Of a stretch of 64,000 bases of DNA, positions 1 through 64,000 are shown piece after piece. The translations under genes and the position numbers were made by a program. The notes under the pieces were generated by a model. The model saw nothing but the letters and a program-made list of their open reading frames with translations, made no database searches and was not told the DNA's origin. Positions within the stretch are counted from its first letter, which is position 1, and each line of letters begins with the position of its first letter. Origin of the DNA: Actinomyces trachealis (GTDB taxonomy: Bacteria > Actinomycetota > Actinomycetes > Actinomycetales > Actinomycetaceae); contig NZ_CP065027.1 in assembly GCF_015711475.1 (NCBI RefSeq), forward strand, positions 868,001-932,000. The letters run 5' to 3'.

Positions 1-568
1 CCTTGTGGGTGGCCTTGACCTCGGTGTCCGTCAGGTCCCCGCGCAGCGCCAGCTCGTGGATGGCGTAGCGCCCGCCGGGGGCGAGCAGGCGGGCGGCCTC
101 GGCGATGATCTCGCGCTTGTGCGCGTCGGACTGCATCGTGAGCATGGCCTCGCCCACGACGAGGTCGGCGCTGGCCTCAGGCAGCCCGGTCTGGGCGGCG
201 TCGGCGACCACGTACTGGGCCTCGGGGTGTCCGTCAAGGACGGCCGCCACCTGTTCACGGCCCTCGGGGTGGGGGTCCACACCCCGGTAGGAGGAGGGGC
301 GGGTGGCCAGCAGTATCTCGGCGGTGCGGCCCACGCCGGGGCCCAGCTCGACCAGGTGCTGGCCGGGTGCCAGCGCGCAGGCGCCCAGCATGCGGCGGGT
401 CAGCTCGATTCCGCCCGGTCGCAGGACCCGCTTGCCGAGCATGGCCAGGAGCCAGTGACCCTGCATGCGGGTGGCCTCGGGCGCCTGGCGGCTGCCACGC
501 GGTGCTGGGTCGCCCGGGGCCTGGGCAGCGCCGTCGGCACTGGCGGCACCTGTTGAGCCGATCTCCAT
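1..568 (-). CDS. Class I SAM-dependent methyltransferase, C-terminus beyond window
   Basis: The reading frame runs leftward from ATG at 566-568, behind an AGGAGT ribosome site, and leaves the window after 189 codons. About 40 residues of Ala/Pro-rich N-terminus precede the Rossmann core: motif I reads VELGPGVGRTAEIL, then YRGVDPHPEG, and VVADAAQTGLPEASADLVVGE resembles a Methyltransf_11 middle part. LLAPGGRYAIHEL is the usual post-core strand. The substrate cannot be told. An iron-box-like palindrome lies 32 bp upstream, so expression may follow iron supply. It diverges from a TetR regulator, which could also control it. The family call is firm; the role is unknown. Confidence 0.8.
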   Translation of the reverse strand, partial: MEIGSTGAASADGAAQAPGDPAPRGSRQAPEATRMQGHWLLAMLGKRVLRPGGIELTRRMLGACALAPGQHLVELGPGVGRTAEILLATRPSSYRGVDPHPEGREQVAAVLDGHPEAQYVVADAAQTGLPEASADLVVGEAMLTMQSDAHKREIIAEAARLLAPGGRYAIHELALRGDLTDTEVKATHK

Positions 569-599
569 TGTTACTCCTCTGACCGTGAATACCCTCTGC

Positions 600-618
600 T
601 TAGGCTACCCTTACCTAC
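600..618. promoter_or_regulatory. DtxR/IdeR-like iron box
   Basis: TTAGGCTACCCTTACCTAC matches about 14 of 19 positions of the DtxR/IdeR operator consensus TTAGGTTAGSCTAACCTAA, recalled from the family. It lies where the promoter of the leftward methyltransferase should be, between that gene and the TetR regulator. Binding is inferred. Confidence 0.55.
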
Positions 619-826
619 CGCTCCGCTTCTGTGATCCTCGTCCCCGGTGCCGGACTCGGCCAGACCGAATTCATCGGCTCCGATGAGGCTGACGCCGCCC
701 CGGCATGGGGTGGCTCGCTGCTGCGAGTTTGGCGGCCTGTGCCGCTAAACGTGCATTGACCGCTATCACCCCTGCATTTACCCTGTGAACAGGCTGTCAT
801 ATCGCTGGCGCGTCACAAGAGGACTC

Positions 827-1501
827 ATGCCGCACCAAACCTTCTTCAACCTTCCCGAAGGTAAACGCTGCCGCCTCATGGGCGCGCTCAAAGCTGAGTT
901 CGCCGCTCACCCCTACCAGCGGGCCTCCGTAGACCGGGTCGCCGCCACCGCTGGGGTCTCCAAAGGCAGTTTCTACCAGTACTTCAAGGACAAGCAGGAC
1001 GCCTACACCTACCTGCTCCAAGACGTCGTCGGGGCGCGTATCGGCCTGGCAGGCACGCCCCTGCCTGAGAACAGCCTCCAGGAAGTGCTCACCGCCCTGA
1101 TCAAGGGCAACCACGACTTCCATGAACGAGACCCCCAAGGTTGGGCCGTGCTCGCACGCTCCCTGGCTGATGACGCCCCCACCACCCTCGCCTCTGCTGA
1201 GGCCCTCCCGGCAGAATGGCGCCACTGGGCCGTAAAAGCCATTACCTCATACCAAAAGAACGGAGAGCTACGCGGCGACGTCGCCCCTGCCACCGCCGCC
1301 TGGCTGCTTGAGCGAGTACTACTAGGCATGCCTCAGCACATCATGAGCCGCTTCCAACTAGCACCTGAGGCAGCTGTTGAGAACTGCAGCGCCTTTGATC
1401 ACCCGGAGATCGCGGCGGTCACGCACGACGTCGTCGCCATGCTCACCGCGGCTCTGCTCGCTCCGGAAGCACCAGCTGACCAAGTACCTGCCCAAGACTA
1501 A
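827..1501 (+). CDS. TetR/AcrR family transcriptional regulator
   Basis: The protein has 224 residues, a normal TetR length. The N-terminal helix-turn-helix is clear: ASVDRVAATAGVSKGSFYQ followed by YFKDK, the typical TetR recognition helix and its tail. The C-terminal ligand domain is not recognisable as a named subfamily. ATG 827 is chosen because the HTH starts about 20 residues later and AGAGGA lies just upstream; an in-frame GTG at 785 would add 14 atypical residues. It is divergent to the methyltransferase, the most likely local target. Confidence 0.85.
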   Translation: MPHQTFFNLPEGKRCRLMGALKAEFAAHPYQRASVDRVAATAGVSKGSFYQYFKDKQDAYTYLLQDVVGARIGLAGTPLPENSLQEVLTALIKGNHDFHERDPQGWAVLARSLADDAPTTLASAEALPAEWRHWAVKAITSYQKNGELRGDVAPATAAWLLERVLLGMPQHIMSRFQLAPEAAVENCSAFDHPEIAAVTHDVVAMLTAALLAPEAPADQVPAQD

Positions 1502-1718
1502 GACCACCGTTCCAAGCCCGGGTTAAAAGAACCTGCGTGATTCAGCACTCAGACCGAGCCCGGGCCAACGCCTCAAGGGGCTTGACCTCGAAGCGCAGTC
1601 ATAGCGACCACATAGAGCACGCCCATGCCTGGGCCGTAAGCGAAAAGACGCCCCGACGGGCATGAACGTCCCCCCGTCCGGGTTAGCGTTGGCATGCAAC
1701 GAAGACGAGAGGACTGAC

Positions 1719-2342
<624 letters not shown>

Positions 2343-2343
2343 C

Positions 2344-3039
2344 ATGACCAGCTCCCGCCCCTACTTTGACGCCATCGCCCGCCAGGTCGCTGCCGCAGGT
2401 GTCAACCCCGCAACCCTGCCCACCGCCCGCTACGTGATGCCCCAGTTCGAGGAGCGCACCGCCTACGGCTTTAAGCGGCAGGACGCCTACTCCAAGCTCT
2501 TCGAAGACCGTATCGTTTTCATGGGCGTGCAGGTGGACGACACCAGTGCCGACGACATCATGGCCCAGCTTCTCGTCCTGGAGTCCCAGGACCCAGACGG
2601 CCTCATCACCATGTATATCAACAGTCCCGGCGGCTCCTTCACTGCCCTGACGGCCATCTACGACACGATGCAGTACATCAAGCCGCAAATCCAGACCGTC
2701 TGCCTAGGGCAGGCCGCCTCCGCCGCCGCCGTCATTCTGGCCGCAGGCTCACCGGGCCGCCGTCTGGCCCTGCCCAACGTTCGTGTGCTCATCCACCAGC
2801 CGGCCATGGAAGGCGTACAGGGCCAAGCCTCCGACATTGAGATCGTCGCCAATGAGATCGACCGCATGCGCGATTGGCTTGAGCAAACCCTGGCCGCTCA
2901 CACCGGCCAGGACGCGGCCAAGGTCCACCAGGACCTAGAGCGGGACAAGATCCTGACGGCGCAAGCCGCCAAGGAGTACGGGATCGTGGACCAGGTGCTT
3001 AGCTCCCGAAAAGCCCCCGCGTCCCCGCACTCCGTCTGA
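2344..3039 (+). CDS. clpP2: ATP-dependent Clp protease proteolytic subunit ClpP2
   Basis: The 231-residue protein is the second ClpP of the pair. Catalytic residues are Ser126 in GQAASAAAV, His151 in VRVLIHQPA and an Asp near 201 in LERDKIL. The N-terminal segment of about 45 residues ahead of YSKLFEDRIVFMG is longer than in ClpP1, as is usual for actinobacterial ClpP2. ATG 2344 follows the clpP1 stop by 1 bp, so translational coupling is likely. It should form the mixed ClpP1P2 barrel with its neighbour and dock ClpX from the downstream gene. Confidence 0.95.
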   Translation: MTSSRPYFDAIARQVAAAGVNPATLPTARYVMPQFEERTAYGFKRQDAYSKLFEDRIVFMGVQVDDTSADDIMAQLLVLESQDPDGLITMYINSPGGSFTALTAIYDTMQYIKPQIQTVCLGQAASAAAVILAAGSPGRRLALPNVRVLIHQPAMEGVQGQASDIEIVANEIDRMRDWLEQTLAAHTGQDAAKVHQDLERDKILTAQAAKEYGIVDQVLSSRKAPASPHSV

Positions 3040-3158
3040 GGACAGGCGGCAGGTTTCCCGGCGCGTCCGGGAACAGGCCAGCTGCCCAGCGCATAGGCTG
3101 GCGGGGCTCCCCGTCTTTCCCGGGGTGTAACCTGCCCAGAACAAGCTAGGGGAACCAC

Positions 3159-4448
3159 GTGGCACGCAACGCCGAGAGCGTCGACCTACTCAAGTGCTCT
3201 TTTTGCGGCAAGAGCCAGAAACAGGTAAAGAAGCTTATCGCTGGCTCCGGCGTCTACATCTGCGACGAGTGCATCGAACTGTGTAACGAGATCGTCGAAG
3301 AGGAGGGCGCCGAGGCCGGTGTCGGCGTGCCCTTGGAGCTACCCAAGCCCCAGGAGATCTTCGACTTCCTCAACCAATACGTGATCGGCCAAGAGGGCGC
3401 CAAACGCGCCATGAGTGTGGCCGTGTACAACCACTACAAGCGCGTCCAGGTGCGTGAGCGTTCAGTGGCTGAGGGGGAGGGCCTGGAACTCGGGAAGTCC
3501 AACATCCTGCTGCTGGGCCCCACCGGCACCGGCAAGACCCACCTGGCCCGCACTTTGGCCAAGCTCCTGGATGTGCCCTTTGCCATCGTGGACGCCACCG
3601 CCCTGACCGAGGCCGGCTACGTAGGTGAGGACGTGGAGAACATCCTCCTCAAACTCATCCAGGCCGCCGACGGGGACATCAAGCGCGCCGAGAAGGGCAT
3701 CATCTACATCGACGAGATCGACAAGATCGGCCGCAAGGCTGAGAACCCGTCGATCACCCGGGATGTCTCCGGTGAGGGCGTCCAGCAGGCCCTGCTGAAG
3801 ATCATTGAGGGCACCACCGCCTCCGTGCCCCCAGGGGGCGGGCGCAAGCACCCCCACCAGGAGTTCCTGGAGATCGACACCACCAACATCTTGTTCATCG
3901 CCGCCGGGGCTTTCGCGGGAATCGAGGAGATTGTCCGACAGCGTGAGCGCAAGGAGACTGGCACCCAGCTGGTGGGCTTCGGAGCCACCCTGGCCACAGA
4001 CTCCGCCAAGGCCGTCTTCAACTCCCCAGTGCGTCCCGAGGACCTGCACAAGTTCGGTCTGATCCCTGAGTTTATTGGCCGTCTGCCCGTGATAGCCACG
4101 GTGCAGGACCTGGGCATCCCCGAGCTGGTACGCGTCATGACCGAGCCCAAGAACGCCCTGGTTTCCCAGTACGAGTACCTCTTTAGTCTTGACGGTGTGG
4201 AGTTGGACTTCACCCCAGAGGCCGTGCGGGCCATCGCCGAGCTGGCCTTGGACCGTAAGACTGGCGCCCGGGGCCTGACCTCCATCGTAGAAGAAGTCCT
4301 CGGGCAGGCCATGTTTGAGGTGCCCTCCAGACCGGAGGTGGGCCGGGTGGTCGTGGACGCTGACGCTGTGGCAGGCAAGCGGGCGCCCCGCTACGAGACC
4401 GGCTCCAGCGTCGCCAGGTCCAAGAGCGGCCGGAGCCGCACCGCATGA
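3159..4448 (+). CDS. clpX: ATP-dependent Clp protease ATP-binding subunit ClpX
   Basis: This is the AAA+ unfoldase that feeds ClpP1P2; 429 residues is typical. The N-terminal zinc finger has Cys13, Cys16, Cys35 and Cys38 (KCSFCGKS and ICDEC). Walker A is GPTGTGKT, Walker B is [10 protein letters not shown], and [13 protein letters not shown] sensor residues occur as [10 protein letters not shown]. The ClpP-docking loop reads LVGFGA, a VGF variant of the usual IGF tripeptide. The GTG start at 3159 has AGGGGA upstream. A 119-bp spacer separates it from clpP2, so it may have its own promoter as well as read-through. Confidence 0.96.
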
Positions 4449-4846
4449 GCAGCTCGACGGCCACGGCAGGCGACTCGCCGCAGGCCCGCAGCCAGAGAGG
4501 CGAGCAAGGCATCTCCGGAGTGCCACCTGAGCTGGCCCACTACCGCGCCACTATTGACAACCTGGACGCCGCCCTGGTGCACCTGCTCGCCGAGCGTTTC
4601 CGCTGCACGCAACAGGTAGGCCAGCTCAAGGCCCGCCTGGACCTGCCCCCCGCCGATCCAGCCCGGGAGGAGCGTCAGGTGGCCCGGCTGCGGGCCCTGG
4701 CGGAGGACTCCGGCCTGGACCCGGTGTTCGCGGAGAAGTTCTTTACCTTTATTGTCTCCGAGGTGATTCGCCACCACGAGACGATCCGTGAAGAGCACGC
4801 GGGATACGGGGGCAGTCCCACTAACCTCGGCTCCGCCCGTTTTTAG
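4445..4846 (+). CDS. Chorismate mutase, AroQ type
   Basis: A 133-residue protein with one AroQ helical bundle converts chorismate to prephenate on the way to Phe and Tyr. Diagnostic stretches are [27 protein letters not shown], with the Arg and Lys that bind chorismate, and [20 protein letters not shown] at the end. About 30 low-complexity residues precede the domain. ATG 4445 overlaps the clpX stop by four bases (ATGA), so the two genes are translationally coupled; no functional link to proteolysis is obvious. No prephenate dehydratase or dehydrogenase domain is fused. Confidence 0.88.
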
Positions 4847-4891
4847 GGGCAAACCCGCTTCAAGGAGGCCAGCTCCCCTCAGCGCACAGGG

Positions 4892-6811
4892 TCAGCGCAC
4901 AGGGCCCTCGTAGAGCGAGTCGATCTCTGCCGCGTAACGCTCCGCGGCCCGGGCCCGGCGCACCTTCAGCGAGGGCGTGAGCAGGCCGTTGGCCACCGTG
5001 AAGTCCGTGGGCAGCACCTTGAAGGTACGGATCGACTCGGCACGGGAGACCGCCTCATTAGCGCGGGAGACCGCCTGCTCCAAGGCTGCCCGGACACGCG
5101 GGTCCTCAGCCGCGTCCACAGCATCCATTTGCTCCAGACCGTGGCTGGACAACCACATGGGCAGCATCTCCGCATCAAGGGTCACCAGCGCGCCGATACA
5201 GGGGCGATTGTCACCCACCACCAGCACCTGAGAGACCAGCGGGTGGCCGCGCAGCCGGTCCTCCAGCACCGTCGGGGCCACATTCTTGCCCCCTGCGGTC
5301 ACGATCAACTCCTTCTTACGGCCAGTGATCCGCAGGAAGCCCTGCTCATCGAAGGAGCCAATGTCTCCTGAACGCAGCCAGCCGTCCTCAGTGAGCACCT
5401 CAGCAGTGGCCTCCGGATTATTGTGATAGCCCTGGAAGACGCCAATGCCCTTGATAAGGATCTCACCGTCGTCGTCGATGCGGATCGTGGTACCAGGCAG
5501 CGGGTTACCCACGGTGCCGATCGCCATGGTCTTAGGGATCGTCACCGAGCAGGGTGCAGAGGTCTCCGTCAAACCGTACCCCTCCAGCACCGTCACCCCA
5601 GCCCCACGGAAGAAGTGCCCCAGGCGCTCCCCTAAAGGTCCCCCACCGGAGATCACGTGCCGCACCTTGCCGCCCAGGATTTTGCGCAGTGTGCTGTACA
5701 CCATTCGGTCGAAGGCAGCGTGCTGTGCACGCAGACCGCGGGAAGGGCCTTGTGGGGTGTCCAGGGCACGTGAGTAAGCGATAGCGGTCTTAGCGGCTAG
5801 GCGGAAGATTTTCTGCCTGGTGCCCTGGACGCGGGCGTCAGCGGCGTTGTAGATTTTCTCAAAGACGCGGGGGACCGCAGGCACGAAGGTGGGTTGGAAG
5901 GTGGCCAGGTCCGTCACCAGGTTTTTCACGTCTGGGGCGTGGCCCAGTACGCCGTGCGAGGAGCAGATGACCGCTATCTCCACGAAACGCCCCAACACGT
6001 GCGCCAGCGGCAGGAACAGCAGGGTCCGGGCGTCTGGGGCCTCCAGAACCTCAGGCACAAACTGACAGCTGTTGATGGACAGGCCGATCAGGTTGCCGTG
6101 GCTCAGCTCAGCGCCTTTGGGGCGGCCCGTGGTGCCGGAGGTGTAGACGACGGTGGCTAGGGTGCCCGTGGTCAGTGCGGCGGTGCGCAGATCGAGTTCG
6201 CTGGGGGAGACGTCCTTACCTGCGAGCACCAACTCAGTAATGGCTTCACGAGACAGGCACAGGACCTCCAGCTCAGCCAAGGCCTTGTTCTTAGCCTTTA
6301 GCGTGTTAACCATGAGCTCCATGGCCTCGTGCTCCACCACCACCAGGCGCGCCTTGGCGTCCGTGAGGATCCATTCGGCCTGCTCAGCTGAGGAGGTCTC
6401 ATATACGGGCACCACCACCAGTCCGGCTTCCCAGGCGGCGAAGTCCAGCAAGGTCCACTCGTAACAGGTGTGCGCCATGATGGCGACGGCGTCGCCTGGC
6501 TGCAGGCCCTTAGTGACCAGTCCGGCCGCTACTTCTCGCACACGGTCACGGAAGGCTGCCGCGCTCATCTCCCGCCAGGAGCGCCCCAGGGAGGACTTGC
6601 GGGCGATCAGCGGTGCTTCAGGGTTGCGTTGCACGCGCTGGACCAGGGCCCAGGGGCCGGTCATGCCTGCGTGCATGGGCATAGCCAGGCCGGTGGAAGA
6701 CTCACGGATGCTAATAGCCGGACGCTCTGTTGCTTGTGCGGTGGCTACCTGCTCATCTTGGGCAGGGGTAGGTGGGTCGTTTGGGGTGGTCTGGGCTGAG
6801 GAGTTGCTCAC
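4892..6811 (-). CDS. Long-chain fatty acid-CoA ligase (AMP-forming), FadD-like, copy 1
   Basis: A 639-residue ANL-superfamily adenylate-forming enzyme. The P-loop-like motif is VVYTSGTTGRPKGAELSHGN; LEGYGLTETSAP, DGWLRSGDIG and RITGRKKELI are the A5, A7 and A8 motifs, and TPSLKVRR carries the catalytic C-terminal Lys. It should activate fatty acids as acyl-AMP and then acyl-CoA in the cytoplasm. The close paralogue lies directly upstream on the same strand, but a strong hairpin between them suggests separate transcripts. The first 50 residues are low-complexity. The chain-length preference cannot be read. Confidence 0.87.
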   Translation of the reverse strand: MSNSSAQTTPNDPPTPAQDEQVATAQATERPAISIRESSTGLAMPMHAGMTGPWALVQRVQRNPEAPLIARKSSLGRSWREMSAAAFRDRVREVAAGLVTKGLQPGDAVAIMAHTCYEWTLLDFAAWEAGLVVVPVYETSSAEQAEWILTDAKARLVVVEHEAMELMVNTLKAKNKALAELEVLCLSREAITELVLAGKDVSPSELDLRTAALTTGTLATVVYTSGTTGRPKGAELSHGNLIGLSINSCQFVPEVLEAPDARTLLFLPLAHVLGRFVEIAVICSSHGVLGHAPDVKNLVTDLATFQPTFVPAVPRVFEKIYNAADARVQGTRQKIFRLAAKTAIAYSRALDTPQGPSRGLRAQHAAFDRMVYSTLRKILGGKVRHVISGGGPLGERLGHFFRGAGVTVLEGYGLTETSAPCSVTIPKTMAIGTVGNPLPGTTIRIDDDGEILIKGIGVFQGYHNNPEATAEVLTEDGWLRSGDIGSFDEQGFLRITGRKKELIVTAGGKNVAPTVLEDRLRGHPLVSQVLVVGDNRPCIGALVTLDAEMLPMWLSSHGLEQMDAVDAAEDPRVRAALEQAVSRANEAVSRAESIRTFKVLPTDFTVANGLLTPSLKVRRARAAERYAAEIDSLYEGPVR

Positions 6812-6866
6812 GGCTTAAGCATGACCTGTGATTGGTGCCAAAATCTTCCAGACACGGCCAGGGATA

Positions 6867-6916
6867 ACGGATACCGTTTAGTGATTCCCACTAATTCCCC
6901 ACTAAACGGCATCCGT
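6867..6916 (-). terminator. Inverted repeat, probable terminator between the two ligase genes
   Basis: ACGGATACCGTTTAGT at 6867-6882 pairs with ACTAAACGGCATCCGT at 6901-6916 (16 bp, one mismatch) around an 18-nt loop. It sits just after the stop of the upstream ligase (ends 6935, read leftward). There is no long T tract, so intrinsic termination is likely but not certain. Confidence 0.65.
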
Positions 6917-6934
6917 CAGGCATGCGAACATGCC

Positions 6935-8845
6935 TCAGTCTTGCGGCCCGGCCTTCACTGACTTGTAGATGTCATCAACGACCTCGGAAAAACGCTCCAG
7001 CACAGCCTTTCGCTTCACCTTCAACGACGGCGTCAACAAGCCGTTTGCCTCTGTGAAGTCACTAGTGAGCACCCGGTAGGAGCGGATCGACTCAGCGCGC
7101 GAAACCGCCCGGTTGGTGCGGGCCACGGCCTGGTCCAGCTTGGCCAGTACCTGTGGGTTGGTTGCTGCAGTGGCCACATCCATCTCAGGTAGACCATGGT
7201 TGGTAAGCCACTGTGGCAGCATCTCAGAGTCCAAGGTGATGAGCGCGGAAATGAACGGCTTCTGATCCCCGACCACGAGCACTTGGGAGACCAGTGGGTG
7301 CCCGCGCAGCCGGTCCTCCAGCACCGCTGGGGCCACGTTCTTTCCACCTGCGGTAACGATCAGCTCCTTTTTACGGCCGGTGATGGTAATCCAGCCGTCG
7401 GCGTCGATGGTGCCGATGTCCCCGGTGCGGAACCAACCGTCCTGCGTGAAGGACTCCTCATTGGCCTGTGGGTTGTTCCGGTAGCGGAGGAAGACACCGA
7501 CTCCATGGACCTCAATCTCGCCATCCGTGCCGATGCGAACCTGGTCTCCGCACACGGGCGGGCCGACGGTGCCAATCTTGTTCATCCGGGGCAGGTTCAC
7601 TGCGGTAGGGCCAATCGTCTCAGTCAGGCCATAACCCTCCAAGACAATCAATCCGACACCACGGTAGAAATGCCCTAAACGGTCACCGAGGGGTCCGCCA
7701 CCGGAGATGATGTACTTGGCGTTGGGGCCTAACAGGGCGCGCAGCTTGCGGTAGACCAGGTGATCAGCCAGCTGGCGGCTGGTGGCCAGGGACGCAGAAG
7801 GCCCTTCAGGGGTGTCCAGGGCACGGGAGTACTGGATCGCTACCTTCGCGGCCCAGCGGAAGGTACGCAGACGCAGGCCCGTGCCAGCCTTGGCATCCGC
7901 CGCGTTGTAGATCTTCTCCAGCACCCGCGGCACGGCCAGCACATAGGTGGGGGCGAAAGCCTTAAGGTCTGGCAGCAGAGTCTTGGGGTCAGAATGGCCT
8001 AGGACGCCGTTGCCCGCCAAAGCCAGCAATTGCAGAAACCGGGCGTAGGAGTGCGCCAAAGGCAGGAACAACAACAGGCGGGCGTCTTTTGCCCACAACA
8101 GTTCGGGGAGCCAACGCACACCGTTCCAGGCCAGGCCAGCAGCATTACGGTGAGTGAGCTCCACTCCCTTGGGTTTGCCGGTGGTTCCGGAGGTGTAGAT
8201 GACCGAATAGAGGTCATCCGTGGTCAGGGAGTCGGTGCGGGCATCCAGTTCCGGGCGGGTGACCTTGTGGCCAGCTTCTGTTAGGCGGGTGAGGGCGTCC
8301 CGTGCCAGGATCAGCACCGGAATCTCGTGAAGCTGTGGGTCGGCTTTGCGTGCAGCCTCGACGGCACCGCGAACCAGCTCAGCCAGGGCGGCGGAGTCAG
8401 TAATGACCAGGCGGACGTCTGAGTCGGTGAGGATCCACTCCACCTGGTCAGCTGAGTCAGTTTCGTAGATCGGCACGCTGACCAGGCCAGCACGGGCAAT
8501 CGCCAGGTCCAGGAGTGTCCACTCGTAGGAAGTGCGGGCCATGAGAGCTACGGACTGGCCTTTTTGCAGGCCCATACCCATGAGGCCCATGGCGATGCGT
8601 GCGACCTCCTCCGCGAAGTAGCGGGCGGTGATTTTCTGCCAGCCGCGCCCTAGGTGCGTCTTGTGCTCAATGATGATCGAGTCAGGGTCACGCCGCACAC
8701 GGTCCGCCAGAATCCAGGGAACGGTGCAGTACTGGGGTGGCTCCTGCGTCAAGGGACTGGAGGCGACCCCCTCGCTCATGGTCACCGGGATGGGTGACTG
8801 GGCAGAGTCCTGGGGTTTGCGTGACAAGAGTGGGCTCACCTGCAC
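6935..8845 (-). CDS. Long-chain fatty acid-CoA ligase (AMP-forming), FadD-like, copy 2
   Basis: A 636-residue paralogue of the next gene downstream, sharing long identical stretches such as ENVL-free core blocks RKKELIVTAGGKNVAP and VLEDRLRGHPLVSQVLVVGD. Motifs are VIYTSGTTGKPKGVELTHRN, LEGYGLTETIGP, DGWFRTGDIG and TPSLKVKRK with the catalytic Lys. It activates fatty acids to acyl-CoA. The start at 8845 is the longest; a later ATG 22 codons in would also leave the whole domain. The pair looks like an old tandem duplication. Confidence 0.86.
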   Translation of the reverse strand: MQVSPLLSRKPQDSAQSPIPVTMSEGVASSPLTQEPPQYCTVPWILADRVRRDPDSIIIEHKTHLGRGWQKITARYFAEEVARIAMGLMGMGLQKGQSVALMARTSYEWTLLDLAIARAGLVSVPIYETDSADQVEWILTDSDVRLVITDSAALAELVRGAVEAARKADPQLHEIPVLILARDALTRLTEAGHKVTRPELDARTDSLTTDDLYSVIYTSGTTGKPKGVELTHRNAAGLAWNGVRWLPELLWAKDARLLLFLPLAHSYARFLQLLALAGNGVLGHSDPKTLLPDLKAFAPTYVLAVPRVLEKIYNAADAKAGTGLRLRTFRWAAKVAIQYSRALDTPEGPSASLATSRQLADHLVYRKLRALLGPNAKYIISGGGPLGDRLGHFYRGVGLIVLEGYGLTETIGPTAVNLPRMNKIGTVGPPVCGDQVRIGTDGEIEVHGVGVFLRYRNNPQANEESFTQDGWFRTGDIGTIDADGWITITGRKKELIVTAGGKNVAPAVLEDRLRGHPLVSQVLVVGDQKPFISALITLDSEMLPQWLTNHGLPEMDVATAATNPQVLAKLDQAVARTNRAVSRAESIRSYRVLTSDFTEANGLLTPSLKVKRKAVLERFSEVVDDIYKSVKAGPQD

Positions 8846-8995
8846 ATTGTTTCAGCGTTGCTAAGGAAAGTGGTGGGGTGGTTTCGAGATATCCTACGGT
8901 ATCCCTTATAGGAAGTCACAAGGGAATGGTGGTGAGACAGTGGGCTTCTGCTAGGTCCGAGGGACTTTACTGCCTTCGCCGCTCCAGCAAGAAAT

Positions 8996-9031
8996 GCGTG
9001 GGGCGCCTCCCGGCCAGGAAGCACCCCACGC
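8996..9031 (-). terminator. Short hairpin after valS
   Basis: GCGTGGGG at 8996-9003 pairs with CCCCACGC at 9024-9031, 20 bases past the valS stop in its reading direction. The eight-bp GC-rich stem fits a terminator without a clear T run. Confidence 0.45.
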
Positions 9032-9050
9032 CATGCTGGTGCGTTACGGC

Positions 9051-11837
9051 TCAGACCCGCGGGGGCTTGGCCGGAGGCTCACCCAGAAGGTGCTCAGTGA
9101 CCGTGACAGGGGCCTGTGCTTCGTCGTCGCCAGCTAGAGTGGCGGACACCAGGCGCAGCGGGCCAGTGACCTTGGCGGCCTCCAGCAGGTCAGCACGCAC
9201 CGCCTCCACAGCATCCTCCAGGCCCCCAGTCAGAGCCAGAGTCACGGACTTGATCGGCGTCTTCTGGCTGACCTTCGCCTCAGACTTGAGCTTGCGCAAA
9301 GCCGCCAGGGCGGTTCCCGCGTGCCCAATCAGCGCCGGGTCGGCATCACCGGCGGCGGCGCGCAAGCCAGCGGCCTGCGGCCAAGCGGCACGGTGCACGG
9401 AGCCGGTGCGGTACCAGCTCCACACCTCCGCCGTCACGAAAGGCAGGAAGGGCGCAAACAGGCGCACAAAGGTGTCCACCGCAAGCGTCAGGGTGGTGCG
9501 GGCTGAGTGGACGGCAGCGGCGTCGTGGTTGCTCTCAAAGTCGTTGGCGCGATCCTTGACCAGCTCGATGTAGTCATCGCAGAAGGTCCAGAAGAAGGAC
9601 TCAGCCACCTCTAGGGCGCGAGCGTGCTCAAAGTTCTCGAAGGCCTTAGTGGCAGCATCCACGACGTCGGCCAGCGCCGCCAGCACCGCCCGGTCTACCG
9701 GCTCGGTTACGGCGGCGGTGTCCAGGCAGGGGGCGGGCACGGTGGCCAGGGTGGTCTCGTCGGCATCCCACGGCACCCCCATGGACAACGCGAATTTGGA
9801 GGCATTGAGCACCTTGATGGCCAGGCGACGGCCCACCTTGATCTGCGCCTCATCGAAGGTGGCGTCCAGGCCCAGGCGGGCAGAGGCGGCCCAGTAGCGC
9901 ACCGCGTCAGAGCCGTACTTCTCCAACAAGCCCAGAGGGGTAACCACATTGCCCTTGGACTTGCTCATCTTCTTGTGGTCCGGGTCCAGGATCCAGCCGG
10001 AGATGCCCGCGTGCGCCCACGGCAGCGCCCCGAACTCCAGGTTGGCGCGCACCACCGTGGAGAACAGCCAGGTGCGGATGATGTCCTGGCCCTGGGGGCG
10101 CAGGTCCATCGGGTAGGTCCGGGAGAACAGATCCGCGTCGCCCAGCCAGCCGCAGGCCAGCTGGGGGGACAGGGAGGAGGTAGCCCAAGTGTCCATGATG
10201 TCCAGCTCACCGACGAAGCCACCAGGTACACCCCGCTGCTCCTCGGTGTAACCAGCTGGGGTGTCAGAGGAGGGGTCAACTGGCAGAGCCGACTCGTCCG
10301 GAGTGATAACGGCGTCATAGTTCACTTCGCCGTCGGCGTCCACCTGATACCAGACAGGAAAAGGTACGCCGAAGAAGCGCTGGCGGGAGATCAGCCAGTC
10401 GTTGTTCAAGCCCTTGACCCAGTTCTCGTAGCGCACCCGCATGAAGTCTGGGTGGAATTTGAGGGCCTGGCCGCGGTCAATCAACTCCTCGTTCAGGTCC
10501 GTGCCGGAGGCCGGGTTGGTCCAGGGCTTGCCACCGTTGCGGATATACCACTGGCGGGAGGTGACGATCTCCAGGGGCTTATCGCCCTTCTCAAAGAAGT
10601 TGGTCTGACGGACCGTCTTGACTGGCTCGCCGCGCATCTCCCCGGACTCGGTTAGTGCGGCCACCAGCACCTCGCGGGCGGAGAACGTGGTTTTGCCAGC
10701 CATTTGCGCGTAGGCCTCGCGGCCCTTCGCATCAGTGATCCACTCAGGGGTCTCAGTTTCCAAACGACCGTCCTTGCGCAGCACCGCACGTAGCGGGAGC
10801 TTAAGGTCGCGCCACCAGTCAATGTCTGTGGTGTCACCAAAAGTGCAACACATGGCGATGCCCGCACCTTTGTCCATCTCCGCGGAGCGGTGGGGCAGGA
10901 CGGGCACCTCCACACCAAATACTGGGGAGGTCACGGTGGTGCCGAACAGCGGCTTAAAGCGCGCATCGTCGGGGTGGGCGATCAAGGCCACACAGGCGGG
11001 CAGCAACTCGGGGCGGGTGGTCTCGATGCAAATGTCCACCTCGCCCTCGACGGGGGCGCCAGCGGCCTTGGCGGCAGCGGCGGCCTCGGCGTCGATCACA
11101 TGGAAAGCCAGGCGGTGGTAGAAGCCCGGGTACTCGCGGGACTCCAGCTCAGCCTGGGCCACCGCTGTCTGGAAGGTGACGTCCCACAGGCCGGGGGCCG
11201 CCGCCTGGTAGGCCTCACCGCGAGCTAGGTTGCGCAGGAAGGCGGTCTGGGCCACCTTACGGGCGCGGGCACCGATCGTCTGGTAGGTCTGCTTCCAGTC
11301 CACACTCAGGCCCAGGTAGCGCCACAGGTTCTCAAACTGTGCCTCGTCCTGGACAGTCAGGCGCTCGCACAACTCCACAAAGTTGCGGCGTGAGACCGGC
11401 ACCTGGTCCTTAGTCTTGATGGATTTGCCCTCACCGCCCTCGAATGGGGGCTTGAAGTCAGGGTCATAAGGGAGGGTGGGATCGCAACGCACGCCGTAGT
11501 AGTTCTGGACGCGGCGCTCGGTGGGCAGGCCGTTGTCATCCCACCCCATCGGGTAGAAGACCGCCTTGCCGCGCATGCGCTGGTAACGGGCCACCGTGTC
11601 CGTGTGTGTGTAGGAGAAGACATGCCCCACATGCAGGGAGCCGGAGGCGGTCGGGGGAGGGGTGTCGATGGAGAAGGTCTCCGTGCGTCCGGCACTGCGG
11701 TCATAGGCGTAGATATCCTGTTCCTCCCAGCGCTGCCCCCAGGCCTTCTCCAGGCCATCAGCGCTGACCTTGGCGGGCACACGCGGGCTGTGGGGCTCGG
11801 AGGGAAGGAGGTAGGGAGAGGAGTCGGATTCAGACAT
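9051..11837 (-). CDS. valS: Valyl-tRNA synthetase
   Basis: A 928-residue class Ia synthetase that charges tRNA-Val. The HIGH signature is GSLHVGH and the KMSKS loop is HKKMSKSKGN. The N-terminal part reads EKAWGQRWEEQDIYAYD, then TPPPTASGSLHVGH; the editing domain lies near residues 220-420, and the anticodon-binding domain is C-terminal. ATG 11837 is chosen because residues upstream of MSESDSSPYL are unlike the family and overlap the iron box region. No T-box is seen in front of it, in contrast to ileS in this window. Confidence 0.95.
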   Translation of the reverse strand: MSESDSSPYLLPSEPHSPRVPAKVSADGLEKAWGQRWEEQDIYAYDRSAGRTETFSIDTPPPTASGSLHVGHVFSYTHTDTVARYQRMRGKAVFYPMGWDDNGLPTERRVQNYYGVRCDPTLPYDPDFKPPFEGGEGKSIKTKDQVPVSRRNFVELCERLTVQDEAQFENLWRYLGLSVDWKQTYQTIGARARKVAQTAFLRNLARGEAYQAAAPGLWDVTFQTAVAQAELESREYPGFYHRLAFHVIDAEAAAAAKAAGAPVEGEVDICIETTRPELLPACVALIAHPDDARFKPLFGTTVTSPVFGVEVPVLPHRSAEMDKGAGIAMCCTFGDTTDIDWWRDLKLPLRAVLRKDGRLETETPEWITDAKGREAYAQMAGKTTFSAREVLVAALTESGEMRGEPVKTVRQTNFFEKGDKPLEIVTSRQWYIRNGGKPWTNPASGTDLNEELIDRGQALKFHPDFMRVRYENWVKGLNNDWLISRQRFFGVPFPVWYQVDADGEVNYDAVITPDESALPVDPSSDTPAGYTEEQRGVPGGFVGELDIMDTWATSSLSPQLACGWLGDADLFSRTYPMDLRPQGQDIIRTWLFSTVVRANLEFGALPWAHAGISGWILDPDHKKMSKSKGNVVTPLGLLEKYGSDAVRYWAASARLGLDATFDEAQIKVGRRLAIKVLNASKFALSMGVPWDADETTLATVPAPCLDTAAVTEPVDRAVLAALADVVDAATKAFENFEHARALEVAESFFWTFCDDYIELVKDRANDFESNHDAAAVHSARTTLTLAVDTFVRLFAPFLPFVTAEVWSWYRTGSVHRAAWPQAAGLRAAAGDADPALIGHAGTALAALRKLKSEAKVSQKTPIKSVTLALTGGLEDAVEAVRADLLEAAKVTGPLRLVSATLAGDDEAQAPVTVTEHLLGEPPAKPPRV

Positions 11838-11938
11838 GAGTCCGATTCTGTCATGTGGCTGGCGGGGCTCCGCCAACGGGTGGAGGTCCGGACCTGTGAA
11901 GTGGGATACGGGTGACAGTCCTAGACGGGCCTTCAAGT

Positions 11939-11957
11939 GAAAGTTAGCCTTACCTTA
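11939..11957. promoter_or_regulatory. DtxR/IdeR-like iron box before ABC operon
   Basis: The stretch ends in GTTAGCCTTACCTTA, which agrees with 13 of 15 bases of the right part of the DtxR/IdeR consensus (GTTAGSCTAACCTAA, from family knowledge). It lies about 50 bp before the ABC half-transporter genes and supports iron-repressed expression. The divergent valS start is 100 bp away. Confidence 0.62.
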
Positions 11958-12009
11958 GTATCCCGGCCATGGGCCTTCATCATCCTACCTCCCTATGAGA
12001 AAGCCGCCT

Positions 12010-13818
12010 ATGACGATCACCGTCAACGACCTAATCCGTCCCGCCCACAAGGAGATGGTCGTCTCCGGTCTGCTGACTGCAGTAGGCGCCATCATCTCCG
12101 TGGTCCCCTACGCGGCCCTCCACCACATGGCCCAGATCTGGCTGGGAGAATCCCAAGCCCAGGGCTGGGCCGCCAAACCCGGGGCCTGGGCGGCGATCGC
12201 TGTCGTCTGCCTGTTCACCGCCCAGATGCTCTACCTCAGCGGCCTGGGGCTGACCCACCTGGCAGAAGCTAACCTCCGGCACCACCTGCGCAAACAGGTC
12301 GTAGACGCCTTGAGCCACCTGCCGCTCGGCCGCGTCGCAGAGATACCTCACGGCGCGATCCGCAAGATGGTCTGCGACGACACCAGCGCCGTGCACACCC
12401 TCGTGGCGCACGTGCCTGGAGACGCCACCAACGCCGTCGTCGGCTTGCTGGCCGGGACCGCCTACCTGCTGTGGGTCGACTGGCGGCTCACCCTGGCACT
12501 GGTAGGCCTGTGGGTGGTGGTGGTCGGAGGCATCGCCATGGCCACCATGCGCGGCCTGGGTGGGATTACCGAGCGCTTTGGAATCGCCCAGACCGCAATG
12601 GCCGCCGCCACCGTGGAGATGCTTGAGGGCATCAAGGAAATCAAGAACTTTCAGGCCACCGACACCACCCGCACCCGTTTTGGTGCTACCCGCCGCCACT
12701 TCTCTGACATCTCCTACGAATGGGTCTCCGCCTCCGGTAAATCCATGAGCCTGATGGGGGCTCTGCTGCACCCCGCCACCGTCTTCGTCACCCTGGCTCC
12801 TCTGGCAGTCCTCTTCACCACCCAGGGGTGGAGCCGACTCGCCGACACTCTGCCCTTCTTCCTGCTCGCTCCGGGTTTGCCTGAGGGCCTACTCACCCTC
12901 GTGATGCTGATGCAGCACATCTACGAGTCCCAGATGGCCGCCAAGTCCACTGCCGGGCTCCTTTCCCAGCCACCCATGCCGCAAGGCAGCCACAGCCAGG
13001 GGGAAGGACCCAAACCAGGACAGATAGAGGTCGACGACGTCACCTTCGCCTACGAGCCCGGCAACCCCGTGCTCAAAGGCGTGTCCCTCACTGCCAGGCC
13101 CGGAACAGTAACCGCCCTCGTGGGTCCCTCCGGTGGCGGCAAGTCCACCTTGGCGCGGCTCATAACCCGCTTCTACGACGTCGATACCGGAGCCGTGCGC
13201 GTCAACGGCCTGGACGTGCGCGATACCAGCTTTACCTGGCTACTTTCCCGCGTGAGCGTTGTCCTGCAGGAAGCTGCCCTGTCACACGACACCGTAGCGG
13301 AGAACATCGCCCTAGGCCGACCTGGGGCCACCCGGGAACAGATCGAGAAGGCCGCCCGCGCCGCCTGCATCCACGAACGGATCACCCGCCTACCCCAGGG
13401 CTATGACACCGTGCTCGGCGAGCAAGGCGGCTTCCTCTCCGGCGGGGAGCGCCAACGTGTAGCCCTGGCCCGCGCCTACCTGCAGGACGCCCCTGTCCTG
13501 GTGCTCGACGAGGCCACCGCCCAGGCCGACCCCGCCTCCGAGCGCGACATCCACACCGCACTGTCCCAGCTGGCCCAAGGACGCACCGTGATCGTCATCG
13601 CTCACCGCCTGTCCACCATCCGCGACGCCGACCAGATCGTGGTGCTGGACGAGGGACGCATAACCGAACGCGGCACCCACACCGAGCTGATGAAGCTTGA
13701 CGGCCGCTACGCCGCCATGTGGCGCAGCCAGAACCTCAGCCCGGCGGGGGCTGCCATGGCTGCCCCCGCACCTACCTCCGGCACTGTCGAGAACGTCGTC
13801 ACCAAGGAGGGTAAGTGA
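12010..13818 (+). CDS. ABC half-transporter (permease + ATPase), IrtA-like, probable siderophore transport
   Basis: A 602-residue fusion of an exporter-type membrane domain (about residues 1-320, six helices) and a nucleotide-binding domain. Walker A is GPSGGGKST, the signature is LSGGERQRVALARAYL, Walker B is VLVLDEATAQAD and the H-loop is VIAHRLST. With the overlapping next gene it would form a heterodimer. Exporter-fold pairs behind an iron box in actinobacteria resemble IrtAB, which imports siderophores; the N-terminal siderophore-interacting domain of mycobacterial IrtA is absent. ATG 12010 is preferred over 11995 for its GAGAAAG site. The substrate is inferred only from the promoter. 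Confidence 0.8.
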   Translation: MTITVNDLIRPAHKEMVVSGLLTAVGAIISVVPYAALHHMAQIWLGESQAQGWAAKPGAWAAIAVVCLFTAQMLYLSGLGLTHLAEANLRHHLRKQVVDALSHLPLGRVAEIPHGAIRKMVCDDTSAVHTLVAHVPGDATNAVVGLLAGTAYLLWVDWRLTLALVGLWVVVVGGIAMATMRGLGGITERFGIAQTAMAAATVEMLEGIKEIKNFQATDTTRTRFGATRRHFSDISYEWVSASGKSMSLMGALLHPATVFVTLAPLAVLFTTQGWSRLADTLPFFLLAPGLPEGLLTLVMLMQHIYESQMAAKSTAGLLSQPPMPQGSHSQGEGPKPGQIEVDDVTFAYEPGNPVLKGVSLTARPGTVTALVGPSGGGKSTLARLITRFYDVDTGAVRVNGLDVRDTSFTWLLSRVSVVLQEAALSHDTVAENIALGRPGATREQIEKAARAACIHERITRLPQGYDTVLGEQGGFLSGGERQRVALARAYLQDAPVLVLDEATAQADPASERDIHTALSQLAQGRTVIVIAHRLSTIRDADQIVVLDEGRITERGTHTELMKLDGRYAAMWRSQNLSPAGAAMAAPAPTSGTVENVVTKEGK

Positions 13819-15560
13819 ACATGTGGAAAATGCTGCTGCGCGTGGTCAACCCCAAGGAGATGCGGGTGATCCTAGGCTGGTTCATAGCCTCCGCCGTGCT
13901 GCAGGGTCTCACACTGGCCCTCACGATCCCCTTCCTGCGGGTCTTCTTCACCGGCGGGCAGAACCTGAGCAGCTGGCTCATCGCCGTAGTGGCACTGGGG
14001 CTGGCGACCGTGGCGGTGGACACCACGGCGATGTACCGCTCCTACCGGGTGAGCGTCTTCGAGGTCTGCGACACCATGATCGACCGCGTGGCTGAGCATG
14101 TGCTGGCCCTGCCCCTGGGATGGTTCAACGCCCAGCGGGAAGCCGCCGTTGTCAATGCCACCTCTAAGGAGATAAACACTCTCTCCCACCTGACCTCCAT
14201 GGTCATCCCGAACCTGTGCAACGCCTTCCTGGTGCCACTGGTGATGCTGGTGGCCACTATCTTCGTGGACCCCTTCGTGTCCCTGGTGATAGCCGTGACC
14301 GCCGTCATCCTGTACCTGCTGTGGCGGCGCATGGGGCAGGCCACCAGCCGCGCCAACCAGCTAGAGGACCAGGCCGCCGCCGCAGCCGCAGGCCGCCTGG
14401 TGGAGTTCGCCCGCCTGCAGGCTGTGCTGCGTGCCAGTGGCGTCACCGAACGCGGCTGGGAACCGGTGCGCACCACTCTGGACGCCGACGCCGCCGCCAC
14501 CCTGGCGGGCCTGCGTATCAAGGGCCGTCCCGCCCAAACTTTTAACTTGGTGGCCAACCTGGCTTTTGCCTGTGTGATGGTGCTGGCCCTCAGCCACGTC
14601 AGTGGGCAGCGCCTGGATGTCTTTGGCTACCTGGCGGTGATGACAGTGGTCTCCCGCATGCTCCTGCCCCTGACCAAAGCCGCGATGTACGCTGCTGAAG
14701 CTGACAGCGCCCGGGTAGCCCTGACCGCCATGAACCACCTCCTGGACGCCCAGCCCCTTCCCGAGCCGGAGGCAGGCAACTGCGGGCAGACAAGCGGCAG
14801 CCAGGTCGAGCTGCGGGACGTGAGCTTCTCATATGACGCTGGACGGCCCGTGCTGGATGCGGTGAGCCTGACCGCCCAGCAAGGCAAGATGACGGCGCTC
14901 GTGGGGCCCTCTGGGGTCGGAAAGTCCACCATCTTGCGCCTAGTCATGCGTTTTTGGGACGTTAGCTCCGGCAGCGTGCGCATCGGTGGCACCGATGTGC
15001 GTGACCTGCCCTCTACCCAGGTCATGGCTCTGACCTCCATGGTGTTCCAGGACGTGTACCTATTTGACACCACCATCCGGGAGAACCTGCGGGTGGCCCG
15101 GCCTGACGCCACCGACTCTGAACTGGACGCCGCCGCCCGGCGGGCACGGCTAGACCGGGTGATCGAGGCCCTGCCCCATGGCTGGGACACCAAGGTCGGG
15201 CCAGGTGGGGCCAGCCTGTCCGGAGGGGAGCGCCAGCGGGTGGCGATCGCCCGCGCCTTCATCAAGGACGCCCCGATCCTGCTGCTTGACGAGATTACTT
15301 CCGCCCTTGACGGGGAGAACGAGTCCGCGATTACTGAGGTGGTCCGTGAACTCTCCCAAGGTCGCACCGTGCTGGTAGTGGCCCACCGGCTCTCCACGAT
15401 CCAGCGGGCCGACGAGGTGGTCTTCCTGGAGCCCGGGGAAGGGGGCGCGCGTGTGGCACAGCGGGGGACGCCCGCAGAACTGGCGGCGGTGCCTGGACCT
15501 TACCGGGACTTTATCGACGCCGCGACGGCAGCCTCCCGCTGGCACCTGGCACGAGCCTGA
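13815..15560 (+). CDS. ABC half-transporter (permease + ATPase), IrtB-like partner
   Basis: A 581-residue exporter-type half transporter with its membrane domain at about 1-300. Walker A is GPSGVGKST, the signature is LSGGERQRVAIARAF, Walker B is ILLLDEITSALD, and VLVVAHRLST carries the H-loop His. GTG 13815 overlaps the upstream stop (GTGA) and follows AAGGAGGG, so the two subunits are made together; ATG 13821 is an alternative. It has a substitution in the D-loop area (ITSALD for ATSALD) but nothing missing. It should share the partner's iron-linked regulation and substrate. Confidence 0.8.
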   Translation: MNMWKMLLRVVNPKEMRVILGWFIASAVLQGLTLALTIPFLRVFFTGGQNLSSWLIAVVALGLATVAVDTTAMYRSYRVSVFEVCDTMIDRVAEHVLALPLGWFNAQREAAVVNATSKEINTLSHLTSMVIPNLCNAFLVPLVMLVATIFVDPFVSLVIAVTAVILYLLWRRMGQATSRANQLEDQAAAAAAGRLVEFARLQAVLRASGVTERGWEPVRTTLDADAAATLAGLRIKGRPAQTFNLVANLAFACVMVLALSHVSGQRLDVFGYLAVMTVVSRMLLPLTKAAMYAAEADSARVALTAMNHLLDAQPLPEPEAGNCGQTSGSQVELRDVSFSYDAGRPVLDAVSLTAQQGKMTALVGPSGVGKSTILRLVMRFWDVSSGSVRIGGTDVRDLPSTQVMALTSMVFQDVYLFDTTIRENLRVARPDATDSELDAAARRARLDRVIEALPHGWDTKVGPGGASLSGGERQRVAIARAFIKDAPILLLDEITSALDGENESAITEVVRELSQGRTVLVVAHRLSTIQRADEVVFLEPGEGGARVAQRGTPAELAAVPGPYRDFIDAATAASRWHLARA

Positions 15561-15668
15561 GGCCGCGGCTCGGGCTGCGACACGGAGGCGGGCCCAACTC
15601 TTGGTGGCTGGGGTTAGCGTGCACTGAGGACGCCGGGCGCGCGTCGGTTCCGGAATTGGTGAGTCGTG

Positions 15669-16493
15669 TCAGGCACCGAGCTCGCGGTCACGGGCCACCG
15701 TGGCCTCCACCGCCGCTACGACGGCGGGGGAGAAGCCTGCCTTCTCCAGCGCGATCAGCCCGGCCACCGTCGTTCCTGCCGGTGAGCAGACGGCGTCCAC
15801 CAGGGCGGCAGGACTCCGGCCCGCCTCGCCCCGGGCGGTCTTGGCGGCCTCGGCCTGCACCATCTGGGCTGTACCCAACACCGCCTGAGTCGCTACCTCC
15901 ACCGCCTGCGCCTTGGGCAGCCCAGCCTCAACGCCGCCGCGCGCCAGGGCCTCGATGAGGGTCAGCACGACGGCGGGGGAGGAGCCTGCCAGGGCGGTGA
16001 AGCCTGAGAACAGGTGCTCTGGCAGCACCAGGGTGCGGCCCACTGCCGCCATGAGGTCAGCAGCTACCTGCAGGTCCGTATCGGTCGCGTTCTGCCCCGC
16101 GCACAGGGCGGTCATGGACTGACCGACGGCAGCAGCCATGTTTGGCATCGCCCGTACTAGGCGTGCGCCCTGCGGCAGCCACTCCTCCAGGCGCGCGGTG
16201 CTCAAGCCGGCCGCTATTGAGACCACCAAGGGCGAATGCTGTGCCAGGACCAGCGTCAGTTCCGCCAGCACGGCGGGCACCACCTGTGGCTTGACCCCCA
16301 GCACGACGATGTCGCTCGCCGACACCAGGGCGGGGGCGCTAGGTGCCAACACCGCGCCGGTGCGCTGGGCTAAAGCAGCCGCTGAGCCGTGGGCGGAGAA
16401 GACCTGCACACTGCTGGCCTGAGTGACGGAGATCAGGCCCTCCACGATCGCGCCCGCCATGTTTCCCGCGCCAATGAAGCCGTAAACCGTCAT
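15669..16493 (-). CDS. proC: Pyrroline-5-carboxylate reductase
   Basis: A 274-residue enzyme catalysing the last step of proline synthesis, NAD(P)H reduction of pyrroline-5-carboxylate. The Rossmann start is MTVYGFIGAGNMAGAIVEGL; later LVRAMPNMAAAVGQSMTAL and the C-terminal FTALAGSSPAVVLTLIEAL and DAVCSPAGTTVAGL are diagnostic for ProC. It is a single gene, convergent with the ABC operon on the left and with no other proline genes nearby. Confidence 0.95.
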   Translation of the reverse strand: MTVYGFIGAGNMAGAIVEGLISVTQASSVQVFSAHGSAAALAQRTGAVLAPSAPALVSASDIVVLGVKPQVVPAVLAELTLVLAQHSPLVVSIAAGLSTARLEEWLPQGARLVRAMPNMAAAVGQSMTALCAGQNATDTDLQVAADLMAAVGRTLVLPEHLFSGFTALAGSSPAVVLTLIEALARGGVEAGLPKAQAVEVATQAVLGTAQMVQAEAAKTARGEAGRSPAALVDAVCSPAGTTVAGLIALEKAGFSPAVVAAVEATVARDRELGA

Positions 16494-16612
16494 GGGCTTA
16501 AGGTTACAGAGGACGCGTCACTACAGGACTGCTGGGGCTATCTGTGCCGCCACTGCCGCCCCTGTCGTTGTCGCCGCAGCTGTGAGTGCGCCAATATGCG
16601 GATGCATTGGCC

Positions 16613-18121
16613 TCAGTGGGACAGGACAGCCCAACCGTGCGGCGGGAGCACCACGCCCTCGCCCTCCGGGCGGGGGGCCAGTGCGTCATGGGTGGCTGCC
16701 AGCACCTGGTGGAAGCCACCGGTGGGCAGCCAGACCTCGTGGTCCTCCAGGCTTAAAGCGAGGCGCACACCAGCGGTCTCACCGTTCGCCTCACTGGCAG
16801 GAGCAGCGGCGTCGCCAGCGATACGCGGGCTCAGGGCCAGCACCATCTGTCGGTTGTCCAGGTGTTCTCGGCATACCAAGGCGTCGTGCAACCAAGGCAG
16901 GCGACGGCGCAGCGCCACCAGCTGCTGCACCAAGCGCCGCACGGGCACACCCGACTCCGGCAAACTTGCAGGCGAGTCCGGGAACGCTGGCCGGATCGCG
17001 TCGTCACCACCCAGGCGCTCCTCCTTAACCGCCTCCATGCCCTCCTCATCCCCGTAGTACAGGCAGGGCGTACCCGGCGAAAGCAGCAGCAACGCGAAAG
17101 CATGCGGAAGGTGGCGGCGGTCCCCTACTAGGGAGGCGATGCGCGAGGTGTCATGGTTGCCCACAAAAGTCCACGGCACCAATCCCGCGTTGAGCAACTC
17201 GTTGCCGCGATGTAGCGTCCAGTCCAGCTCATACAGGTTCAGATCCGCCAAGGAGTGCCAGATCGCCTGCCACAGTTCGTACTGCGTCACCGTGTCCATA
17301 CCCGAGGCTGACACCAGCCCCACGTAATCCCCGTGAATGACCTCCCCGTAAACGTAGACCTCCGGGAAACGCTCACGTAGTCCCGGCAGCACATGCGTCC
17401 AGAAGGTCGGCTCCACCGCGTAGGCCGCGTCCAGGCGCCAACCATCCACGCCCCGCTCACACCAGCCCGCCATGGCACTCGCCACTAGGTCGACGACGGC
17501 GGGGCTCGTGTGCTTCAGCACCGGCAGCCAGTCCTGCCCCTCAAAACGCTGGTATTCCGGGGGTGTGCCCGGCTGCCAGGCCTCAGGTCCGCCGGGCCAG
17601 GACAGGTGGAACATGCCTACGGTGGGGGAGGAAGGACCTTCTTGGGCCAGCCGAGCGAAGGCCGGGTGCGCCTTGCCCACATGGTTGAAAACCCCATCCA
17701 GCAGCACCTTCACGCCTTTGGTGTGCGCCGCCTCGATGACTGCCAGCAGGTCTGAGTCGTCACCGAGGCGTGGGTCCACCCGCAGGTGGTCCACCGTGTC
17801 GTAGCCGTGAGACATAGAGGCGAACACCGGTCCCAGCTGCAGCACGTTACAACCCAGGGAAACCAGGTGATCCAGCCAGGGGATCAGACGGCGCAAACGG
17901 TGCTCTGCGGCCAAGGCACCCGCCGGGCTGTGCGGGTCCGCTGGATCGCCCTCTGGGCAGAGCGTCGGCGTCCCCAAGAATCCTAGGGGGAAGACGTGCC
18001 AGCCGATCGCGTACCGCACCCACTCAGGTTCGGGGCGCATGGTCCGAGGCGCCGCAGAGGGCAGGAGGCCTGCCAGGGCTACGGCGTCGTCACCATGAGA
18101 CTCTTTGACAGTTTCCGTCAT
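16613..18121 (-). CDS. GH13 family alpha-glucan-active enzyme (alpha-amylase family)
   Basis: A 502-residue cytoplasmic protein without signal peptide. The four conserved GH13 regions are present in order: DGVFNH, GWRLDAAYAV with the nucleophile Asp, VYGEVIHGD with the acid/base Glu, and FVGNHDTSR with the third acid. PCLYYGDEEGME is the usual strand after region IV. It likely acts on alpha-1,4 or 1,6-linked oligosaccharides, but maltogenic, trehalose-forming or other specificity cannot be read. It is divergent from the GH1 gene, 107 bp away, suggesting shared sugar-responsive control. Confidence 0.85.
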   Translation of the reverse strand: MTETVKESHGDDAVALAGLLPSAAPRTMRPEPEWVRYAIGWHVFPLGFLGTPTLCPEGDPADPHSPAGALAAEHRLRRLIPWLDHLVSLGCNVLQLGPVFASMSHGYDTVDHLRVDPRLGDDSDLLAVIEAAHTKGVKVLLDGVFNHVGKAHPAFARLAQEGPSSPTVGMFHLSWPGGPEAWQPGTPPEYQRFEGQDWLPVLKHTSPAVVDLVASAMAGWCERGVDGWRLDAAYAVEPTFWTHVLPGLRERFPEVYVYGEVIHGDYVGLVSASGMDTVTQYELWQAIWHSLADLNLYELDWTLHRGNELLNAGLVPWTFVGNHDTSRIASLVGDRRHLPHAFALLLLSPGTPCLYYGDEEGMEAVKEERLGGDDAIRPAFPDSPASLPESGVPVRRLVQQLVALRRRLPWLHDALVCREHLDNRQMVLALSPRIAGDAAAPASEANGETAGVRLALSLEDHEVWLPTGGFHQVLAATHDALAPRPEGEGVVLPPHGWAVLSH

Positions 18122-18171
18122 GGCGGAAGGATAGACGCGGGGCTGAGTGAGACCACCACGCCCAGACCTAG

Positions 18172-19656
<1,485 letters not shown>

Positions 19657-19785
19657 AAGGCGTGGACGCGTCCTGTTTCGGGACGCCGACCGACCTGACT
19701 CATGCCACTTCGTGTGGATCGGTGGTCGAGGGCTGAGCCAGCCCGAAGGCCCCGACGGATGCCCACACCGGGTGACAATGTGAGC

Positions 19786-20571
19786 ATGAGCAACACCGCA
19801 ACATCACCGCACGCCCACTCCCGTCGCCGTTCCCCGGCCCGCCGGGCACTGGTCACCGGCGCTTCCACAGGCATCGGTGCGGCCACCGTCCGCCTCATGC
19901 GCGCCCACGGCTGGGATGTGGTCGCCACCGCCCGGCGAACCGAGCGTCTGAAAGCCCTGGCCGACGAGACCGGCTGCCAGTGGGTCGGCGCAGACCTCCA
20001 GGTCGAGGCCGACGTCGAGCGCCTGGCCACCACCGTCCTGGCTGACGGGCCCGTTGACGCCGTCGTCAACAACGCCGGCGGGGCCATTGGCCTCGACCCG
20101 GTGGCCGACGGCAACCCGGCCGACTGGCTGACCATGTACGAGCGCAACGTCCTGGCCGCCCTGCGCGTGAGCCAGGCCTTCCTGTCCGGCATGCGCGAGC
20201 GCGGCGGCGACCTGCTGTTCCTCACCTCCGTGGCCGCCTACGACGCCTACCCGGGCGGAGGTGGCTACGTGGCCGCCAAGCACGCCGAGCGGATCATCGC
20301 CAATACTCTGCGCCAGGAACTTGTCGGTGAGCCGGTGCGCGTCATCGAGGTCGCCCCCGGGATCGTGGCCACCGAGGAGTTCTCCCTCAACCGCTTCGGA
20401 GGCGACAAGGCGAAGGCCGACGCCGTCTACGCAGGCATTGACCCGCTGACGGCCGAGGACATCGCCGAGTGCCTCGTGTGGGCGCTTGAGCGGCCCGCGC
20501 ACGTCAACATCGACTCGATGATCGTGCGCCCGCGCGCCCAGGCCACCAACACCCTCGTCGCCCGTCGCTGA
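19786..20571 (+). CDS. SDR family NAD(P)-dependent oxidoreductase
   Basis: A 261-residue classical short-chain dehydrogenase. The cofactor motif is VTGASTGIGAAT, then VNNAGGAIGLDP, and the active site is YVAAK with the preceding Ser in LTSVAAYDAYPGG. The Arg-rich segment ATARRTERLKAL favours NADP. The pattern is close to YdfG-like 3-hydroxy acid dehydrogenases, ending in INIDSMIVRPRAQ-type residues (HVNIDSMIVRPRAQ). ATG 19786 begins a short His/Arg-rich lead; an earlier in-frame start would add atypical residues. It is transcribed toward the ileS leader. Confidence 0.88.
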   Translation: MSNTATSPHAHSRRRSPARRALVTGASTGIGAATVRLMRAHGWDVVATARRTERLKALADETGCQWVGADLQVEADVERLATTVLADGPVDAVVNNAGGAIGLDPVADGNPADWLTMYERNVLAALRVSQAFLSGMRERGGDLLFLTSVAAYDAYPGGGGYVAAKHAERIIANTLRQELVGEPVRVIEVAPGIVATEEFSLNRFGGDKAKADAVYAGIDPLTAEDIAECLVWALERPAHVNIDSMIVRPRAQATNTLVARR

Positions 20572-20679
20572 GGCGGGGGTGTCGCTGCGGCGGGTGTGTC
20601 GAGAACGACTCCCCGCCGCGGCGCCCGAGGCTGGCCCGTCCTCACCGCCCTGGCTACACTCGGCGGCATCCAGGCACTG

Positions 20680-20957
20680 ACCCGGCCGGGCGCTCACGCA
20701 CCCGGGTATCACCGGTGAGCCTCCCGGAAGAACAGGTCGGCCCCACCCGGGGCGGGCCCCAGTAGAACCAGGCGGGTGGGGCCCGCATAGCCCCCAACGA
20801 GCGGCCCCGCGCCGTCGTGGCCAGCAAGCCTGGCTACGGCACCACAGGGCAAGCGAGGTGGTACCGCGGCGCGGCGCCAAGGCCCTCACCAGGGGCACCG
20901 GCCCGCTGTCGTCCTCGTGAACCCAGGCAGTCACGAGCAAGACGCGAGGCGGACCCG
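20680..20957 (+). ncRNA. T-box riboswitch (isoleucine), translational type, before ileS
   Basis: The hallmark T-box GAGGTGGTACCGCGG lies at 20855-20869. A short stem I is formed by GCTCAC (20692-20697) and GTGAGC (20715-20720); its loop contains ATC at 20708-20710 followed by A, fitting an Ile specifier. A 7-bp hairpin CTCGTGA/TCACGAG (20914-20937) lies just ahead of the ribosome site GCGAGGCGGA. Actinobacterial ileS T-boxes act by freeing the ribosome site when uncharged tRNA-Ile binds, not by antitermination. The left boundary is approximate. Confidence 0.88.
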
Positions 20958-23900
20958 ATGGCCGACACCACCGACAACACCCCCGGCACCCACACCGGTG
21001 CTTCTTTCTACCCCCTGCACCGTCCCGGCCAGCAGGTTGACCCCGCACCCTCCTTCCCAGCAATCGAGGAAGAGATCCTGGCCTACTGGAAGGCGGACAG
21101 CACCTTCCAGGCCTCCATCGACGCCCGCCCCGCCCACAACCCCGACGGCACCCCCAACGAGTTCGTCTTCTACGACGGCCCACCCTTTGCCAACGGCCTG
21201 CCCCACTACGGGCACCTGCTGACCGGCTACGTTAAGGACGCCGTCGGCCGCTATCAGACTCAGCAGGGCCGCCGCGTAGAGCGCCGCTTCGGTTGGGACA
21301 CCCACGGGCTGCCCGCCGAGCTGGAGGCCCAGCGGCTGCTGGGCATCGAGGACGTCTCGGAGATCACCCGCCCCGGTGGAATCGGCATCGGTGCCTTCAA
21401 CGAGGAGTGCTGCACCTCCGTTCTGCGCTACACCAAGGAATGGGAGGACTATGTCACCCGTCAGGCCCGCTGGGTGGACTTTGAGGGTGACTACAAGACC
21501 CTGGACCCCGACTACATGGAGTCCGTCATCTGGGCCTTCAAAACCCTCTACGACAAGGGCCTGGCCTACCAGGGCTACCGGGTGCTGCCCTACTGCTGGC
21601 ACGACCGCACCCCCTTGAGTAACCACGAACTCAAGATGGATGACGACGTCTATCAGGACCGCCAGGACAACACCGTAACCGTCGGCATGCGCCTGACCGA
21701 GCCGCTGCTGCCCGAAGCCACCACCCCCGAACTGGTCCTGATCTGGACCACCACCCCCTGGACCCTTCCCTCCAACCTGGCTGTGGCCGTGGGCCCGGAC
21801 ATCGACTACATGGTGGTGCGCGTAGCCCCGGACCTGGACTCCCCACTGGCCGGGCAGGACGTGGTCCTGGGCGAGGCCCGCCTGGACGCCTACGCCAAGG
21901 AACTCGGCGAGCAGCCCCAGGTGCTCGCCCGGCTCAAGGGCTCCGAGCTGGTGGGACGCCGCTACCACCCGATCTTCGACTACTTCGACGACGCCGCGCA
22001 CCGGGCGGAGGGGGCCGCACCCGGCCCCAATGGCTGGACCATCATCGGCGGCGACTACGTTACCACCGAGGACGGCACCGGGCTGGTACACATCGCCCCC
22101 GCCTTCGGTGAGGACGACATGCTCGTCTGTCAGGAGGCTGGCATCAACCCGGTCCTGCCGGTCGACGACGGCGGCTGCTTCACCGCCGAGGTCCCTGACT
22201 ACCAGGGGCTGCAGGTCTTTGAGACCAACAAGCCGATTACCGTGGACCTGCGCGACGGCAGCGGCCCGCTGGCCCGGGTGGAGGCCGCCCGCCGCGCTGT
22301 CCTGGTGCAGCAGAAGAGCTACGTGCACAGCTACCCGCACTGCTGGCGCTGCCGCCAGCCCCTGATCTACAAGGCCGTCTCCAGCTGGTTCGTGAAAGTC
22401 ACCGCCATCCGCGACCGGATGGTGGAACTCAACCAGGACATCGAGTGGACCCCCGGCCACATCAAGGACGGGATTTTCGGCAACTGGCTGGCTGGGGCCC
22501 GCGACTGGTCCATCTCCCGCAACCGCTTCTGGGGCGCCCCCATCCCCGTGTGGCGCTCTGACGCCCCCGCCTACCCGCGTGAGGACGTCTACGGTTCCTT
22601 TGAGGAGCTGGAGCGGGACTTCGGGGTGGAGGCCAAGGACCTGCACCGGCCCTTCATCGACACCCTGGTGCGCCCCAACCCGGATGACCCCACGGGCCGC
22701 TCCATGATGCGCCGTATCCCCGACGTGCTGGACTGCTGGTTCGAGTCCGGGTCCATGCCCTTCGCCCAGGTGCACTACCCCTTTGAGAACGTCGAGTGGT
22801 TCGAGTCCCACAACCCGGGGGACTTTATCGTGGAGTACATCGGGCAGACCCGCGGCTGGTTCTACACGCTGCACGTGTTGGCCACCGCCCTGTTCGACCG
22901 TCCCGCCTTCCGCACCTGCGTCTCCCACGGCATCCTGCTGGGCGACGACGGCGCCAAGATGAGCAAGTCCCTGCGCAACTACCCCGACGTCAACATGGTC
23001 TTTAACCGGGACGGCGCCGACGCTATGCGCTGGTTCCTGCTGTCCAGCCCTGTGGTGCGCGGCGGGAACCTGGCGGTCAAGGATAAGGCCATCCGGGACA
23101 CGGTGCGTCAGGTCCTGCTGCCGCTGTGGAACACCTGGTACTTCTTCGCGCTCTACGCGGGGCAGGCCGGTGACGGCGCGGGCTACATCACCAAGGGTGT
23201 GGACCTTGAGGATGTGAGCCTGTTTGGGCCGCGTGGCGGCCTTCATGTCATGGACCGCTACGTGTTGGCCCGCACCAAGGACCTGGCCGCCACCGTGGCC
23301 GCCCAGATGGACGCCTACGACGTCACCGGTGCCACCGCGACCATCCGCGAGTTCATGGACGTGCTGACCAACTGGTACCTGCGCACCTCCCGGTCCCGCT
23401 TCACCGACGCCGACCCCGCTGTCCACCGGTCGGCCTTCGACACCCTGGCTACGGTGCTGCGGGTGCTCACCCAGGTGATGGCTCCGCTCGCCCCGCTGGT
23501 CAGCGAGGAGATCTACCGGGGGTTGACGGGGGAGCGCTCCGTGCACCTGACCGACTGGCCGGTGTTTCCCGGGCACGTCGCGGACGCTGGCCTGGTCGCT
23601 GCCATGGATGAGGCCCGCGACGCCGTCTCCGCTGCCTTAGGGCTGCGCAAGGTGGAGAAGCTGCGGGTGCGCCAGCCCCTGCGCTCCCTGACCGTGGCCA
23701 CCACCGACCCGGCGGGCCTGGCGCCCTTCCGAACGCTGATCGGTGAGGAGGTCAACGTCAAGGAGGTGCGGGTCCTGGACGCTGCCGACGCCGGTTATGA
23801 GGTCACTGAGCAGCTGGTGCTCAACCCGCGTGCCTTCACCCCTGAGGTGCGCAAGCTGACCTCCCGGCTCTTCGCCGCCGTCAAGGCCGGGGAGTGGGAG

Positions 23901-24317
23901 CTGACGGAGGACGGCGACGTGCGCTTCGACGGCGTGCTGCTGGAGGGCACCCCCGTGGTCCTGGAGGCTGAGGATTCAGCCTTCACCCTGGCCAGCCGCA
24001 TCGACCTGGAGGACGACTCGCTGGCCGCCACCATGCTCGGCTCCGGGGCCTTCGTGGTGCTGGACACCGCCCTGGACGAGGAGCTGGAGGCGGAGGGCTG
24101 GGCCCGTGACCTGGTGCGCCTGGTCATGGACGAGCGCAAGGCCACGGGCATGCAGATAGGCGAGCCAATCCGTCTGACCTTGACCGTGCCCGTGGACAAG
24201 GAGGCCTGGACCGGCGCCTACCTGGACCTCATCAAGGCGGAGACGAGCTGTGTGGCCGCGGGTGTCGTGGCCGACCCCGCCGTCGGTGAGCCTACGGCTG
24301 AGGTCTCCCGCGCCTAA
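20958..24317 (+). CDS. ileS: Isoleucyl-tRNA synthetase
   Basis: A 1119-residue class Ia synthetase. HIGH appears as [17 protein letters not shown] as [12 protein letters not shown], and the editing domain contains [15 protein letters not shown]. The size and lack of a C-terminal zinc finger fit the eukaryote-like IleS type common in actinobacteria. ATG 20958 follows GCGAGGCGGA; the open frame continues upstream through the T-box, so an annotated start at 20817 would be wrong. It is controlled by the leader riboswitch and ends before a strong hairpin. Confidence 0.96.
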
Positions 24318-24369
24318 GCGCGGGCGGCGACGAGTCGGCCCGGCCCCGCCGCAGTCTCAACGGCGACAG

Positions 24370-24411
24370 CGGCGAGGGTCCCTCCGGTCATCACCGCAGG
24401 GACCCTCGCCG
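24370..24411. terminator. Terminator hairpin between ileS and a convergent small gene
   Basis: CGGCGAGGGTCCCT (24370-24383) pairs perfectly with AGGGACCCTCGCCG (24398-24411). It serves ileS and possibly the leftward gene ending at 24420. Confidence 0.8.
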
Positions 24412-24419
24412 TACCCGTC

Positions 24420-24614
24420 TCAGCGCTTGCGCTGGTCGAAGAGGAGGAACACGACGGTCGCCATGATCAGGGTGGAGGACACTGCTCCGAGCGGTGACGA
24501 GTCGGTGCCATTCAGTGACATGACCAAGGCGATGATGCTGGTGACCAGGCCGACGATGGCGAGGATGAGGATGACCGCCCGCGCGGCGTGACCTTTCTTG
24601 GGGACGCGGTTCAT
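24420..24614 (-). CDS. Small two-helix membrane protein, unknown
   Basis: A 64-residue basic-flanked protein with two predicted membrane helices, roughly residues 13-34 (AVILILAIVGLVTSIIALVM) and 42-59 (LGAVSSTLIMATVVFLLF), ending in DQRKR. I do not recognise a family. It lies 13 bp after a small exported-protein gene on the same strand, so they are probably co-transcribed. A toxin/immunity or bacteriocin/immunity pair has this layout, but nothing in the sequence proves it. Confidence 0.6.
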   Translation of the reverse strand: MNRVPKKGHAARAVILILAIVGLVTSIIALVMSLNGTDSSPLGAVSSTLIMATVVFLLFDQRKR

Positions 24615-24627
24615 AATGATCGCCGAC

Positions 24628-24993
24628 TTATTGTGCCCAGCAGACGGGAACAGCGGCAGGGGTGACGTACACCTTGATCCCCCTTCCCCAGGAATTGCAG
24701 AGACCGTAGATGCTGCCTGTTATGACGAGCGCCGAGGCGATTGCGCTAGCGCCGACCGCGCCTATACCAGTCCAGCTTGTAAGCAGTCCAGCAATTCCGG
24801 CAACGCCGAGGGCGTCGTTGAGGAGGAATCCGTCGTCTGTTAGATATTCGTTCACGGCGGTGTATGAATCCGCAACTGACCTCTCCATTTCGGCGGCGGT
24901 CGCAGGTGCTCCCGTCTAGAGCGCCATGAGTGCGACAGGGATGAATGCAAGTGGATGTCTGTAGGAGCGGGCGCGTAGGGCCATGCTGAGCAT
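24628..24993 (-). pseudogene. Small exported protein gene interrupted by an amber codon
   Basis: From ATG 24993 (site GGAAGGATCAG) the frame encodes a signal peptide, MLSMALRARSYRHPLAFIPV then ALMAL, followed by TAG at 24916-24918. The same frame continues without break as TGAPATAAEMERSVADSY and on to residue 121, with a likely signal-peptidase site at ATAA. The mature part is hydrophobic and Gly/Ala-rich (DALGVAGIAGLLTSWTGIGA) with two Cys near the end (LCNSWGRG, VPVCWAQ). Unless suppressed or a sequencing error, only an unexported fragment from Met 24888 could be made. A bacteriocin-like nature is speculation. Confidence 0.6.
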
Positions 24994-25310
24994 GGTCTGA
25001 TCCTTCCGGTTTGAGAAATGCTTGGTCGCAAACTCGCGCAGAGTGAACTGCGCCACTACGTTAACAGAATCTGGGAGTCAGTGGGCTTTATGAGTGAGGG
25101 GGAGGTTAGCCCTGCTGTCCGGTGGAACTGACTCCAGACAGCTGTCGTGAGCCCACCTTGAGGGGGCGTCGAGCATGAGGACGGCTACGAGCTTGGCGAG
25201 GGCACCCCCGAGGCCAGGTCGCAGCCAGACACGCTCCGCAGGCTGAAGCTGAAGCCCGACTCACCGCTGAAAGCAACCACGCCAGGTCCACCCCGGCCCT
25301 CAGGAGCACC

Positions 25311-25625
25311 TCAACGCTTGCGCGGCGCCGGGACCTGTGACCACATGGCCTCAAGCACCTCAATGAGCTCTCCGGCCTCCTGCTCGTCTTCGGGCAGTGG
25401 CAGGCGGAGGGCCGGTCTGGCCCCCGGGTAAGGCTCCTCCAGCGGGGCGTCCGGCACCGCCTTGCGCACGGCGGGCACGTCCTTGAGCAGCAGGCGCTCG
25501 TCGGAGAGGCCGCCGACCACCCGCTCACGCCAGTACAGGACATCCTCGCTCATCATGGCACGGGCCCGCGCCTCAGGCCCCAGCAGCTCTGTGAGCGATG
25601 CGATGGTCTGCGCCGAGGTTGCCAT
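25311..25625 (-). CDS. Conserved hypothetical protein, acidic, 104 residues
   Basis: A soluble 104-residue protein with no membrane segment. It starts MATSAQTIASLTELLGPEAR, has a Pro/Leu-rich middle (ARPALRLPLPEDEQEAGE) and ends in AMWSQVPAPRKR. No domain is recognised. It is divergent from folC with about 60 bp between the starts. The frame is preferred over overlapping alternatives because its codon use matches neighbouring core genes. Confidence 0.6.
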   Translation of the reverse strand: MATSAQTIASLTELLGPEARARAMMSEDVLYWRERVVGGLSDERLLLKDVPAVRKAVPDAPLEEPYPGARPALRLPLPEDEQEAGELIEVLEAMWSQVPAPRKR

Positions 25626-25688
25626 GCTTCTAGCGTAGCTGCGGCGTCGTTAGGCTGTGCGCGGTCCACCAACAGGGGAGAGCAGTAG

Positions 25689-27590
25689 ATGAGCAGCGAG
25701 CACAAGCACCACGCCGACCAACCCAGCCAGCAGGCCGACGGCAACCACCCCGGTGCCGCCTTCGGCATTCCCGCGGGCGCCACCGGCGAGGAGGTCGTGG
25801 ACGCCATCTTCAACCCCGCAGGCCCCGACGGCGGGGTAGACCCCGAGCTGCTGCCCTACCTGAAGGCCGCCGACTCCGAGGACAGCCTGTCCATTGCGGA
25901 GGTCCGTGAGGCCGGACGTGCCGCCGCTGAGCGCGAGCAGGAGGCGGAGGACGAGCGCCTAGCCGCCCTGCGCGAGCTCGTGGCCCACAACCTGATCCCC
26001 GGCGGGGACCTAGCCCGACTGGACGAACTCCTGGCCGAGGTGGACGCCGACGACAGCGACGACTGGAACGACTGGGAGCCCGTCCTACCGGACTCGGCTG
26101 CCTCCGCCGCCAGCAGCGCCTCAGCCCGCAGCGCCGATGAGGCTGACGACGCCACCGCCGACCACGGGCGCGGCGGGTCGGCCCACACCACCGCCCTGCT
26201 GGAGGCTCGCCGTCGCAGCGTCATCGCCCAGCGGATGCGTGAGGTGGAGGCGGAGATCCTCTCCCGGGCCCCCGAGCACCAGATCCAGCCCTCCCTGGAG
26301 CGGGTGGAAGCCGTGCTGGACATTATCGGCAACCCGGAGCATGCCTACCGCGTGGTGCACGTGACCGGCACCAACGGCAAAACCTCCACCGCCCGCATGG
26401 TCGAGCGCCTCCTGGCCACCACCGGCCTGCGCACGGGCCGCTTCACCAGCCCTCACCTGGCCACGATCCGCGAGCGCATCAGCCTGGACGGGGAGCCCAT
26501 CAGTGAGGAGGGCTTTATCGCGGCCTGGGAGGACGTGGTCCCCTACATCGCCATGGTTGACCAGGACAGCCAGGCCAAGGGCGGGCCGCGCCTGAGCTTC
26601 TTTGAGGTGCTCACGGTCATGGCGCTGGCGGCCTTTGCCGACTACCCCGTGGACGTGGCGGTGATTGAGGTCGGCATGGGCGGGCGCTGGGACGCCACTA
26701 ATGTGGTCGCCTCCCAGGTGGAGGTCATCACCCCGATCGGGTTGGACCACACCAGGTGGCTGGGGGACAGCCTCACCGCGATTGCCACCGAGAAGGCTGG
26801 GATCATCAAGGACGGCGCCACCCTGGTCACCGCCCGGCAGCCTGCGGAGGTGCTCGCTCCGATCACCGAGGCCGCGCAGGAACACGGTGTCATCTGGCGC
26901 CGCGAGGTGGACCCTGAACTGGAGCCGGGTACGCCTGAGGCTGGTGAGCTGGAGGTCATGGACCGTGAGATCGCCGTGGGCGGCCAGCTGGTCACCCTGC
27001 GCACGGCCGCCGGTGTTTATGAGGACGTGTTCGTCCCCCTGCACGGGGAGTACCAGGCGCATAACGCGCTGCTGGCCCTGGCCGCCGCTGAGGCCCTGTT
27101 TGGTGGTCAGTTGCTGCCCGCAAAGATCGTGGAGGAGGGCTTCGCTTCCGTGACCAGCCCCGGGCGCCTGGAGGTGGTGCGTTCCTCACCCACGGTCCTA
27201 GTGGATGCCGGACATAACCCCCACGGGGTGGCTGCCCTGCGGGAAGCGGTGGAGGAGGTCTTCGGTTTCAAGCATCTGGTGGCGGTGCTCGGGCTCATGG
27301 CGGACAAGGACCTGGAGGGGGTGCTGGCCGAGCTGGAGCCCTTCTGCGAGGCGGTGGTCTGCGTGCCCGTGGACTCGCCGCGTGCGGCCACGCCCGAGGA
27401 TCTGGCAGTAGTGGCGCGGGAGGTCTTCGGGGCTGACCGGGTGCAGGTGGCTGAGAGCCTGGCTGAGGGCGTGGAGCGGGCCCAAGAGATCGCTGAGGCG
27501 CACGAAGACCCGCTGCCTGCCTCCGGTGTGCTGATCTGTGGATCAGTGGTGCTGGCTGCGGAGGCCCGGGGCCTGTTCGGTCGGGCCTGA
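25689..27590 (+). CDS. folC: Folylpolyglutamate synthase/dihydrofolate synthase, N-terminally extended
   Basis: A Mur-ligase family enzyme adding glutamate to dihydropteroate or folate. The P-loop VTGTNGKTSTARM begins near residue 225; GRFTSPHLATIRERI, EVGMGGRWDATNV and VDAGHNPHG follow in the normal order. Total length is 633 residues against about 430-450 for the family: some 190 acidic, Ala-rich residues precede the catalytic core, with no recognisable fold. The start AGGGGAGAGCAGTAG-ATG is well placed, so the extension appears real. It sits before ndk, a frequent actinobacterial neighbour. Confidence 0.92.
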   Translation: MSSEHKHHADQPSQQADGNHPGAAFGIPAGATGEEVVDAIFNPAGPDGGVDPELLPYLKAADSEDSLSIAEVREAGRAAAEREQEAEDERLAALRELVAHNLIPGGDLARLDELLAEVDADDSDDWNDWEPVLPDSAASAASSASARSADEADDATADHGRGGSAHTTALLEARRRSVIAQRMREVEAEILSRAPEHQIQPSLERVEAVLDIIGNPEHAYRVVHVTGTNGKTSTARMVERLLATTGLRTGRFTSPHLATIRERISLDGEPISEEGFIAAWEDVVPYIAMVDQDSQAKGGPRLSFFEVLTVMALAAFADYPVDVAVIEVGMGGRWDATNVVASQVEVITPIGLDHTRWLGDSLTAIATEKAGIIKDGATLVTARQPAEVLAPITEAAQEHGVIWRREVDPELEPGTPEAGELEVMDREIAVGGQLVTLRTAAGVYEDVFVPLHGEYQAHNALLALAAAEALFGGQLLPAKIVEEGFASVTSPGRLEVVRSSPTVLVDAGHNPHGVAALREAVEEVFGFKHLVAVLGLMADKDLEGVLAELEPFCEAVVCVPVDSPRAATPEDLAVVAREVFGADRVQVAESLAEGVERAQEIAEAHEDPLPASGVLICGSVVLAAEARGLFGRA

Positions 27591-27833
27591 GCGGGCAGCA
27601 CGGGCCGTCGTCGCTGGGGTAGAGTCGATTGATGAGCTGCCGCAGGGGGCTTAACGCTTGGGTTCGCGGCTTGTAGCGCAGGTGCCCGCTCACCACTACT
27701 TCCATTTCTCTTCCCGGTGAGCCGTCAAATTGCTAGATTGCGGAATCGCGCCCCTGGGCGCCTGCCCTGGAATACCAACGACCTTGCCCTCTACCACCCC
27801 AGGGCCGCACGGCGCGAGAAAGGACCGCCAGCA

Positions 27834-28268
27834 ATGACGCCGATTCCCTCCCGTACCCTCATACTCATCAAGCCTGACGCCGTACGCCGTGGTCTGACCG
27901 GCGAGGTGCTCCGCCGCTTCGAAGCGAAGGGCTACCAGATGGTGGCCCTCCGCATGGTCCAGGCCAGCAAGCAGACGCTCGCTGAGCACTACTACGAGCA
28001 CGTCAACAAGTCCTTCTACCCCGGGGTTGAGGAGTACATGTCCTCCGGGCCGCTAGTAGCCCTCGTACTTGAGGGTCTGCGTGTGGTGGAAGGCGCACGC
28101 AGCCTCATGGGTACCACCGACCCAACCACCGCCGCACCAGGAACCATCCGTGGCGACCTGGGGCGCGACTGGGACGGTAAGACCATGGAGAACCTGGTGC
28201 ACGGCTCCGACTCGGAGGAATCCGCTGCCCGCGAGATCCCCATCTGGTTCCCTGAGCTGGCTGGCTGA
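27834..28268 (+). CDS. ndk: Nucleoside diphosphate kinase
   Basis: A 144-residue enzyme that transfers gamma-phosphate from ATP to nucleoside diphosphates through a phospho-histidine. It begins SRTLILIKPDAVRRGLTGEV and the active-site His (near residue 123) is in ENLVHGSDSEESA. The usual MGTTDP and RGDLG segments are present. ATG 27834 is chosen because the extra 39 upstream codons are unrelated to the family. A strong terminator follows directly. Confidence 0.96.
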   Translation: MTPIPSRTLILIKPDAVRRGLTGEVLRRFEAKGYQMVALRMVQASKQTLAEHYYEHVNKSFYPGVEEYMSSGPLVALVLEGLRVVEGARSLMGTTDPTTAAPGTIRGDLGRDWDGKTMENLVHGSDSEESAAREIPIWFPELAG

Positions 28269-28280
28269 CTCATGAGCAAA

Positions 28281-28312
28281 CGGTCGGGTGCGCCACAGGG
28301 CGCACCCGACCG
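28281..28312. terminator. Terminator after ndk
   Basis: CGGTCGGGTGCGCC and GGCGCACCCGACCG form a perfect 14-bp stem with an ACAG loop, 12 bp after the ndk stop. It lies between convergent genes and may serve both. Confidence 0.88.
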
Positions 28313-28338
28313 CTCTCGTGAGGGGTGAATCCAGTGGC

Positions 28339-29595
28339 TCAGGCGGAGGCCCTGCCGCCCAGCACCTCACGCAGCGGCACCCGGGCGCCGCTGCGCGTGA
28401 CCGCGCGCGTGTAGATCCGCGCCGCCAACCAGATCAGTGCCGGAAGTGCCGCTACGGCGATCAGCAGCGCCAAGGCCTGCTCGGTCCAGCTAGAGATACC
28501 AAAGACCATGCGCGCAGGCATCATGAAGGGGGAAAAGAACGGCACATAAGCCAGGACGCGCCAGTACCAGGCCTGCGGATCGTGCATGATCATGAAGATC
28601 GAGGCCATGTAAGGTGCCATGCACAGGGCGATCAGGGGCATCACGGTGGCGGACACGTCCTCCTGACGGCTTACCAGCGAGCCCGCCGCACCAAACATGA
28701 CCGAGAAAGACAGGAAACCCACCACCATCCACACCAGGACCAGCGCCAAGGTGGCGTCAAAGTTGATATCGACCTTGGGCAGCACATGCAGCACCTTGGC
28801 TGCGGTCATGCCAATCGCCGCCATCACGCCGTAGGACAAGATCACACCCGTACCGGTGCCAAGGATCTTTCCGGCCAGCAGGGAGGTGGGGCGCACGCAG
28901 GACAGGAGAATCTCCACGATGCGGCTGGCCTTCTCCTCCACGACCCCCATCGCGATGTACTGGCCCCCACCCATCAGGGTGATGAGCAGCATGATGTCTA
29001 CCGCCGTCAACAGTCCGTAACGCACTCCAAAGTCGGCGCGGTCAGTGCTTGGCGGATCCAGGACATCCACCGCCGGGGCAGCTTCCAGCAGGGAGGCGGC
29101 CACCGTGCTGGGGTCGCCGCCCAGGGCTGAGATCGTCTCCGCCAAAGCCTGCTGCTGCAGCAGCGCCGTCAGGCCGGACAAGACTGCGGTGTCAGTCTCT
29201 TCGCAGGTGGTTACCTTGGCTTTGTCAGATTCAAACGAGAGGACCATGTCCGGCAGGTGAGTTCCTTTGGGGGCATCGCCGCACAGGTTCTCCTTGCTGG
29301 GTGCTGGCGCCTCAACCACCTCAACCGGCTTACCACTGCCGGAATGCAACTGGCTCAGTGCTGGGCTGAGCGCCGTCACCGTCTGCTGGTCCACGCCGGA
29401 CAGGCCCAGGCGGTAGGGCTCATTGGCACTGCCGTTGAACCAGGCGTAGCCGATGATTCCAGCCAGCATGGCCACGAGTAGGAGGCCGTTGGCGATTAGG
29501 GAACTCTTGCGTAGCAGCTGGATACGGAATTCGCGGCCAGCTACGAGCATGATCTCACTGCTTTGGGACATGTCAGTGGAACTGGTGGTGCTCAC
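28339..29595 (-). CDS. ABC-2 type permease, NatB-like
   Basis: A 418-residue membrane protein of the ABC2_membrane_3 type. One helix lies near residues 33-53, then a large extracytoplasmic loop of about 150 residues, and a cluster of five or six helices from about residue 200 to 400. The motif GVVEEKASRIVEILLSCVRP between helices is typical for NatB/YhaP permeases. The start overlaps the ATPase stop by four bases. The pair probably exports sodium or a peptide-like compound; the substrate is not readable. Confidence 0.85.
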   Translation of the reverse strand: MSTTSSTDMSQSSEIMLVAGREFRIQLLRKSSLIANGLLLVAMLAGIIGYAWFNGSANEPYRLGLSGVDQQTVTALSPALSQLHSGSGKPVEVVEAPAPSKENLCGDAPKGTHLPDMVLSFESDKAKVTTCEETDTAVLSGLTALLQQQALAETISALGGDPSTVAASLLEAAPAVDVLDPPSTDRADFGVRYGLLTAVDIMLLITLMGGGQYIAMGVVEEKASRIVEILLSCVRPTSLLAGKILGTGTGVILSYGVMAAIGMTAAKVLHVLPKVDINFDATLALVLVWMVVGFLSFSVMFGAAGSLVSRQEDVSATVMPLIALCMAPYMASIFMIMHDPQAWYWRVLAYVPFFSPFMMPARMVFGISSWTEQALALLIAVAALPALIWLAARIYTRAVTRSGARVPLREVLGGRASA

Positions 29596-30536
29596 GCGTG
29601 CTTCTCCTCGTCGTCGTTCGCCTGTGGGGCTGCCAAAGCGTCCCGGAAAATCTCTGTCAGCGGCCTGCGCACGGGGCCAAGCTCGCGCACCGTGCCAAGA
29701 CGCTGGGCGGCAGCCAGCAGCACCTGCTCGTCAGGGCCTCCAGCGGTGATGGTCAGCCGACCGGTCGGGTCAGTGGTGGTTTCCAGAACTGGCAGAACCC
29801 CGGCCAGTTCGGCGAGCAGCTCGGCGGCCGGGGCTTTCTCCGCAACCGGGTACACAACCACGCGCCAGCGTTGTTCAGCCTTTTCTTGTAGCTGCTCAAG
29901 CGTCCCGTCGGCTATCAGCTTTCCCGAGCGGATAATGACTACCCGGTCGCACAGCCGCTCAACGACGTCTAACTGGTGGGAGGAGAACAAGGCGGGTACG
30001 CCTACCGCCGCGCGCTCCCGCAGCACCCCGCTCATCACGTCCACCGCCACCGGGTCCAGGCCAGAGAAGGGCTCATCCAGCACCAGCATCTCAGGGGATC
30101 CCACCAGGGCGGCGGCCAGCTGGACGCGCTGCTGGTTGCCCAGGGAGAGCTTCTGCACCTCGTCACCGGCCCGCGCTGCCACCCCTAGGCGCTCCATCCA
30201 GTCCTGGGCAGCGCTCTGGGCCGAGTTCTTGCTGATGCCATGCAGTCGGGCCAGATATCGCAGCTGCTCACCAACCTTCATCTTGGGGTAAAGGCCACGT
30301 TCCTCAGGCATGTAACCGATGCGACGGCGGAGCGTGGCATCCAGCGGTTTGCCGTTCCAGGTCACGGTGCCTTCGTCAGTAGCCAGCACGCCCATAACAA
30401 TGCGCATGGTGGTTGACTTCCCCGCGCCGTTGGCGCCCACGAAGCCGACGATCTCGCCGTCCTCCAAGCGCAGGGACAGGTCGTCCAGGGCCTGCACGGT
30501 TCCAAACCGTTTGGAGAGGTGGCGGATGTCTAGCAC
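29592..30536 (-). CDS. ABC transporter ATP-binding protein, NatA-like
   Basis: A 314-residue ATPase with Walker A GANGAGKST, signature LSLGNQQRVQLAAAL and Walker B MLVLDEPFSGLDP. The Gly-Asn variant of the signature (SLGNQQR) and a C-terminal domain of about 90 residues are typical of the NatA/YhaQ group. It is the first gene of a two-gene operon with the permease that overlaps its end. Confidence 0.88.
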   Translation of the reverse strand: MLDIRHLSKRFGTVQALDDLSLRLEDGEIVGFVGANGAGKSTTMRIVMGVLATDEGTVTWNGKPLDATLRRRIGYMPEERGLYPKMKVGEQLRYLARLHGISKNSAQSAAQDWMERLGVAARAGDEVQKLSLGNQQRVQLAAALVGSPEMLVLDEPFSGLDPVAVDVMSGVLRERAAVGVPALFSSHQLDVVERLCDRVVIIRSGKLIADGTLEQLQEKAEQRWRVVVYPVAEKAPAAELLAELAGVLPVLETTTDPTGRLTITAGGPDEQVLLAAAQRLGTVRELGPVRRPLTEIFRDALAAPQANDDEEKHA

Positions 30537-30702
30537 AGCTGGCTCCTCCTGTGGAAACGAATACCGAAAGAATGATTGACATAGGCGGGAGTGTCAAGTG
30601 GACTTGTCATGTGGGTGTGGGGCCAGCCTCGCGGGCAGTGCCGCAGGTGGCATCATCCCCGGGTAGGAAACCGGGGCCCGCGCACGGGGCTATCGTGACG
30701 GC

Positions 30703-31980
30703 GTGCCCAGTAACCACGACGCCCCCAGGCAGGCGGGCCAAGCACGCCGCTCGCGGCTGCTGAGCGCTGCGCTGCTTGGCATCGCTGGCTTCACTGCCCT
30801 GGAGGCGCTGGCGCTGCTCGTGCCGATCCCGGCGCTGGACTACTCCCTCATGCTGGGCACCTGGGGACTGGCAAGCTGCATGCTCATCGCCCTGCTGCTA
30901 CTAGTGGCCATCTGGGCCATGTACAAGTGTCCCAGTCGCGCTCGGCGTCTGGCAGCTGTGCTTGCCGCGGCCTCACTGGTGGCCACCGGCGTCGTGGCCA
31001 CCGCCCAAGTCCGCCAGGCAGGGCAGCTCGGGGCCAGCATTGACTGGTGGCAGGCCACCGGCGTCGGACAGTGGGGCTCCATGCCCGATGCGGAGCCAAC
31101 CTTCATGAATGACGCCCCTTCCGGGCAGAAGCTCCAGGTCGGCATCTGGCTACCCCGCGACCCGGCAACCGGAAAGGCACTCAGTGCTGAGCAGACGCGG
31201 GCCACTCATCCCGACGGCGTGCCCGTCGTCGTACTGTTACACGGTGGCGGCTGGCGCACCGGCGACCGACGCAACCCCATGACCAAGGGACAGGCCACCT
31301 GGCTCGCCCGGCAGGGCTACCTGGCCATCGCCCTGGACTACCCCCTGTCCCTACCCAACCTACCCACCTGGTGGCTGGCGGAGTCTCGCGCGGCCCTGGG
31401 CCTGGCCTGGGTAGGGCGGCACGCCGAAGCCTGGGGCGGGGACGCGCAGCGCCTAGCCCTAATGGGAGACTCTTCGGGCGGGCACCTAGCCTTAGAAATC
31501 GCCCTGCGCCAGGTGCTGGGAACCATGGAACAAATCTGTACGGAGCCGGTACCCCCGGTGCGGGCCGTGTCCCTGACCTACCCGGTGGCCGACCCCACCG
31601 GGTTCCACGACAACCCTGACCCGGTCATGGCGCCATACGTCTCCCAGCGGGCCGCCATGTACGTGGGTGGCAGCCCCCGCCAGAAGCCGCAGCGCTACCT
31701 CGAAATCAGCCCCCTCGCCAAGGCTCAGGCACTGCGAGAGCAAGGACTGGGGGCGCAGATGCCGCCAGTGCTCATGGTCCACGGCGCACGTGACCATGTG
31801 GTGCCGGTGGTCGGCAGCGAGCAGCTGCACCAGGAGCTGGTGCAGGCCGGGGCGCGCAGCCAGCTGGTGGTGGTGCCCTACGCCGACCACATCTTTGACC
31901 TCAACCCCGGCTCCCTGCCCTCCCAGCTGTGGCGCCACCTCACCCTGGAGCTGCTGGACAGCGCCGGGATGGGGCGGTGA
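30703..31980 (+). CDS. Alpha/beta hydrolase with N-terminal membrane helices
   Basis: A 425-residue protein. Residues 1-125 carry three probable membrane helices (around 20-40, 48-70, 80-100); the hydrolase domain follows. The oxyanion motif is VLLHGGGWRTGDRR, the nucleophile Ser257 is in GDSSGGH, and MVHGARDHVVP plus PYADHIFDL supply the acid and His. This is the BD-FAE/hormone-sensitive-lipase-like esterase type. The catalytic part likely faces outside. The GTG start at 30703 lacks a strong ribosome site. The substrate is unknown. Confidence 0.82.
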   Translation: MPSNHDAPRQAGQARRSRLLSAALLGIAGFTALEALALLVPIPALDYSLMLGTWGLASCMLIALLLLVAIWAMYKCPSRARRLAAVLAAASLVATGVVATAQVRQAGQLGASIDWWQATGVGQWGSMPDAEPTFMNDAPSGQKLQVGIWLPRDPATGKALSAEQTRATHPDGVPVVVLLHGGGWRTGDRRNPMTKGQATWLARQGYLAIALDYPLSLPNLPTWWLAESRAALGLAWVGRHAEAWGGDAQRLALMGDSSGGHLALEIALRQVLGTMEQICTEPVPPVRAVSLTYPVADPTGFHDNPDPVMAPYVSQRAAMYVGGSPRQKPQRYLEISPLAKAQALREQGLGAQMPPVLMVHGARDHVVPVVGSEQLHQELVQAGARSQLVVVPYADHIFDLNPGSLPSQLWRHLTLELLDSAGMGR

Positions 31981-32200
31981 GGTGCCCGCCCCGCAGCGCC
32001 ACCTCGTAAGCCCTTCGACGACTGGTGCCTCAGACCGCGGGGCGGGCGGAATCCATAAGTGCCGCATTACTCCGTAGCAAGTGCCTCTGTGGAGTCGAGT
32101 TCAGTCGGCCGCTCAAGTATGGTGGAGGTTGTCAGACCTCCTTGCTCTAGCAAGCAATTGGCAAAGATGCCCATTGCCGTCTCACCTATGGAAGTCACAT

Positions 32201-34867
32201 ATGAGATCCCCACAGTATCCCCGCAGAGCCTCCCGGCCTGTCCACCACCCCCTGCACGTCCTGAGCGCGCTGGCACTAGCCGGAGTCGTGGTGGTGACGC
32301 CGCTGCCCGCCTTGGCCCAGCCCGCAGCCGATTACCCTGATGCCACCGACGCCGCCGTGAGCCCCCAGCACGCGGCCCCCCAGACCCTGGAGCAGTGGGA
32401 CGCGCGCAACCGCGCACTGCCCGACCACGCCCACATCTCCCGTCTCCTGGGGCAGCCCGCGCCAGTGAGCTGGGTGCTTGCCGGTGACTCCATCACGCAG
32501 GGCGTTTGGCACAGCCACGGCATGGCACGCTTCGCCGACTACTTCGGGTCCTACCTGCGCACTGATGGGGCCCAAGGGCAGGCCCGTTCCCAGGACACGG
32601 TGACCAACACGGGTGTCTCCTCCGCCAAGAGCTCCGACCTGGTGGGCAACCTGGACACCTGGGTCACCGGCTACCGCCCGCAGGTCGTGGTCATGTCAGT
32701 AGGCATGAACGACGCCCTGCAGAAAGTGCCGTTGGAGACCTACCGGGGGAACCTGCGGCAGGCCCTCAAGGCGGTGCGTGACCAAGGCGGCGTGCCAGTG
32801 CTCCAGACCCAGAACTACACGAAGAAGACAAATGGCTTCAACGACACCCTAGACCGGTACTTCACCGTCATGCGTGAGGTGGCCCTGGAGACCGACACCG
32901 TGCTGGTAGACGTGGCTCGGTTCTGGCGCGACACCAACAACGGCCAGGCCGTCAACCCCTATCTGATGGGGGACGACATCCACCCCAACGAGCGCGGGCA
33001 CCTGCTGTGGGCCCAGCTGCTGCTGCGAACCCTGGGAGCGCTGGAACCCACCAGCCCCCTGGGACAGCTGCGCCCCGAGGACGTCACGGTGTCCCACAAG
33101 CTGGCCTGGGCGGACCCCCAGGTGGCCGCCGCCGGAGCCAGCGCCACACCTCCGGTGGACGCCAAGCTGGGCCTGGACCTGGACCGGGCCTTCACCGGTG
33201 ACCCCAAGGAGACCATCACCAAGCCCGCCCCATGGCTGGCCCAGGCCAAGGAGGCCACCTTCGTTGTCCGCACCCGCCTAGGGGCCTCAGCCACTGACAC
33301 GGTCCTCCTCAATGCGGGAGACCCGGCCTCAACCAAGAAGGTGAGCCTCAAGGTCCGTCCCGACGGCCAGCTGCGCGTGCACGGCAACCTGGGCCAGGCC
33401 GACGGCTGGTACACGCTCCAGTCCTCCCTGCGCGACGGGCGCTGGCACACGATCAGTGTGACCATCACCGGCTCCTCCATCCACTCCTACGTGGACGGGC
33501 AGCCACTGCGCCAAGTGTCCTTCAAGCCCGGGGAGGCCCTGACCCCGGACGTGCTGGGCGCCGAGGAGATCACGGTCGGCGCGCAGAAGGACGTGAATAC
33601 CGCCGGAGAGCTCTTCCTCGTCGGCGACATCGACTACGTGGCCGTCTACGACCGTGCGCTGGGTGCCCAGGAGCACACCGCCCTGCCCGGGGCCACCCGC
33701 TCGGACCTGGCAGCCGCCCTGGCCCCACTGGTGGCCAACAAGAAGCCCAGCACCTGGCTGTACCTGGGCGGGCGCACCACTGAGGGCGCCACCCGCGGCG
33801 CCACCCCGGCGTTCACCCGCGGCTACGTCGGCCTGGTGGACGAGGTCCTGCGCTGGGAGCACGGGGACGCCAAGAAGTCCATGGAGCAGCGCGCGAAGTT
33901 CGCGCTGAACCTGGGGCGTGTGGGCGCCACCAGCACCGACCTCCTGGCCTCCTACCAGGCCCTGGCGGCGCCGCAGCGTCCCGCTGTGCTGGTGGTGGTG
34001 CCGGACGTGCTGGAGGCGGGACGGGTCGTGGAGGACTCCCCACAGGCCTTCAAGGACAACCTGCGTGCGCTGGCGGCCAAGGCCAAGGGTGACGGCGCCG
34101 TCGTCGTCCTGGCCACGCCGCCCCAGCTGGGCGAGGCGGTCGACCAGTACGCCCAGGCGGTCCGTGAGGTGGCGGACACGGACGGGGTGCACCTCATCGA
34201 CACCGCCGCCTGGCTCAAGGGCCTCAACAGCGTCTACCCGGACCTGCCGTCCCTATGGTTCACCGACGGCGTGCTCAACCACGCTGGGCACCTCATGCTC
34301 ACCGAGCACCTCATGGAGCAGATGGGCACCATACCGGGAGGCCAGTCAGAAGTACGTGGCCTGGAGGACAAGTACTTCGACAAGACCAACCCCGCCCGCA
34401 GGGCCGAGCCCAAGGACCCCGAGCCGCAGGCTCCCGACCCTGCGCCGGACCCGCAGGCTCCCGACCCGCAGAACCCTGAGCCGCAGGCCCCCTCCAAGCC
34501 CGCCTACGTGGCGGCTGCCGAGGCCCGGGGCGCCAAGGTGCTCCTGGGCGACTGGGACGGCGACGGCGTGAGGACCTACGCGGTGCGCGTGGGCTCCCGG
34601 GTGGTCTTCTACAACCGCAACGAGACAGCGGCACCCGTCTACGCCACGGTCTCCCTGGGCCGGGCCACGGACGAGGTGCTGGTCGGTGACTGGGACGGCC
34701 AGGGCAGGGAGACCCTGGCGCTGCGCCGCGGCACCACGGTGGTCACGCAGCAGCGCCTGACCGCGACTGCCACCAGCAAGGTGACGGTCCCGGGCATCAC
34801 CAGGACCTCGCCGCTGCAGGTCAAGCACGAGCCCGGCAAGCCCGACACGATCGTGGTGGCTCCCTGA
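32201..34867 (+). CDS. Secreted SGNH/GDSL hydrolase with LamG domain and C-terminal repeats
   Basis: An 888-residue exported protein. ATG 32201 gives a signal peptide with hydrophobic ALALAGVVVV and cleavage near PALAQPA. Order: SGNH hydrolase at about 95-310 (WVLAGDSITQG, MSVGMND, DDIHPNERGH), LamG/concanavalin-like at about 340-500, a second SGNH-like region at about 510-735 ending DGVLNHAGH, a Pro/Asp/Glu/Gln linker, then two FG-GAP-like units (LLGDWDGDGVRTYAVRVG and LVGDWDGQGRETLALRRG). It likely deacylates a surface or host glycan. No sortase motif is seen. Confidence 0.82.
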   Translation: MRSPQYPRRASRPVHHPLHVLSALALAGVVVVTPLPALAQPAADYPDATDAAVSPQHAAPQTLEQWDARNRALPDHAHISRLLGQPAPVSWVLAGDSITQGVWHSHGMARFADYFGSYLRTDGAQGQARSQDTVTNTGVSSAKSSDLVGNLDTWVTGYRPQVVVMSVGMNDALQKVPLETYRGNLRQALKAVRDQGGVPVLQTQNYTKKTNGFNDTLDRYFTVMREVALETDTVLVDVARFWRDTNNGQAVNPYLMGDDIHPNERGHLLWAQLLLRTLGALEPTSPLGQLRPEDVTVSHKLAWADPQVAAAGASATPPVDAKLGLDLDRAFTGDPKETITKPAPWLAQAKEATFVVRTRLGASATDTVLLNAGDPASTKKVSLKVRPDGQLRVHGNLGQADGWYTLQSSLRDGRWHTISVTITGSSIHSYVDGQPLRQVSFKPGEALTPDVLGAEEITVGAQKDVNTAGELFLVGDIDYVAVYDRALGAQEHTALPGATRSDLAAALAPLVANKKPSTWLYLGGRTTEGATRGATPAFTRGYVGLVDEVLRWEHGDAKKSMEQRAKFALNLGRVGATSTDLLASYQALAAPQRPAVLVVVPDVLEAGRVVEDSPQAFKDNLRALAAKAKGDGAVVVLATPPQLGEAVDQYAQAVREVADTDGVHLIDTAAWLKGLNSVYPDLPSLWFTDGVLNHAGHLMLTEHLMEQMGTIPGGQSEVRGLEDKYFDKTNPARRAEPKDPEPQAPDPAPDPQAPDPQNPEPQAPSKPAYVAAAEARGAKVLLGDWDGDGVRTYAVRVGSRVVFYNRNETAAPVYATVSLGRATDEVLVGDWDGQGRETLALRRGTTVVTQQRLTATATSKVTVPGITRTSPLQVKHEPGKPDTIVVAP

Positions 34868-34991
34868 GCCCGAACCAGGCGCAGCCCTAGCGCCCTGAGC
34901 CGGTCCGGTGGGGACGGTGGAAACACCGCCCCCACCACCGGCCGGGCGGGAACCGGCAGGAGCCGGGCCCCAATCCCGGTATCGTGGGCGC

Positions 34992-37900
34992 GTGCACCTC
35001 AAGACGTTGACGATCAAGGGCTTCAAGTCCTTCGCCTCGTCAACCACCCTCCGCCTGGAGCCCGGCATCACCGCTGTCGTAGGCCCCAACGGCAGCGGCA
35101 AATCCAACGTGGTGGACGCCCTGACCTGGGTCATGGGGGAGCAGGGCGCCAAGAACCTGCGCGGCGGCTCCATGGCGGACGTGATCTTCGCAGGGGCGGG
35201 CTCCCGGCCCGCGCTGGGACGCGCAGAGGTCTCCCTCACCATCGACAACACCGACGGCGCCTTGCCGATCGACTACTCCGAGGTCACCATCACCCGCACC
35301 CTGTTCCGGGGCGGAGGCAGCGAGTACCAGATCAACGGCATCACCTGCCGCCTCCTGGATGTTCAGGAGCTCCTGTCAGACACCGGCCTTGGCCGCCAGA
35401 TGCACGTGATCGTGGGGCAGGGGCAGCTCGACGCCGTCCTGTCCGCCACCCCCGAGGACCGCCGTGGCTTCATCGAGGAGGCCGCCGGGGTCCTCAAACA
35501 CCGCCGCCGCAAGGAACGGGCCCTACGCAAACTCGACTCCATGGCCGCCGACCTCACCCGCCTGACCGACCTGGCCACCGAGCTGCGCCGTCAACTGGGC
35601 CCCCTGGCCCGGCAGGCGGCCGTGGCCCGCCGCGCCCGCACCATCCAGGTGGAGGTACGGGACGCGACCGCCCGCCTGCTGGCCGACGACGTCGCCCAGG
35701 CCCAGTCCCTCCTGGAAGCCGGTCAGGCCGACGCCGGAAAGCTGGCACGCCGTCGTGCCGCCGCCGCTGAAGCAGAACGGCTGGCTCGTGCACAGTTGGC
35801 CGAACTGGCCGCCATCGAGACCACCAGTGGCCGCCGCCTGGCCCGCGCCACCACCATCTGGGAGGAACTCTCCGGCGAGGCCCGTGCCCTGACCTCCTTG
35901 TCTGAGGTGGCGGGGGAGCGTGTACGCCTACTCACCCAGACCCGCCACGCCGTCCACGGCACCGACCCTGAGGAGTTGGACCGGCGGGCAGAAGCCGCAG
36001 CCACCGAAGAGGCCGAACTGGTTGACGCCGTTGAGGCCGCCCGCTCCGCTCTCATGGATACCAACCGGGAACGGGTGGACGCGGAGGCTGCCGACTCCGC
36101 AGCCGAGGCCGCTTTGGCCTCTGTGCAACGTCGCCAGGCCGAGCACCGTGAGCGCGTGGCCCGGGCTGGTGGGCGTGTGGCTTCCGCCCGCTCTCGCCAT
36201 GAGGCCGCCCAAGCGTCCCTGGAACAGGCCCGCAAGTCGCTAGAGGCAGCCAGTGAGCGGGTCCAGGCGGCGGCACAGGCCTTGGCTGCGGTCGGGGGAG
36301 AGCGCGAGGTAGAGGCCGACGCCGACCATGCGGCTGGCGCCGCCACGCCCACCCCCGAACAAGCCCAGGCCGCCCAGGCCCAAGCCGCCCACGATGAAGC
36401 CACCGCCACCCTGACTGCCGCCCGCGATGCCGTCGCCGCCGCCAACGAGGCTCGCCGGGAAGCCGCCGCCGACGTGGCCACCTGGACGGCGCGCCGCGAC
36501 ACCCTGGCCCTGTCCCTACGTGCCAAGGACGGCACCGGCGCCCTGATCGAAGCTGCCCCCACCGGCCTGTTCGGCCCCCTGGCGGAACGGCTGCACATCA
36601 AACGGGGCTGGGAGAACGCTTTAGCCGCCCTGCTTGGCGAGCTAGCTGGGGCCGTCCTGGTAGCTGACGCTGACGCCGCCCGCAGCGCCCTGGACCTCGC
36701 CCGCGAGCAGGACGCCGGGCAAGTCCGCCTAGTCCTGGCTGCCGATCAGGCACCTGGGCCGGATAGGGAAGCTGCTGAGGCACTGCTGCAGGCCGTCGCC
36801 GCGGCCAGCCCCGAGGCCCTGCCTGCGCGCGAACTGGTTACCGTCACCAAGACCACGGCGGCCACCGCTCCCGCCCTGGAGACGCTGTTGGACCGGCTGC
36901 TGGGCGGGACCGTGGTTGTCACCGACCTGGACACCGCCGCCGCACTGCGCCAGGCAGTGCCTGGGGCCGTCGTGGCCACGCGGGCCGGTGACGTGCTGGC
37001 CCCCGGTTGGGTGGCCGGGGCCGGGCACGGGGACTCCTCTGTGCTTGAGCTGACTGCGGCTCACGAGGAGGCTGCCACAAAGGCCGAGGCCGCAGCCGAG
37101 GCCGAGACTGAGTCCACAGCTGCGGTCGAAGCTGCCCGCGCGGCGGAGGACACCGCCCGTCAGCGCGTCTCCGAGGCCCTGGCCGAGCTGCGCCGTGCCG
37201 ACGCGCAGGCCGCCCGCGCCGCAGAAGAGGTGGCCCGCCTGGCTTCCGCCGCCCGCGCTGCTACCGAGGAGGAGGGACGCGCCAAGCGGGTCCTGGAGCG
37301 GGCTGAGGGCGAGCTGGCCACGCGCACCGCCGAGCTGGCGGCAGCCTCCGCCGCCCTGAGCGAACTGGAGGAGTCCAGTAAGGACTCATCGGACCAGGAG
37401 ACCGTTCTAGAGAGAGCCCGACAGGAGCGGGAGAGTGCCGCGGCCGCCGCCAGCCAAGCCCGGGCCGCCGAGACTGAAGCCCGCCTGGCCCTGCGCACAG
37501 CGGAAGAGCGGGAGCGCGCCAGTCGGGGCCGTTCACAATCCCTGCGGGCCGCCGCCCGCCGCGAGCGGGAGACACGCGCCCAGGTGGAGCGGGCCGAGTC
37601 CCGGCGTCTGGCCAGCCTGCGGGTGGCCACCCACGTGCGTGACCAGGCAACCCTTGCTGCCCAGGTTGCTGCCGAGTCGGTGACTGCCGCCCTAACCGAG
37701 CGGCGGCGTTTGGATGAGGAGCGCAGTGAAACCGCTGGGGCGATCAACGCGGTCCGCGAGCAGATCGACCAGCACGCGCGCGAGTTGGCTGCCCTGACAG
37801 ACGCTGCGCACCGCCAGGAGGTGGCGCGCGCCGAACAGCGCATGCGCCTGGAAGCCCTGGGGGAGCGGTCCCTGACGGAGCTAGGCATGAACCTGGAGGA

Positions 37901-38666
37901 CCTTGTGGAGGAGTACGGGCCGCATATGCCCGTGCCCGAGGTACTCACAGATGAGGAGGAGACGGCTGCTGGCGACGGCAGCACGGCCCCCGCGTCGTCA
38001 AGCAGCGGACGGCCCTTTGTGCGCGCCGAACAGGAGAAACGGCTAGCCCGCGCCCAACGCGACCTGGCAAAACTCGGCAAGGTCAACCCCCTGGCGCTGG
38101 AGGAGCACGCCGCCCTGGAGCAACGCCACCAGTTCCTCGCTACGCAGCTAGACGATCTGAAGCGTTCACGGGCAGATCTGCTGCGCATCGTGGAGGAAAT
38201 TGACGCTCGCGTGCTGGAAGTGTTCAGCGCAGCCTTCGCGGACACTGCCACTCAGTTCGCAGAGGTTTTTGACCGGCTCTTTCCGGGTGGTGAGGGGCGC
38301 CTAGTGCTCACTGACCCCAGCGACATGCTCACCACGGGCATTGAGATTGAGGCGCGCCCGGCGGGCAAGAAGGTCAAACGGTTGTCCCTGCTCAGTGGTG
38401 GTGAGCGGTCGCTGGCGGCGGTGGCGCTACTGGTGGCGATCTTTAAGGCCCGCCCCTCGCCCTTCTACGTGATGGACGAGGTGGAGGCCGCCCTGGATGA
38501 CACGAACCTGGGGCGCCTGCTGGAGATCTTTACGGAACTGCGTGAATCTAGCCAACTCATCATTATCACGCACCAGAAGCGCACCATGGAGGTGGCCGAC
38601 GCCCTCTACGGCATCACCATGCGTGAGGGTGTGACCAAGGCCGTCAGTCAGCGGATTGCGGAGTGA
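34992..38666 (+). CDS. smc: Chromosome segregation protein SMC
   Basis: A 1224-residue condensin ATPase. GTG 34992 starts VHLKTLTIKGFKSFASS, the universal SMC N-terminus. Walker A is GPNGSGKSNVVDAL, followed by LRGGSMADVIFAG. Two Ala/Arg/Glu-rich coiled-coil arms (about 170-500 and 680-1020) flank the hinge. The C-terminal head has LSLLSGGERSLAAVALL near residue 1135 and Walker B FYVMDEVEAALDD. It works with ScpA/ScpB, which are not here. Next are a small protein and ftsY, the usual actinobacterial order. Confidence 0.96.
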   Translation: MHLKTLTIKGFKSFASSTTLRLEPGITAVVGPNGSGKSNVVDALTWVMGEQGAKNLRGGSMADVIFAGAGSRPALGRAEVSLTIDNTDGALPIDYSEVTITRTLFRGGGSEYQINGITCRLLDVQELLSDTGLGRQMHVIVGQGQLDAVLSATPEDRRGFIEEAAGVLKHRRRKERALRKLDSMAADLTRLTDLATELRRQLGPLARQAAVARRARTIQVEVRDATARLLADDVAQAQSLLEAGQADAGKLARRRAAAAEAERLARAQLAELAAIETTSGRRLARATTIWEELSGEARALTSLSEVAGERVRLLTQTRHAVHGTDPEELDRRAEAAATEEAELVDAVEAARSALMDTNRERVDAEAADSAAEAALASVQRRQAEHRERVARAGGRVASARSRHEAAQASLEQARKSLEAASERVQAAAQALAAVGGEREVEADADHAAGAATPTPEQAQAAQAQAAHDEATATLTAARDAVAAANEARREAAADVATWTARRDTLALSLRAKDGTGALIEAAPTGLFGPLAERLHIKRGWENALAALLGELAGAVLVADADAARSALDLAREQDAGQVRLVLAADQAPGPDREAAEALLQAVAAASPEALPARELVTVTKTTAATAPALETLLDRLLGGTVVVTDLDTAAALRQAVPGAVVATRAGDVLAPGWVAGAGHGDSSVLELTAAHEEAATKAEAAAEAETESTAAVEAARAAEDTARQRVSEALAELRRADAQAARAAEEVARLASAARAATEEEGRAKRVLERAEGELATRTAELAAASAALSELEESSKDSSDQETVLERARQERESAAAAASQARAAETEARLALRTAEERERASRGRSQSLRAAARRERETRAQVERAESRRLASLRVATHVRDQATLAAQVAAESVTAALTERRRLDEERSETAGAINAVREQIDQHARELAALTDAAHRQEVARAEQRMRLEALGERSLTELGMNLEDLVEEYGPHMPVPEVLTDEEETAAGDGSTAPASSSSGRPFVRAEQEKRLARAQRDLAKLGKVNPLALEEHAALEQRHQFLATQLDDLKRSRADLLRIVEEIDARVLEVFSAAFADTATQFAEVFDRLFPGGEGRLVLTDPSDMLTTGIEIEARPAGKKVKRLSLLSGGERSLAAVALLVAIFKARPSPFYVMDEVEAALDDTNLGRLLEIFTELRESSQLIIITHQKRTMEVADALYGITMREGVTKAVSQRIAE

Positions 38667-38791
38667 GCCTGAGGTTCGCGGCCTGGCGGCAGCCAGGACG
38701 GGGCGCGCTACCCGCCAGTGCCGGGAGGTACGCAAGGCGCATCACAGTGCTACAGCTAGCGTGTTGGTTCTAAGGAGGTCATGATTAAAGC

Positions 38792-39139
38792 ATGGCTTCG
38801 GTCTTGATCCCTGTGTTTCTGCTGCTCGGCCTCTCCTTCCTGGTGGTCCTGTTGGCTGAGTATCGTTCACCGCGTACCTGGGGCCAATGGGCTAAGGAGA
38901 TCGCTGACATCATTCGCAAGCACGACGAGGAAGAGGAACCCGTCCACGTCGTCTTCAGCGAGGCCAGACTCTCCGACCTGATGGTCCGCGACTCCACCCC
39001 CGCCTACATGGGCACCGACTCCTTCAAAGCCCTGGTGGACGTCATTGACTGCGTGATCGACAACGCTGAGACCGCCAAATCCTACCGCTGGAGTCCGGTG
39101 CTTTCCCGCAGCCAGACCAAGACCGCAGACGCCCGCTAA
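38792..39139 (+). CDS. Hypothetical membrane-anchored protein between smc and ftsY
   Basis: A 115-residue protein with one N-terminal hydrophobic segment (VLIPVFLLLGLSFLVVLLAE) and a charged cytoplasmic tail with IADIIRKHDEEEEPVHVVF. No domain is recognised. AAGGAGG ends 13 bases before ATG 38792, rather far; the nearer ATG 38781 opens an 8-codon frame only. It lies between smc and ftsY on the same strand and may be co-transcribed with them. Confidence 0.65.
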   Translation: MASVLIPVFLLLGLSFLVVLLAEYRSPRTWGQWAKEIADIIRKHDEEEEPVHVVFSEARLSDLMVRDSTPAYMGTDSFKALVDVIDCVIDNAETAKSYRWSPVLSRSQTKTADAR

Positions 39140-39228
39140 GCCCTAAACACCGCCACAACCACCGTTCCGAAGCTGCCGCCGCGCCGAATTCTTCCGGCAT
39201 GCGCCAGCTCTTCAGGCATGATTGGCGC

Positions 39229-40359
39229 ATGTCTATGGACCCGATCTACGTCGTTCTAGCCGTCCTGGCCGTCCTCATCCTGGCCGGAGGTCTGTGGTAT
39301 CTGACCTCCCGCCGTTCCGGCTCCGAGCTGCCCCCAGAGGTCACTGCCCACAAGCCCACCACAGCAGAGGAAGTCACCAGCGCAACTGAGGCGCCGTCAG
39401 CTACCTTAGACCTGCCCGAATCCGTCCCTGGCCGCATGCAGCGTCTGCGCGCCCGCCTAGCAGGCTCCGGCGGTTTCGGACGGGCAGTTCTCTCCGTGCT
39501 CTCGCGTGGAGACCTGGCCGAATCCGACTGGGAGGAGATCGAGGACACCCTCCTCACCTCCGACCTGGGCCTAGAGGTCACCACCACCCTCATGGGTAAG
39601 CTCCGCACCCAGGCCAAGGTGCTGGACACCAAAGATCAGGGCGCCGTCCGCAACGTCCTGCGTTCAGAACTGCTCACCCTGGTGGACCCCACCATGGACC
39701 GCTCCCTGAACTTGGCTAAGCCCGCCCCCGCAGAGGGCTTCACTGGCGGCGATCCGGCCGCCGCTGTGCTCATGGTGGGCGTCAACGGCACCGGCAAAAC
39801 CACCACCTGCGGCAAGCTTGCTCGCCTGCTCGTGGCCCAGGACAAGCGCGTCGTCATGGGTGCCGCTGATACTTTCCGTGCTGCCGCCGCTGAGCAGCTC
39901 ACTACCTGGGGTGACCGAGTGGGCGTGCCCGTCATCCGCTCCGACAAAGAGGGTGCGGACCCCGCCTCCGTGGCCTTCGACGCCGCCCATGCCGCCGCCC
40001 AGGGCGCCGACGTCGTGCTGGTGGACACGGCAGGGCGACTGCAGAACAAGGCGGGCCTCATGGACGAGCTGGGCAAAATCAAACGCGTCATGGAGAAGAT
40101 CGCCCCCGTCGGCGAGATTCTCCTAGTCCTGGACGCCACCACCGGCCAGAACGGTATGCGCCAAGCCCAGGTCTTCTCCGAGGCCGTGGGTGTCACCGGC
40201 ATCGTGCTCACCAAGCTTGACGGCACCGCTAAGGGCGGCATCGTCGTCACCGTGCAAAAAGAGCTGGGCGTTCCTGTGAAGTTCGTGGGCCTGGGGGAGG
40301 GGGCTGACGACCTCGCCCCCTTTGACCCTGAAGGCTTCGTAGACGCCCTGCTGGGCTGA
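39229..40359 (+). CDS. ftsY: Signal recognition particle receptor FtsY
   Basis: A 376-residue SRP GTPase. An N-terminal helix (about residues 5-25, VVLAVLAVLILAGGLWYL) anchors it, then a short acidic-Thr stretch and the NG domain. G1 is GVNGTGKTTTCGKLA, the insertion box ADTFRAAAAEQL is diagnostic, G3 is DTAGR and G4 is TKLDG. It receives ribosomes brought by Ffh, also encoded in this window. Several in-frame starts exist (39199, 39229, 39235); 39229 keeps the helix at the N-terminus. No strong ribosome site is visible. Confidence 0.94.
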   Translation: MSMDPIYVVLAVLAVLILAGGLWYLTSRRSGSELPPEVTAHKPTTAEEVTSATEAPSATLDLPESVPGRMQRLRARLAGSGGFGRAVLSVLSRGDLAESDWEEIEDTLLTSDLGLEVTTTLMGKLRTQAKVLDTKDQGAVRNVLRSELLTLVDPTMDRSLNLAKPAPAEGFTGGDPAAAVLMVGVNGTGKTTTCGKLARLLVAQDKRVVMGAADTFRAAAAEQLTTWGDRVGVPVIRSDKEGADPASVAFDAAHAAAQGADVVLVDTAGRLQNKAGLMDELGKIKRVMEKIAPVGEILLVLDATTGQNGMRQAQVFSEAVGVTGIVLTKLDGTAKGGIVVTVQKELGVPVKFVGLGEGADDLAPFDPEGFVDALLG

Positions 40360-40374
40360 GAGCGGGCGATCGCC

Positions 40375-41730
40375 TCAGTCCCGGGCGCGCAGAGTCTGCA
40401 CCGCAGAGCACCCCAGCAACGCCGAGGAGGCGACGATAGCAAGCACGATGACCACCAGTGCCGCCCCTCCCAGCACGCCGAGCTCGCGCCACGGGCCTCC
40501 CCGGGCCACCTCGACCGCAGGCACCGTCCCATCCCAGGCGATATAGCCAATGACCTGCACGGTGATGGCGGTTACGGCGCCGAGCAGCGTCGTCGTCACC
40601 GCGTGGATTGCCCCCTCCAACATCTGGGTGGTGCGGACCTGCCGGGAGCGGGCCCCTGCCGCCAGCAACAGCGCGGCATCGCGGCGCCGCTGGGCCGCGC
40701 CCATCGCGACGACAGCCACCCCGCCAGTCCAGGCTACGATCAGCGCCGGACCAAACATGGAGAACAATCCTGCGAGCGTCACGCCGTTGGCCCCGAATAT
40801 CTTCATCGGGTAGAACATGCCGACCAAGCCGCTCGCCGCCGTGAAGGGGATAACGGTGGCCGCTGAGCGGCCTGCCTGATGCACCGCCGAGCGCCGCGCC
40901 AGGAACCAGGTGGGGGAGCGGGAGGGAATAAACGCCGTCCAAGCCCGCTCAATCGCAGGCACCAGCCACGGGGCAGCCAGGAGCACCACCCCGAGCGCCG
41001 CGAAAGCACCTCCGACAACGGCGCCAATGGCGTGCTCCGTTCCTGGCACGGCGTCGGCAGCCAACACGGCGGCGGACACCAGCCCCGCCAGGCACCCCAG
41101 CAGGCAGCAGCTCCTCAAGGCCGCGCGCGCCAGGGGCCAACGCCGGTCACCCCGCTCATCGAGCCCGCGCAGAAGGCACACCACCTGCGCCCGCACCGAA
41201 CGGCGGGTGGCGCCCACGCCCCCGAGCAGGCTCACTGACGCGGCGAGGACCACCAGCACCGGCAGGTCCCCGGCGTTCAGTACTAGGCCCGCGTCGGGCA
41301 GGACAATGCCCTGATCCACGAGTATCGGGTGCAGGATGCGAGCCAGCGGGTAGGCGCCCACCTGCCCCACTAGCGCGCCCAGTGCTCCCACCAGCGCCAG
41401 TTGTCCCAGTAGGAGTGCGCGCAGGGTGCGCGGTCCCATGCCCAAGGCTCTCCACAATCCGTGCGCATGCTCGCGCTGGCGCACCACGAGTGAGGCCACT
41501 ATGACTAGGACGGTGCTGGCGGACAGTGACACGGCTGTGAGCGTCCAGACCTGGAAGACCCTGGCGCCCTCGACCATGCTTGCGTCACCTGCGGTGCGGG
41601 CCGCCGTGAGCGCGCCACGAGTGACGATTGCCTGGGCTCCCGCGCAGGCGCCCGCCACAGCCATGATGATGAGGGCCCAGGTCCACTGGCCCATGTGGCG
41701 GCGCAGGTCACTCAGCGCTAGCCGCAGCAT
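40375..41730 (-). CDS. FtsX-like ABC transporter permease
   Basis: A 451-residue membrane protein with about eight to ten hydrophobic helices in two halves, beginning MLRLALSDLRRHMGQWTWAL as FtsX/MacB-type permeases do (Leu-Arg-lead then helix). The second half has MGAAQRRRDAALLLAAGARSRQV, the cytoplasmic motif typical of the family. Its ATG overlaps the stop of the ATPase gene, and its end nearly touches the ftsY stop. It probably exports a peptide or lipid, or senses an antimicrobial together with the neighbouring two-component system. Confidence 0.82.
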   Translation of the reverse strand: MLRLALSDLRRHMGQWTWALIIMAVAGACAGAQAIVTRGALTAARTAGDASMVEGARVFQVWTLTAVSLSASTVLVIVASLVVRQREHAHGLWRALGMGPRTLRALLLGQLALVGALGALVGQVGAYPLARILHPILVDQGIVLPDAGLVLNAGDLPVLVVLAASVSLLGGVGATRRSVRAQVVCLLRGLDERGDRRWPLARAALRSCCLLGCLAGLVSAAVLAADAVPGTEHAIGAVVGGAFAALGVVLLAAPWLVPAIERAWTAFIPSRSPTWFLARRSAVHQAGRSAATVIPFTAASGLVGMFYPMKIFGANGVTLAGLFSMFGPALIVAWTGGVAVVAMGAAQRRRDAALLLAAGARSRQVRTTQMLEGAIHAVTTTLLGAVTAITVQVIGYIAWDGTVPAVEVARGGPWRELGVLGGAALVVIVLAIVASSALLGCSAVQTLRARD

Positions 41731-42569
41731 CAGGCGGCCCTCCCTGCGCTGGTGCCTGCGGCCCGTGCCCGCAGCAGCGCCTTGGATACTGCCGCCGCCC
41801 CACCTCCGGGGATCGTCTCAACCACGCGCCCGCTGCCCATGACAATGACGCGCTGCGCGCGGGCTGCAGCCGCAGGGTCGTGGGTGACCATGAGGACGCA
41901 GGCCCCCTCGGCGGCAATCTGGGTGAACCAGTCCAGGACGGTGCGGGCAGTGACAACGTCGAGCGCGGCGGTAGGCTCGTCGGCCAGAACAATGGCAGGG
42001 CGGGAGGCGAGCACGCGGGCGATCGCCACCCGCTGGCGCTCGCCGCCGCTGAGACGCTCGGGTAGGGTCCCCGCCTGGGCCGCGAGCCCGACGCGCTCCA
42101 GGGCTGCCCGCACTTCGCCGTGCGGCAGCGGGTGGCGGCGCAGGCGCCCCGGCAACGCCACGTTGTCCCGAGCGGACAAGGAAGAGACGAGGTTGTCCTC
42201 CTGGAAGATAACTCCCAAGTGGGCCGCTCGGAAGGCGGCGAGGGCGTTGGGGCGTAATGACGTCGTCGCCGTGCCAAGCAGGCTCACAGTGCCTGAGGTG
42301 GGGCGATCCAGGCCTGCGATGATATGCAGGAGCGTTGATTTGCCGCAGCCCGAGGCTCCGACAATCGCGGTTAAAGACGAGGCCGGAAGATCCAGGTCCA
42401 CCCCAGTCAGAGCATGGACGACCGCTGAGGCGCGCCCCGGAACCTCATAGTCGCGGCTGAGAGAGCGCACCGAGATCGTCGGGGGTAGCTGAGAGGGTGA
42501 GGGTGGGGCGGCTGGATCCGCAGCAGTGTCAAAGGGCCGGTGGCGGGAAGGTCGCTGAAATGGTCTCAT
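41730..42569 (-). CDS. ABC transporter ATP-binding protein, MacB/LolD type
   Basis: About 279 residues from the preferred ATG 42569. Walker A is GASGCGKST, the signature LSGGERQRVAIARVL, Walker B IVLADEPTAALD and H-loop VTHDPAA. An in-frame start at 42689 would run through a paired inverted repeat and add 40 unusual residues. It is the first gene of an operon with the FtsX-like permease (four-base overlap) and diverges from a histidine kinase, a layout often seen for peptide-antibiotic resistance modules. Confidence 0.86.
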   Translation of the reverse strand: MRPFQRPSRHRPFDTAADPAAPPSPSQLPPTISVRSLSRDYEVPGRASAVVHALTGVDLDLPASSLTAIVGASGCGKSTLLHIIAGLDRPTSGTVSLLGTATTSLRPNALAAFRAAHLGVIFQEDNLVSSLSARDNVALPGRLRRHPLPHGEVRAALERVGLAAQAGTLPERLSGGERQRVAIARVLASRPAIVLADEPTAALDVVTARTVLDWFTQIAAEGACVLMVTHDPAAAARAQRVIVMGSGRVVETIPGGGAAAVSKALLRARAAGTSAGRAA

Positions 42570-42600
42570 GCTTTGATTGCAGCGCGCGAAGGGCGCTTGA

Positions 42601-42693
42601 GTCATTGGTGCCCGGACCCCAGTGCCTGCTCCTGCCACCACCCCTTGGCGGAGCCAGCTGGATACTTCAAGGGGTGGTGCTGGCGCCAATGAC
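42601..42693. repeat. Nested inverted repeats between ABC operon and kinase gene
   Basis: The outer arms are GTCATTGGTGCC (42601-42612) and GGCGCCAATGAC (42682-42693). The inner arms are CACCACCCCTTG (42636-42647) and CAAGGGGTGGTG (42668-42679), a perfect 12-bp pair. They fill the divergent spacer, so they may be regulator sites or a leader hairpin. Confidence 0.6.
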
Positions 42694-42725
42694 GACGGTG
42701 CTCCACGTGGGTAGCGTCATGGGTC

Positions 42726-43958
42726 ATGAAGACGAGCCCGCGCACCCGGTGCCGTCACTGGCTGGCGGTCCTCGGCGTGGAGGCCCTCCACGCCGTCCTG
42801 TGGCTGCCGGTCCTCCTGATCGTGTCCGTCAGCTTTCTGCTAGCGCACCTTTCGGTCCCAGCCTTGGCCGAGGCCGAGCGGTGGGCGGTCCGGCGCCTCG
42901 GTGTCGGAGCGCCCTCCGGGCGGGAGGAGGGCGCCCCGGTGGCTAGCTGGTACGCCGCACGGGTGGTCACGGCGGCCTTCTGGCGCCAGGACCTACCACT
43001 GGCCGTGGCCTCCCTAAGCCTCGGCCTGGTCTCCGTGCTCGTGACGATAACTGGGGCGATCATGCTTGTCATCGCAGTTGGCTTGCCGTGGATCGCCTCT
43101 GAGGAGACCCCGGTGAACTTTGGGGCATGGGAGGCTACCCGACCTGGAGACGCCTGGTGGGCGGGCCCCATCGGCCTGCTCCTGGCTGTTGTCTGTATGG
43201 CGATTCTGGTGGGCATCGGTCGGCTGCGCCTGGCACTTACGGAGGTTCTTAGCCGTGACCTCGTTGCCGAGCGTGTCAGGGAGCTCGACGACCAGGTCGG
43301 TGACCTCACGCGCGGGCGGGCCACGCTGGTGGACGCCTTTGAGGCTGAGCGCTGCCGTATTGAGCGCGACCTGCACGATGGTGTCCAGCAGCATCTGAGC
43401 GCCCTGGCCATGACCCTCGGTTCAGCCCAGCTGGCTGTCGCCCGCGTGGAGGAGCGGGAGCGGCGCGACGCGATTCGTACCCGCCTGGACCGTGCGCAGG
43501 AGCAAACTGAGGCCGCACTCGTCTCGCTGCGGGCCACCGTACGTGCTGTGCGCCCGGCCGTGCTCACGGACCGGGGCCTGGCTGCCGCCGTCCGTGAACT
43601 CTGTACGGGCTCGGGCCTGGAAGTGTGGGTGTCGACCAGCGGGGACGATGCGGCGCTCGCCCCGCCGGTGGCTACGGCGGTCTACTTCGGGGTCAGCGAG
43701 GCTTTGACAAATGCTGCACGCCACTCGGGTGCGTGCACTGCCCGGGTGACGTTGGTCTGCTCTGTCGCAGGGGTGGAGGCCCGTGTTGAGGACGGCGGCG
43801 TCGGCGGCGCCGGTATCAAGGAGGCTGGGAGCGGGAGCACAGGCCTGGCGGGCATCGCCCAGCGTATGGCCGCCGTCGGCGGTCAGCTCATGATCGACTC
43901 TGCGCCTGGGCAGGGCACCAGGATCAGCCTGAGTGCTCCGGCCGTGCCGCCCTGGTGA
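42726..43958 (+). CDS. Sensor histidine kinase, NarL/DesK-type (HisKA_3)
   Basis: A 410-residue kinase. Two or three membrane helices occupy about residues 18-45 and 95-170. The HisKA_3 dimer box has ERDLHDGVQQHLSALAMTL with the phospho-His, and the ATPase domain has VSEALTNAARHSGA and STGLAGIAQRMAAVGG. This class partners with LuxR-type regulators; the next gene is one. The kinase is divergent from an ABC transporter that is the most likely target. The signal is unknown. Confidence 0.9.
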   Translation: MKTSPRTRCRHWLAVLGVEALHAVLWLPVLLIVSVSFLLAHLSVPALAEAERWAVRRLGVGAPSGREEGAPVASWYAARVVTAAFWRQDLPLAVASLSLGLVSVLVTITGAIMLVIAVGLPWIASEETPVNFGAWEATRPGDAWWAGPIGLLLAVVCMAILVGIGRLRLALTEVLSRDLVAERVRELDDQVGDLTRGRATLVDAFEAERCRIERDLHDGVQQHLSALAMTLGSAQLAVARVEERERRDAIRTRLDRAQEQTEAALVSLRATVRAVRPAVLTDRGLAAAVRELCTGSGLEVWVSTSGDDAALAPPVATAVYFGVSEALTNAARHSGACTARVTLVCSVAGVEARVEDGGVGGAGIKEAGSGSTGLAGIAQRMAAVGGQLMIDSAPGQGTRISLSAPAVPPW

Positions 43959-43999
43959 GGGGGCTGAACACAGTTGGCCCTTCAGACACAATCTCCCTT

Positions 44000-44776
44000 A
44001 TGAAGATCGTTCTGGCCGACGACGCCGCCCTGCTGCGTGAGGGTCTGGCCGCGCTCCTAGCTGACGCCGGGCATGAGGTGGTCGCCCAGGCTGCCGATGC
44101 CCCCGGGCTCCTGGAGGCCGTCGAGGCCCTGGCCGTACGCGGCATGCTCCCCGACGTCGTCATCACTGATGTGCGGATGCCCCCGGACGATGCCGACGAC
44201 GGTCTCAAGGCTGCCGTCACTCTGCGCACCATCCACCCCGGGCTGCCCGTTGTGGTCCTGTCTGCTTACACGGCTGGTGACTACCTGCGCGACCTGCTCA
44301 CCGAGGAATCCGGCGGGGTCGGCTACCTGCTCAAGGAACGGGTGGGGCGCGTAGAGGACTTTATGCGGTCCCTGCAGGTCGTTGTCAGCGGGGGAGTGGT
44401 GGTGGATCCCGAGGTTGTGGCCAGCCTCCTGAACCGCATGACGGCAGAGTCTGCCCTTGACGGTAGCCAGGCGCAGGACGTCGCTGGGGGGCTTGGTAGG
44501 GCCACAGCGCTGTCAGCCAATGCGCCCGAGGACACCACGATGAGTGCCGTGCCCCCGCAGGACTCCATCGTCAAGCGCCTCACCCAGCGTGAGCGGGAGG
44601 TCCTGACGCTTATGGCTGAGGGCCTGTCTAACAGCCAGATTGCCGCGCAGCTTGTCGTTTCCGAGGGGGCGGTAGCCAAGCATGTGGCGCATATCCTTGC
44701 CAAACTTGAGCTGCCGCCCCAGGAGGAGAACCGGCGTGTGCGCGCTGTTCTTGCCTGGCTGCGGGCTACCACCTGA
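44000..44776 (+). CDS. LuxR-family response regulator
   Basis: A 258-residue regulator. The receiver domain (1-125) has KIVLADDAALLREGL, the phospho-acceptor Asp in PDVVITDVRMP, and Lys in YLLKERV. The C-terminal HTH reads LTQREREVLTLMAEGLSNSQ and GAVAKHVAHILAKL. A linker of about 40 residues between the domains is longer than usual. ATG 44000 is preferred over 43955, which would add 15 residues ahead of the receiver. It is co-transcribed with the kinase. Confidence 0.92.
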   Translation: MKIVLADDAALLREGLAALLADAGHEVVAQAADAPGLLEAVEALAVRGMLPDVVITDVRMPPDDADDGLKAAVTLRTIHPGLPVVVLSAYTAGDYLRDLLTEESGGVGYLLKERVGRVEDFMRSLQVVVSGGVVVDPEVVASLLNRMTAESALDGSQAQDVAGGLGRATALSANAPEDTTMSAVPPQDSIVKRLTQREREVLTLMAEGLSNSQIAAQLVVSEGAVAKHVAHILAKLELPPQEENRRVRAVLAWLRATT

Positions 44777-45061
44777 AAGCAGGGCAGACGTTCCGTTCCG
44801 ATGGGGTCAGCAGCGAAGCAGCCGCAGTCCGTCCCGTTGATACAGCATGGGGAGACCATGCTGACCTCCGTCTTTATAACGGCGCCGCTACCTGCGCCCA
44901 GGGCGTGGGTCTGTGTTCCAGCAGCTTGGAGTGACGCGCAGTGAGGGACGCACTTGCTTGGGCCGCTATCCTGGGCGGCAGCAAGGCGCGCTGCCTGGGT
45001 GGTTCCATACCGCTCGGGTACGCATCCCCGACCGGCGCACCCGCGCCCAGGAAGGACCCCC

Positions 45062-46720
45062 GTGTTCGGCAACCTCTCCGACCGGCTCACTGCCTCCTTC
45101 AGCTCCCTGCGTGGCAAGGGCCGCCTGACTGAGGCCGACATTGACGCCACCGTTACCGATATCCGCCGCGCCCTCCTAGAGGCCGACGTCGCCCTGCCGG
45201 TGGTTCGCTCCTTCACTGCCGCTGTGCGCGAGAAAGCCAAGGATGCCGTCCGCTCCAAGGCCCTCAACCCCGGCCAGCAGGTCGTCAAGATCGTCAACGA
45301 CGAACTGATCGAGGTTCTTGGCGGAGCCACCCGCGAACTCAACTGGGCCGACCGGGGCCCCACCATCATCATGCTCGCAGGTTTGCAGGGTGCCGGTAAG
45401 ACCACTCTGGCCGGAAAGCTCGGATACTGGCTCAAGGGAGAGAAGAAACGTGTTCTGTTGGTCGCTTCTGACCTGCAGCGCCCCAACGCCGTCACCCAGC
45501 TCGGTGTGGTCGCCGAGCGTGCAGGCGTAGACATCTGGGCTCCCGAGCCTGGCAACGGTGTCGGCGACCCCGTCCAGGTGGCCCGCACCGGTATGGAGCA
45601 GGCGCGCACGCACGGCTACGACGTCGTCGTGGTGGACACCGCCGGCCGCCTGGGTGTGGACGCCGAGATGATGGACCAGGCGATCCGCATCCGCGACGCC
45701 ATCCGCCCCCATGAGATCCTCTTCGTCCTGGATGCCATGGTTGGTCAGGACGCCGTCAACACCTCTGTGGCTTTCCGCGACGGCGTGGGCTTCACCGGTG
45801 TGGTCCTGTCCAAGCTCGACGGCGACGCCCGCGGTGGTGCTGCCCTGTCCGTGCGGGGGGTCACCGGTGCGCCCGTGCTCTTCTCCTCCACCGGTGAAGG
45901 GCTTAAGGATTTCGAGCGCTTCCATGCCGACCGCATGGCGTCCCGTATCCTGGACATGGGTGACCTGCTCACGCTTATCGAGCAAGCGCAGAAGGCCTTT
46001 GACGAGAAGGAAGCGGAGGACGCCGCCGCCAAGCTCGCCTCAGGCACATTCACCTTGGACGACTTCCTGAACCAGCTGCGCCAGATCCGCAAGATGGGTT
46101 CCATGAAGAAGCTCCTGGGCATGATGCCCGGCATGGGGCAGATGCGCGAGGCCCTGGACGCTTTTGACGAGCGCGAGGTGGATCGTGTGGAGGCGATCGT
46201 CTGCTCCATGACACCCGCCGAGCGCCGCGACCTTTCGATCCTCAACGGCTCGCGCCGCGCCCGTATCGCCAAAGGCTCGGGCACCAGCGTGCAGGCCGTC
46301 AACGAGCTGGTGGAGCGCTTCGGCCAGGCCAAGAAGATGATGGAGGCTATGGCTTCCGGCGGTATGGGTAGGGGAGGCATGACCGGCATGGGCTCCCTGC
46401 CTTCTATGGGCAAGCACGCCAAGGCCCGCCAGGCCCCCAGGTCCAGCAAGTCTAAGAAGAGCAAAGGCGGTAAGAAGGGGCGCTCCGGCAACCCCGCCAA
46501 GGCGGCGGCCCAGGCGCGGGCGGCTCGTGAGAGGGGCTCCGTCGAGGTGGAGCAGGCCCCGCAGCAGACGGCGGGCTCAGCCTTTGGGTTGGGCGTGCAG
46601 CCTGGCCCTGGCGGTTACGGCATCATGCCTGGCCAGGCGGCCCCAGTCGACGACGGCGCGGCGATGGCTGACGAGATTGCGGCCCTGCCTGAGGACCTGC
46701 GCCGTCATCTTGGCCTGTAG
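45062..46720 (+). CDS. ffh: Signal recognition particle protein Ffh
   Basis: A 552-residue SRP GTPase. N domain: FGNLSDRLTASFSSLRGKG. G1 is GLQGAGKTTLAGKL, G3 DTAGRLGVDAEMM, G4 SKLDGDARGG. The M domain is Met-rich (KKLLGMMPGMGQMRE and KKMMEAMASGGMGRGG) and is followed by a basic, low-complexity tail of about 90 residues. GTG 45062 follows AGGAAGGA; the longer upstream frame is unlike Ffh. With 4.5S RNA (not in this window) it targets membrane proteins to FtsY. The 285 bp upstream shows only a small hairpin at 44843-44863. Confidence 0.96.
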   Translation: MFGNLSDRLTASFSSLRGKGRLTEADIDATVTDIRRALLEADVALPVVRSFTAAVREKAKDAVRSKALNPGQQVVKIVNDELIEVLGGATRELNWADRGPTIIMLAGLQGAGKTTLAGKLGYWLKGEKKRVLLVASDLQRPNAVTQLGVVAERAGVDIWAPEPGNGVGDPVQVARTGMEQARTHGYDVVVVDTAGRLGVDAEMMDQAIRIRDAIRPHEILFVLDAMVGQDAVNTSVAFRDGVGFTGVVLSKLDGDARGGAALSVRGVTGAPVLFSSTGEGLKDFERFHADRMASRILDMGDLLTLIEQAQKAFDEKEAEDAAAKLASGTFTLDDFLNQLRQIRKMGSMKKLLGMMPGMGQMREALDAFDEREVDRVEAIVCSMTPAERRDLSILNGSRRARIAKGSGTSVQAVNELVERFGQAKKMMEAMASGGMGRGGMTGMGSLPSMGKHAKARQAPRSSKSKKSKGGKKGRSGNPAKAAAQARAARERGSVEVEQAPQQTAGSAFGLGVQPGPGGYGIMPGQAAPVDDGAAMADEIAALPEDLRRHLGL

Positions 46721-46743
46721 CCACCATCGCGAGACCGGGACAT

Positions 46744-47844
46744 ATGGACCGCGAGACCGGTAAGGGGCACCTTACTAGCCTGAGCGTAGGGCTGGGGCAG
46801 GCGCCGCTGACCAGGCGGACCGAGGAGGGCTTCACCATCCCCGGTGGGCTGGTTGACGTCCACTGCCACATCGGCCTGGGCCCCGGAGGTGCCGTCGACC
46901 GTCTGGCCGCCCTGGCCCAGGCGCGGGCCGCTGCGCGGGCGGGCATCGGGCTCATCCGCGACTGCGGGGCGCCCACCGACACGCACTGGCTGGAGGACCC
47001 CGGCCAGGTGCTGGCAGCTGAGAGAGGACCAAGCGGCGCCGACGCCGTCGGGTGGTACCGCGGTAAAGGCGCTGGCAGCGCGCCGCCGCTGCCCCGCATC
47101 ATCCGTGCCGGGCGCCACCTGGCCCGCCCCAAGCGCTATCTGCTTGGCTTCGCCGAGGAGCTCACCTCCCCGGACCAGCTCCCCGAGGCGGTGGCCCGCC
47201 AGGCCGCGTCTGGGGACGGCTGGGTCAAGATCGTCGCTGACTGGATCGACCGCTCCCAGGGGGCCGACGCCGATATCGCGCCCCTGTGGCCTGCGCCGGT
47301 CCTGGCCGAGGCGGTGGCTGCCGCCCATGAGGTCGGCGCCCGGGTCGCCGCCCACACCTTCAGTCGGGCGGCACTGGGGCCGCTGATCGAGGCGGGAGTC
47401 GACTGCCTGGAGCACGCCACCGGCGCTGGCCCTGACGAGATCGCCGAGATCGCCGCCCGCGGCATCGCGGTGACGCCCACCTTCCTGCAGGTTGACCGCT
47501 TCCCGGGCTTCGCCGCGCAGGCCGGGGGCAGGTACCCGCGCTACGCGGCCACGGTCACGGCCCTGCACGCGGCCCACACGGAGCAGGTCGCTGCCATGCA
47601 CGCCGCTGGGGTCTGGCTCCTGCCAGGCTCCGACGGCGGAGGCTCTCTGCCTCACGACTGCCTGCCTGCCGAGCTCCTAGCCTGGCGGCGGGCGGGCCTG
47701 GCCGACGTCGAGATCCTGCGCCTGGCGACGACATCGGCCCGCGAGTTCCTGGGGGTTCCGCTGGGGGAAGGGGAGCCCGAAGCCGTCTACGACGCCGACC
47801 CCGCCACCGACCTGGAGCAGCTCCTCCTCCCGCAATTGGGATGA
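46744..47844 (+). CDS. Amidohydrolase family protein
   Basis: A 366-residue metal-dependent hydrolase of the amidohydrolase superfamily. The metal motif HxH is in PGGLVDVHCHIGLGPGG, the next ligands appear in VAAHTFS and CLEHATGAGPDE, and the final acid in LLPGSDGGGS. Actinobacteria commonly have such a gene between ffh and rpsP, as here, but its substrate is not known to me. A T-box-like string at 47050-47066 is inside the coding sequence and is coincidental. Confidence 0.85.
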   Translation: MDRETGKGHLTSLSVGLGQAPLTRRTEEGFTIPGGLVDVHCHIGLGPGGAVDRLAALAQARAAARAGIGLIRDCGAPTDTHWLEDPGQVLAAERGPSGADAVGWYRGKGAGSAPPLPRIIRAGRHLARPKRYLLGFAEELTSPDQLPEAVARQAASGDGWVKIVADWIDRSQGADADIAPLWPAPVLAEAVAAAHEVGARVAAHTFSRAALGPLIEAGVDCLEHATGAGPDEIAEIAARGIAVTPTFLQVDRFPGFAAQAGGRYPRYAATVTALHAAHTEQVAAMHAAGVWLLPGSDGGGSLPHDCLPAELLAWRRAGLADVEILRLATTSAREFLGVPLGEGEPEAVYDADPATDLEQLLLPQLG

Positions 47845-47919
47845 GTCGGAAAAGTATTCACCCGCCTGCATGTTGTATCCTCCCTTCGCTTCCCACTCCC
47901 ACAACGGACGGACACAACC

Positions 47920-49446
47920 GTGCAAACTGCACCAACCGCCCTAGTCGTCTACAACGCGGTAGCCCCCACTGCCCTGAAGGACGCACTTTCCGACTTTGAG
48001 AGCTTCGTCTCGGGCAACATCCTCATCTGGTTGCTCCTGGGCGCAGGGCTCATGCTCACCGTGGCCACGCGCTTCGTGCAGCTGCGGCTCTTCACCCGCG
48101 CCATCCACCTAATGCGGCACTCCCGCCACCAGCGCGGCTCCCTGTCCTCCTTCCAGGCCTTCGTGATCGGCCTGGGCGGTCGCGTGGGCACCGGCAACAT
48201 CGCTGGTGTCGCCCTGGCCGTGACCCTGGGCGGACCGGGCGCTCTGTTCTGGATGTGGGTGGTGGCCTTCCTGGGCATGGCCACCTCCTTCGCCGAGTCC
48301 AGCCTGGCGCAGGTCTTCAAGGTGCGCGCCGCCGACGGCATCTTCCGGGGCGGCCCGGCCTACTACATGCAGCGCGGTATCGGGCACGGCTGGCTAGGGC
48401 GCGGCATGGGCGTGGCCTTCGCCGTGATGCTGGTGTTCTCCTACGGCCTGATCTTCCCAATGGTCCAGTCCAACACCATCTCCCTGACCCTCCAGGAAGC
48501 TCACGGTGTCCCGGTGGCCGTCACCGCCGTGCTCCTCATGCTGGTCACCGCACCGATCCTGCTGACGGGGATGCGCGTGGTGGCGCGCGTGACTGAGTGG
48601 CTGGTGCCACTGATGGCCCTGGCCTACCTGCTGGTGGTGGCGCTCGTCATCATTGTGTCCCTGCCGCGAGTGCCGGGGGTGCTCGTTGACATCGTCGCTG
48701 GTGCCTTCCACCTCAAGGCGGGCCTGGCGGGCACCGGCGGCGGGCTGTTCGCCACCTTCCTCAACGGCACCAAGCGCGGCCTGTTCTCCAACGAGGCCGG
48801 TCAAGGCTCCTCGCCCAACGGCGCCGCCACCGCCGACGTCGCCCACCCGGTCACCCAGGGCCTGATCCAGGCGCTGGGGGTCTTCATCGACACCATCGTG
48901 ATCTGCACCGCCACCGGCCTGACCATCCTGCTGGCCTCCAAGGAGGTCTACACCCCCGGGGTCGAGCCCGCCTGGGCGGAGACCACCCTGGTCCAGCATG
49001 CCCTGGCGGACGCCCTGCCCGGGCAGTGGGTGATCTGGTTCATGAGTTTCGTGGTGCTGACCTTTGCTTACTCCTCGGTGCTGGGCTACTCCACCTTCGC
49101 GGAGGTCAACGTTTCCTACCTGGGAGGCCACAAGGTCTCCAGCCTGGCGCTGCGCCTGGCGATGACGGCGGCCACGGGCCTGGGGGCCGTGGTGGAGCTG
49201 GAGCTGGCCTGGGTGATGGCGGACGTGGCCCTGGCCCTAATGACGATCCTGAACCTGGTGGCCGTGCTGTGGCTGACCCGCTGGGTACTGGCCACCTTGC
49301 GGGACTACGACCAGCAGCGGGCGCAGGGTGTGGCCGAACCCGCCTTCGTGGCCGCAGGCAACCCCTTGCTGTCCGGGGACCTGGACGGCGACGTGTGGAC
49401 CGCCGAGCGCGCGGCCCAGCGCGTGGCCACCCTGGACGAGGCCTGA
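47920..49446 (+). CDS. Alanine/glycine:cation symporter (AGCS family)
   Basis: A 508-residue membrane protein with about ten to eleven helices. The AGCS signature is FQAFVIGLGGRVGTGNIAGVA; later motifs are GGPAYYMQRG and GLFSNEAGQGSSPNGAA, typical of AgcS/DagA transporters. It takes up alanine or glycine with sodium or protons. GTG 47920 starts after a spacer of 75 bp. It is the last gene of normal composition before the accessory island and may itself belong to the insertion between amidohydrolase and rpsP. Confidence 0.93.
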   Translation: MQTAPTALVVYNAVAPTALKDALSDFESFVSGNILIWLLLGAGLMLTVATRFVQLRLFTRAIHLMRHSRHQRGSLSSFQAFVIGLGGRVGTGNIAGVALAVTLGGPGALFWMWVVAFLGMATSFAESSLAQVFKVRAADGIFRGGPAYYMQRGIGHGWLGRGMGVAFAVMLVFSYGLIFPMVQSNTISLTLQEAHGVPVAVTAVLLMLVTAPILLTGMRVVARVTEWLVPLMALAYLLVVALVIIVSLPRVPGVLVDIVAGAFHLKAGLAGTGGGLFATFLNGTKRGLFSNEAGQGSSPNGAATADVAHPVTQGLIQALGVFIDTIVICTATGLTILLASKEVYTPGVEPAWAETTLVQHALADALPGQWVIWFMSFVVLTFAYSSVLGYSTFAEVNVSYLGGHKVSSLALRLAMTAATGLGAVVELELAWVMADVALALMTILNLVAVLWLTRWVLATLRDYDQQRAQGVAEPAFVAAGNPLLSGDLDGDVWTAERAAQRVATLDEA

Positions 49447-49581
49447 GCCACTGGCCCTGCGTCTAAGCTTTGATCCATTGTTGTTGGTGGTGCGTGGTGT
49501 GTGGGGCAGGTGCTCTCTTTCGTTGGGATAATGCGGTTTGTTAAGGACTGTATTGACCTGTTGGAAGGGAGTACCTGTTGG

Positions 49582-50861
49582 GTGAAAGTATACGACGGTG
49601 TTGAGTTGGTGTTTGATGATGTGCGTCTGGTGGCTCATGCGGGTCTGGGGCCGGTGATGGGCCTGGCTGAGGTGATGGGCCTGGGCGAGTTGGTAGGAGC
49701 GCGGGTTACGGTCGGGGGTGGGGCGGTGGTTAAGGCCTGTGCGCTGGTAGTGGGCATGCTGGCCGGGGCGGAGAGCATCGACGACATGGACCTGCTGTGC
49801 TCGGGCGGCATGGCGGCTCTGATCGGGGTGGTGCGCGCCCCCTAGACGCTGGGGGCGTGGCTGAGGGGCTTGACGTACGGACACGCCCTTCAGCTTCAGG
49901 CGGTCTCATGGGCTGTTGGTGGGGTTGGATGAGCGGGTGGGGGCCTGTTCAAGGAAGCGCTGCAGGGGCCGATGAAGCCGGGCTGGTGCTGGTGGACATT
50001 GATGACACCATCAGGCAGGTGCACGGATACCGCAAGCAGGCTGTGGCCTGGGGCTATAACAAGGTTAAGGGCCTGAACGCGATCATCGTGACCGTTTCCA
50101 CACCGGCCAGCGTGCCGGTGGTGGTTGGTATCGGCCTGCGCCGCGGGAGTATCCGCTCGGGCCAGAACGCGGCCTGGTACTTGGCTAGGTCCGTGTCCGC
50201 GGTCCGCTCCCTGGCTCCGGACGGGACGCGTACCCTGGTGCGAGCCGACTCCGCGTTCGCCACCCACGAGCTGATTACCGCCGTGATTGGGATGGGCGGC
50301 TTGTTCTTGGTGACCGTCCCCCAGTGGCCCACCGTCAAGAATGCGATCGCCTCCGTCAAGGAAGAGGACTGGACTGCGATCCGCTATCCGCGGGCAGTGT
50401 GGGACGAGGCCTGCGGTGCCTGGGTGTCCGACGCGCAGGTCGCCGAGACCCGGTTCACCGCGTTCACTTCCTACCCGGAAGCTGAGCAGGCCCCTGTCGG
50501 CTGGTGGTGCGTCGCGTCAAGGACCAGCGCCAGGCCGCCAGCAGAGGAGGTCGGCGCCCAGGGTGAGCTGTTTCCAGTGTGGCGGTATCACGCGTTCATC
50601 ACCAACACCGACCTGTCGGCCGTGGCGGCGGACCGGACCCACCGGCGCCACGCCATAATCGAGCAGGTCATTGCCGAGCTCAAGGACGGACTGCTGGCCC
50701 GCATGCGCACTTTCCTAACCCGAATCATCTCAGTACCAGCACACCTCGTTGGCCACGCCCGCCGTACTACCGCACATCTGCCAGTGCGGTGGCCTTGGGC
50801 CCGGATATGGCTGCGTCTGCAGCACGCCGCCAACGACTCTCCCGAGAGCCGCGCTGCCTGA
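49582..50861 (+). pseudogene. IS1380-type transposase remnant
   Basis: N-terminal residues KVYDGVELVFDDVRLVAHAG and GARVTVGGGAVVKACALVVG lie in one frame, ending at TAG 49843. The coding sense then continues as TLGAWLRGLTYGHALQLQAV, hits another stop, and shifts frame near 49970 into VLVDIDDTIRQVHGYRKQA, then LVRADSAFATHELI and RYPRAVWDEA. After IIEQVIAELKDGLLARM an internal stretch is missing, jumping to the C-terminal VPAHLVGHARRTTAHLP. This is a DDE transposase of the IS1380 group with stop, frameshift and deletion. The element ends were not resolved. Confidence 0.82.
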
Positions 50862-51102
50862 TCCACCCAGCCCCGCCCTCCCCGGCGGGCGCGTGACCTA
50901 AGGAAGGACCTAAACGGAAAAGGTCGGTATGAGCCGACAGGTTAAGCATGCCCAAACGTACCCGAACACCATCAAACAAGTAAACAATGCATTAAACAAC
51001 CCGATCGCCCCCCAACAGTGAATTAGGGTCAAGAGAACGTTCCCGCCGAAGGCCTACTGTGATATATCCCACATCGAAGCATGGTGTGAGTCATGTAACA
51101 TG
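50862..51102. other. Gene-free spacer between IS remnant and RiPP cluster
   Basis: No reading frame with coding character is seen. G+C falls sharply here compared with the flanking core genome, and short AT-rich runs appear (AAACAAGTAAACAATGCATT). The right end of the IS1380 remnant probably lies inside, but no inverted repeat was found. Confidence 0.5.
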
Positions 51103-51141
51103 GCGTTGTTCTTGAAGAAAATAGCGTTGTTCCTGAAGAAA
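51103..51141 (+). promoter_or_regulatory. Tandem direct repeat upstream of the RiPP precursor
   Basis: GCGTTGTTCTTGAAGAAA (51103-51120) is repeated as GCGTTGTTCCTGAAGAAA (51124-51141), one mismatch, 21 bp apart, i.e. two helical turns. It ends 54 bp before the precursor start. A weak promoter may follow (TTGGGG at 51150, TATTCA at 51171). A regulator site is inferred. Confidence 0.5.
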
Positions 51142-51195
51142 TGAGTTCCTTGGGGACGATTGTCTGAACCTATTCATCGATCCAGGAGGGAAGTC

Positions 51196-51324
51196 GTGGC
51201 GACTAGCACTCAACCGCCAGGTTTCAGTATCGTGACGTACGGCGATACGCAGAAGTATTTCGTGCCCACAGCTGCACGATGTAGCTCGTCTTCAAGCACT
51301 TGTTGCATTGCGTGCTGGAGCTGA
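51196..51324 (+). CDS. Plantazolicin-like azole RiPP precursor peptide
   Basis: A 42-residue peptide too short for usual annotation. GTG 51196 follows a strong AGGAGGG site. The leader ends YGDTQKYFVPTAA and the core is RCSSSSSTCCIACWS (residues 28-42), with 11 of 15 residues Cys, Ser or Thr that can be cyclised. The leader end and Ala-Ala/Arg-Cys junction match plantazolicin (core RCTCTTIISSSSTF, from memory), which keeps GxGQxxFxPMAAR before the core. Here Ser precedes the Cys block, and Trp is near the C-terminus. Cleavage is expected between Ala27 and Arg28. Downstream genes encode C, D and B enzymes. Confidence 0.9.
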   Translation: MATSTQPPGFSIVTYGDTQKYFVPTAARCSSSSSTCCIACWS

Positions 51325-51349
51325 TCGGAAGCTAATTCGGAGCCGACGC

Positions 51350-51409
51350 GTGACAGACCAAGCATGGGCTTCCTGAATCTCGCTGGCGTGGTCCATGCTT
51401 GGCCGTCAC
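51350..51409 (+). terminator. Hairpin between precursor and modification genes
   Basis: GTGACAGACCAAGCATGG (51350-51367) pairs with CCATGCTTGGCCGTCAC (51393-51409), with one small bulge, 25 bases after the precursor stop. No T tract follows. A partial terminator here would keep precursor mRNA in excess, as in streptolysin S operons. Confidence 0.65.
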
Positions 51410-51500
51410 CCGCTCGTCGATAATGGTCAGAAACGCCGGACTATGTCGGGCGCGGGAAGCGCTCCGTAGGTATGCGCGAACAAGTTAGGCCTGCATAGCA

Positions 51501-51887
51501 ATGGTTAACGGATACTTCGGGAAGAGAAGACTCCTGGGAGATTCGATTACTGCTGACATAGTTGGAGAGAACATTGCTGTTCTCGACCTTGTAGGTCTTA
51601 GACGGCAAAACGCGATTGACTTTGTCGATGCTGTAACCGAAATGCCCCGTCCCGGGAGGGTTGCCGTCCTGACGGTTCATGATATGACCCGCCGGGGGGG
51701 GCGGAATGACGCAGTATTACGACGAATTGGAAGGAATTATAAGGGCGCGCTGTCAACAAGAAGAAGTTGCGCTTGCAAGTTACTCTGCGCCAGCGGTAAT
51801 CGAGGAGCTCGGCCCTTACCTTGCGAGTTTCGGAGAGGTGTACGGGAGTTACCTGGAAAGGCCCATGCCTTGGGTTACGGCACGTGA
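51501..51887 (+). CDS. Uncertain open frame, possible 5' part of the next gene
   Basis: From ATG 51501 the frame reads GYFGKRRLLGDSITADIVGE and continues plausibly to TVHDMTRRGG at an eight-G run (51694-51701), after which the composition looks non-coding and it overlaps the next frame. A one-base slip in the G run would join residues 1-66 to the next protein. No clear ribosome site precedes 51501. It could be a frameshifted N-terminus or chance. Confidence 0.3.
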   Translation: MVNGYFGKRRLLGDSITADIVGENIAVLDLVGLRRQNAIDFVDAVTEMPRPGRVAVLTVHDMTRRGGRNDAVLRRIGRNYKGALSTRRSCACKLLCASGNRGARPLPCEFRRGVRELPGKAHALGYGT

Positions 51888-52149
51888 AGTGACTCGTGCT
51901 ATATGCGGTATAGATAATCTCGAAGCTTCCGAACGAAAGACGATTTTCGTCACCTCTAGGCAGACCGTCGAGGAGGCGCTGAACGGACTGGCAGGGCGTT
52001 GCGATAGGAAATGCAGAAGATACCGCTATCGGCATATCGCTCCAAACATTCTTGCAGAAGTCTATCATCAGAAAGGATTTGACGGAGACGACAGTCAGAT
52101 TGCGGACCAGTTGCCCTATTACCAATACTATGTAAGCCAGTTAGGCTGA
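51706..52149 (+). CDS. LAP cluster protein of unknown function
   Basis: A 147-residue soluble protein starting MTQYYDELEGIIRARCQQEE behind GGGGCGGA. No domain is recognised. It is Tyr- and Arg-rich, with PYLASFGEVYGSYLERPMPW and ending LPYYQYYVSQLG. It lies between precursor and cyclodehydratase genes, the place of pznJ in the plantazolicin cluster (order pznA-J-C-D-B, from memory), whose role is also unclear. Homology to PznJ is only suggested by position. Confidence 0.55.
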   Translation: MTQYYDELEGIIRARCQQEEVALASYSAPAVIEELGPYLASFGEVYGSYLERPMPWVTAREVTRAICGIDNLEASERKTIFVTSRQTVEEALNGLAGRCDRKCRRYRYRHIAPNILAEVYHQKGFDGDDSQIADQLPYYQYYVSQLG

Positions 52150-52197
52150 AGAAAATAACTTGTTGATTGAAGTCACCGGAGCAACGAGGAGTTGAAA

Positions 52198-52386
52198 ATG
52201 AAGTCTAGCACGAGATCGGGCCTTCTGGTAGGGCTCGTGTGCGCCGGAATCGGCGCCATGGGGTACTATGCCATTAATCCCGATCTGGGTAAAGCGCTGT
52301 TCGTGGGTGCGATAGGATTCGCGATTAGCGCAACGATCTTCGTCGTCATGAGCTTCATGGGAAGAGATCATCACAATGAAGACTGA
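52198..52386 (+). CDS. Small two-helix membrane protein in LAP cluster
   Basis: A 62-residue protein with two membrane helices: about 9-26 (LLVGLVCAGIGAMGYYAI) and 33-52 (LFVGAIGFAISATIFVVMSF), and an acidic-His tail GRDHHNED. ATG 52198 is six bases after CGAGGAG. It overlaps the next gene by 11 bp, so it is part of the modification operon. It may be an immunity or membrane-anchoring factor; family unknown. Confidence 0.65.
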   Translation: MKSSTRSGLLVGLVCAGIGAMGYYAINPDLGKALFVGAIGFAISATIFVVMSFMGRDHHNED

Positions 52387-52723
52387 CGATACACTCCTAG
52401 AGGTGACTAGATTCCACTGGGATCCATTTACTATCGTCGAAGTGGCTGACCATGAGATGCGGCTTCGCAATGGATCTGCTATCACCGTACTGAAAGAATC
52501 CGAACGATCGACCGTCCTTCGGTCAATGGCTGAACGCGGATGGCTTGACGCGCCGGAATTCGTTGTCGCACTTGAGACGTTGAGCGAAAGAGGAGAGATA
52601 CGTCCTCGAAGGGTTGAAGCAAAACGGAGCGATTCTGCAGGTGCCTTCGGCCGATTTGCCCGCAGTTGTAAGCGAGTTCTACGCCAGGAGCGGCGGTCAG
52701 GTGGACGCGCAGGAAATTGCTAG
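52376..52723 (+). CDS. RiPP recognition element-like N-terminal part of the cyclodehydratase C protein
   Basis: Residues 12-75 look like the leader-binding winged-helix (RRE) domain that begins TOMM C proteins: strands FTIVEVADHEMRLRNGSAI then helices ERSTVLRSMAERGWLDAPEF and VVALETLSERGEI. After about residue 80 the sequence turns Arg/Ser-rich, overlapping 110 bp of the following C-protein gene in another frame. Either the C protein is frameshifted near 52580-52620 (one extra base) or the RRE is a separate polypeptide. Total length of both parts, about 335 residues, equals a normal C protein. Confidence 0.6.
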   Translation: MKTDDTLLEVTRFHWDPFTIVEVADHEMRLRNGSAITVLKESERSTVLRSMAERGWLDAPEFVVALETLSERGEIRPRRVEAKRSDSAGAFGRFARSCKRVLRQERRSGGRAGNC

Positions 52724-53378
52724 CCGTCTTGAATACGCGGTCGTTCGTGTGGCGGGTGACCACGTGACGTTCAACGAGGCATTTCTTGAGGCGTTGGATG
52801 TCTTGGGCATCGGAGCGAAAATGCTGGAAGTGCTGGACAGCGATTCTGTACAGAATTTCGGGGATCGTGATGTCGTCGTCGCTGCTTACCGGGACTTGTT
52901 CTCTGACGTTGCAAGTCGGCATAATGAGTTGCTAATCCGGTCAGGGTTCCCTGGGAGGGTTCTCTTCGTAGGGGGTTTTGACGGGCGCCAATCGGTCGTT
53001 GGCCCTTGGGGACTTGCGCACAAGTCGGCATGCCTGGCCTGCTGGAACTTGCGCAGGAGAGCTAACCTCATCGACATTCCCAGTACGGTTAGACCGGGGC
53101 GCGCCTCTGAATCATCTGTAACTCCCTATTACGGCACTCGTAGCGCTCTTCAGAGTTGTGAACGGCTTGTCGCATCCTACGCCGCCGACATAGTTGCTGA
53201 GTATACCTTGCTAGAAGAACTGGCGCCTTCAGCGCAGCCCGGATCGTACCGAAGCATTGGCTTCTCGCGGAATGGGATCGAGATCGAGCGCCACCATGTC
53301 CTCAAGGTCCCGCGGTGCGCGGTGTGTGGGACAGCACAGAGCATGGGCTTTCCGCAGGTGTGGCATCATGGTCGATAA
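52614..53378 (+). CDS. TOMM cyclodehydratase C protein (E1-like scaffold), N-terminus separate
   Basis: A 254-residue part of the ThiF/E1-like partner that presents the leader to the YcaO enzyme. A zinc site is formed by Cys140 and Cys143 (KSACLACWNLRRRAN) and Cys235 and Cys238 (VPRCAVCGT), both hallmark pairs of TOMM C proteins. RVLFVGGFDGRQSVVGPWGL precedes the first pair. The frame opens at TTG 52614, with upstream stop at 52581 and poor ribosome spacing, suggesting it is the continuation of the upstream RRE frame. It overlaps the YcaO start by 11 bp. Confidence 0.8.
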   Translation: MKQNGAILQVPSADLPAVVSEFYARSGGQVDAQEIASRLEYAVVRVAGDHVTFNEAFLEALDVLGIGAKMLEVLDSDSVQNFGDRDVVVAAYRDLFSDVASRHNELLIRSGFPGRVLFVGGFDGRQSVVGPWGLAHKSACLACWNLRRRANLIDIPSTVRPGRASESSVTPYYGTRSALQSCERLVASYAADIVAEYTLLEELAPSAQPGSYRSIGFSRNGIEIERHHVLKVPRCAVCGTAQSMGFPQVWHHGR

Positions 53379-54720
53379 CGCCAGAGGATGGACATCGCTC
53401 GAGATGGCGAACCGGGTCTACAGTAAGTTCGTGTCGCCTCTCACCGGGATTGTGAACTCGCTGTACAACCAATTGCATGAGACGGACGACATTCCGGGGT
53501 TTGCTGTCGGTGCCAGGGCCTGTGATGGAGACGAATTAGTGGGTGCTCCTGTCAACGAACTAAACGGCGGGGGCGCGACAAATTACCTGCACGCCAAGGT
53601 AGCAGCCATCGGTGAGACCATCGAGCGTTATTGCGGGGCTTACGCTCCAAGCGATTTGTTCACTGTGTGCGACGGAGCTTCGCATGGCGTGGAATTCATT
53701 TATGACTGGCACCTCTTTCACGATCGCCAATACTCCGAACCTGACTTTCCGTTCGCTCGGATCCGGCCAACTACGGAACTTCTGTGGACGCGAGCTCAAG
53801 ATCTTCTGGACGGGGGGCGCGTGGCGGTTCCGGCTGACCTAGTGTACTTGAGGCCTCTGGGGCCACCAGAGTCAACTGTCGCATACGCGACCAGCAATGG
53901 TTTGGCCTGTGGGCTCTCTGAGTTCGAGGCGCTTTCATCGGCTATCTTTGAGCTGTTCGAGAGGCACGCATTCGTACTTACCTGGCACGCCTTCTTGCAG
54001 CCGCCAAGAATTGACGCTGAGCGCCTGTTCCGCGATTCTGATTTCTGGACGAGGCATGTGCTCCTTACGGGGCTCGAAGTCCGTTTGTTTGCAATGTCCG
54101 ATCTTCTGGGCGTCCCGTCCGTGCTGGCCGTAGTGCTGAATAGGCGAACGACGTCCGCTCCGATCTCGTTCGGCGCCGCTTCAGCTACCTCAATTCGGCG
54201 AGCGGCTGAGAAGGCAGTGGTCGAGGCATTTCAGACGCGCGTGTGGATCAAGGCAGAGCAGCGGCTAGGAAATTCCATCCCGTTTAGCTCGGATTGGAAC
54301 GATACGATTCGAGGGTTCGACGACCACGTAAGGCTTTACTCATCTACGAATGTTGAGCCGCTGTGGAGTGCCATTGATTTCCTGACGTGCGTGGACCGAT
54401 TCGACGAGGATCCGAGGCGATACGACTTTCCTCAGGGAATGTCGCCGGATTCCGTTGTGGCGGAGCTATTGTCGATCGCCAGGAGGAATGGCCTCGAGAT
54501 GTACGAGGTGGACGTGACAACTCCGGACGTGCGTGACGAGGGGGTGTCCGTCGTGAAGGTGCTCTCACCCCAGCTTGCGCAGCTAGACGCATCGTATGTC
54601 GGACGTTTCCTGGGCTGCCCGAGTCTATACGGCCCGCTTCCCTGGTCGGGCGGCCTGCAGCGCGATTTTGATGATCTCAATCCTGTACCCACCCTTTCCC
54701 ATGAGAGGAATTGGAGATGA
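53368..54720 (+). CDS. YcaO-domain azoline-forming cyclodehydratase (D protein)
   Basis: A 450-residue ATP-dependent enzyme that cyclises Cys, Ser and Thr of the precursor to azolines by backbone phosphorylation. YcaO marks: start YSKFVSPLTGIVNSLYNQ, ATP/Mg residues in AIGETIERYCGAYAP (about 80-95), GLSEFEALSSAIFELFERHA (about 185-205), and a Pro-rich C-terminus NPVPTLSHERNWR, resembling the conserved PxP end. ATG 53368 overlaps the C-protein stop; a start at 53257 would add 37 residues read out of the C gene. It works with the C protein just upstream. Confidence 0.92.
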   Translation: MVDNARGWTSLEMANRVYSKFVSPLTGIVNSLYNQLHETDDIPGFAVGARACDGDELVGAPVNELNGGGATNYLHAKVAAIGETIERYCGAYAPSDLFTVCDGASHGVEFIYDWHLFHDRQYSEPDFPFARIRPTTELLWTRAQDLLDGGRVAVPADLVYLRPLGPPESTVAYATSNGLACGLSEFEALSSAIFELFERHAFVLTWHAFLQPPRIDAERLFRDSDFWTRHVLLTGLEVRLFAMSDLLGVPSVLAVVLNRRTTSAPISFGAASATSIRRAAEKAVVEAFQTRVWIKAEQRLGNSIPFSSDWNDTIRGFDDHVRLYSSTNVEPLWSAIDFLTCVDRFDEDPRRYDFPQGMSPDSVVAELLSIARRNGLEMYEVDVTTPDVRDEGVSVVKVLSPQLAQLDASYVGRFLGCPSLYGPLPWSGGLQRDFDDLNPVPTLSHERNWR

Positions 54721-55529
54721 TTGTGGACGGCTCAGAAATTCATGGTGCGAACCTGACGAAGATCGTGTATGGGGACGAACTGCCTGACCCTCTAGATTGT
54801 TCTGAGGCGTGGTTCGAGGCCTCAAAGGTGCATAGGGAGTCCATGGGTTGGGACAACCCAGGCGTACAGGTGCTTCGCAATTCGCGCGAGTTGCAGGTAA
54901 TCTCCTCTCGTGGCGCAAAGAGCTACGACAATCTTCCCAGGGTGGACCTCGGCCCGCCGAAGAGACCTGAGATGGCGCTCGAGCAGTGCCTTCTTCAAAG
55001 AAGGTCTGCAGACGAATTCGCGGGAGAGATGATGGTGGAGCAGCTGGCAGGCCTTCTTCGTTTCGGCGCGGGGACGACTGACACTGAAGGACCAAGTCAT
55101 CTTCGCACTGTTCCGTCTGCGGGTGCCTTGCATCCCTCAGACTTATACTTCTACGCACGGAATGTGGATGGGCTTGAACCGGGGATTTATTACTACCTGC
55201 CGCAGGAGAACAGGGTTGTCCTGGTCGCAGGGCGGCCGACCCGGTCAGTCTCTAGGAACTTCTTCAACGCCGCTGGAACTTCCGATGGCGCAGTACTCGT
55301 ACTGATCTGCACGTCATTCTGGCGGACACGCTTCAAATACGGCCATCGGGGTATGAGGTTTGCTCTGATAGAGGCGGGCCATCTCGCACAGAATTTGCTG
55401 CTGCTAGCGTCTGCGTACAGGCTCCCCGCGCGCGCCCTGGGTGGCTTCGTAGACGACGAGGTGAATGGCTATACGCCGCATCAGGACGGGGTGGATACGG
55501 CGGTGCTGTACGCGCTCGCTATAGGATGA
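54717..55529 (+). CDS. SagB-type FMN dehydrogenase (B protein)
   Basis: A 270-residue nitroreductase-fold enzyme that oxidises azolines to azoles. Characteristic parts are EQCLLQRRSADEFAGEMMVEQL, the FMN-binding LRTVPSAGALHPSDLYFYAR and EPGIYYYLPQENRVVLV, and the C-terminal AGHLAQNLLLLASAYRLPAR. ATG 54717 overlaps the YcaO stop (ATGA). The set B, C, D is complete except for the possible break in C. In plantazolicin nine azoles and one azoline are made this way; the number here is not predictable exactly. Confidence 0.9.
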   Translation: MIVDGSEIHGANLTKIVYGDELPDPLDCSEAWFEASKVHRESMGWDNPGVQVLRNSRELQVISSRGAKSYDNLPRVDLGPPKRPEMALEQCLLQRRSADEFAGEMMVEQLAGLLRFGAGTTDTEGPSHLRTVPSAGALHPSDLYFYARNVDGLEPGIYYYLPQENRVVLVAGRPTRSVSRNFFNAAGTSDGAVLVLICTSFWRTRFKYGHRGMRFALIEAGHLAQNLLLLASAYRLPARALGGFVDDEVNGYTPHQDGVDTAVLYALAIG

Positions 55530-55563
55530 GCTCTTGATGATTGCGCTAGACTAGGAGGTTCCC

Positions 55564-56457
55564 GTGAGGCAGGATTCTTTGGCAGTCCGCGTAGATGGCG
55601 TATCGAAAAGGTACAGAGAGGTTGAAGCCGTCATGGACGTCTCCTTTGAGGCGGCGCGGGGCGACGTTGTCGGCGTCTTGGGACGTAACGGCGCTGGAAA
55701 GTCCACCCTTGTGTCGATGCTCGCGGGCCTGACCAGCCCAACGGCGGGAAGGATCTCTATCTTTGGAGAGGATCCCAGGCGAGCTAGTGTGCGTCTCAAG
55801 ATGGGCGTAGTCCCCCAGGAGGTCACACTGCCGGGTAACTTGACAGGGGATGAATTCGGGGAGTTCGTGTCCGCACACTACCCAGCTAGTTGCACTGCGT
55901 ATGGAGACGTGTTTGAGCGCTGGGGATTAGCAGATTTCAGTCACATGCGGCTCAGAAGACTGTCAGGAGGGCAGCGGCGGAGGATTGCCGTGGGCTTGGC
56001 ATTTGTCGGCGACCCGGATGTCGTGATCCTGGACGAGCCAACCACGGGCCTCGATCCGGAGTCGCGGCGGACCGTGTGGCGGGGCATACGTGAGGAAGCC
56101 AACTCCGGCGTGACGGTCATGATTACGTCGCATTACATGGATGAGATTGAGTGCCTGAGTGATCGAATCCTGTTGATGGAGAGGGGTGAACTCATAGAGG
56201 ATCGCCCGGTGGGTGAATTCCTGGAGGCAAGGAAGCGGGTCACGGTTTCCTTCGAGGGGTCTGCCTCCGAGCGGCAGGTTCGTGAGTTGGCTGATCCAGA
56301 GGCGGAGGTTTCTATGCAGGACGGGCGTTTTAAGGTTGTCACTGGGCGTTCGGATGCGTTCGTACGGGGGCTTGTGAGCTCCGGCATGGAGTTCGAGGCG
56401 CTCCGCGTCGAACGATCAAGCCTGGAGCAGGCCTTGCTGGAGAGGCTGGCGGACTAA
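55564..56457 (+). CDS. ABC transporter ATP-binding protein of LAP cluster
   Basis: A 297-residue ATPase with Walker A GRNGAGKST, signature LSGGQRRRIAVGLAF, Walker B VVILDEPTTGLDP and H-loop ITSHYMDE. The C-terminal 80 residues resemble the regulatory tail of drug/peptide ABC-2 ATPases. AGGAGG lies six bases before GTG 55564. With the permease that starts on its stop codon it should export the modified peptide or give self-protection, like PznG/PznH. Confidence 0.88.
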   Translation: MRQDSLAVRVDGVSKRYREVEAVMDVSFEAARGDVVGVLGRNGAGKSTLVSMLAGLTSPTAGRISIFGEDPRRASVRLKMGVVPQEVTLPGNLTGDEFGEFVSAHYPASCTAYGDVFERWGLADFSHMRLRRLSGGQRRRIAVGLAFVGDPDVVILDEPTTGLDPESRRTVWRGIREEANSGVTVMITSHYMDEIECLSDRILLMERGELIEDRPVGEFLEARKRVTVSFEGSASERQVRELADPEAEVSMQDGRFKVVTGRSDAFVRGLVSSGMEFEALRVERSSLEQALLERLAD

Positions 56458-57227
56458 TGGTGAATGCGAACGACGAGCTCGGAGACGTTTCGCGGTGGCG
56501 ATTGGTTGGGGCTCATCTCAGACTCGTGGAGATCGAGACCTTTCGTGATCCTGCCGCGCTGGTTGGCAACGTGATCATCCCATTTGTTTGCTTTCTGTTC
56601 TTTGTGTTGCCGAATCGAGACGTGGTCAACTCTGCCTCAGGTGCGACCGTTGCAACCTTGCAGCTGACGAGCATGCTTGGTTTTTCTACGTGCCTTTTCG
56701 GGTATTCGGTGTCCGTGGCCCAGGATCGTGAATCCGGATTTGGCATGTACTTGAAGACACTGCCAGTGGGGTCCTTCCCGCGATTCCTCGCTGTCGCGGT
56801 CGGTGCGCTGACTGTCACGGCGCTTGGGGTCGTGCTGTTGTGGGCGGCTTCTTTAATCGCAACGGATGCTGAGCTGAGTTGGGATTTGCTCGCGGGGTTC
56901 GGCGCCTTACTGCTTACCATGGTGACGTGGAGTCTTTTCGGCGCGGCGCTGGGGCAGGTTGTTAACGTGAAGACGGTGATCACGGTTGCTCAGTTGGCGT
57001 TCCTCGCGCTCGCGTTCGCAGGCGGTATGCTTGTGTCGCCCGACTACCTTCCAGACGGATTGGACATGGTTAGCCGTTACCTCCCGTCGCGCGCTTCTCG
57101 TGACTTGGTTTGCGGGCTTGGTAGTGGGGAGGGCGTATCTGCGTTCGTCGTGGCGGTGCACGCTTTTTGGACGGTCCTCTTCGGGGTTGTGAGCGTAATG
57201 TCCGCAAAGGTTTTCATGCGCCGATAG
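56457..57227 (+). CDS. ABC-2 type permease of LAP cluster
   Basis: A 256-residue membrane protein with about six helices: around 31-48, 65-85, 110-135, 145-170, 175-195 and 230-250. The first cytoplasmic part is short (GAHLRLVEIETFRDPAALVG), as in ABC-2 membrane proteins. The ATG overlaps the ATPase stop by one base, indicating coupling. It forms the exporter with the upstream ATPase. Confidence 0.87.
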   Translation: MVNANDELGDVSRWRLVGAHLRLVEIETFRDPAALVGNVIIPFVCFLFFVLPNRDVVNSASGATVATLQLTSMLGFSTCLFGYSVSVAQDRESGFGMYLKTLPVGSFPRFLAVAVGALTVTALGVVLLWAASLIATDAELSWDLLAGFGALLLTMVTWSLFGAALGQVVNVKTVITVAQLAFLALAFAGGMLVSPDYLPDGLDMVSRYLPSRASRDLVCGLGSGEGVSAFVVAVHAFWTVLFGVVSVMSAKVFMRR

Positions 57228-57233
57228 AGAGGG

Positions 57234-57617
57234 ATGGGTTGGTTAGTGGGTAAAGAGGGTTTCAGTGCGCTGGGAGCGTTCGGTGCGGTGATGACCGACG
57301 TCATGGCGTACGACTATTTCACTGCTCGCAGATACGCTCGTCATGTGGTCGACGAGTTAGGTCTTGATGGTTATGAGAAAGGTCGTTTGGTTGATGCCGG
57401 ATGCCAGTTCGGGGCCTTGGGTGAGGCCTTGAGAGGGGGTCGTTGAAGTATGTGGGTGTCGATATCGATGACCACGCGCTTCAGGTGGCGCAGAGGCGGT
57501 TGCCGAATGCTGTGTTCTTCCGGTGTGACATTCAGGATTGGCGGGTGGTGTCGCTGGGTGTGTACGATGTTGTCGTTTGCAGCCTAGTGCTGGGCCTGCT
57601 GAAGGATGTCGAGAATT
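57234..57617 (+). pseudogene. SAM-dependent methyltransferase, frameshifted and truncated
   Basis: The first frame gives YDYFTARRYARHVVDELGLD and motif I LVDAGCQFGALGEALRGG, stopping at 57446. The next frame continues as KYVGVDIDDHALQVAQRRLP and FRCDIQDW, then YDVVVCSLVLGLLKDVENL, after which homology stops. A five-G run at 57434 is near the shift. About half of the expected fold is missing. The plantazolicin cluster has PznL, which dimethylates the N-terminal Arg at the end of its operon. This gene fits that role but seems inactive; sequence identity to PznL was not tested. Confidence 0.7.
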
Positions 57618-58133
57618 TGTCCGTTCTCAAGCAGGTAAACCTTGTTGCTGATGTCGATTCAGACTCGGCAGTTGAGTAATTTGGAACTTGACGTCAGGGA
57701 GCAGAGTAAAGGGCTTAGCGGAGGTGAGCGGCAGCGGTTGGCGATCGCCAGGTCCCTCCTTGCCGGAACTTCCGTACTCCTTTTGGATGAGGCTACCTCC
57801 AACCTAGACGGTCGAAACGAATCGATGATTCAAGATGCGATTGCTGTTCCGTCGAACGGCCATCGTACGACACTTTTGATCGCACATAGGCTATCGACAG
57901 TCATTTCAGCTGACCGAATTATTGTTATGGATCGAGGTCAGATCGTCGCGCAGGGGAGCCATCGTGAGCTTATGGAAACCAGTCCGTTGTACCGGGAGCT
58001 GGCGGAGCGCCAGTTGCTTATCGATGGGAGCCTGGCGGCATCGGTCAAACCCTCGATTGGCCACGAGGTAGAAGCTGTAGGCAAGAGCAGACTTCCGGCA
58101 TGTGAGGTAGATCGTTTCGGGAACGGTGAATGA
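57618..58133 (+). pseudogene. C-terminal remnant of an ABC exporter ATPase
   Basis: Residues QSKGLSGGERQRLAIARSLL, VLLLDEATSNLDGRNE and LLIAHRLSTVISADRI are the signature, Walker B and H-loop of an exporter-type ATPase. Walker A and the membrane domain are absent. The join to the methyltransferase remnant is near 57618; VLKQVNLVADVDSDSAVE in the earlier frame may be the preceding helical part, with another shift near 57675. A deletion or recombination has fused two partial genes. It cannot transport on its own. Confidence 0.72.
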
Positions 58134-58414
58134 TGGAACGTTATCTTCTGTATGATGACAGCTGCACCCGATGCGGTTCCATTGCGAGAGTGGTGGAGGT
58201 GTGTGCTGATGAATGGCTGGTTAGTCGATCACTTCGCGACAGAACCATGCGGCAATTGCTACAGTGTCGCAAGGCTGATTGGAAGTGGAGGCCAATGCTG
58301 TTGGAGTTCGACGGTCGACGAGTGCGCGTCTATTCCGGAATAGGGATGGCGCTTCGCCTGGGTGTCGGCCTTGGTCCCGTGAGGGCCTTCCGCATTTTTA
58401 CAAGTGCGGGATGA
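58130..58414 (+). CDS. DCC-type thiol-disulfide oxidoreductase-like small protein
   Basis: A 94-residue protein starting YLLYDDSCTRCGSIARVVEV, similar to the DxxCxxC start of DUF393/DCC thioredoxin-like proteins, with the Cys pair at about 11 and 14. It is shorter than the family norm (about 120) and ends FRIFTSAG, so it may be truncated. Its ATG overlaps the stop of the ABC remnant. A role in thiol chemistry of Cys-rich peptides is only a guess. Confidence 0.55.
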   Translation: MMERYLLYDDSCTRCGSIARVVEVCADEWLVSRSLRDRTMRQLLQCRKADWKWRPMLLEFDGRRVRVYSGIGMALRLGVGLGPVRAFRIFTSAG

Positions 58415-58480
58415 TGCGGAAAGGGCCGTTCTTGAAGCTATTCAGATGGGGTAGTATTCGATTTGAGATAGTGTGCGCTT

Positions 58481-58678
58481 ATGGTTAAACATCAATGTGT
58501 CGAGGTGGTCGCAGTGACCCGGGACGTCCGGGTGCGGTTGCCGACGGAACGAGGCGCCTTCGTCGTGGTCGCCAAGCATGCGGGCGTCGCGAGCGTACGT
58601 TATCGCGCGTCGCGCCGGAATTCGGCGTCCGTGACACTTCTTAGAGGAAGTAAGAAATGCACATCAGTTATGATATGA
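58481..58678 (+). CDS. Small basic open frame, doubtful
   Basis: ATG 58481 opens a 65-residue basic frame, VKHQCVEVVAVTRDVRVRLP and on to KKCTSVMI, just before the second ABC system. No ribosome site and no known domain are seen. It may be a decayed gene end. Confidence 0.25.
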   Translation: MVKHQCVEVVAVTRDVRVRLPTERGAFVVVAKHAGVASVRYRASRRNSASVTLLRGSKKCTSVMI

Positions 58679-58690
58679 GGAGCAGTACCG

Positions 58691-59404
58691 GTGATTGAGA
58701 TCTCAAGAGTCACGAAGACACATGGAGGCAGGCGTGTTGTCGACGACGTGAGCTTCACTGCAGGGCCGGGTAGGGTGACCGGTTTCCTCGGCCCCAATGG
58801 GGCGGGCAAGTCGTCGACGCTGCGCATCCTGCTCGGGCTCGACCGTCCGACGTCGGGCACAGCGCTCATCAATGGCAAGCCCTACGAGAGTCTCGGTCAA
58901 CCGCTGCGGACGGTGGGTGCGATGCTGGATGGGGCGTCCGCGGTTCCTGAGCGGCGCGGGGTGGATCACCTGCGCTGGATCGCACAGTCCAACCGCATTC
59001 CCGCGCGACGCGTCGACGAGGTACTAGAGACGGTCGGGCTGACCGACGCCGCAAAGGTTCGAGTGCGGAAGTACTCGCTCGGGATGAAGCAGCGTCTTGG
59101 GCTCGCCGCCGCCCTCCTGGGTGAGCCACGCGTGCTCGTACTCGACGAGCCGGTCAACGGCCTCGATCCCGAGGGCATCCGCACGATCCGCACATTCCTG
59201 CGACGCTACGCCGATCAAGGAAACACCGTACTGCTCTCCAGCCACCTCATGGGAGAGATCGCCGAGACGGTCGACGACGTCGTGGTGATCAACAAGGGGC
59301 GCATCGTTGCTGACGGCACCCTCGACGAGATCACCGCAGGGCACGACTCCCTCGAGGACGCGTTCTTCGCACTGACCGGCAGCGAGCCGGGAGCGAGCTG
59401 GTGA
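58691..59404 (+). CDS. ABC transporter ATP-binding protein, antibiotic immunity type
   Basis: A 237-residue ATPase with Walker A GPNGAGKSS (Ser in place of Thr), signature YSLGMKQRLGLAAALL, Walker B VLVLDEPVNGLDP and H-loop LSSHLMGE. The SLGMKQRL signature and short length fit the BcrA/lantibiotic-immunity group. GTG 58691 has GAGGAG upstream. Two permease genes follow with four-base overlaps. G+C rises clearly here relative to the LAP genes, indicating another origin. Confidence 0.87.
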   Translation: MIEISRVTKTHGGRRVVDDVSFTAGPGRVTGFLGPNGAGKSSTLRILLGLDRPTSGTALINGKPYESLGQPLRTVGAMLDGASAVPERRGVDHLRWIAQSNRIPARRVDEVLETVGLTDAAKVRVRKYSLGMKQRLGLAAALLGEPRVLVLDEPVNGLDPEGIRTIRTFLRRYADQGNTVLLSSHLMGEIAETVDDVVVINKGRIVADGTLDEITAGHDSLEDAFFALTGSEPGASW

Positions 59405-60189
59405 GCGGCATGATCGCAGCGATCCGATCAGAATGGACGAAGACGTTCACGCTTCCAAGCGTGTGGATCATCACCGGTGCGCTCTTCGCCGTGTTCCTCC
59501 TCTTCCAGTTCCTGTCCTTCGAGTTCTACTCCGAGACCGCCGCGCGACTGACCTCCGGCGAGAGCACGCAGGCCCAGGCCGTGGCATTGCTGCAGGGCGA
59601 CCTGATGGCGAGCATATTCAATCCGGGCATCCTCTTCACCCTGCTCGGGGCGGTCATCGCTGGGGCGGAGTTCCGCACCGGGCAGTTCGGGATGAGTGTG
59701 GTCGCGGTCCCGAACCGGATTCGCCTGGTCGTGAGCAAGGTCCTTGTCGCCGCGCTGTTCGCGCTCGCGCTGGGCGTCATCTGGTACGCGATCGGTACGT
59801 CGCTCATGCTGGCATCCACGAACGGGGTCGCCGCTGCGGCAGTGCTCAACGGCGACTTCTTCGCCACGCTGGGCCGGGTGCTTCTCTTCATGGTGGCGTT
59901 CGCGTTGTTCCCCCTCGGTCTGACGCTCCTCACAAGACGGACGCTGACGGGCGTGATCGCCGCCATGGTGTTCTTCATGCTCACCCTGACGCAGGTCGTG
60001 GCCATGGTCTCACCGGCGGTCGACGCATTCCTGCCGCTAAGTGCCGCCCGGAATCTCCTACTGAACTCCGACGATACCCCTGTGCCGACCACGGCCGGCC
60101 CAGTGCACGGCGCTCTCGTGCTCACCGCCTGGGCCGTCCTCACCGTCGTCCTCGCCGCAGTCGTGACGAAGTGGAGGGACGCCTCATGA
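59401..60189 (+). CDS. ABC-2 type permease, first of two
   Basis: A 262-residue protein with about six helices, starting SGMIAAIRSEWTKTFTLPSV, the usual cytoplasmic lead of such permeases, then helices around 20-42, 75-95, 105-130, 150-170, 178-200 and 235-255. GTG 59401 overlaps the ATPase stop (GTGA). Works with the next permease and the shared ATPase. Confidence 0.84.
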   Translation: MSGMIAAIRSEWTKTFTLPSVWIITGALFAVFLLFQFLSFEFYSETAARLTSGESTQAQAVALLQGDLMASIFNPGILFTLLGAVIAGAEFRTGQFGMSVVAVPNRIRLVVSKVLVAALFALALGVIWYAIGTSLMLASTNGVAAAAVLNGDFFATLGRVLLFMVAFALFPLGLTLLTRRTLTGVIAAMVFFMLTLTQVVAMVSPAVDAFLPLSAARNLLLNSDDTPVPTTAGPVHGALVLTAWAVLTVVLAAVVTKWRDAS

Positions 60190-60935
60190 CGGACGTCGTC
60201 CAGCCGACGATCCGCTGGAGAGATACGGTCCGTTCGGAGATCACCAAGATCACGACGCATCCGGCGACGTTCTTGATGCTCGTCATCGCCGTCGCGGCGA
60301 ATCTTCTTCTGGCAGCGATCGACGCCAGCGGCGTCACGTTCTATACCGGCGACCCCTCGGGGCCATCGTCATTGTCCGACTTCGGTGTCGTGATGATCGC
60401 CCCGCTCTACGCGTTCCTGGTCATCCCGGTATGGGCGGCCGCCACTGAGTACCACGGCGGTCAGCTGCGCATGAGCCTGAGCGCTACGCCGCAACGCGGC
60501 AGGTTCATCCTCGCCAAGCTGGCGGCGACGCTGGCCATCGTCAGTGTCGCCGCCGTGGTCGCGATCGTGCCCGCGCGGCTGGTCGTCGGTGTCACCGACA
60601 GCATGGGTCCCGTGGCCGTGCTCATGAGCTGCATTCAGTGGACGGTGGCATACGTGCTCATGTCCCTCGTCGCCTTCGGGCTCGCCGGCATCCTGAAGAA
60701 CACGGTCGCACCGCTGGGCATCATGATCGCCCTCCCCGTCGTGATCGCGACCGGCATCCTACAGTGGCCCGACGGGCTGCGCTTCCTGCCCGACCAGGCG
60801 GCACTGAGCTTGGTCGGTACGCCGCAGTTCGATGTTCACGAGATCCCGCCACCGGTCGCCGCCGCCGTCCTCGTGATCTGGGCGTGCGTCGCCGTGGCGG
60901 ACTACGCGTTCTCAGTCACCCGTAGCGACACGTGA
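60186..60935 (+). CDS. ABC-2 type permease, second of two
   Basis: A 249-residue protein with a lead RWRDTVRSEITKITTHPATF similar to that of its neighbour, and about six helices (around 27-45, 65-85, 110-130, 145-170, 178-195, 225-243). ATG 60186 overlaps the upstream stop (ATGA). The ATPase plus two unequal permeases recalls LanFEG-type immunity. A very strong hairpin starts at the next base after its stop. Confidence 0.84.
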   Translation: MTDVVQPTIRWRDTVRSEITKITTHPATFLMLVIAVAANLLLAAIDASGVTFYTGDPSGPSSLSDFGVVMIAPLYAFLVIPVWAAATEYHGGQLRMSLSATPQRGRFILAKLAATLAIVSVAAVVAIVPARLVVGVTDSMGPVAVLMSCIQWTVAYVLMSLVAFGLAGILKNTVAPLGIMIALPVVIATGILQWPDGLRFLPDQAALSLVGTPQFDVHEIPPPVAAAVLVIWACVAVADYAFSVTRSDT

Positions 60936-61000
60936 CCCACATATCAGCGTCGGTGCCCGGGTCCTGGCGAAGGCCCCGGGCACCGATGCTGATATGTGGG
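60936..61000. terminator. Long terminator hairpin, 26-bp stem
   Basis: The arms at 60936-60961 and 60975-61000 are complementary over 26 bp with a single G-T pair; they begin CCCACATATCAGCG and end GCTGATATGTGGG. The loop is 13 bases. It separates the convergent permease and lipoprotein genes. Confidence 0.88.
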
Positions 61001-61008
61001 TGGTGGGT

Positions 61009-61311
61009 TCAGCTGCTCCAGACGACGCCGTCGAGGAAGGCCTGGAAGGTCGCGTCGCTGATCTGCGCGTCCTGGATGGTGTAGCCGTCCGGGTAGGAGG
61101 TCAGGGCGAGAGCCGCAGCCACGTTGTTGCCCTTCGGCGCCTCGTAGTCCGGTGCCGCGGGCGAGGCGGCGGGGCCCTTCGACGGCGGCTGGGAGGCGAC
61201 TACCGTCGGCGCGTCGGAGGGCTGGACGACCGCCACCTGCTCGCCGCAGGCGGCGAGACCACATGACAGGAGCAGAACGGTGACGGCTGTGAGGGAAACT
61301 GAACGCTTCAT
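61009..61311 (-). CDS. Putative lipoprotein, 100 residues
   Basis: The signal MKRSVSLTAVTVLLLSCGL leads to lipobox LAAC-G. After a Pro/Ala/Ser-rich linker (SQPPSKGPAASPAAPDYEAP) comes a short globular part with ALTSYPDGYTIQDAQISD and ending GVVWSS. The family is not recognised. It is convergent to the ABC genes across a shared terminator and next to an IS remnant. Confidence 0.72.
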   Translation of the reverse strand: MKRSVSLTAVTVLLLSCGLAACGEQVAVVQPSDAPTVVASQPPSKGPAASPAAPDYEAPKGNNVAAALALTSYPDGYTIQDAQISDATFQAFLDGVVWSS

Positions 61312-61342
61312 GGCGGATACGGTAGGTGCCCGGTCAGCCGGA

Positions 61343-62213
61343 CCCTAGATGAGTAAGTCCAAGGGGTGGGTTAGTGGTTGTGGGGGGCAGGGATCGTAGG
61401 ATAGGGGGCTGGTGAGGTTGTTGTGCCAGGTGGCGGCTGTCAGGGCCAGGGCTCGTTGGGTGATGCGTGAGCAGACTCTTGCGGGGGTGCGCCCGCCGTG
61501 GCTCTCGAGGTCGAGCTGTCCTTGGTGTCCAGCACCGCGAGCAGGGTCGCTCGCTCGTCGGTCTTGGCTCTGGTCAGGGCCCAGCCCACAGGAAGGCCGT
61601 GGACTGTGCACACCAGGCGCAGGCGCAGGCCCCAGAAGAAGCGTGAGTGGGAGGCGCAGTAGCCGTACTCGGCCCATCCCGCCAGGGCTGAGCGCATCAC
61701 GGTGGGTCGGGAGCGGGCGCACTCGACGGGGGTGGAGTCGACCAGCCAGACGGTGTCGTCATGGACGCGCGAGCCCCGACGCAAGGCGGCGCACCCCAGG
61801 TCATGGTGGCAGTCAGCGAGTGGACGCGCTTGTTGTAGCCCGACTGGCCCGGTACCCGGGGAAACATAGCGCGCAGGTCGGTATCCGGCTTGAGGCGGCG
61901 TATCCAGCGGGTCTCACTGGTGTAGCCCAGCAGGGCCTGCACGACCGCCAGGGTGATGATCTCGGCGTCGCTGGTCACCGCAGCGATACCGACCCGTGGG
62001 CGTGGTGGCAGGACCTCGGGATGGTCCTTCAACAGATCATCGACTGTGACGTACAGTGCGGTAGCGAGGGCCTCCAGGCCGGTGTCCATGAGCGAGCCGT
62101 CCTTCCCAACAGAAGCGGTGAGACCTGGTGTAACACCACCGATCCTGAGGATCCCTCACCCCATAGCCCAGCACCCACGCCGAACCACACCCCTCGGACT
62201 TACTCATCCAGGG
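61343..62213 (-). mobile_element. IS982-type insertion sequence remnant
   Basis: Terminal inverted repeats are visible: CCCTAGATGAGTAAGTCC from 61343 and, on the other strand from 62213, CCCTGGATGAGTAAGTCC, continuing rAGGGGTG on both ends. The element of about 870 bp contains a disrupted transposase. It cuts an ABC ATPase gene at its right end. No clear target duplication was seen. Confidence 0.8.
61345..62089 (-). pseudogene. IS982-family transposase, frameshifted with deletion
   Basis: Segments in three frames follow each other: ALATALYVTVDDLLKDHPEV to FPRVPGQSGYNKRVHSL (61900-62089), then VWLVDSTPVECARSRP and RLRLVCTVHGLPVGWALT (about 61530-61760), then RITQRALALTAATWHNNL (about 61400-61460). 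The first stretch, with the FPxxPxxSxxNKR pattern, and the DSTPVECARSRP Asp are typical of IS982 transposases. A piece between LLAVLDTKD and the C-terminal block is missing. It is inactive. Confidence 0.82.
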
Positions 62214-62398
62214 CGGCTGAAACCAAGAATGATGTCGATGGTGGTGGACTTCCCGGCGCCGTTGGGGCCCAGGAAGGCTATAACCTCACCGGTTTTCAGC
62301 CACAAGTCCAGGTGGTCCACGGCCATCAACTGCCCGAAGGCCTTGGTCAGCTGGCTGACTGCGATGGATGGGGTTTCCTGAGGGGTGTGGATGTTCAT
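62204..62398 (-). pseudogene. ABC transporter ATPase cut by the IS element
   Basis: Only 64 residues remain: start MNIHTPQETPSIAVSQLTKA, Walker A FLGPNGAGKSTTIDIILG and stop soon after entering the IS end. The signature and Walker B are missing and are not found beyond the IS on the left, so IS insertion was followed by deletion, or the rest was lost before. It likely was a drug-efflux type ATPase. Confidence 0.85.
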
Positions 62399-62762
62399 GG
62401 GTCCAGGCTCTGCCGGGTGGCCGCAGCCTGGTACTGCCGCCCGTCACCGTTTCCAGGTGACGAAAGTCAGGACCGTTAGCGGGCCCGGACGGCTTACGGG
62501 CGCCGACCCCGCCCTCCCGGGAGATTCAGTCAGACCGCGCGCGTGCGGGGAGGTTGTGGGCGATCTCGCAGCGGAGAACCACCTGATTGGTGCTGTGCTG
62601 GTGGCGTAGGTGCGCGGGGGTCTGGCAGAATCACCTCCTGCACTCGTCTGCGTGCGGCCCCTCTCCCGGGCGTGGACGCGTCTCGGCGCGAGCCGGACAA
62701 CGTTGCTTTACCCCACCGGGGTCTGGCAAGCGCCAAACCATCAGAACCAGGAGTTCAACCAA
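62399..62762. other. Spacer before rpsP
   Basis: No gene is visible in these 364 bp. A small hairpin CGTCACC/GGTGACG lies at 62442-62462. The right part should contain the rpsP promoter, and AGGAG near 62749 is the ribosome site. G+C and codon-like patterns are those of the core genome. Confidence 0.5.
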
Positions 62763-63245
62763 GTGGCAGTCAAGATTCGCCTCAAGCGCATGGGCAAGAA
62801 GTTCCAGCCTTTCTACCGTGTCGTCGTGCTCGACGGCCGTAAGCGCCGGGATGGCCGTGTCCTTGAGGAGATCGGTATTTACGACCCGATGCAGGAGCCT
62901 TCGCTCATTCGCATCGACTCTGAGCGCGCTCAGTACTGGCTCGGTGTTGGTGCCCAGCCTTCTGACACGGTTTTTAACCTGCTCAAGATCACGGGCATCT
63001 ACCATGCCTTCAAGGGCCTGAAGGTTCCCGAGGGCAAGTTGAAGGTCAAGGAGGGCGACGCCGCTACTGCCGCTGAGGCCGCCATCAAGGCTGCCGCCGC
63101 GGACGCGGAGAAGCGCAAGGCCGCCGCCTCTGAGGCCAAGGACAAGGCTGACAAGGAAGCTGCTGAGGCAGCTGCCGCTGAATCCAAGGCCGCTGAGGAG
63201 ACCGCTTCCGAGGAGGCCACCAAGGCCCCCGCTGAGGAGGCCTGA
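62763..63245 (+). CDS. rpsP: 30S ribosomal protein S16
   Basis: A 160-residue S16. GTG 62763 starts [20 protein letters not shown], then [13 protein letters not shown] and the Trp-containing [18 protein letters not shown] are invariant. After about residue 100 follows an Ala/Lys/Glu-rich tail of about 60 residues, longer than in most bacteria but common in actinobacteria. It directly precedes khpA by 1 bp, a conserved pair. Confidence 0.97.
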
Positions 63246-63246
63246 G

Positions 63247-63483
63247 ATGCTCGCTGACGCGCTCGAGCACCTCGTGCGGGGCATCGTCGACAACCCTGAC
63301 GACGTCACCGTCACCTCCCGGTCGCTGCGCCGCGGCGACCTACTAGAGGTGCGGGTTAACCCCGAGGACCTTGGACGTGTCATCGGCCGGTCAGGACGGA
63401 CAGCCCGGTGCCTGCGCACTGTGGTCAACGCTCTGGCTGATAGTCCGGTCCGAGTCGACGTCGTTGACACTGACCGACGCTGA
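63247..63483 (+). CDS. khpA: KH-domain RNA-binding protein KhpA
   Basis: A 78-residue KH protein beginning MLADALEHLVRGIVDNPDDV. The GxxG loop is VIGRSGRTARCLRTVV. The family (also called YlqC) lies behind rpsP in most Gram-positive bacteria and with KhpB binds RNA and affects cell division. rimM and trmD, which often follow, are not here; a terminator follows instead. Confidence 0.95.
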   Translation: MLADALEHLVRGIVDNPDDVTVTSRSLRRGDLLEVRVNPEDLGRVIGRSGRTARCLRTVVNALADSPVRVDVVDTDRR

Positions 63484-63500
63484 CGCTGAATCAGAACCAC

Positions 63501-63540
63501 AGCGCCGCCCGGCTTCACCAGGAGGTAGCCGGGCGGCGCT
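63501..63540. terminator. Terminator after khpA
   Basis: AGCGCCGCCCGGCT (63501-63514) and AGCCGGGCGGCGCT (63527-63540) form a perfect 14-bp stem with a 12-base loop, between convergent genes. Confidence 0.87.
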
Positions 63541-63581
63541 GCGTCATGCTGTCAGCCTGGGCTCACCCAGCACCTTGGGCC

Positions 63582-64000
63582 TCAAAACCAGGACTGCGCT
63601 GGGTAGAAGGTGCCAGCGTCACAGGCCATGCCCCAGCTGGTTGCTGCCAGGCCATTGAGCCAGCCCTCCGCGTTACTCAGGCTGCCCAGGACGGTGCCAG
63701 TAGTTAGGGAGAGCATCTTCAGGCTGGTGGGACGGTTGTCTGCGCTCTGAGGCATCGTGTACGCGACATCGCCGAACACGGCGGTGGAATAGGGCACTGG
63801 CTGGCCTGACCCCCCTAGTCGCAGCAGTGGGGCCGCCTGCCCGGGGTGCATCACCTCAACCAGATCATTGCCGTGCAGCACCAGCTCCTGGGCGTCAGAC
63901 GCGATCCGTGGCCACGCAGCCCCAAGGAACATCGTATGTGCGGGGTCCGCTTGGAGGGTCAGAGTTTGGTCGGTCTCCAAATTGGTGGCCAGGATTTGGG
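63582..64000 (-). CDS. Unidentified protein, N-terminus beyond window
   Basis: The frame is open to the window edge and reads QILATNLETDQTLTL, so a start near 63980 is only apparent. The visible 132 C-terminal residues contain alternating strands such as LVLHGNDLVEVMHPGQ, YSTAVFGDVAYTMP and LKMLSLTTGTVLGSLSNAEG, ending CDAGTFYPAQSWF, suggestive of PQQ-like beta-propeller repeats. No catalytic site is visible. The identity is open. Confidence 0.55.
   Translation of the reverse strand, partial: QILATNLETDQTLTLQADPAHTMFLGAAWPRIASDAQELVLHGNDLVEVMHPGQAAPLLRLGGSGQPVPYSTAVFGDVAYTMPQSADNRPTSLKMLSLTTGTVLGSLSNAEGWLNGLAATSWGMACDAGTFYPAQSWF

Follow-up and report, generated by a model that had tools for sequence, protein, structure and literature searches.

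The 42-residue open reading frame (ORF) at 51196-51324 of the window, by which we mean the whole 64,000-nucleotide stretch of DNA analysed here, very probably encodes the precursor of a plantazolicin-superfamily cluster that was acquired horizontally and is now decaying. Its RCSSSSSTCCxxC core very probably marks a conserved subgroup that stands apart from classical plantazolicin. The features concerned lie in the following order:

51097-51138, + strand: tandem 21-bp direct repeat upstream of the precursor, two copies, 86% alike
51196-51324, + strand: precursor gene A, GTG start, 42 residues, reading VATSTQPPGFSIVTYGDTQKYFVPTAARCSSSSSTCCIACWS plus stop
51340-51420, + strand: RNA hairpin between A and J (-36.8 kcal/mol, z -3.1)
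51444-52149, + strand: J homologue in two frames (J of locus L032 matches 51444-51719 and 51706-52143)
52198-52386, + strand: small membrane-like protein, ~62 aa, conserved in L032 (53% identity) and L042
52376-53378, + strand: C protein of the TIGR03882 leader-binding family, in two frames (segments 52406-52597 and 52527-53372)
53368-54720, + strand: D, YcaO cyclodehydratase, open but without the PHPFP C-terminus (PF02624, E 1.9e-57; TIGR03604)
54711-55529, + strand: B, SagB-type FMN dehydrogenase, intact (TIGR03605, 106 bits; 68% identity to L032 over all 271 residues)
55564-56457, + strand: ABC transporter ATPase, intact
56457-57227, + strand: ABC-2 permease, intact (70% identity to L032)
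57255-57607, + strand: remains of a methyltransferase gene, split over two frames and corresponding to residues 9-127 of the L032 protein (244 aa)

It is confirmed that 51196-51324 is a real ORF, and the original prediction had its coordinates, strand and length exactly right. The strong ribosome site to which that prediction pointed is an AGGAGG ahead of the GTG start (upstream sequence CCAGGAGGGAAGTC); translation from an in-frame TTG further upstream, at 51160, would yield 54 aa, and the start at 51196 is favoured because of this ribosome site and the starts of the homologues. The leader VATSTQPPGFSIVTYGDTQKYFVPTAA comprises residues 1-27 and the core RCSSSSSTCCIACWS residues 28-42, the translation ending in AARCSSSSSTCCIACWS. 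Superfamily precursors are of about 45 aa (here 42) with a leader ending in FxPxAA, as is the case here; the plantazolicin-like character predicted for this end is borne out by G16, F22, P24 and A27, invariant in 15 precursors. The Ala-Ala/Arg-Cys junction is likewise present, and by analogy we infer cleavage before Arg28. The plantazolicin model TIGR04218 matches the precursor with 23.4 bits (E 4.1e-5), short of its curated cut-off of 45, compared with 87.5 bits for L050 and 34.1 bits for the homologue P0002. The 2.53-Mb genome of the window holds a single copy. Among the 702 window ORFs that are 20-110 aa long, three close with a Cys/Ser/Thr-rich stretch (at least 9 Cys/Ser/Thr plus at least 2 Cys within 16 residues) and only 51196-51324 is near the cluster; no better precursor was seen among these ORFs, in the cluster or elsewhere in the window. 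Leader, core and neighbourhood together support the ORF as a putative precursor in the plantazolicin superfamily of linear azole peptides.

A first homologue search against 5.8 billion proteins returned P0002-P0004 (E 1.3e-13 to 1.1e-8), all three of which keep RCSSSSSTCCxxC; the close homologues are named Actinomyces. P0002 and P0004 are recorded in databases as hypothetical proteins, so the earlier claim that gene finders pass over the ORF does not extend to its relatives. The precursor is found in 3 of 49 genomes of the genus (G000, G017 and G037) and in the same three of 213 genomes sampled from the family; the ORF is thus conserved in related clusters, a point on which the original prediction had staked itself. 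Comparing the window with G017, core codons 28-40 comprise 5 identical, 8 synonymous and 0 non-synonymous, whereas leader codons 1-27 comprise 7, 5 and 15; against G037 the figures are 5, 7 and 1 in the core and 6, 7 and 14 in the leader. Between G037 and G017 they are 12, 0 and 1 in the core and 16, 7 and 4 in the leader, with the same core result for L042 against L032, and this core pattern of one non-synonymous and no synonymous codon would be a point against the reading of a conserved core.

A profile search with 11 precursors yielded 57 proteins, 31 with RCSSSSSTCCxxC, 5 with RCSSSSTCTCCC and 21 others, the count of identical cores being inflated because candidates were drawn via common 5-residue words, many from the core, which favours identical cores. 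All 31 have F(E/A/Q)P(T/S)AAR ahead of the core, the remaining leader being variable. Named holders include uncultured Actinomyces, Nesterenkonia aerolata, a Desertimonas MAG and a Solirubrobacteraceae MAG, and they span three classes of Actinomycetota: Actinomycetes, Acidimicrobiia and Thermoleophilia. Genomes sampled evenly at class (394), phylum (396) and order (396) level yielded no further copies of the core. The core is widespread across Actinomycetota yet thinly distributed, and rare in random genome samples. The original description of a new core therefore stands as regards its layout, which differs from the classical one, but not as regards its singularity, given the 31 sharers. The string SSSSSTCC is absent from the literature text searched, supplements excluded; this is a weak negative, the classical plantazolicin core strings being equally absent among the matches listed. 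Taken together, the comparisons support RCSSSSSTCCxxC as the apparent hallmark of an unnamed subgroup that is wider than the single window ORF.

Weak matches in two genomes of the genus sample (G002, G028) were read and are non-precursors as far as seen, as are those in G279, G288, G290, G876, G977 and six more genomes of the wider samples; the matches in G450 and G508 of the wider sample are genuine FEPVAA-type precursors. Against the plasmid collection the precursor P0121 had no match, and YcaO matched three records, all at <60% identity.

The resemblance to plantazolicin of Bacillus (L050, B. safensis, precursor end FEPMAARCTCTTIISSSSTF, which agrees with the classical sequence given in the original prediction) lies in the FxPxAA leader end and the Arg-Cys start, and at the level of the family in the C-D-B enzymes, the ABC pair, the CAAX protein and the BamL-type methyltransferase. 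Classical plantazolicin is a polyazole bearing dimethyl-Arg that acts selectively on bacilli. The cores differ. The classical core is outlined as Arg, 5 cyclisable, 2 nonpolar and 5-6 cyclisable residues (PMC4603692), plantazolicin itself having Ile-Ile between two blocks of 5. The window core departs from this scheme: its layout R-CSSSSSTCC-IA-C-WS has 9 adjacent cyclisable residues, a 2-residue Ile-Ala spacer, 1 Cys and then Trp-Ser, and the Ser run stands ahead of Thr-Cys-Cys, the reverse of the plantazolicin order, just as had been predicted. The RCSSSSTCTCCC(T/S)G precursors (Allosalinactinospora L051; P0079-P0081, P0085) and the FEPVAA(A/Y/G)..CCCC precursors (Nocardiopsis, Crossiella, Streptomonospora) share the leader end, the YcaO family and the order of Ser run first and Cys last, but their Cys tail is longer than that of the window and many lack the Arg start. 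Two Nocardiopsis loci (L049:5550-5950 and L063:5689-6010) have tandem FEPVAA/FEPVVA precursor pairs with differing cores. Streptolysin S and microcin B17 arise by like chemistry of C, D and B proteins, with another leader, core and D group. For the plantazolicin-group cluster of Nesterenkonia, P0121 of N. aerolata has exactly RCSSSSSTCCTGC; PMC4603692 reports this cluster without a methyltransferase.

Five RCSSSSSTCCxxC precursors match a plantazolicin-type YcaO in the exact size of the longest contig, which is an indirect link (P0115/P0013, 16506 bp; P0108/P0014, 11920 bp; P0105/P0023, 47426 bp; P0127/P0034, 11205 bp; P0100/P0037, 10172 bp); P0105 and P0023 both bear the name Desertimonas. 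On a midpoint-rooted tree of 46 YcaO proteins, with branching inside the large group left unresolved and no known precursor for many rows, the RCSSSSSTCC core occurs in three places: the Actinomyces clade (where P0008 is labelled after its relative, G017, by extrapolation), an 11-row clade with P0013, P0014, P0023 and P0037, and P0034. The classical rows form one clade (100/100) that joins the Actinomyces clade at 89/92. This topology would fit an ancestral RCSSSSSTCC core. In an open-ended YcaO survey, 28 of 79 loci, from named genomes, were scanned for small ORFs. Six had classical cores (L043, L044, L046, L050, L052, L067), six had other FxPxxA cores (L045, L047, L048, L049, L051, L063) and three had KCCC cores (L053, L055, L056). 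None of the 28 had the exact RCSSSSSTCC core, an absence that is weak because the filter missed at least one real precursor (L048). At L055:6508-6648, in Actinomyces bovis, an azole-type precursor AANAAAKCCCSSKFCCCTSKLCCCCCW lies beside a related YcaO, with similar ones in L053 and L056.

As in the superfamily at large, a plantazolicin-group YcaO, a TIGR03882-type C protein and a SagB dehydrogenase adjoin the precursor, C being split and the end of D changed. The L032 locus of G017 has the order A-J-TM-C-D-B-ABC-permease-MT-CAAX; its C homologue (358 aa) is intact, as is its J, without a Pfam or NCBIfam match. The small membrane-like protein, 92% identical between L032 and L042, belongs to no Pfam family. 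The intact L032 methyltransferase has BamL as top PDB match (E 2e-6), closely followed by the generic methyltransferase 3cgg (E 3e-6); the window genome has only the remnant, with no second copy. Directly after this remnant, 57642-58133 encodes the C-terminal fragment of an MsbA-type ABC exporter and is the end of a second decayed unit.

Judged by its reading frames the window cluster is decayed, which the original prediction had overlooked. The PHPFP end that D lacks would matter for catalysis. In all eight aligned relatives of D this end reads HPFP or HPYP; of 70 D matches, 66 end in HPxP. An intact copy of D exists, since P0005, the D of a near relative, differs from the window D by two substitutions and the end alone, and keeps PHPFP. 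The CAAX protein had no match in the window genome, in a search run without a positive control, while tblastn does find it in L042. Elsewhere D is spread over three frames (G017), or C, D and most of J are missing and the methyltransferase match extends only to residue 115 (G037, whose classical cluster also has a stop within D); the breaks differ between genomes, so the losses look independent. With J, C, D and the methyltransferase damaged and CAAX not found, a finished product from this strain is unlikely and the pathway in it is, from its genes, most likely dead. Between 51100 and 57700 the G+C content is 56.5% as against 65.4% for the window, and third-position G+C is 0.65-0.69 in D, B and the ABC genes as against 0.71-0.91 in the preceding ORFs; this contrast and a DDE transposase just upstream point to horizontal acquisition of the cluster.

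It could be argued that the cluster still functions, its breaks being sequencing errors or programmed frameshifts and its missing methyltransferase dispensable. The intact precursor, B and ABC genes would fit this, as would the PHPFP end of the near-identical P0005 and the reported Nesterenkonia cluster without a methyltransferase. Yet four genes are hit within ~6 kb, in contrast to the preceding 50 kb, which is tiled by 36 long ORFs. Base-calling errors explain neither a methyltransferase that ends at residue 127 of 244 nor the CAAX protein that was not found, and the relatives have other, independent breaks. We therefore consider a working cluster quite improbable; sequencing error as the sole cause of the lesions is rejected in view of the half-length methyltransferase, the CAAX result and the pattern of breaks.

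As for the precursor itself, a chance Cys/Ser-rich frame might be suspected in a short ORF with a GTG start and no database name, but the core is conserved through synonymous changes and its place beside the cluster is fixed, so chance is ruled out for practical purposes. UniRef calls the Nesterenkonia relative a thiazolylpeptide-type bacteriocin, from which one might expect a thiopeptide-type precursor with a macrocycle formed from dehydrated Ser; this is very unlikely and was set aside, as the neighbouring genes scanned showed neither a dehydratase nor a cycloaddition enzyme, and the precursors match the plantazolicin model. A little more credible than a still-working cluster, though unlikely too, is a plain plantazolicin, which would differ from the classical product in sequence and not in activity. 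The leader end and Arg-Cys start, the C-D-B-ABC-MT-CAAX parts and the sister position of the Actinomyces YcaO clade are all in its favour; against it stand the 9-2-1 layout in place of 5-2-5/6 and the presence in G037 of classical and RCSSSSSTCCxxC precursors at separate loci, which argues for two products. The classical precursor of G037 lies at L034:12879-13091 (RCTTTTIISSSSCF), and the YcaO match there contains a TAG.

Under the favoured reading of a distinct subgroup, the ORF, its homology and conservation, the gene content and the lesions are what is observed here; the chemical steps, the cleavage site, export and activity are carried over from the known plantazolicin pathway. In an intact cluster the C protein would hold the leader (GFSIVTYG...FxPTAA), YcaO-D would use ATP to cyclise Cys, Ser and Thr to azolines, and SagB-B would oxidise these to azoles. 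The cut before Arg28 would fall to a protease, for which the CAAX-type protein is a possible candidate, and dimethylation of the Arg to a BamL-like enzyme; the ABC pair would serve either for export of the peptide or for protection of the cell. Rings could possibly form from the nine adjacent cyclisable residues plus Cys40, giving a chain headed by Arg in which as many as nine azol(in)es in a row are followed by a spacer of two residues, a single thiazole and a short tail; the nine residues would allow an unbroken azole tract longer than plantazolicin's five. By analogy the product would probably be a narrow-spectrum antibacterial.

If the assignment is true, plantazolicin-type peptides have a second conserved scaffold, which occurs in Actinomycetes, Acidimicrobiia and Thermoleophilia. 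The curated plantazolicin model of NCBI, applied at its cut-off, would then fail to detect this scaffold, whose database entries are mostly hypothetical proteins. A core that stays invariant while its leaders diverge leads one to expect a single conserved target. We speculate, tentatively and with more doubt than belief, that RCSSSSSTCCxxC is an ancient polyazole scaffold of Actinomycetota, locked to its target, bearing as many as nine azoles in a row and kept constant on unrelated leaders and with YcaO proteins ~40% identical, that classical plantazolicin is a derived side branch, and that Actinomyces strains repeatedly lose production while keeping precursor and transporter. The three damaged loci in Actinomyces offer a natural example of antibiotic production lost repeatedly with precursor and transporter retained, and an intact precursor is no proof of a producing strain.

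A scan of 50900-51600 found no sigma-70-like promoter, and the 21-bp tandem repeat is possibly, by our inference, the site of a regulator. The hairpin between A and J recurs at the matching place in L032 (z -2.6), L042 being unremarkable there (z -0.9), and may be a processing or attenuation site.
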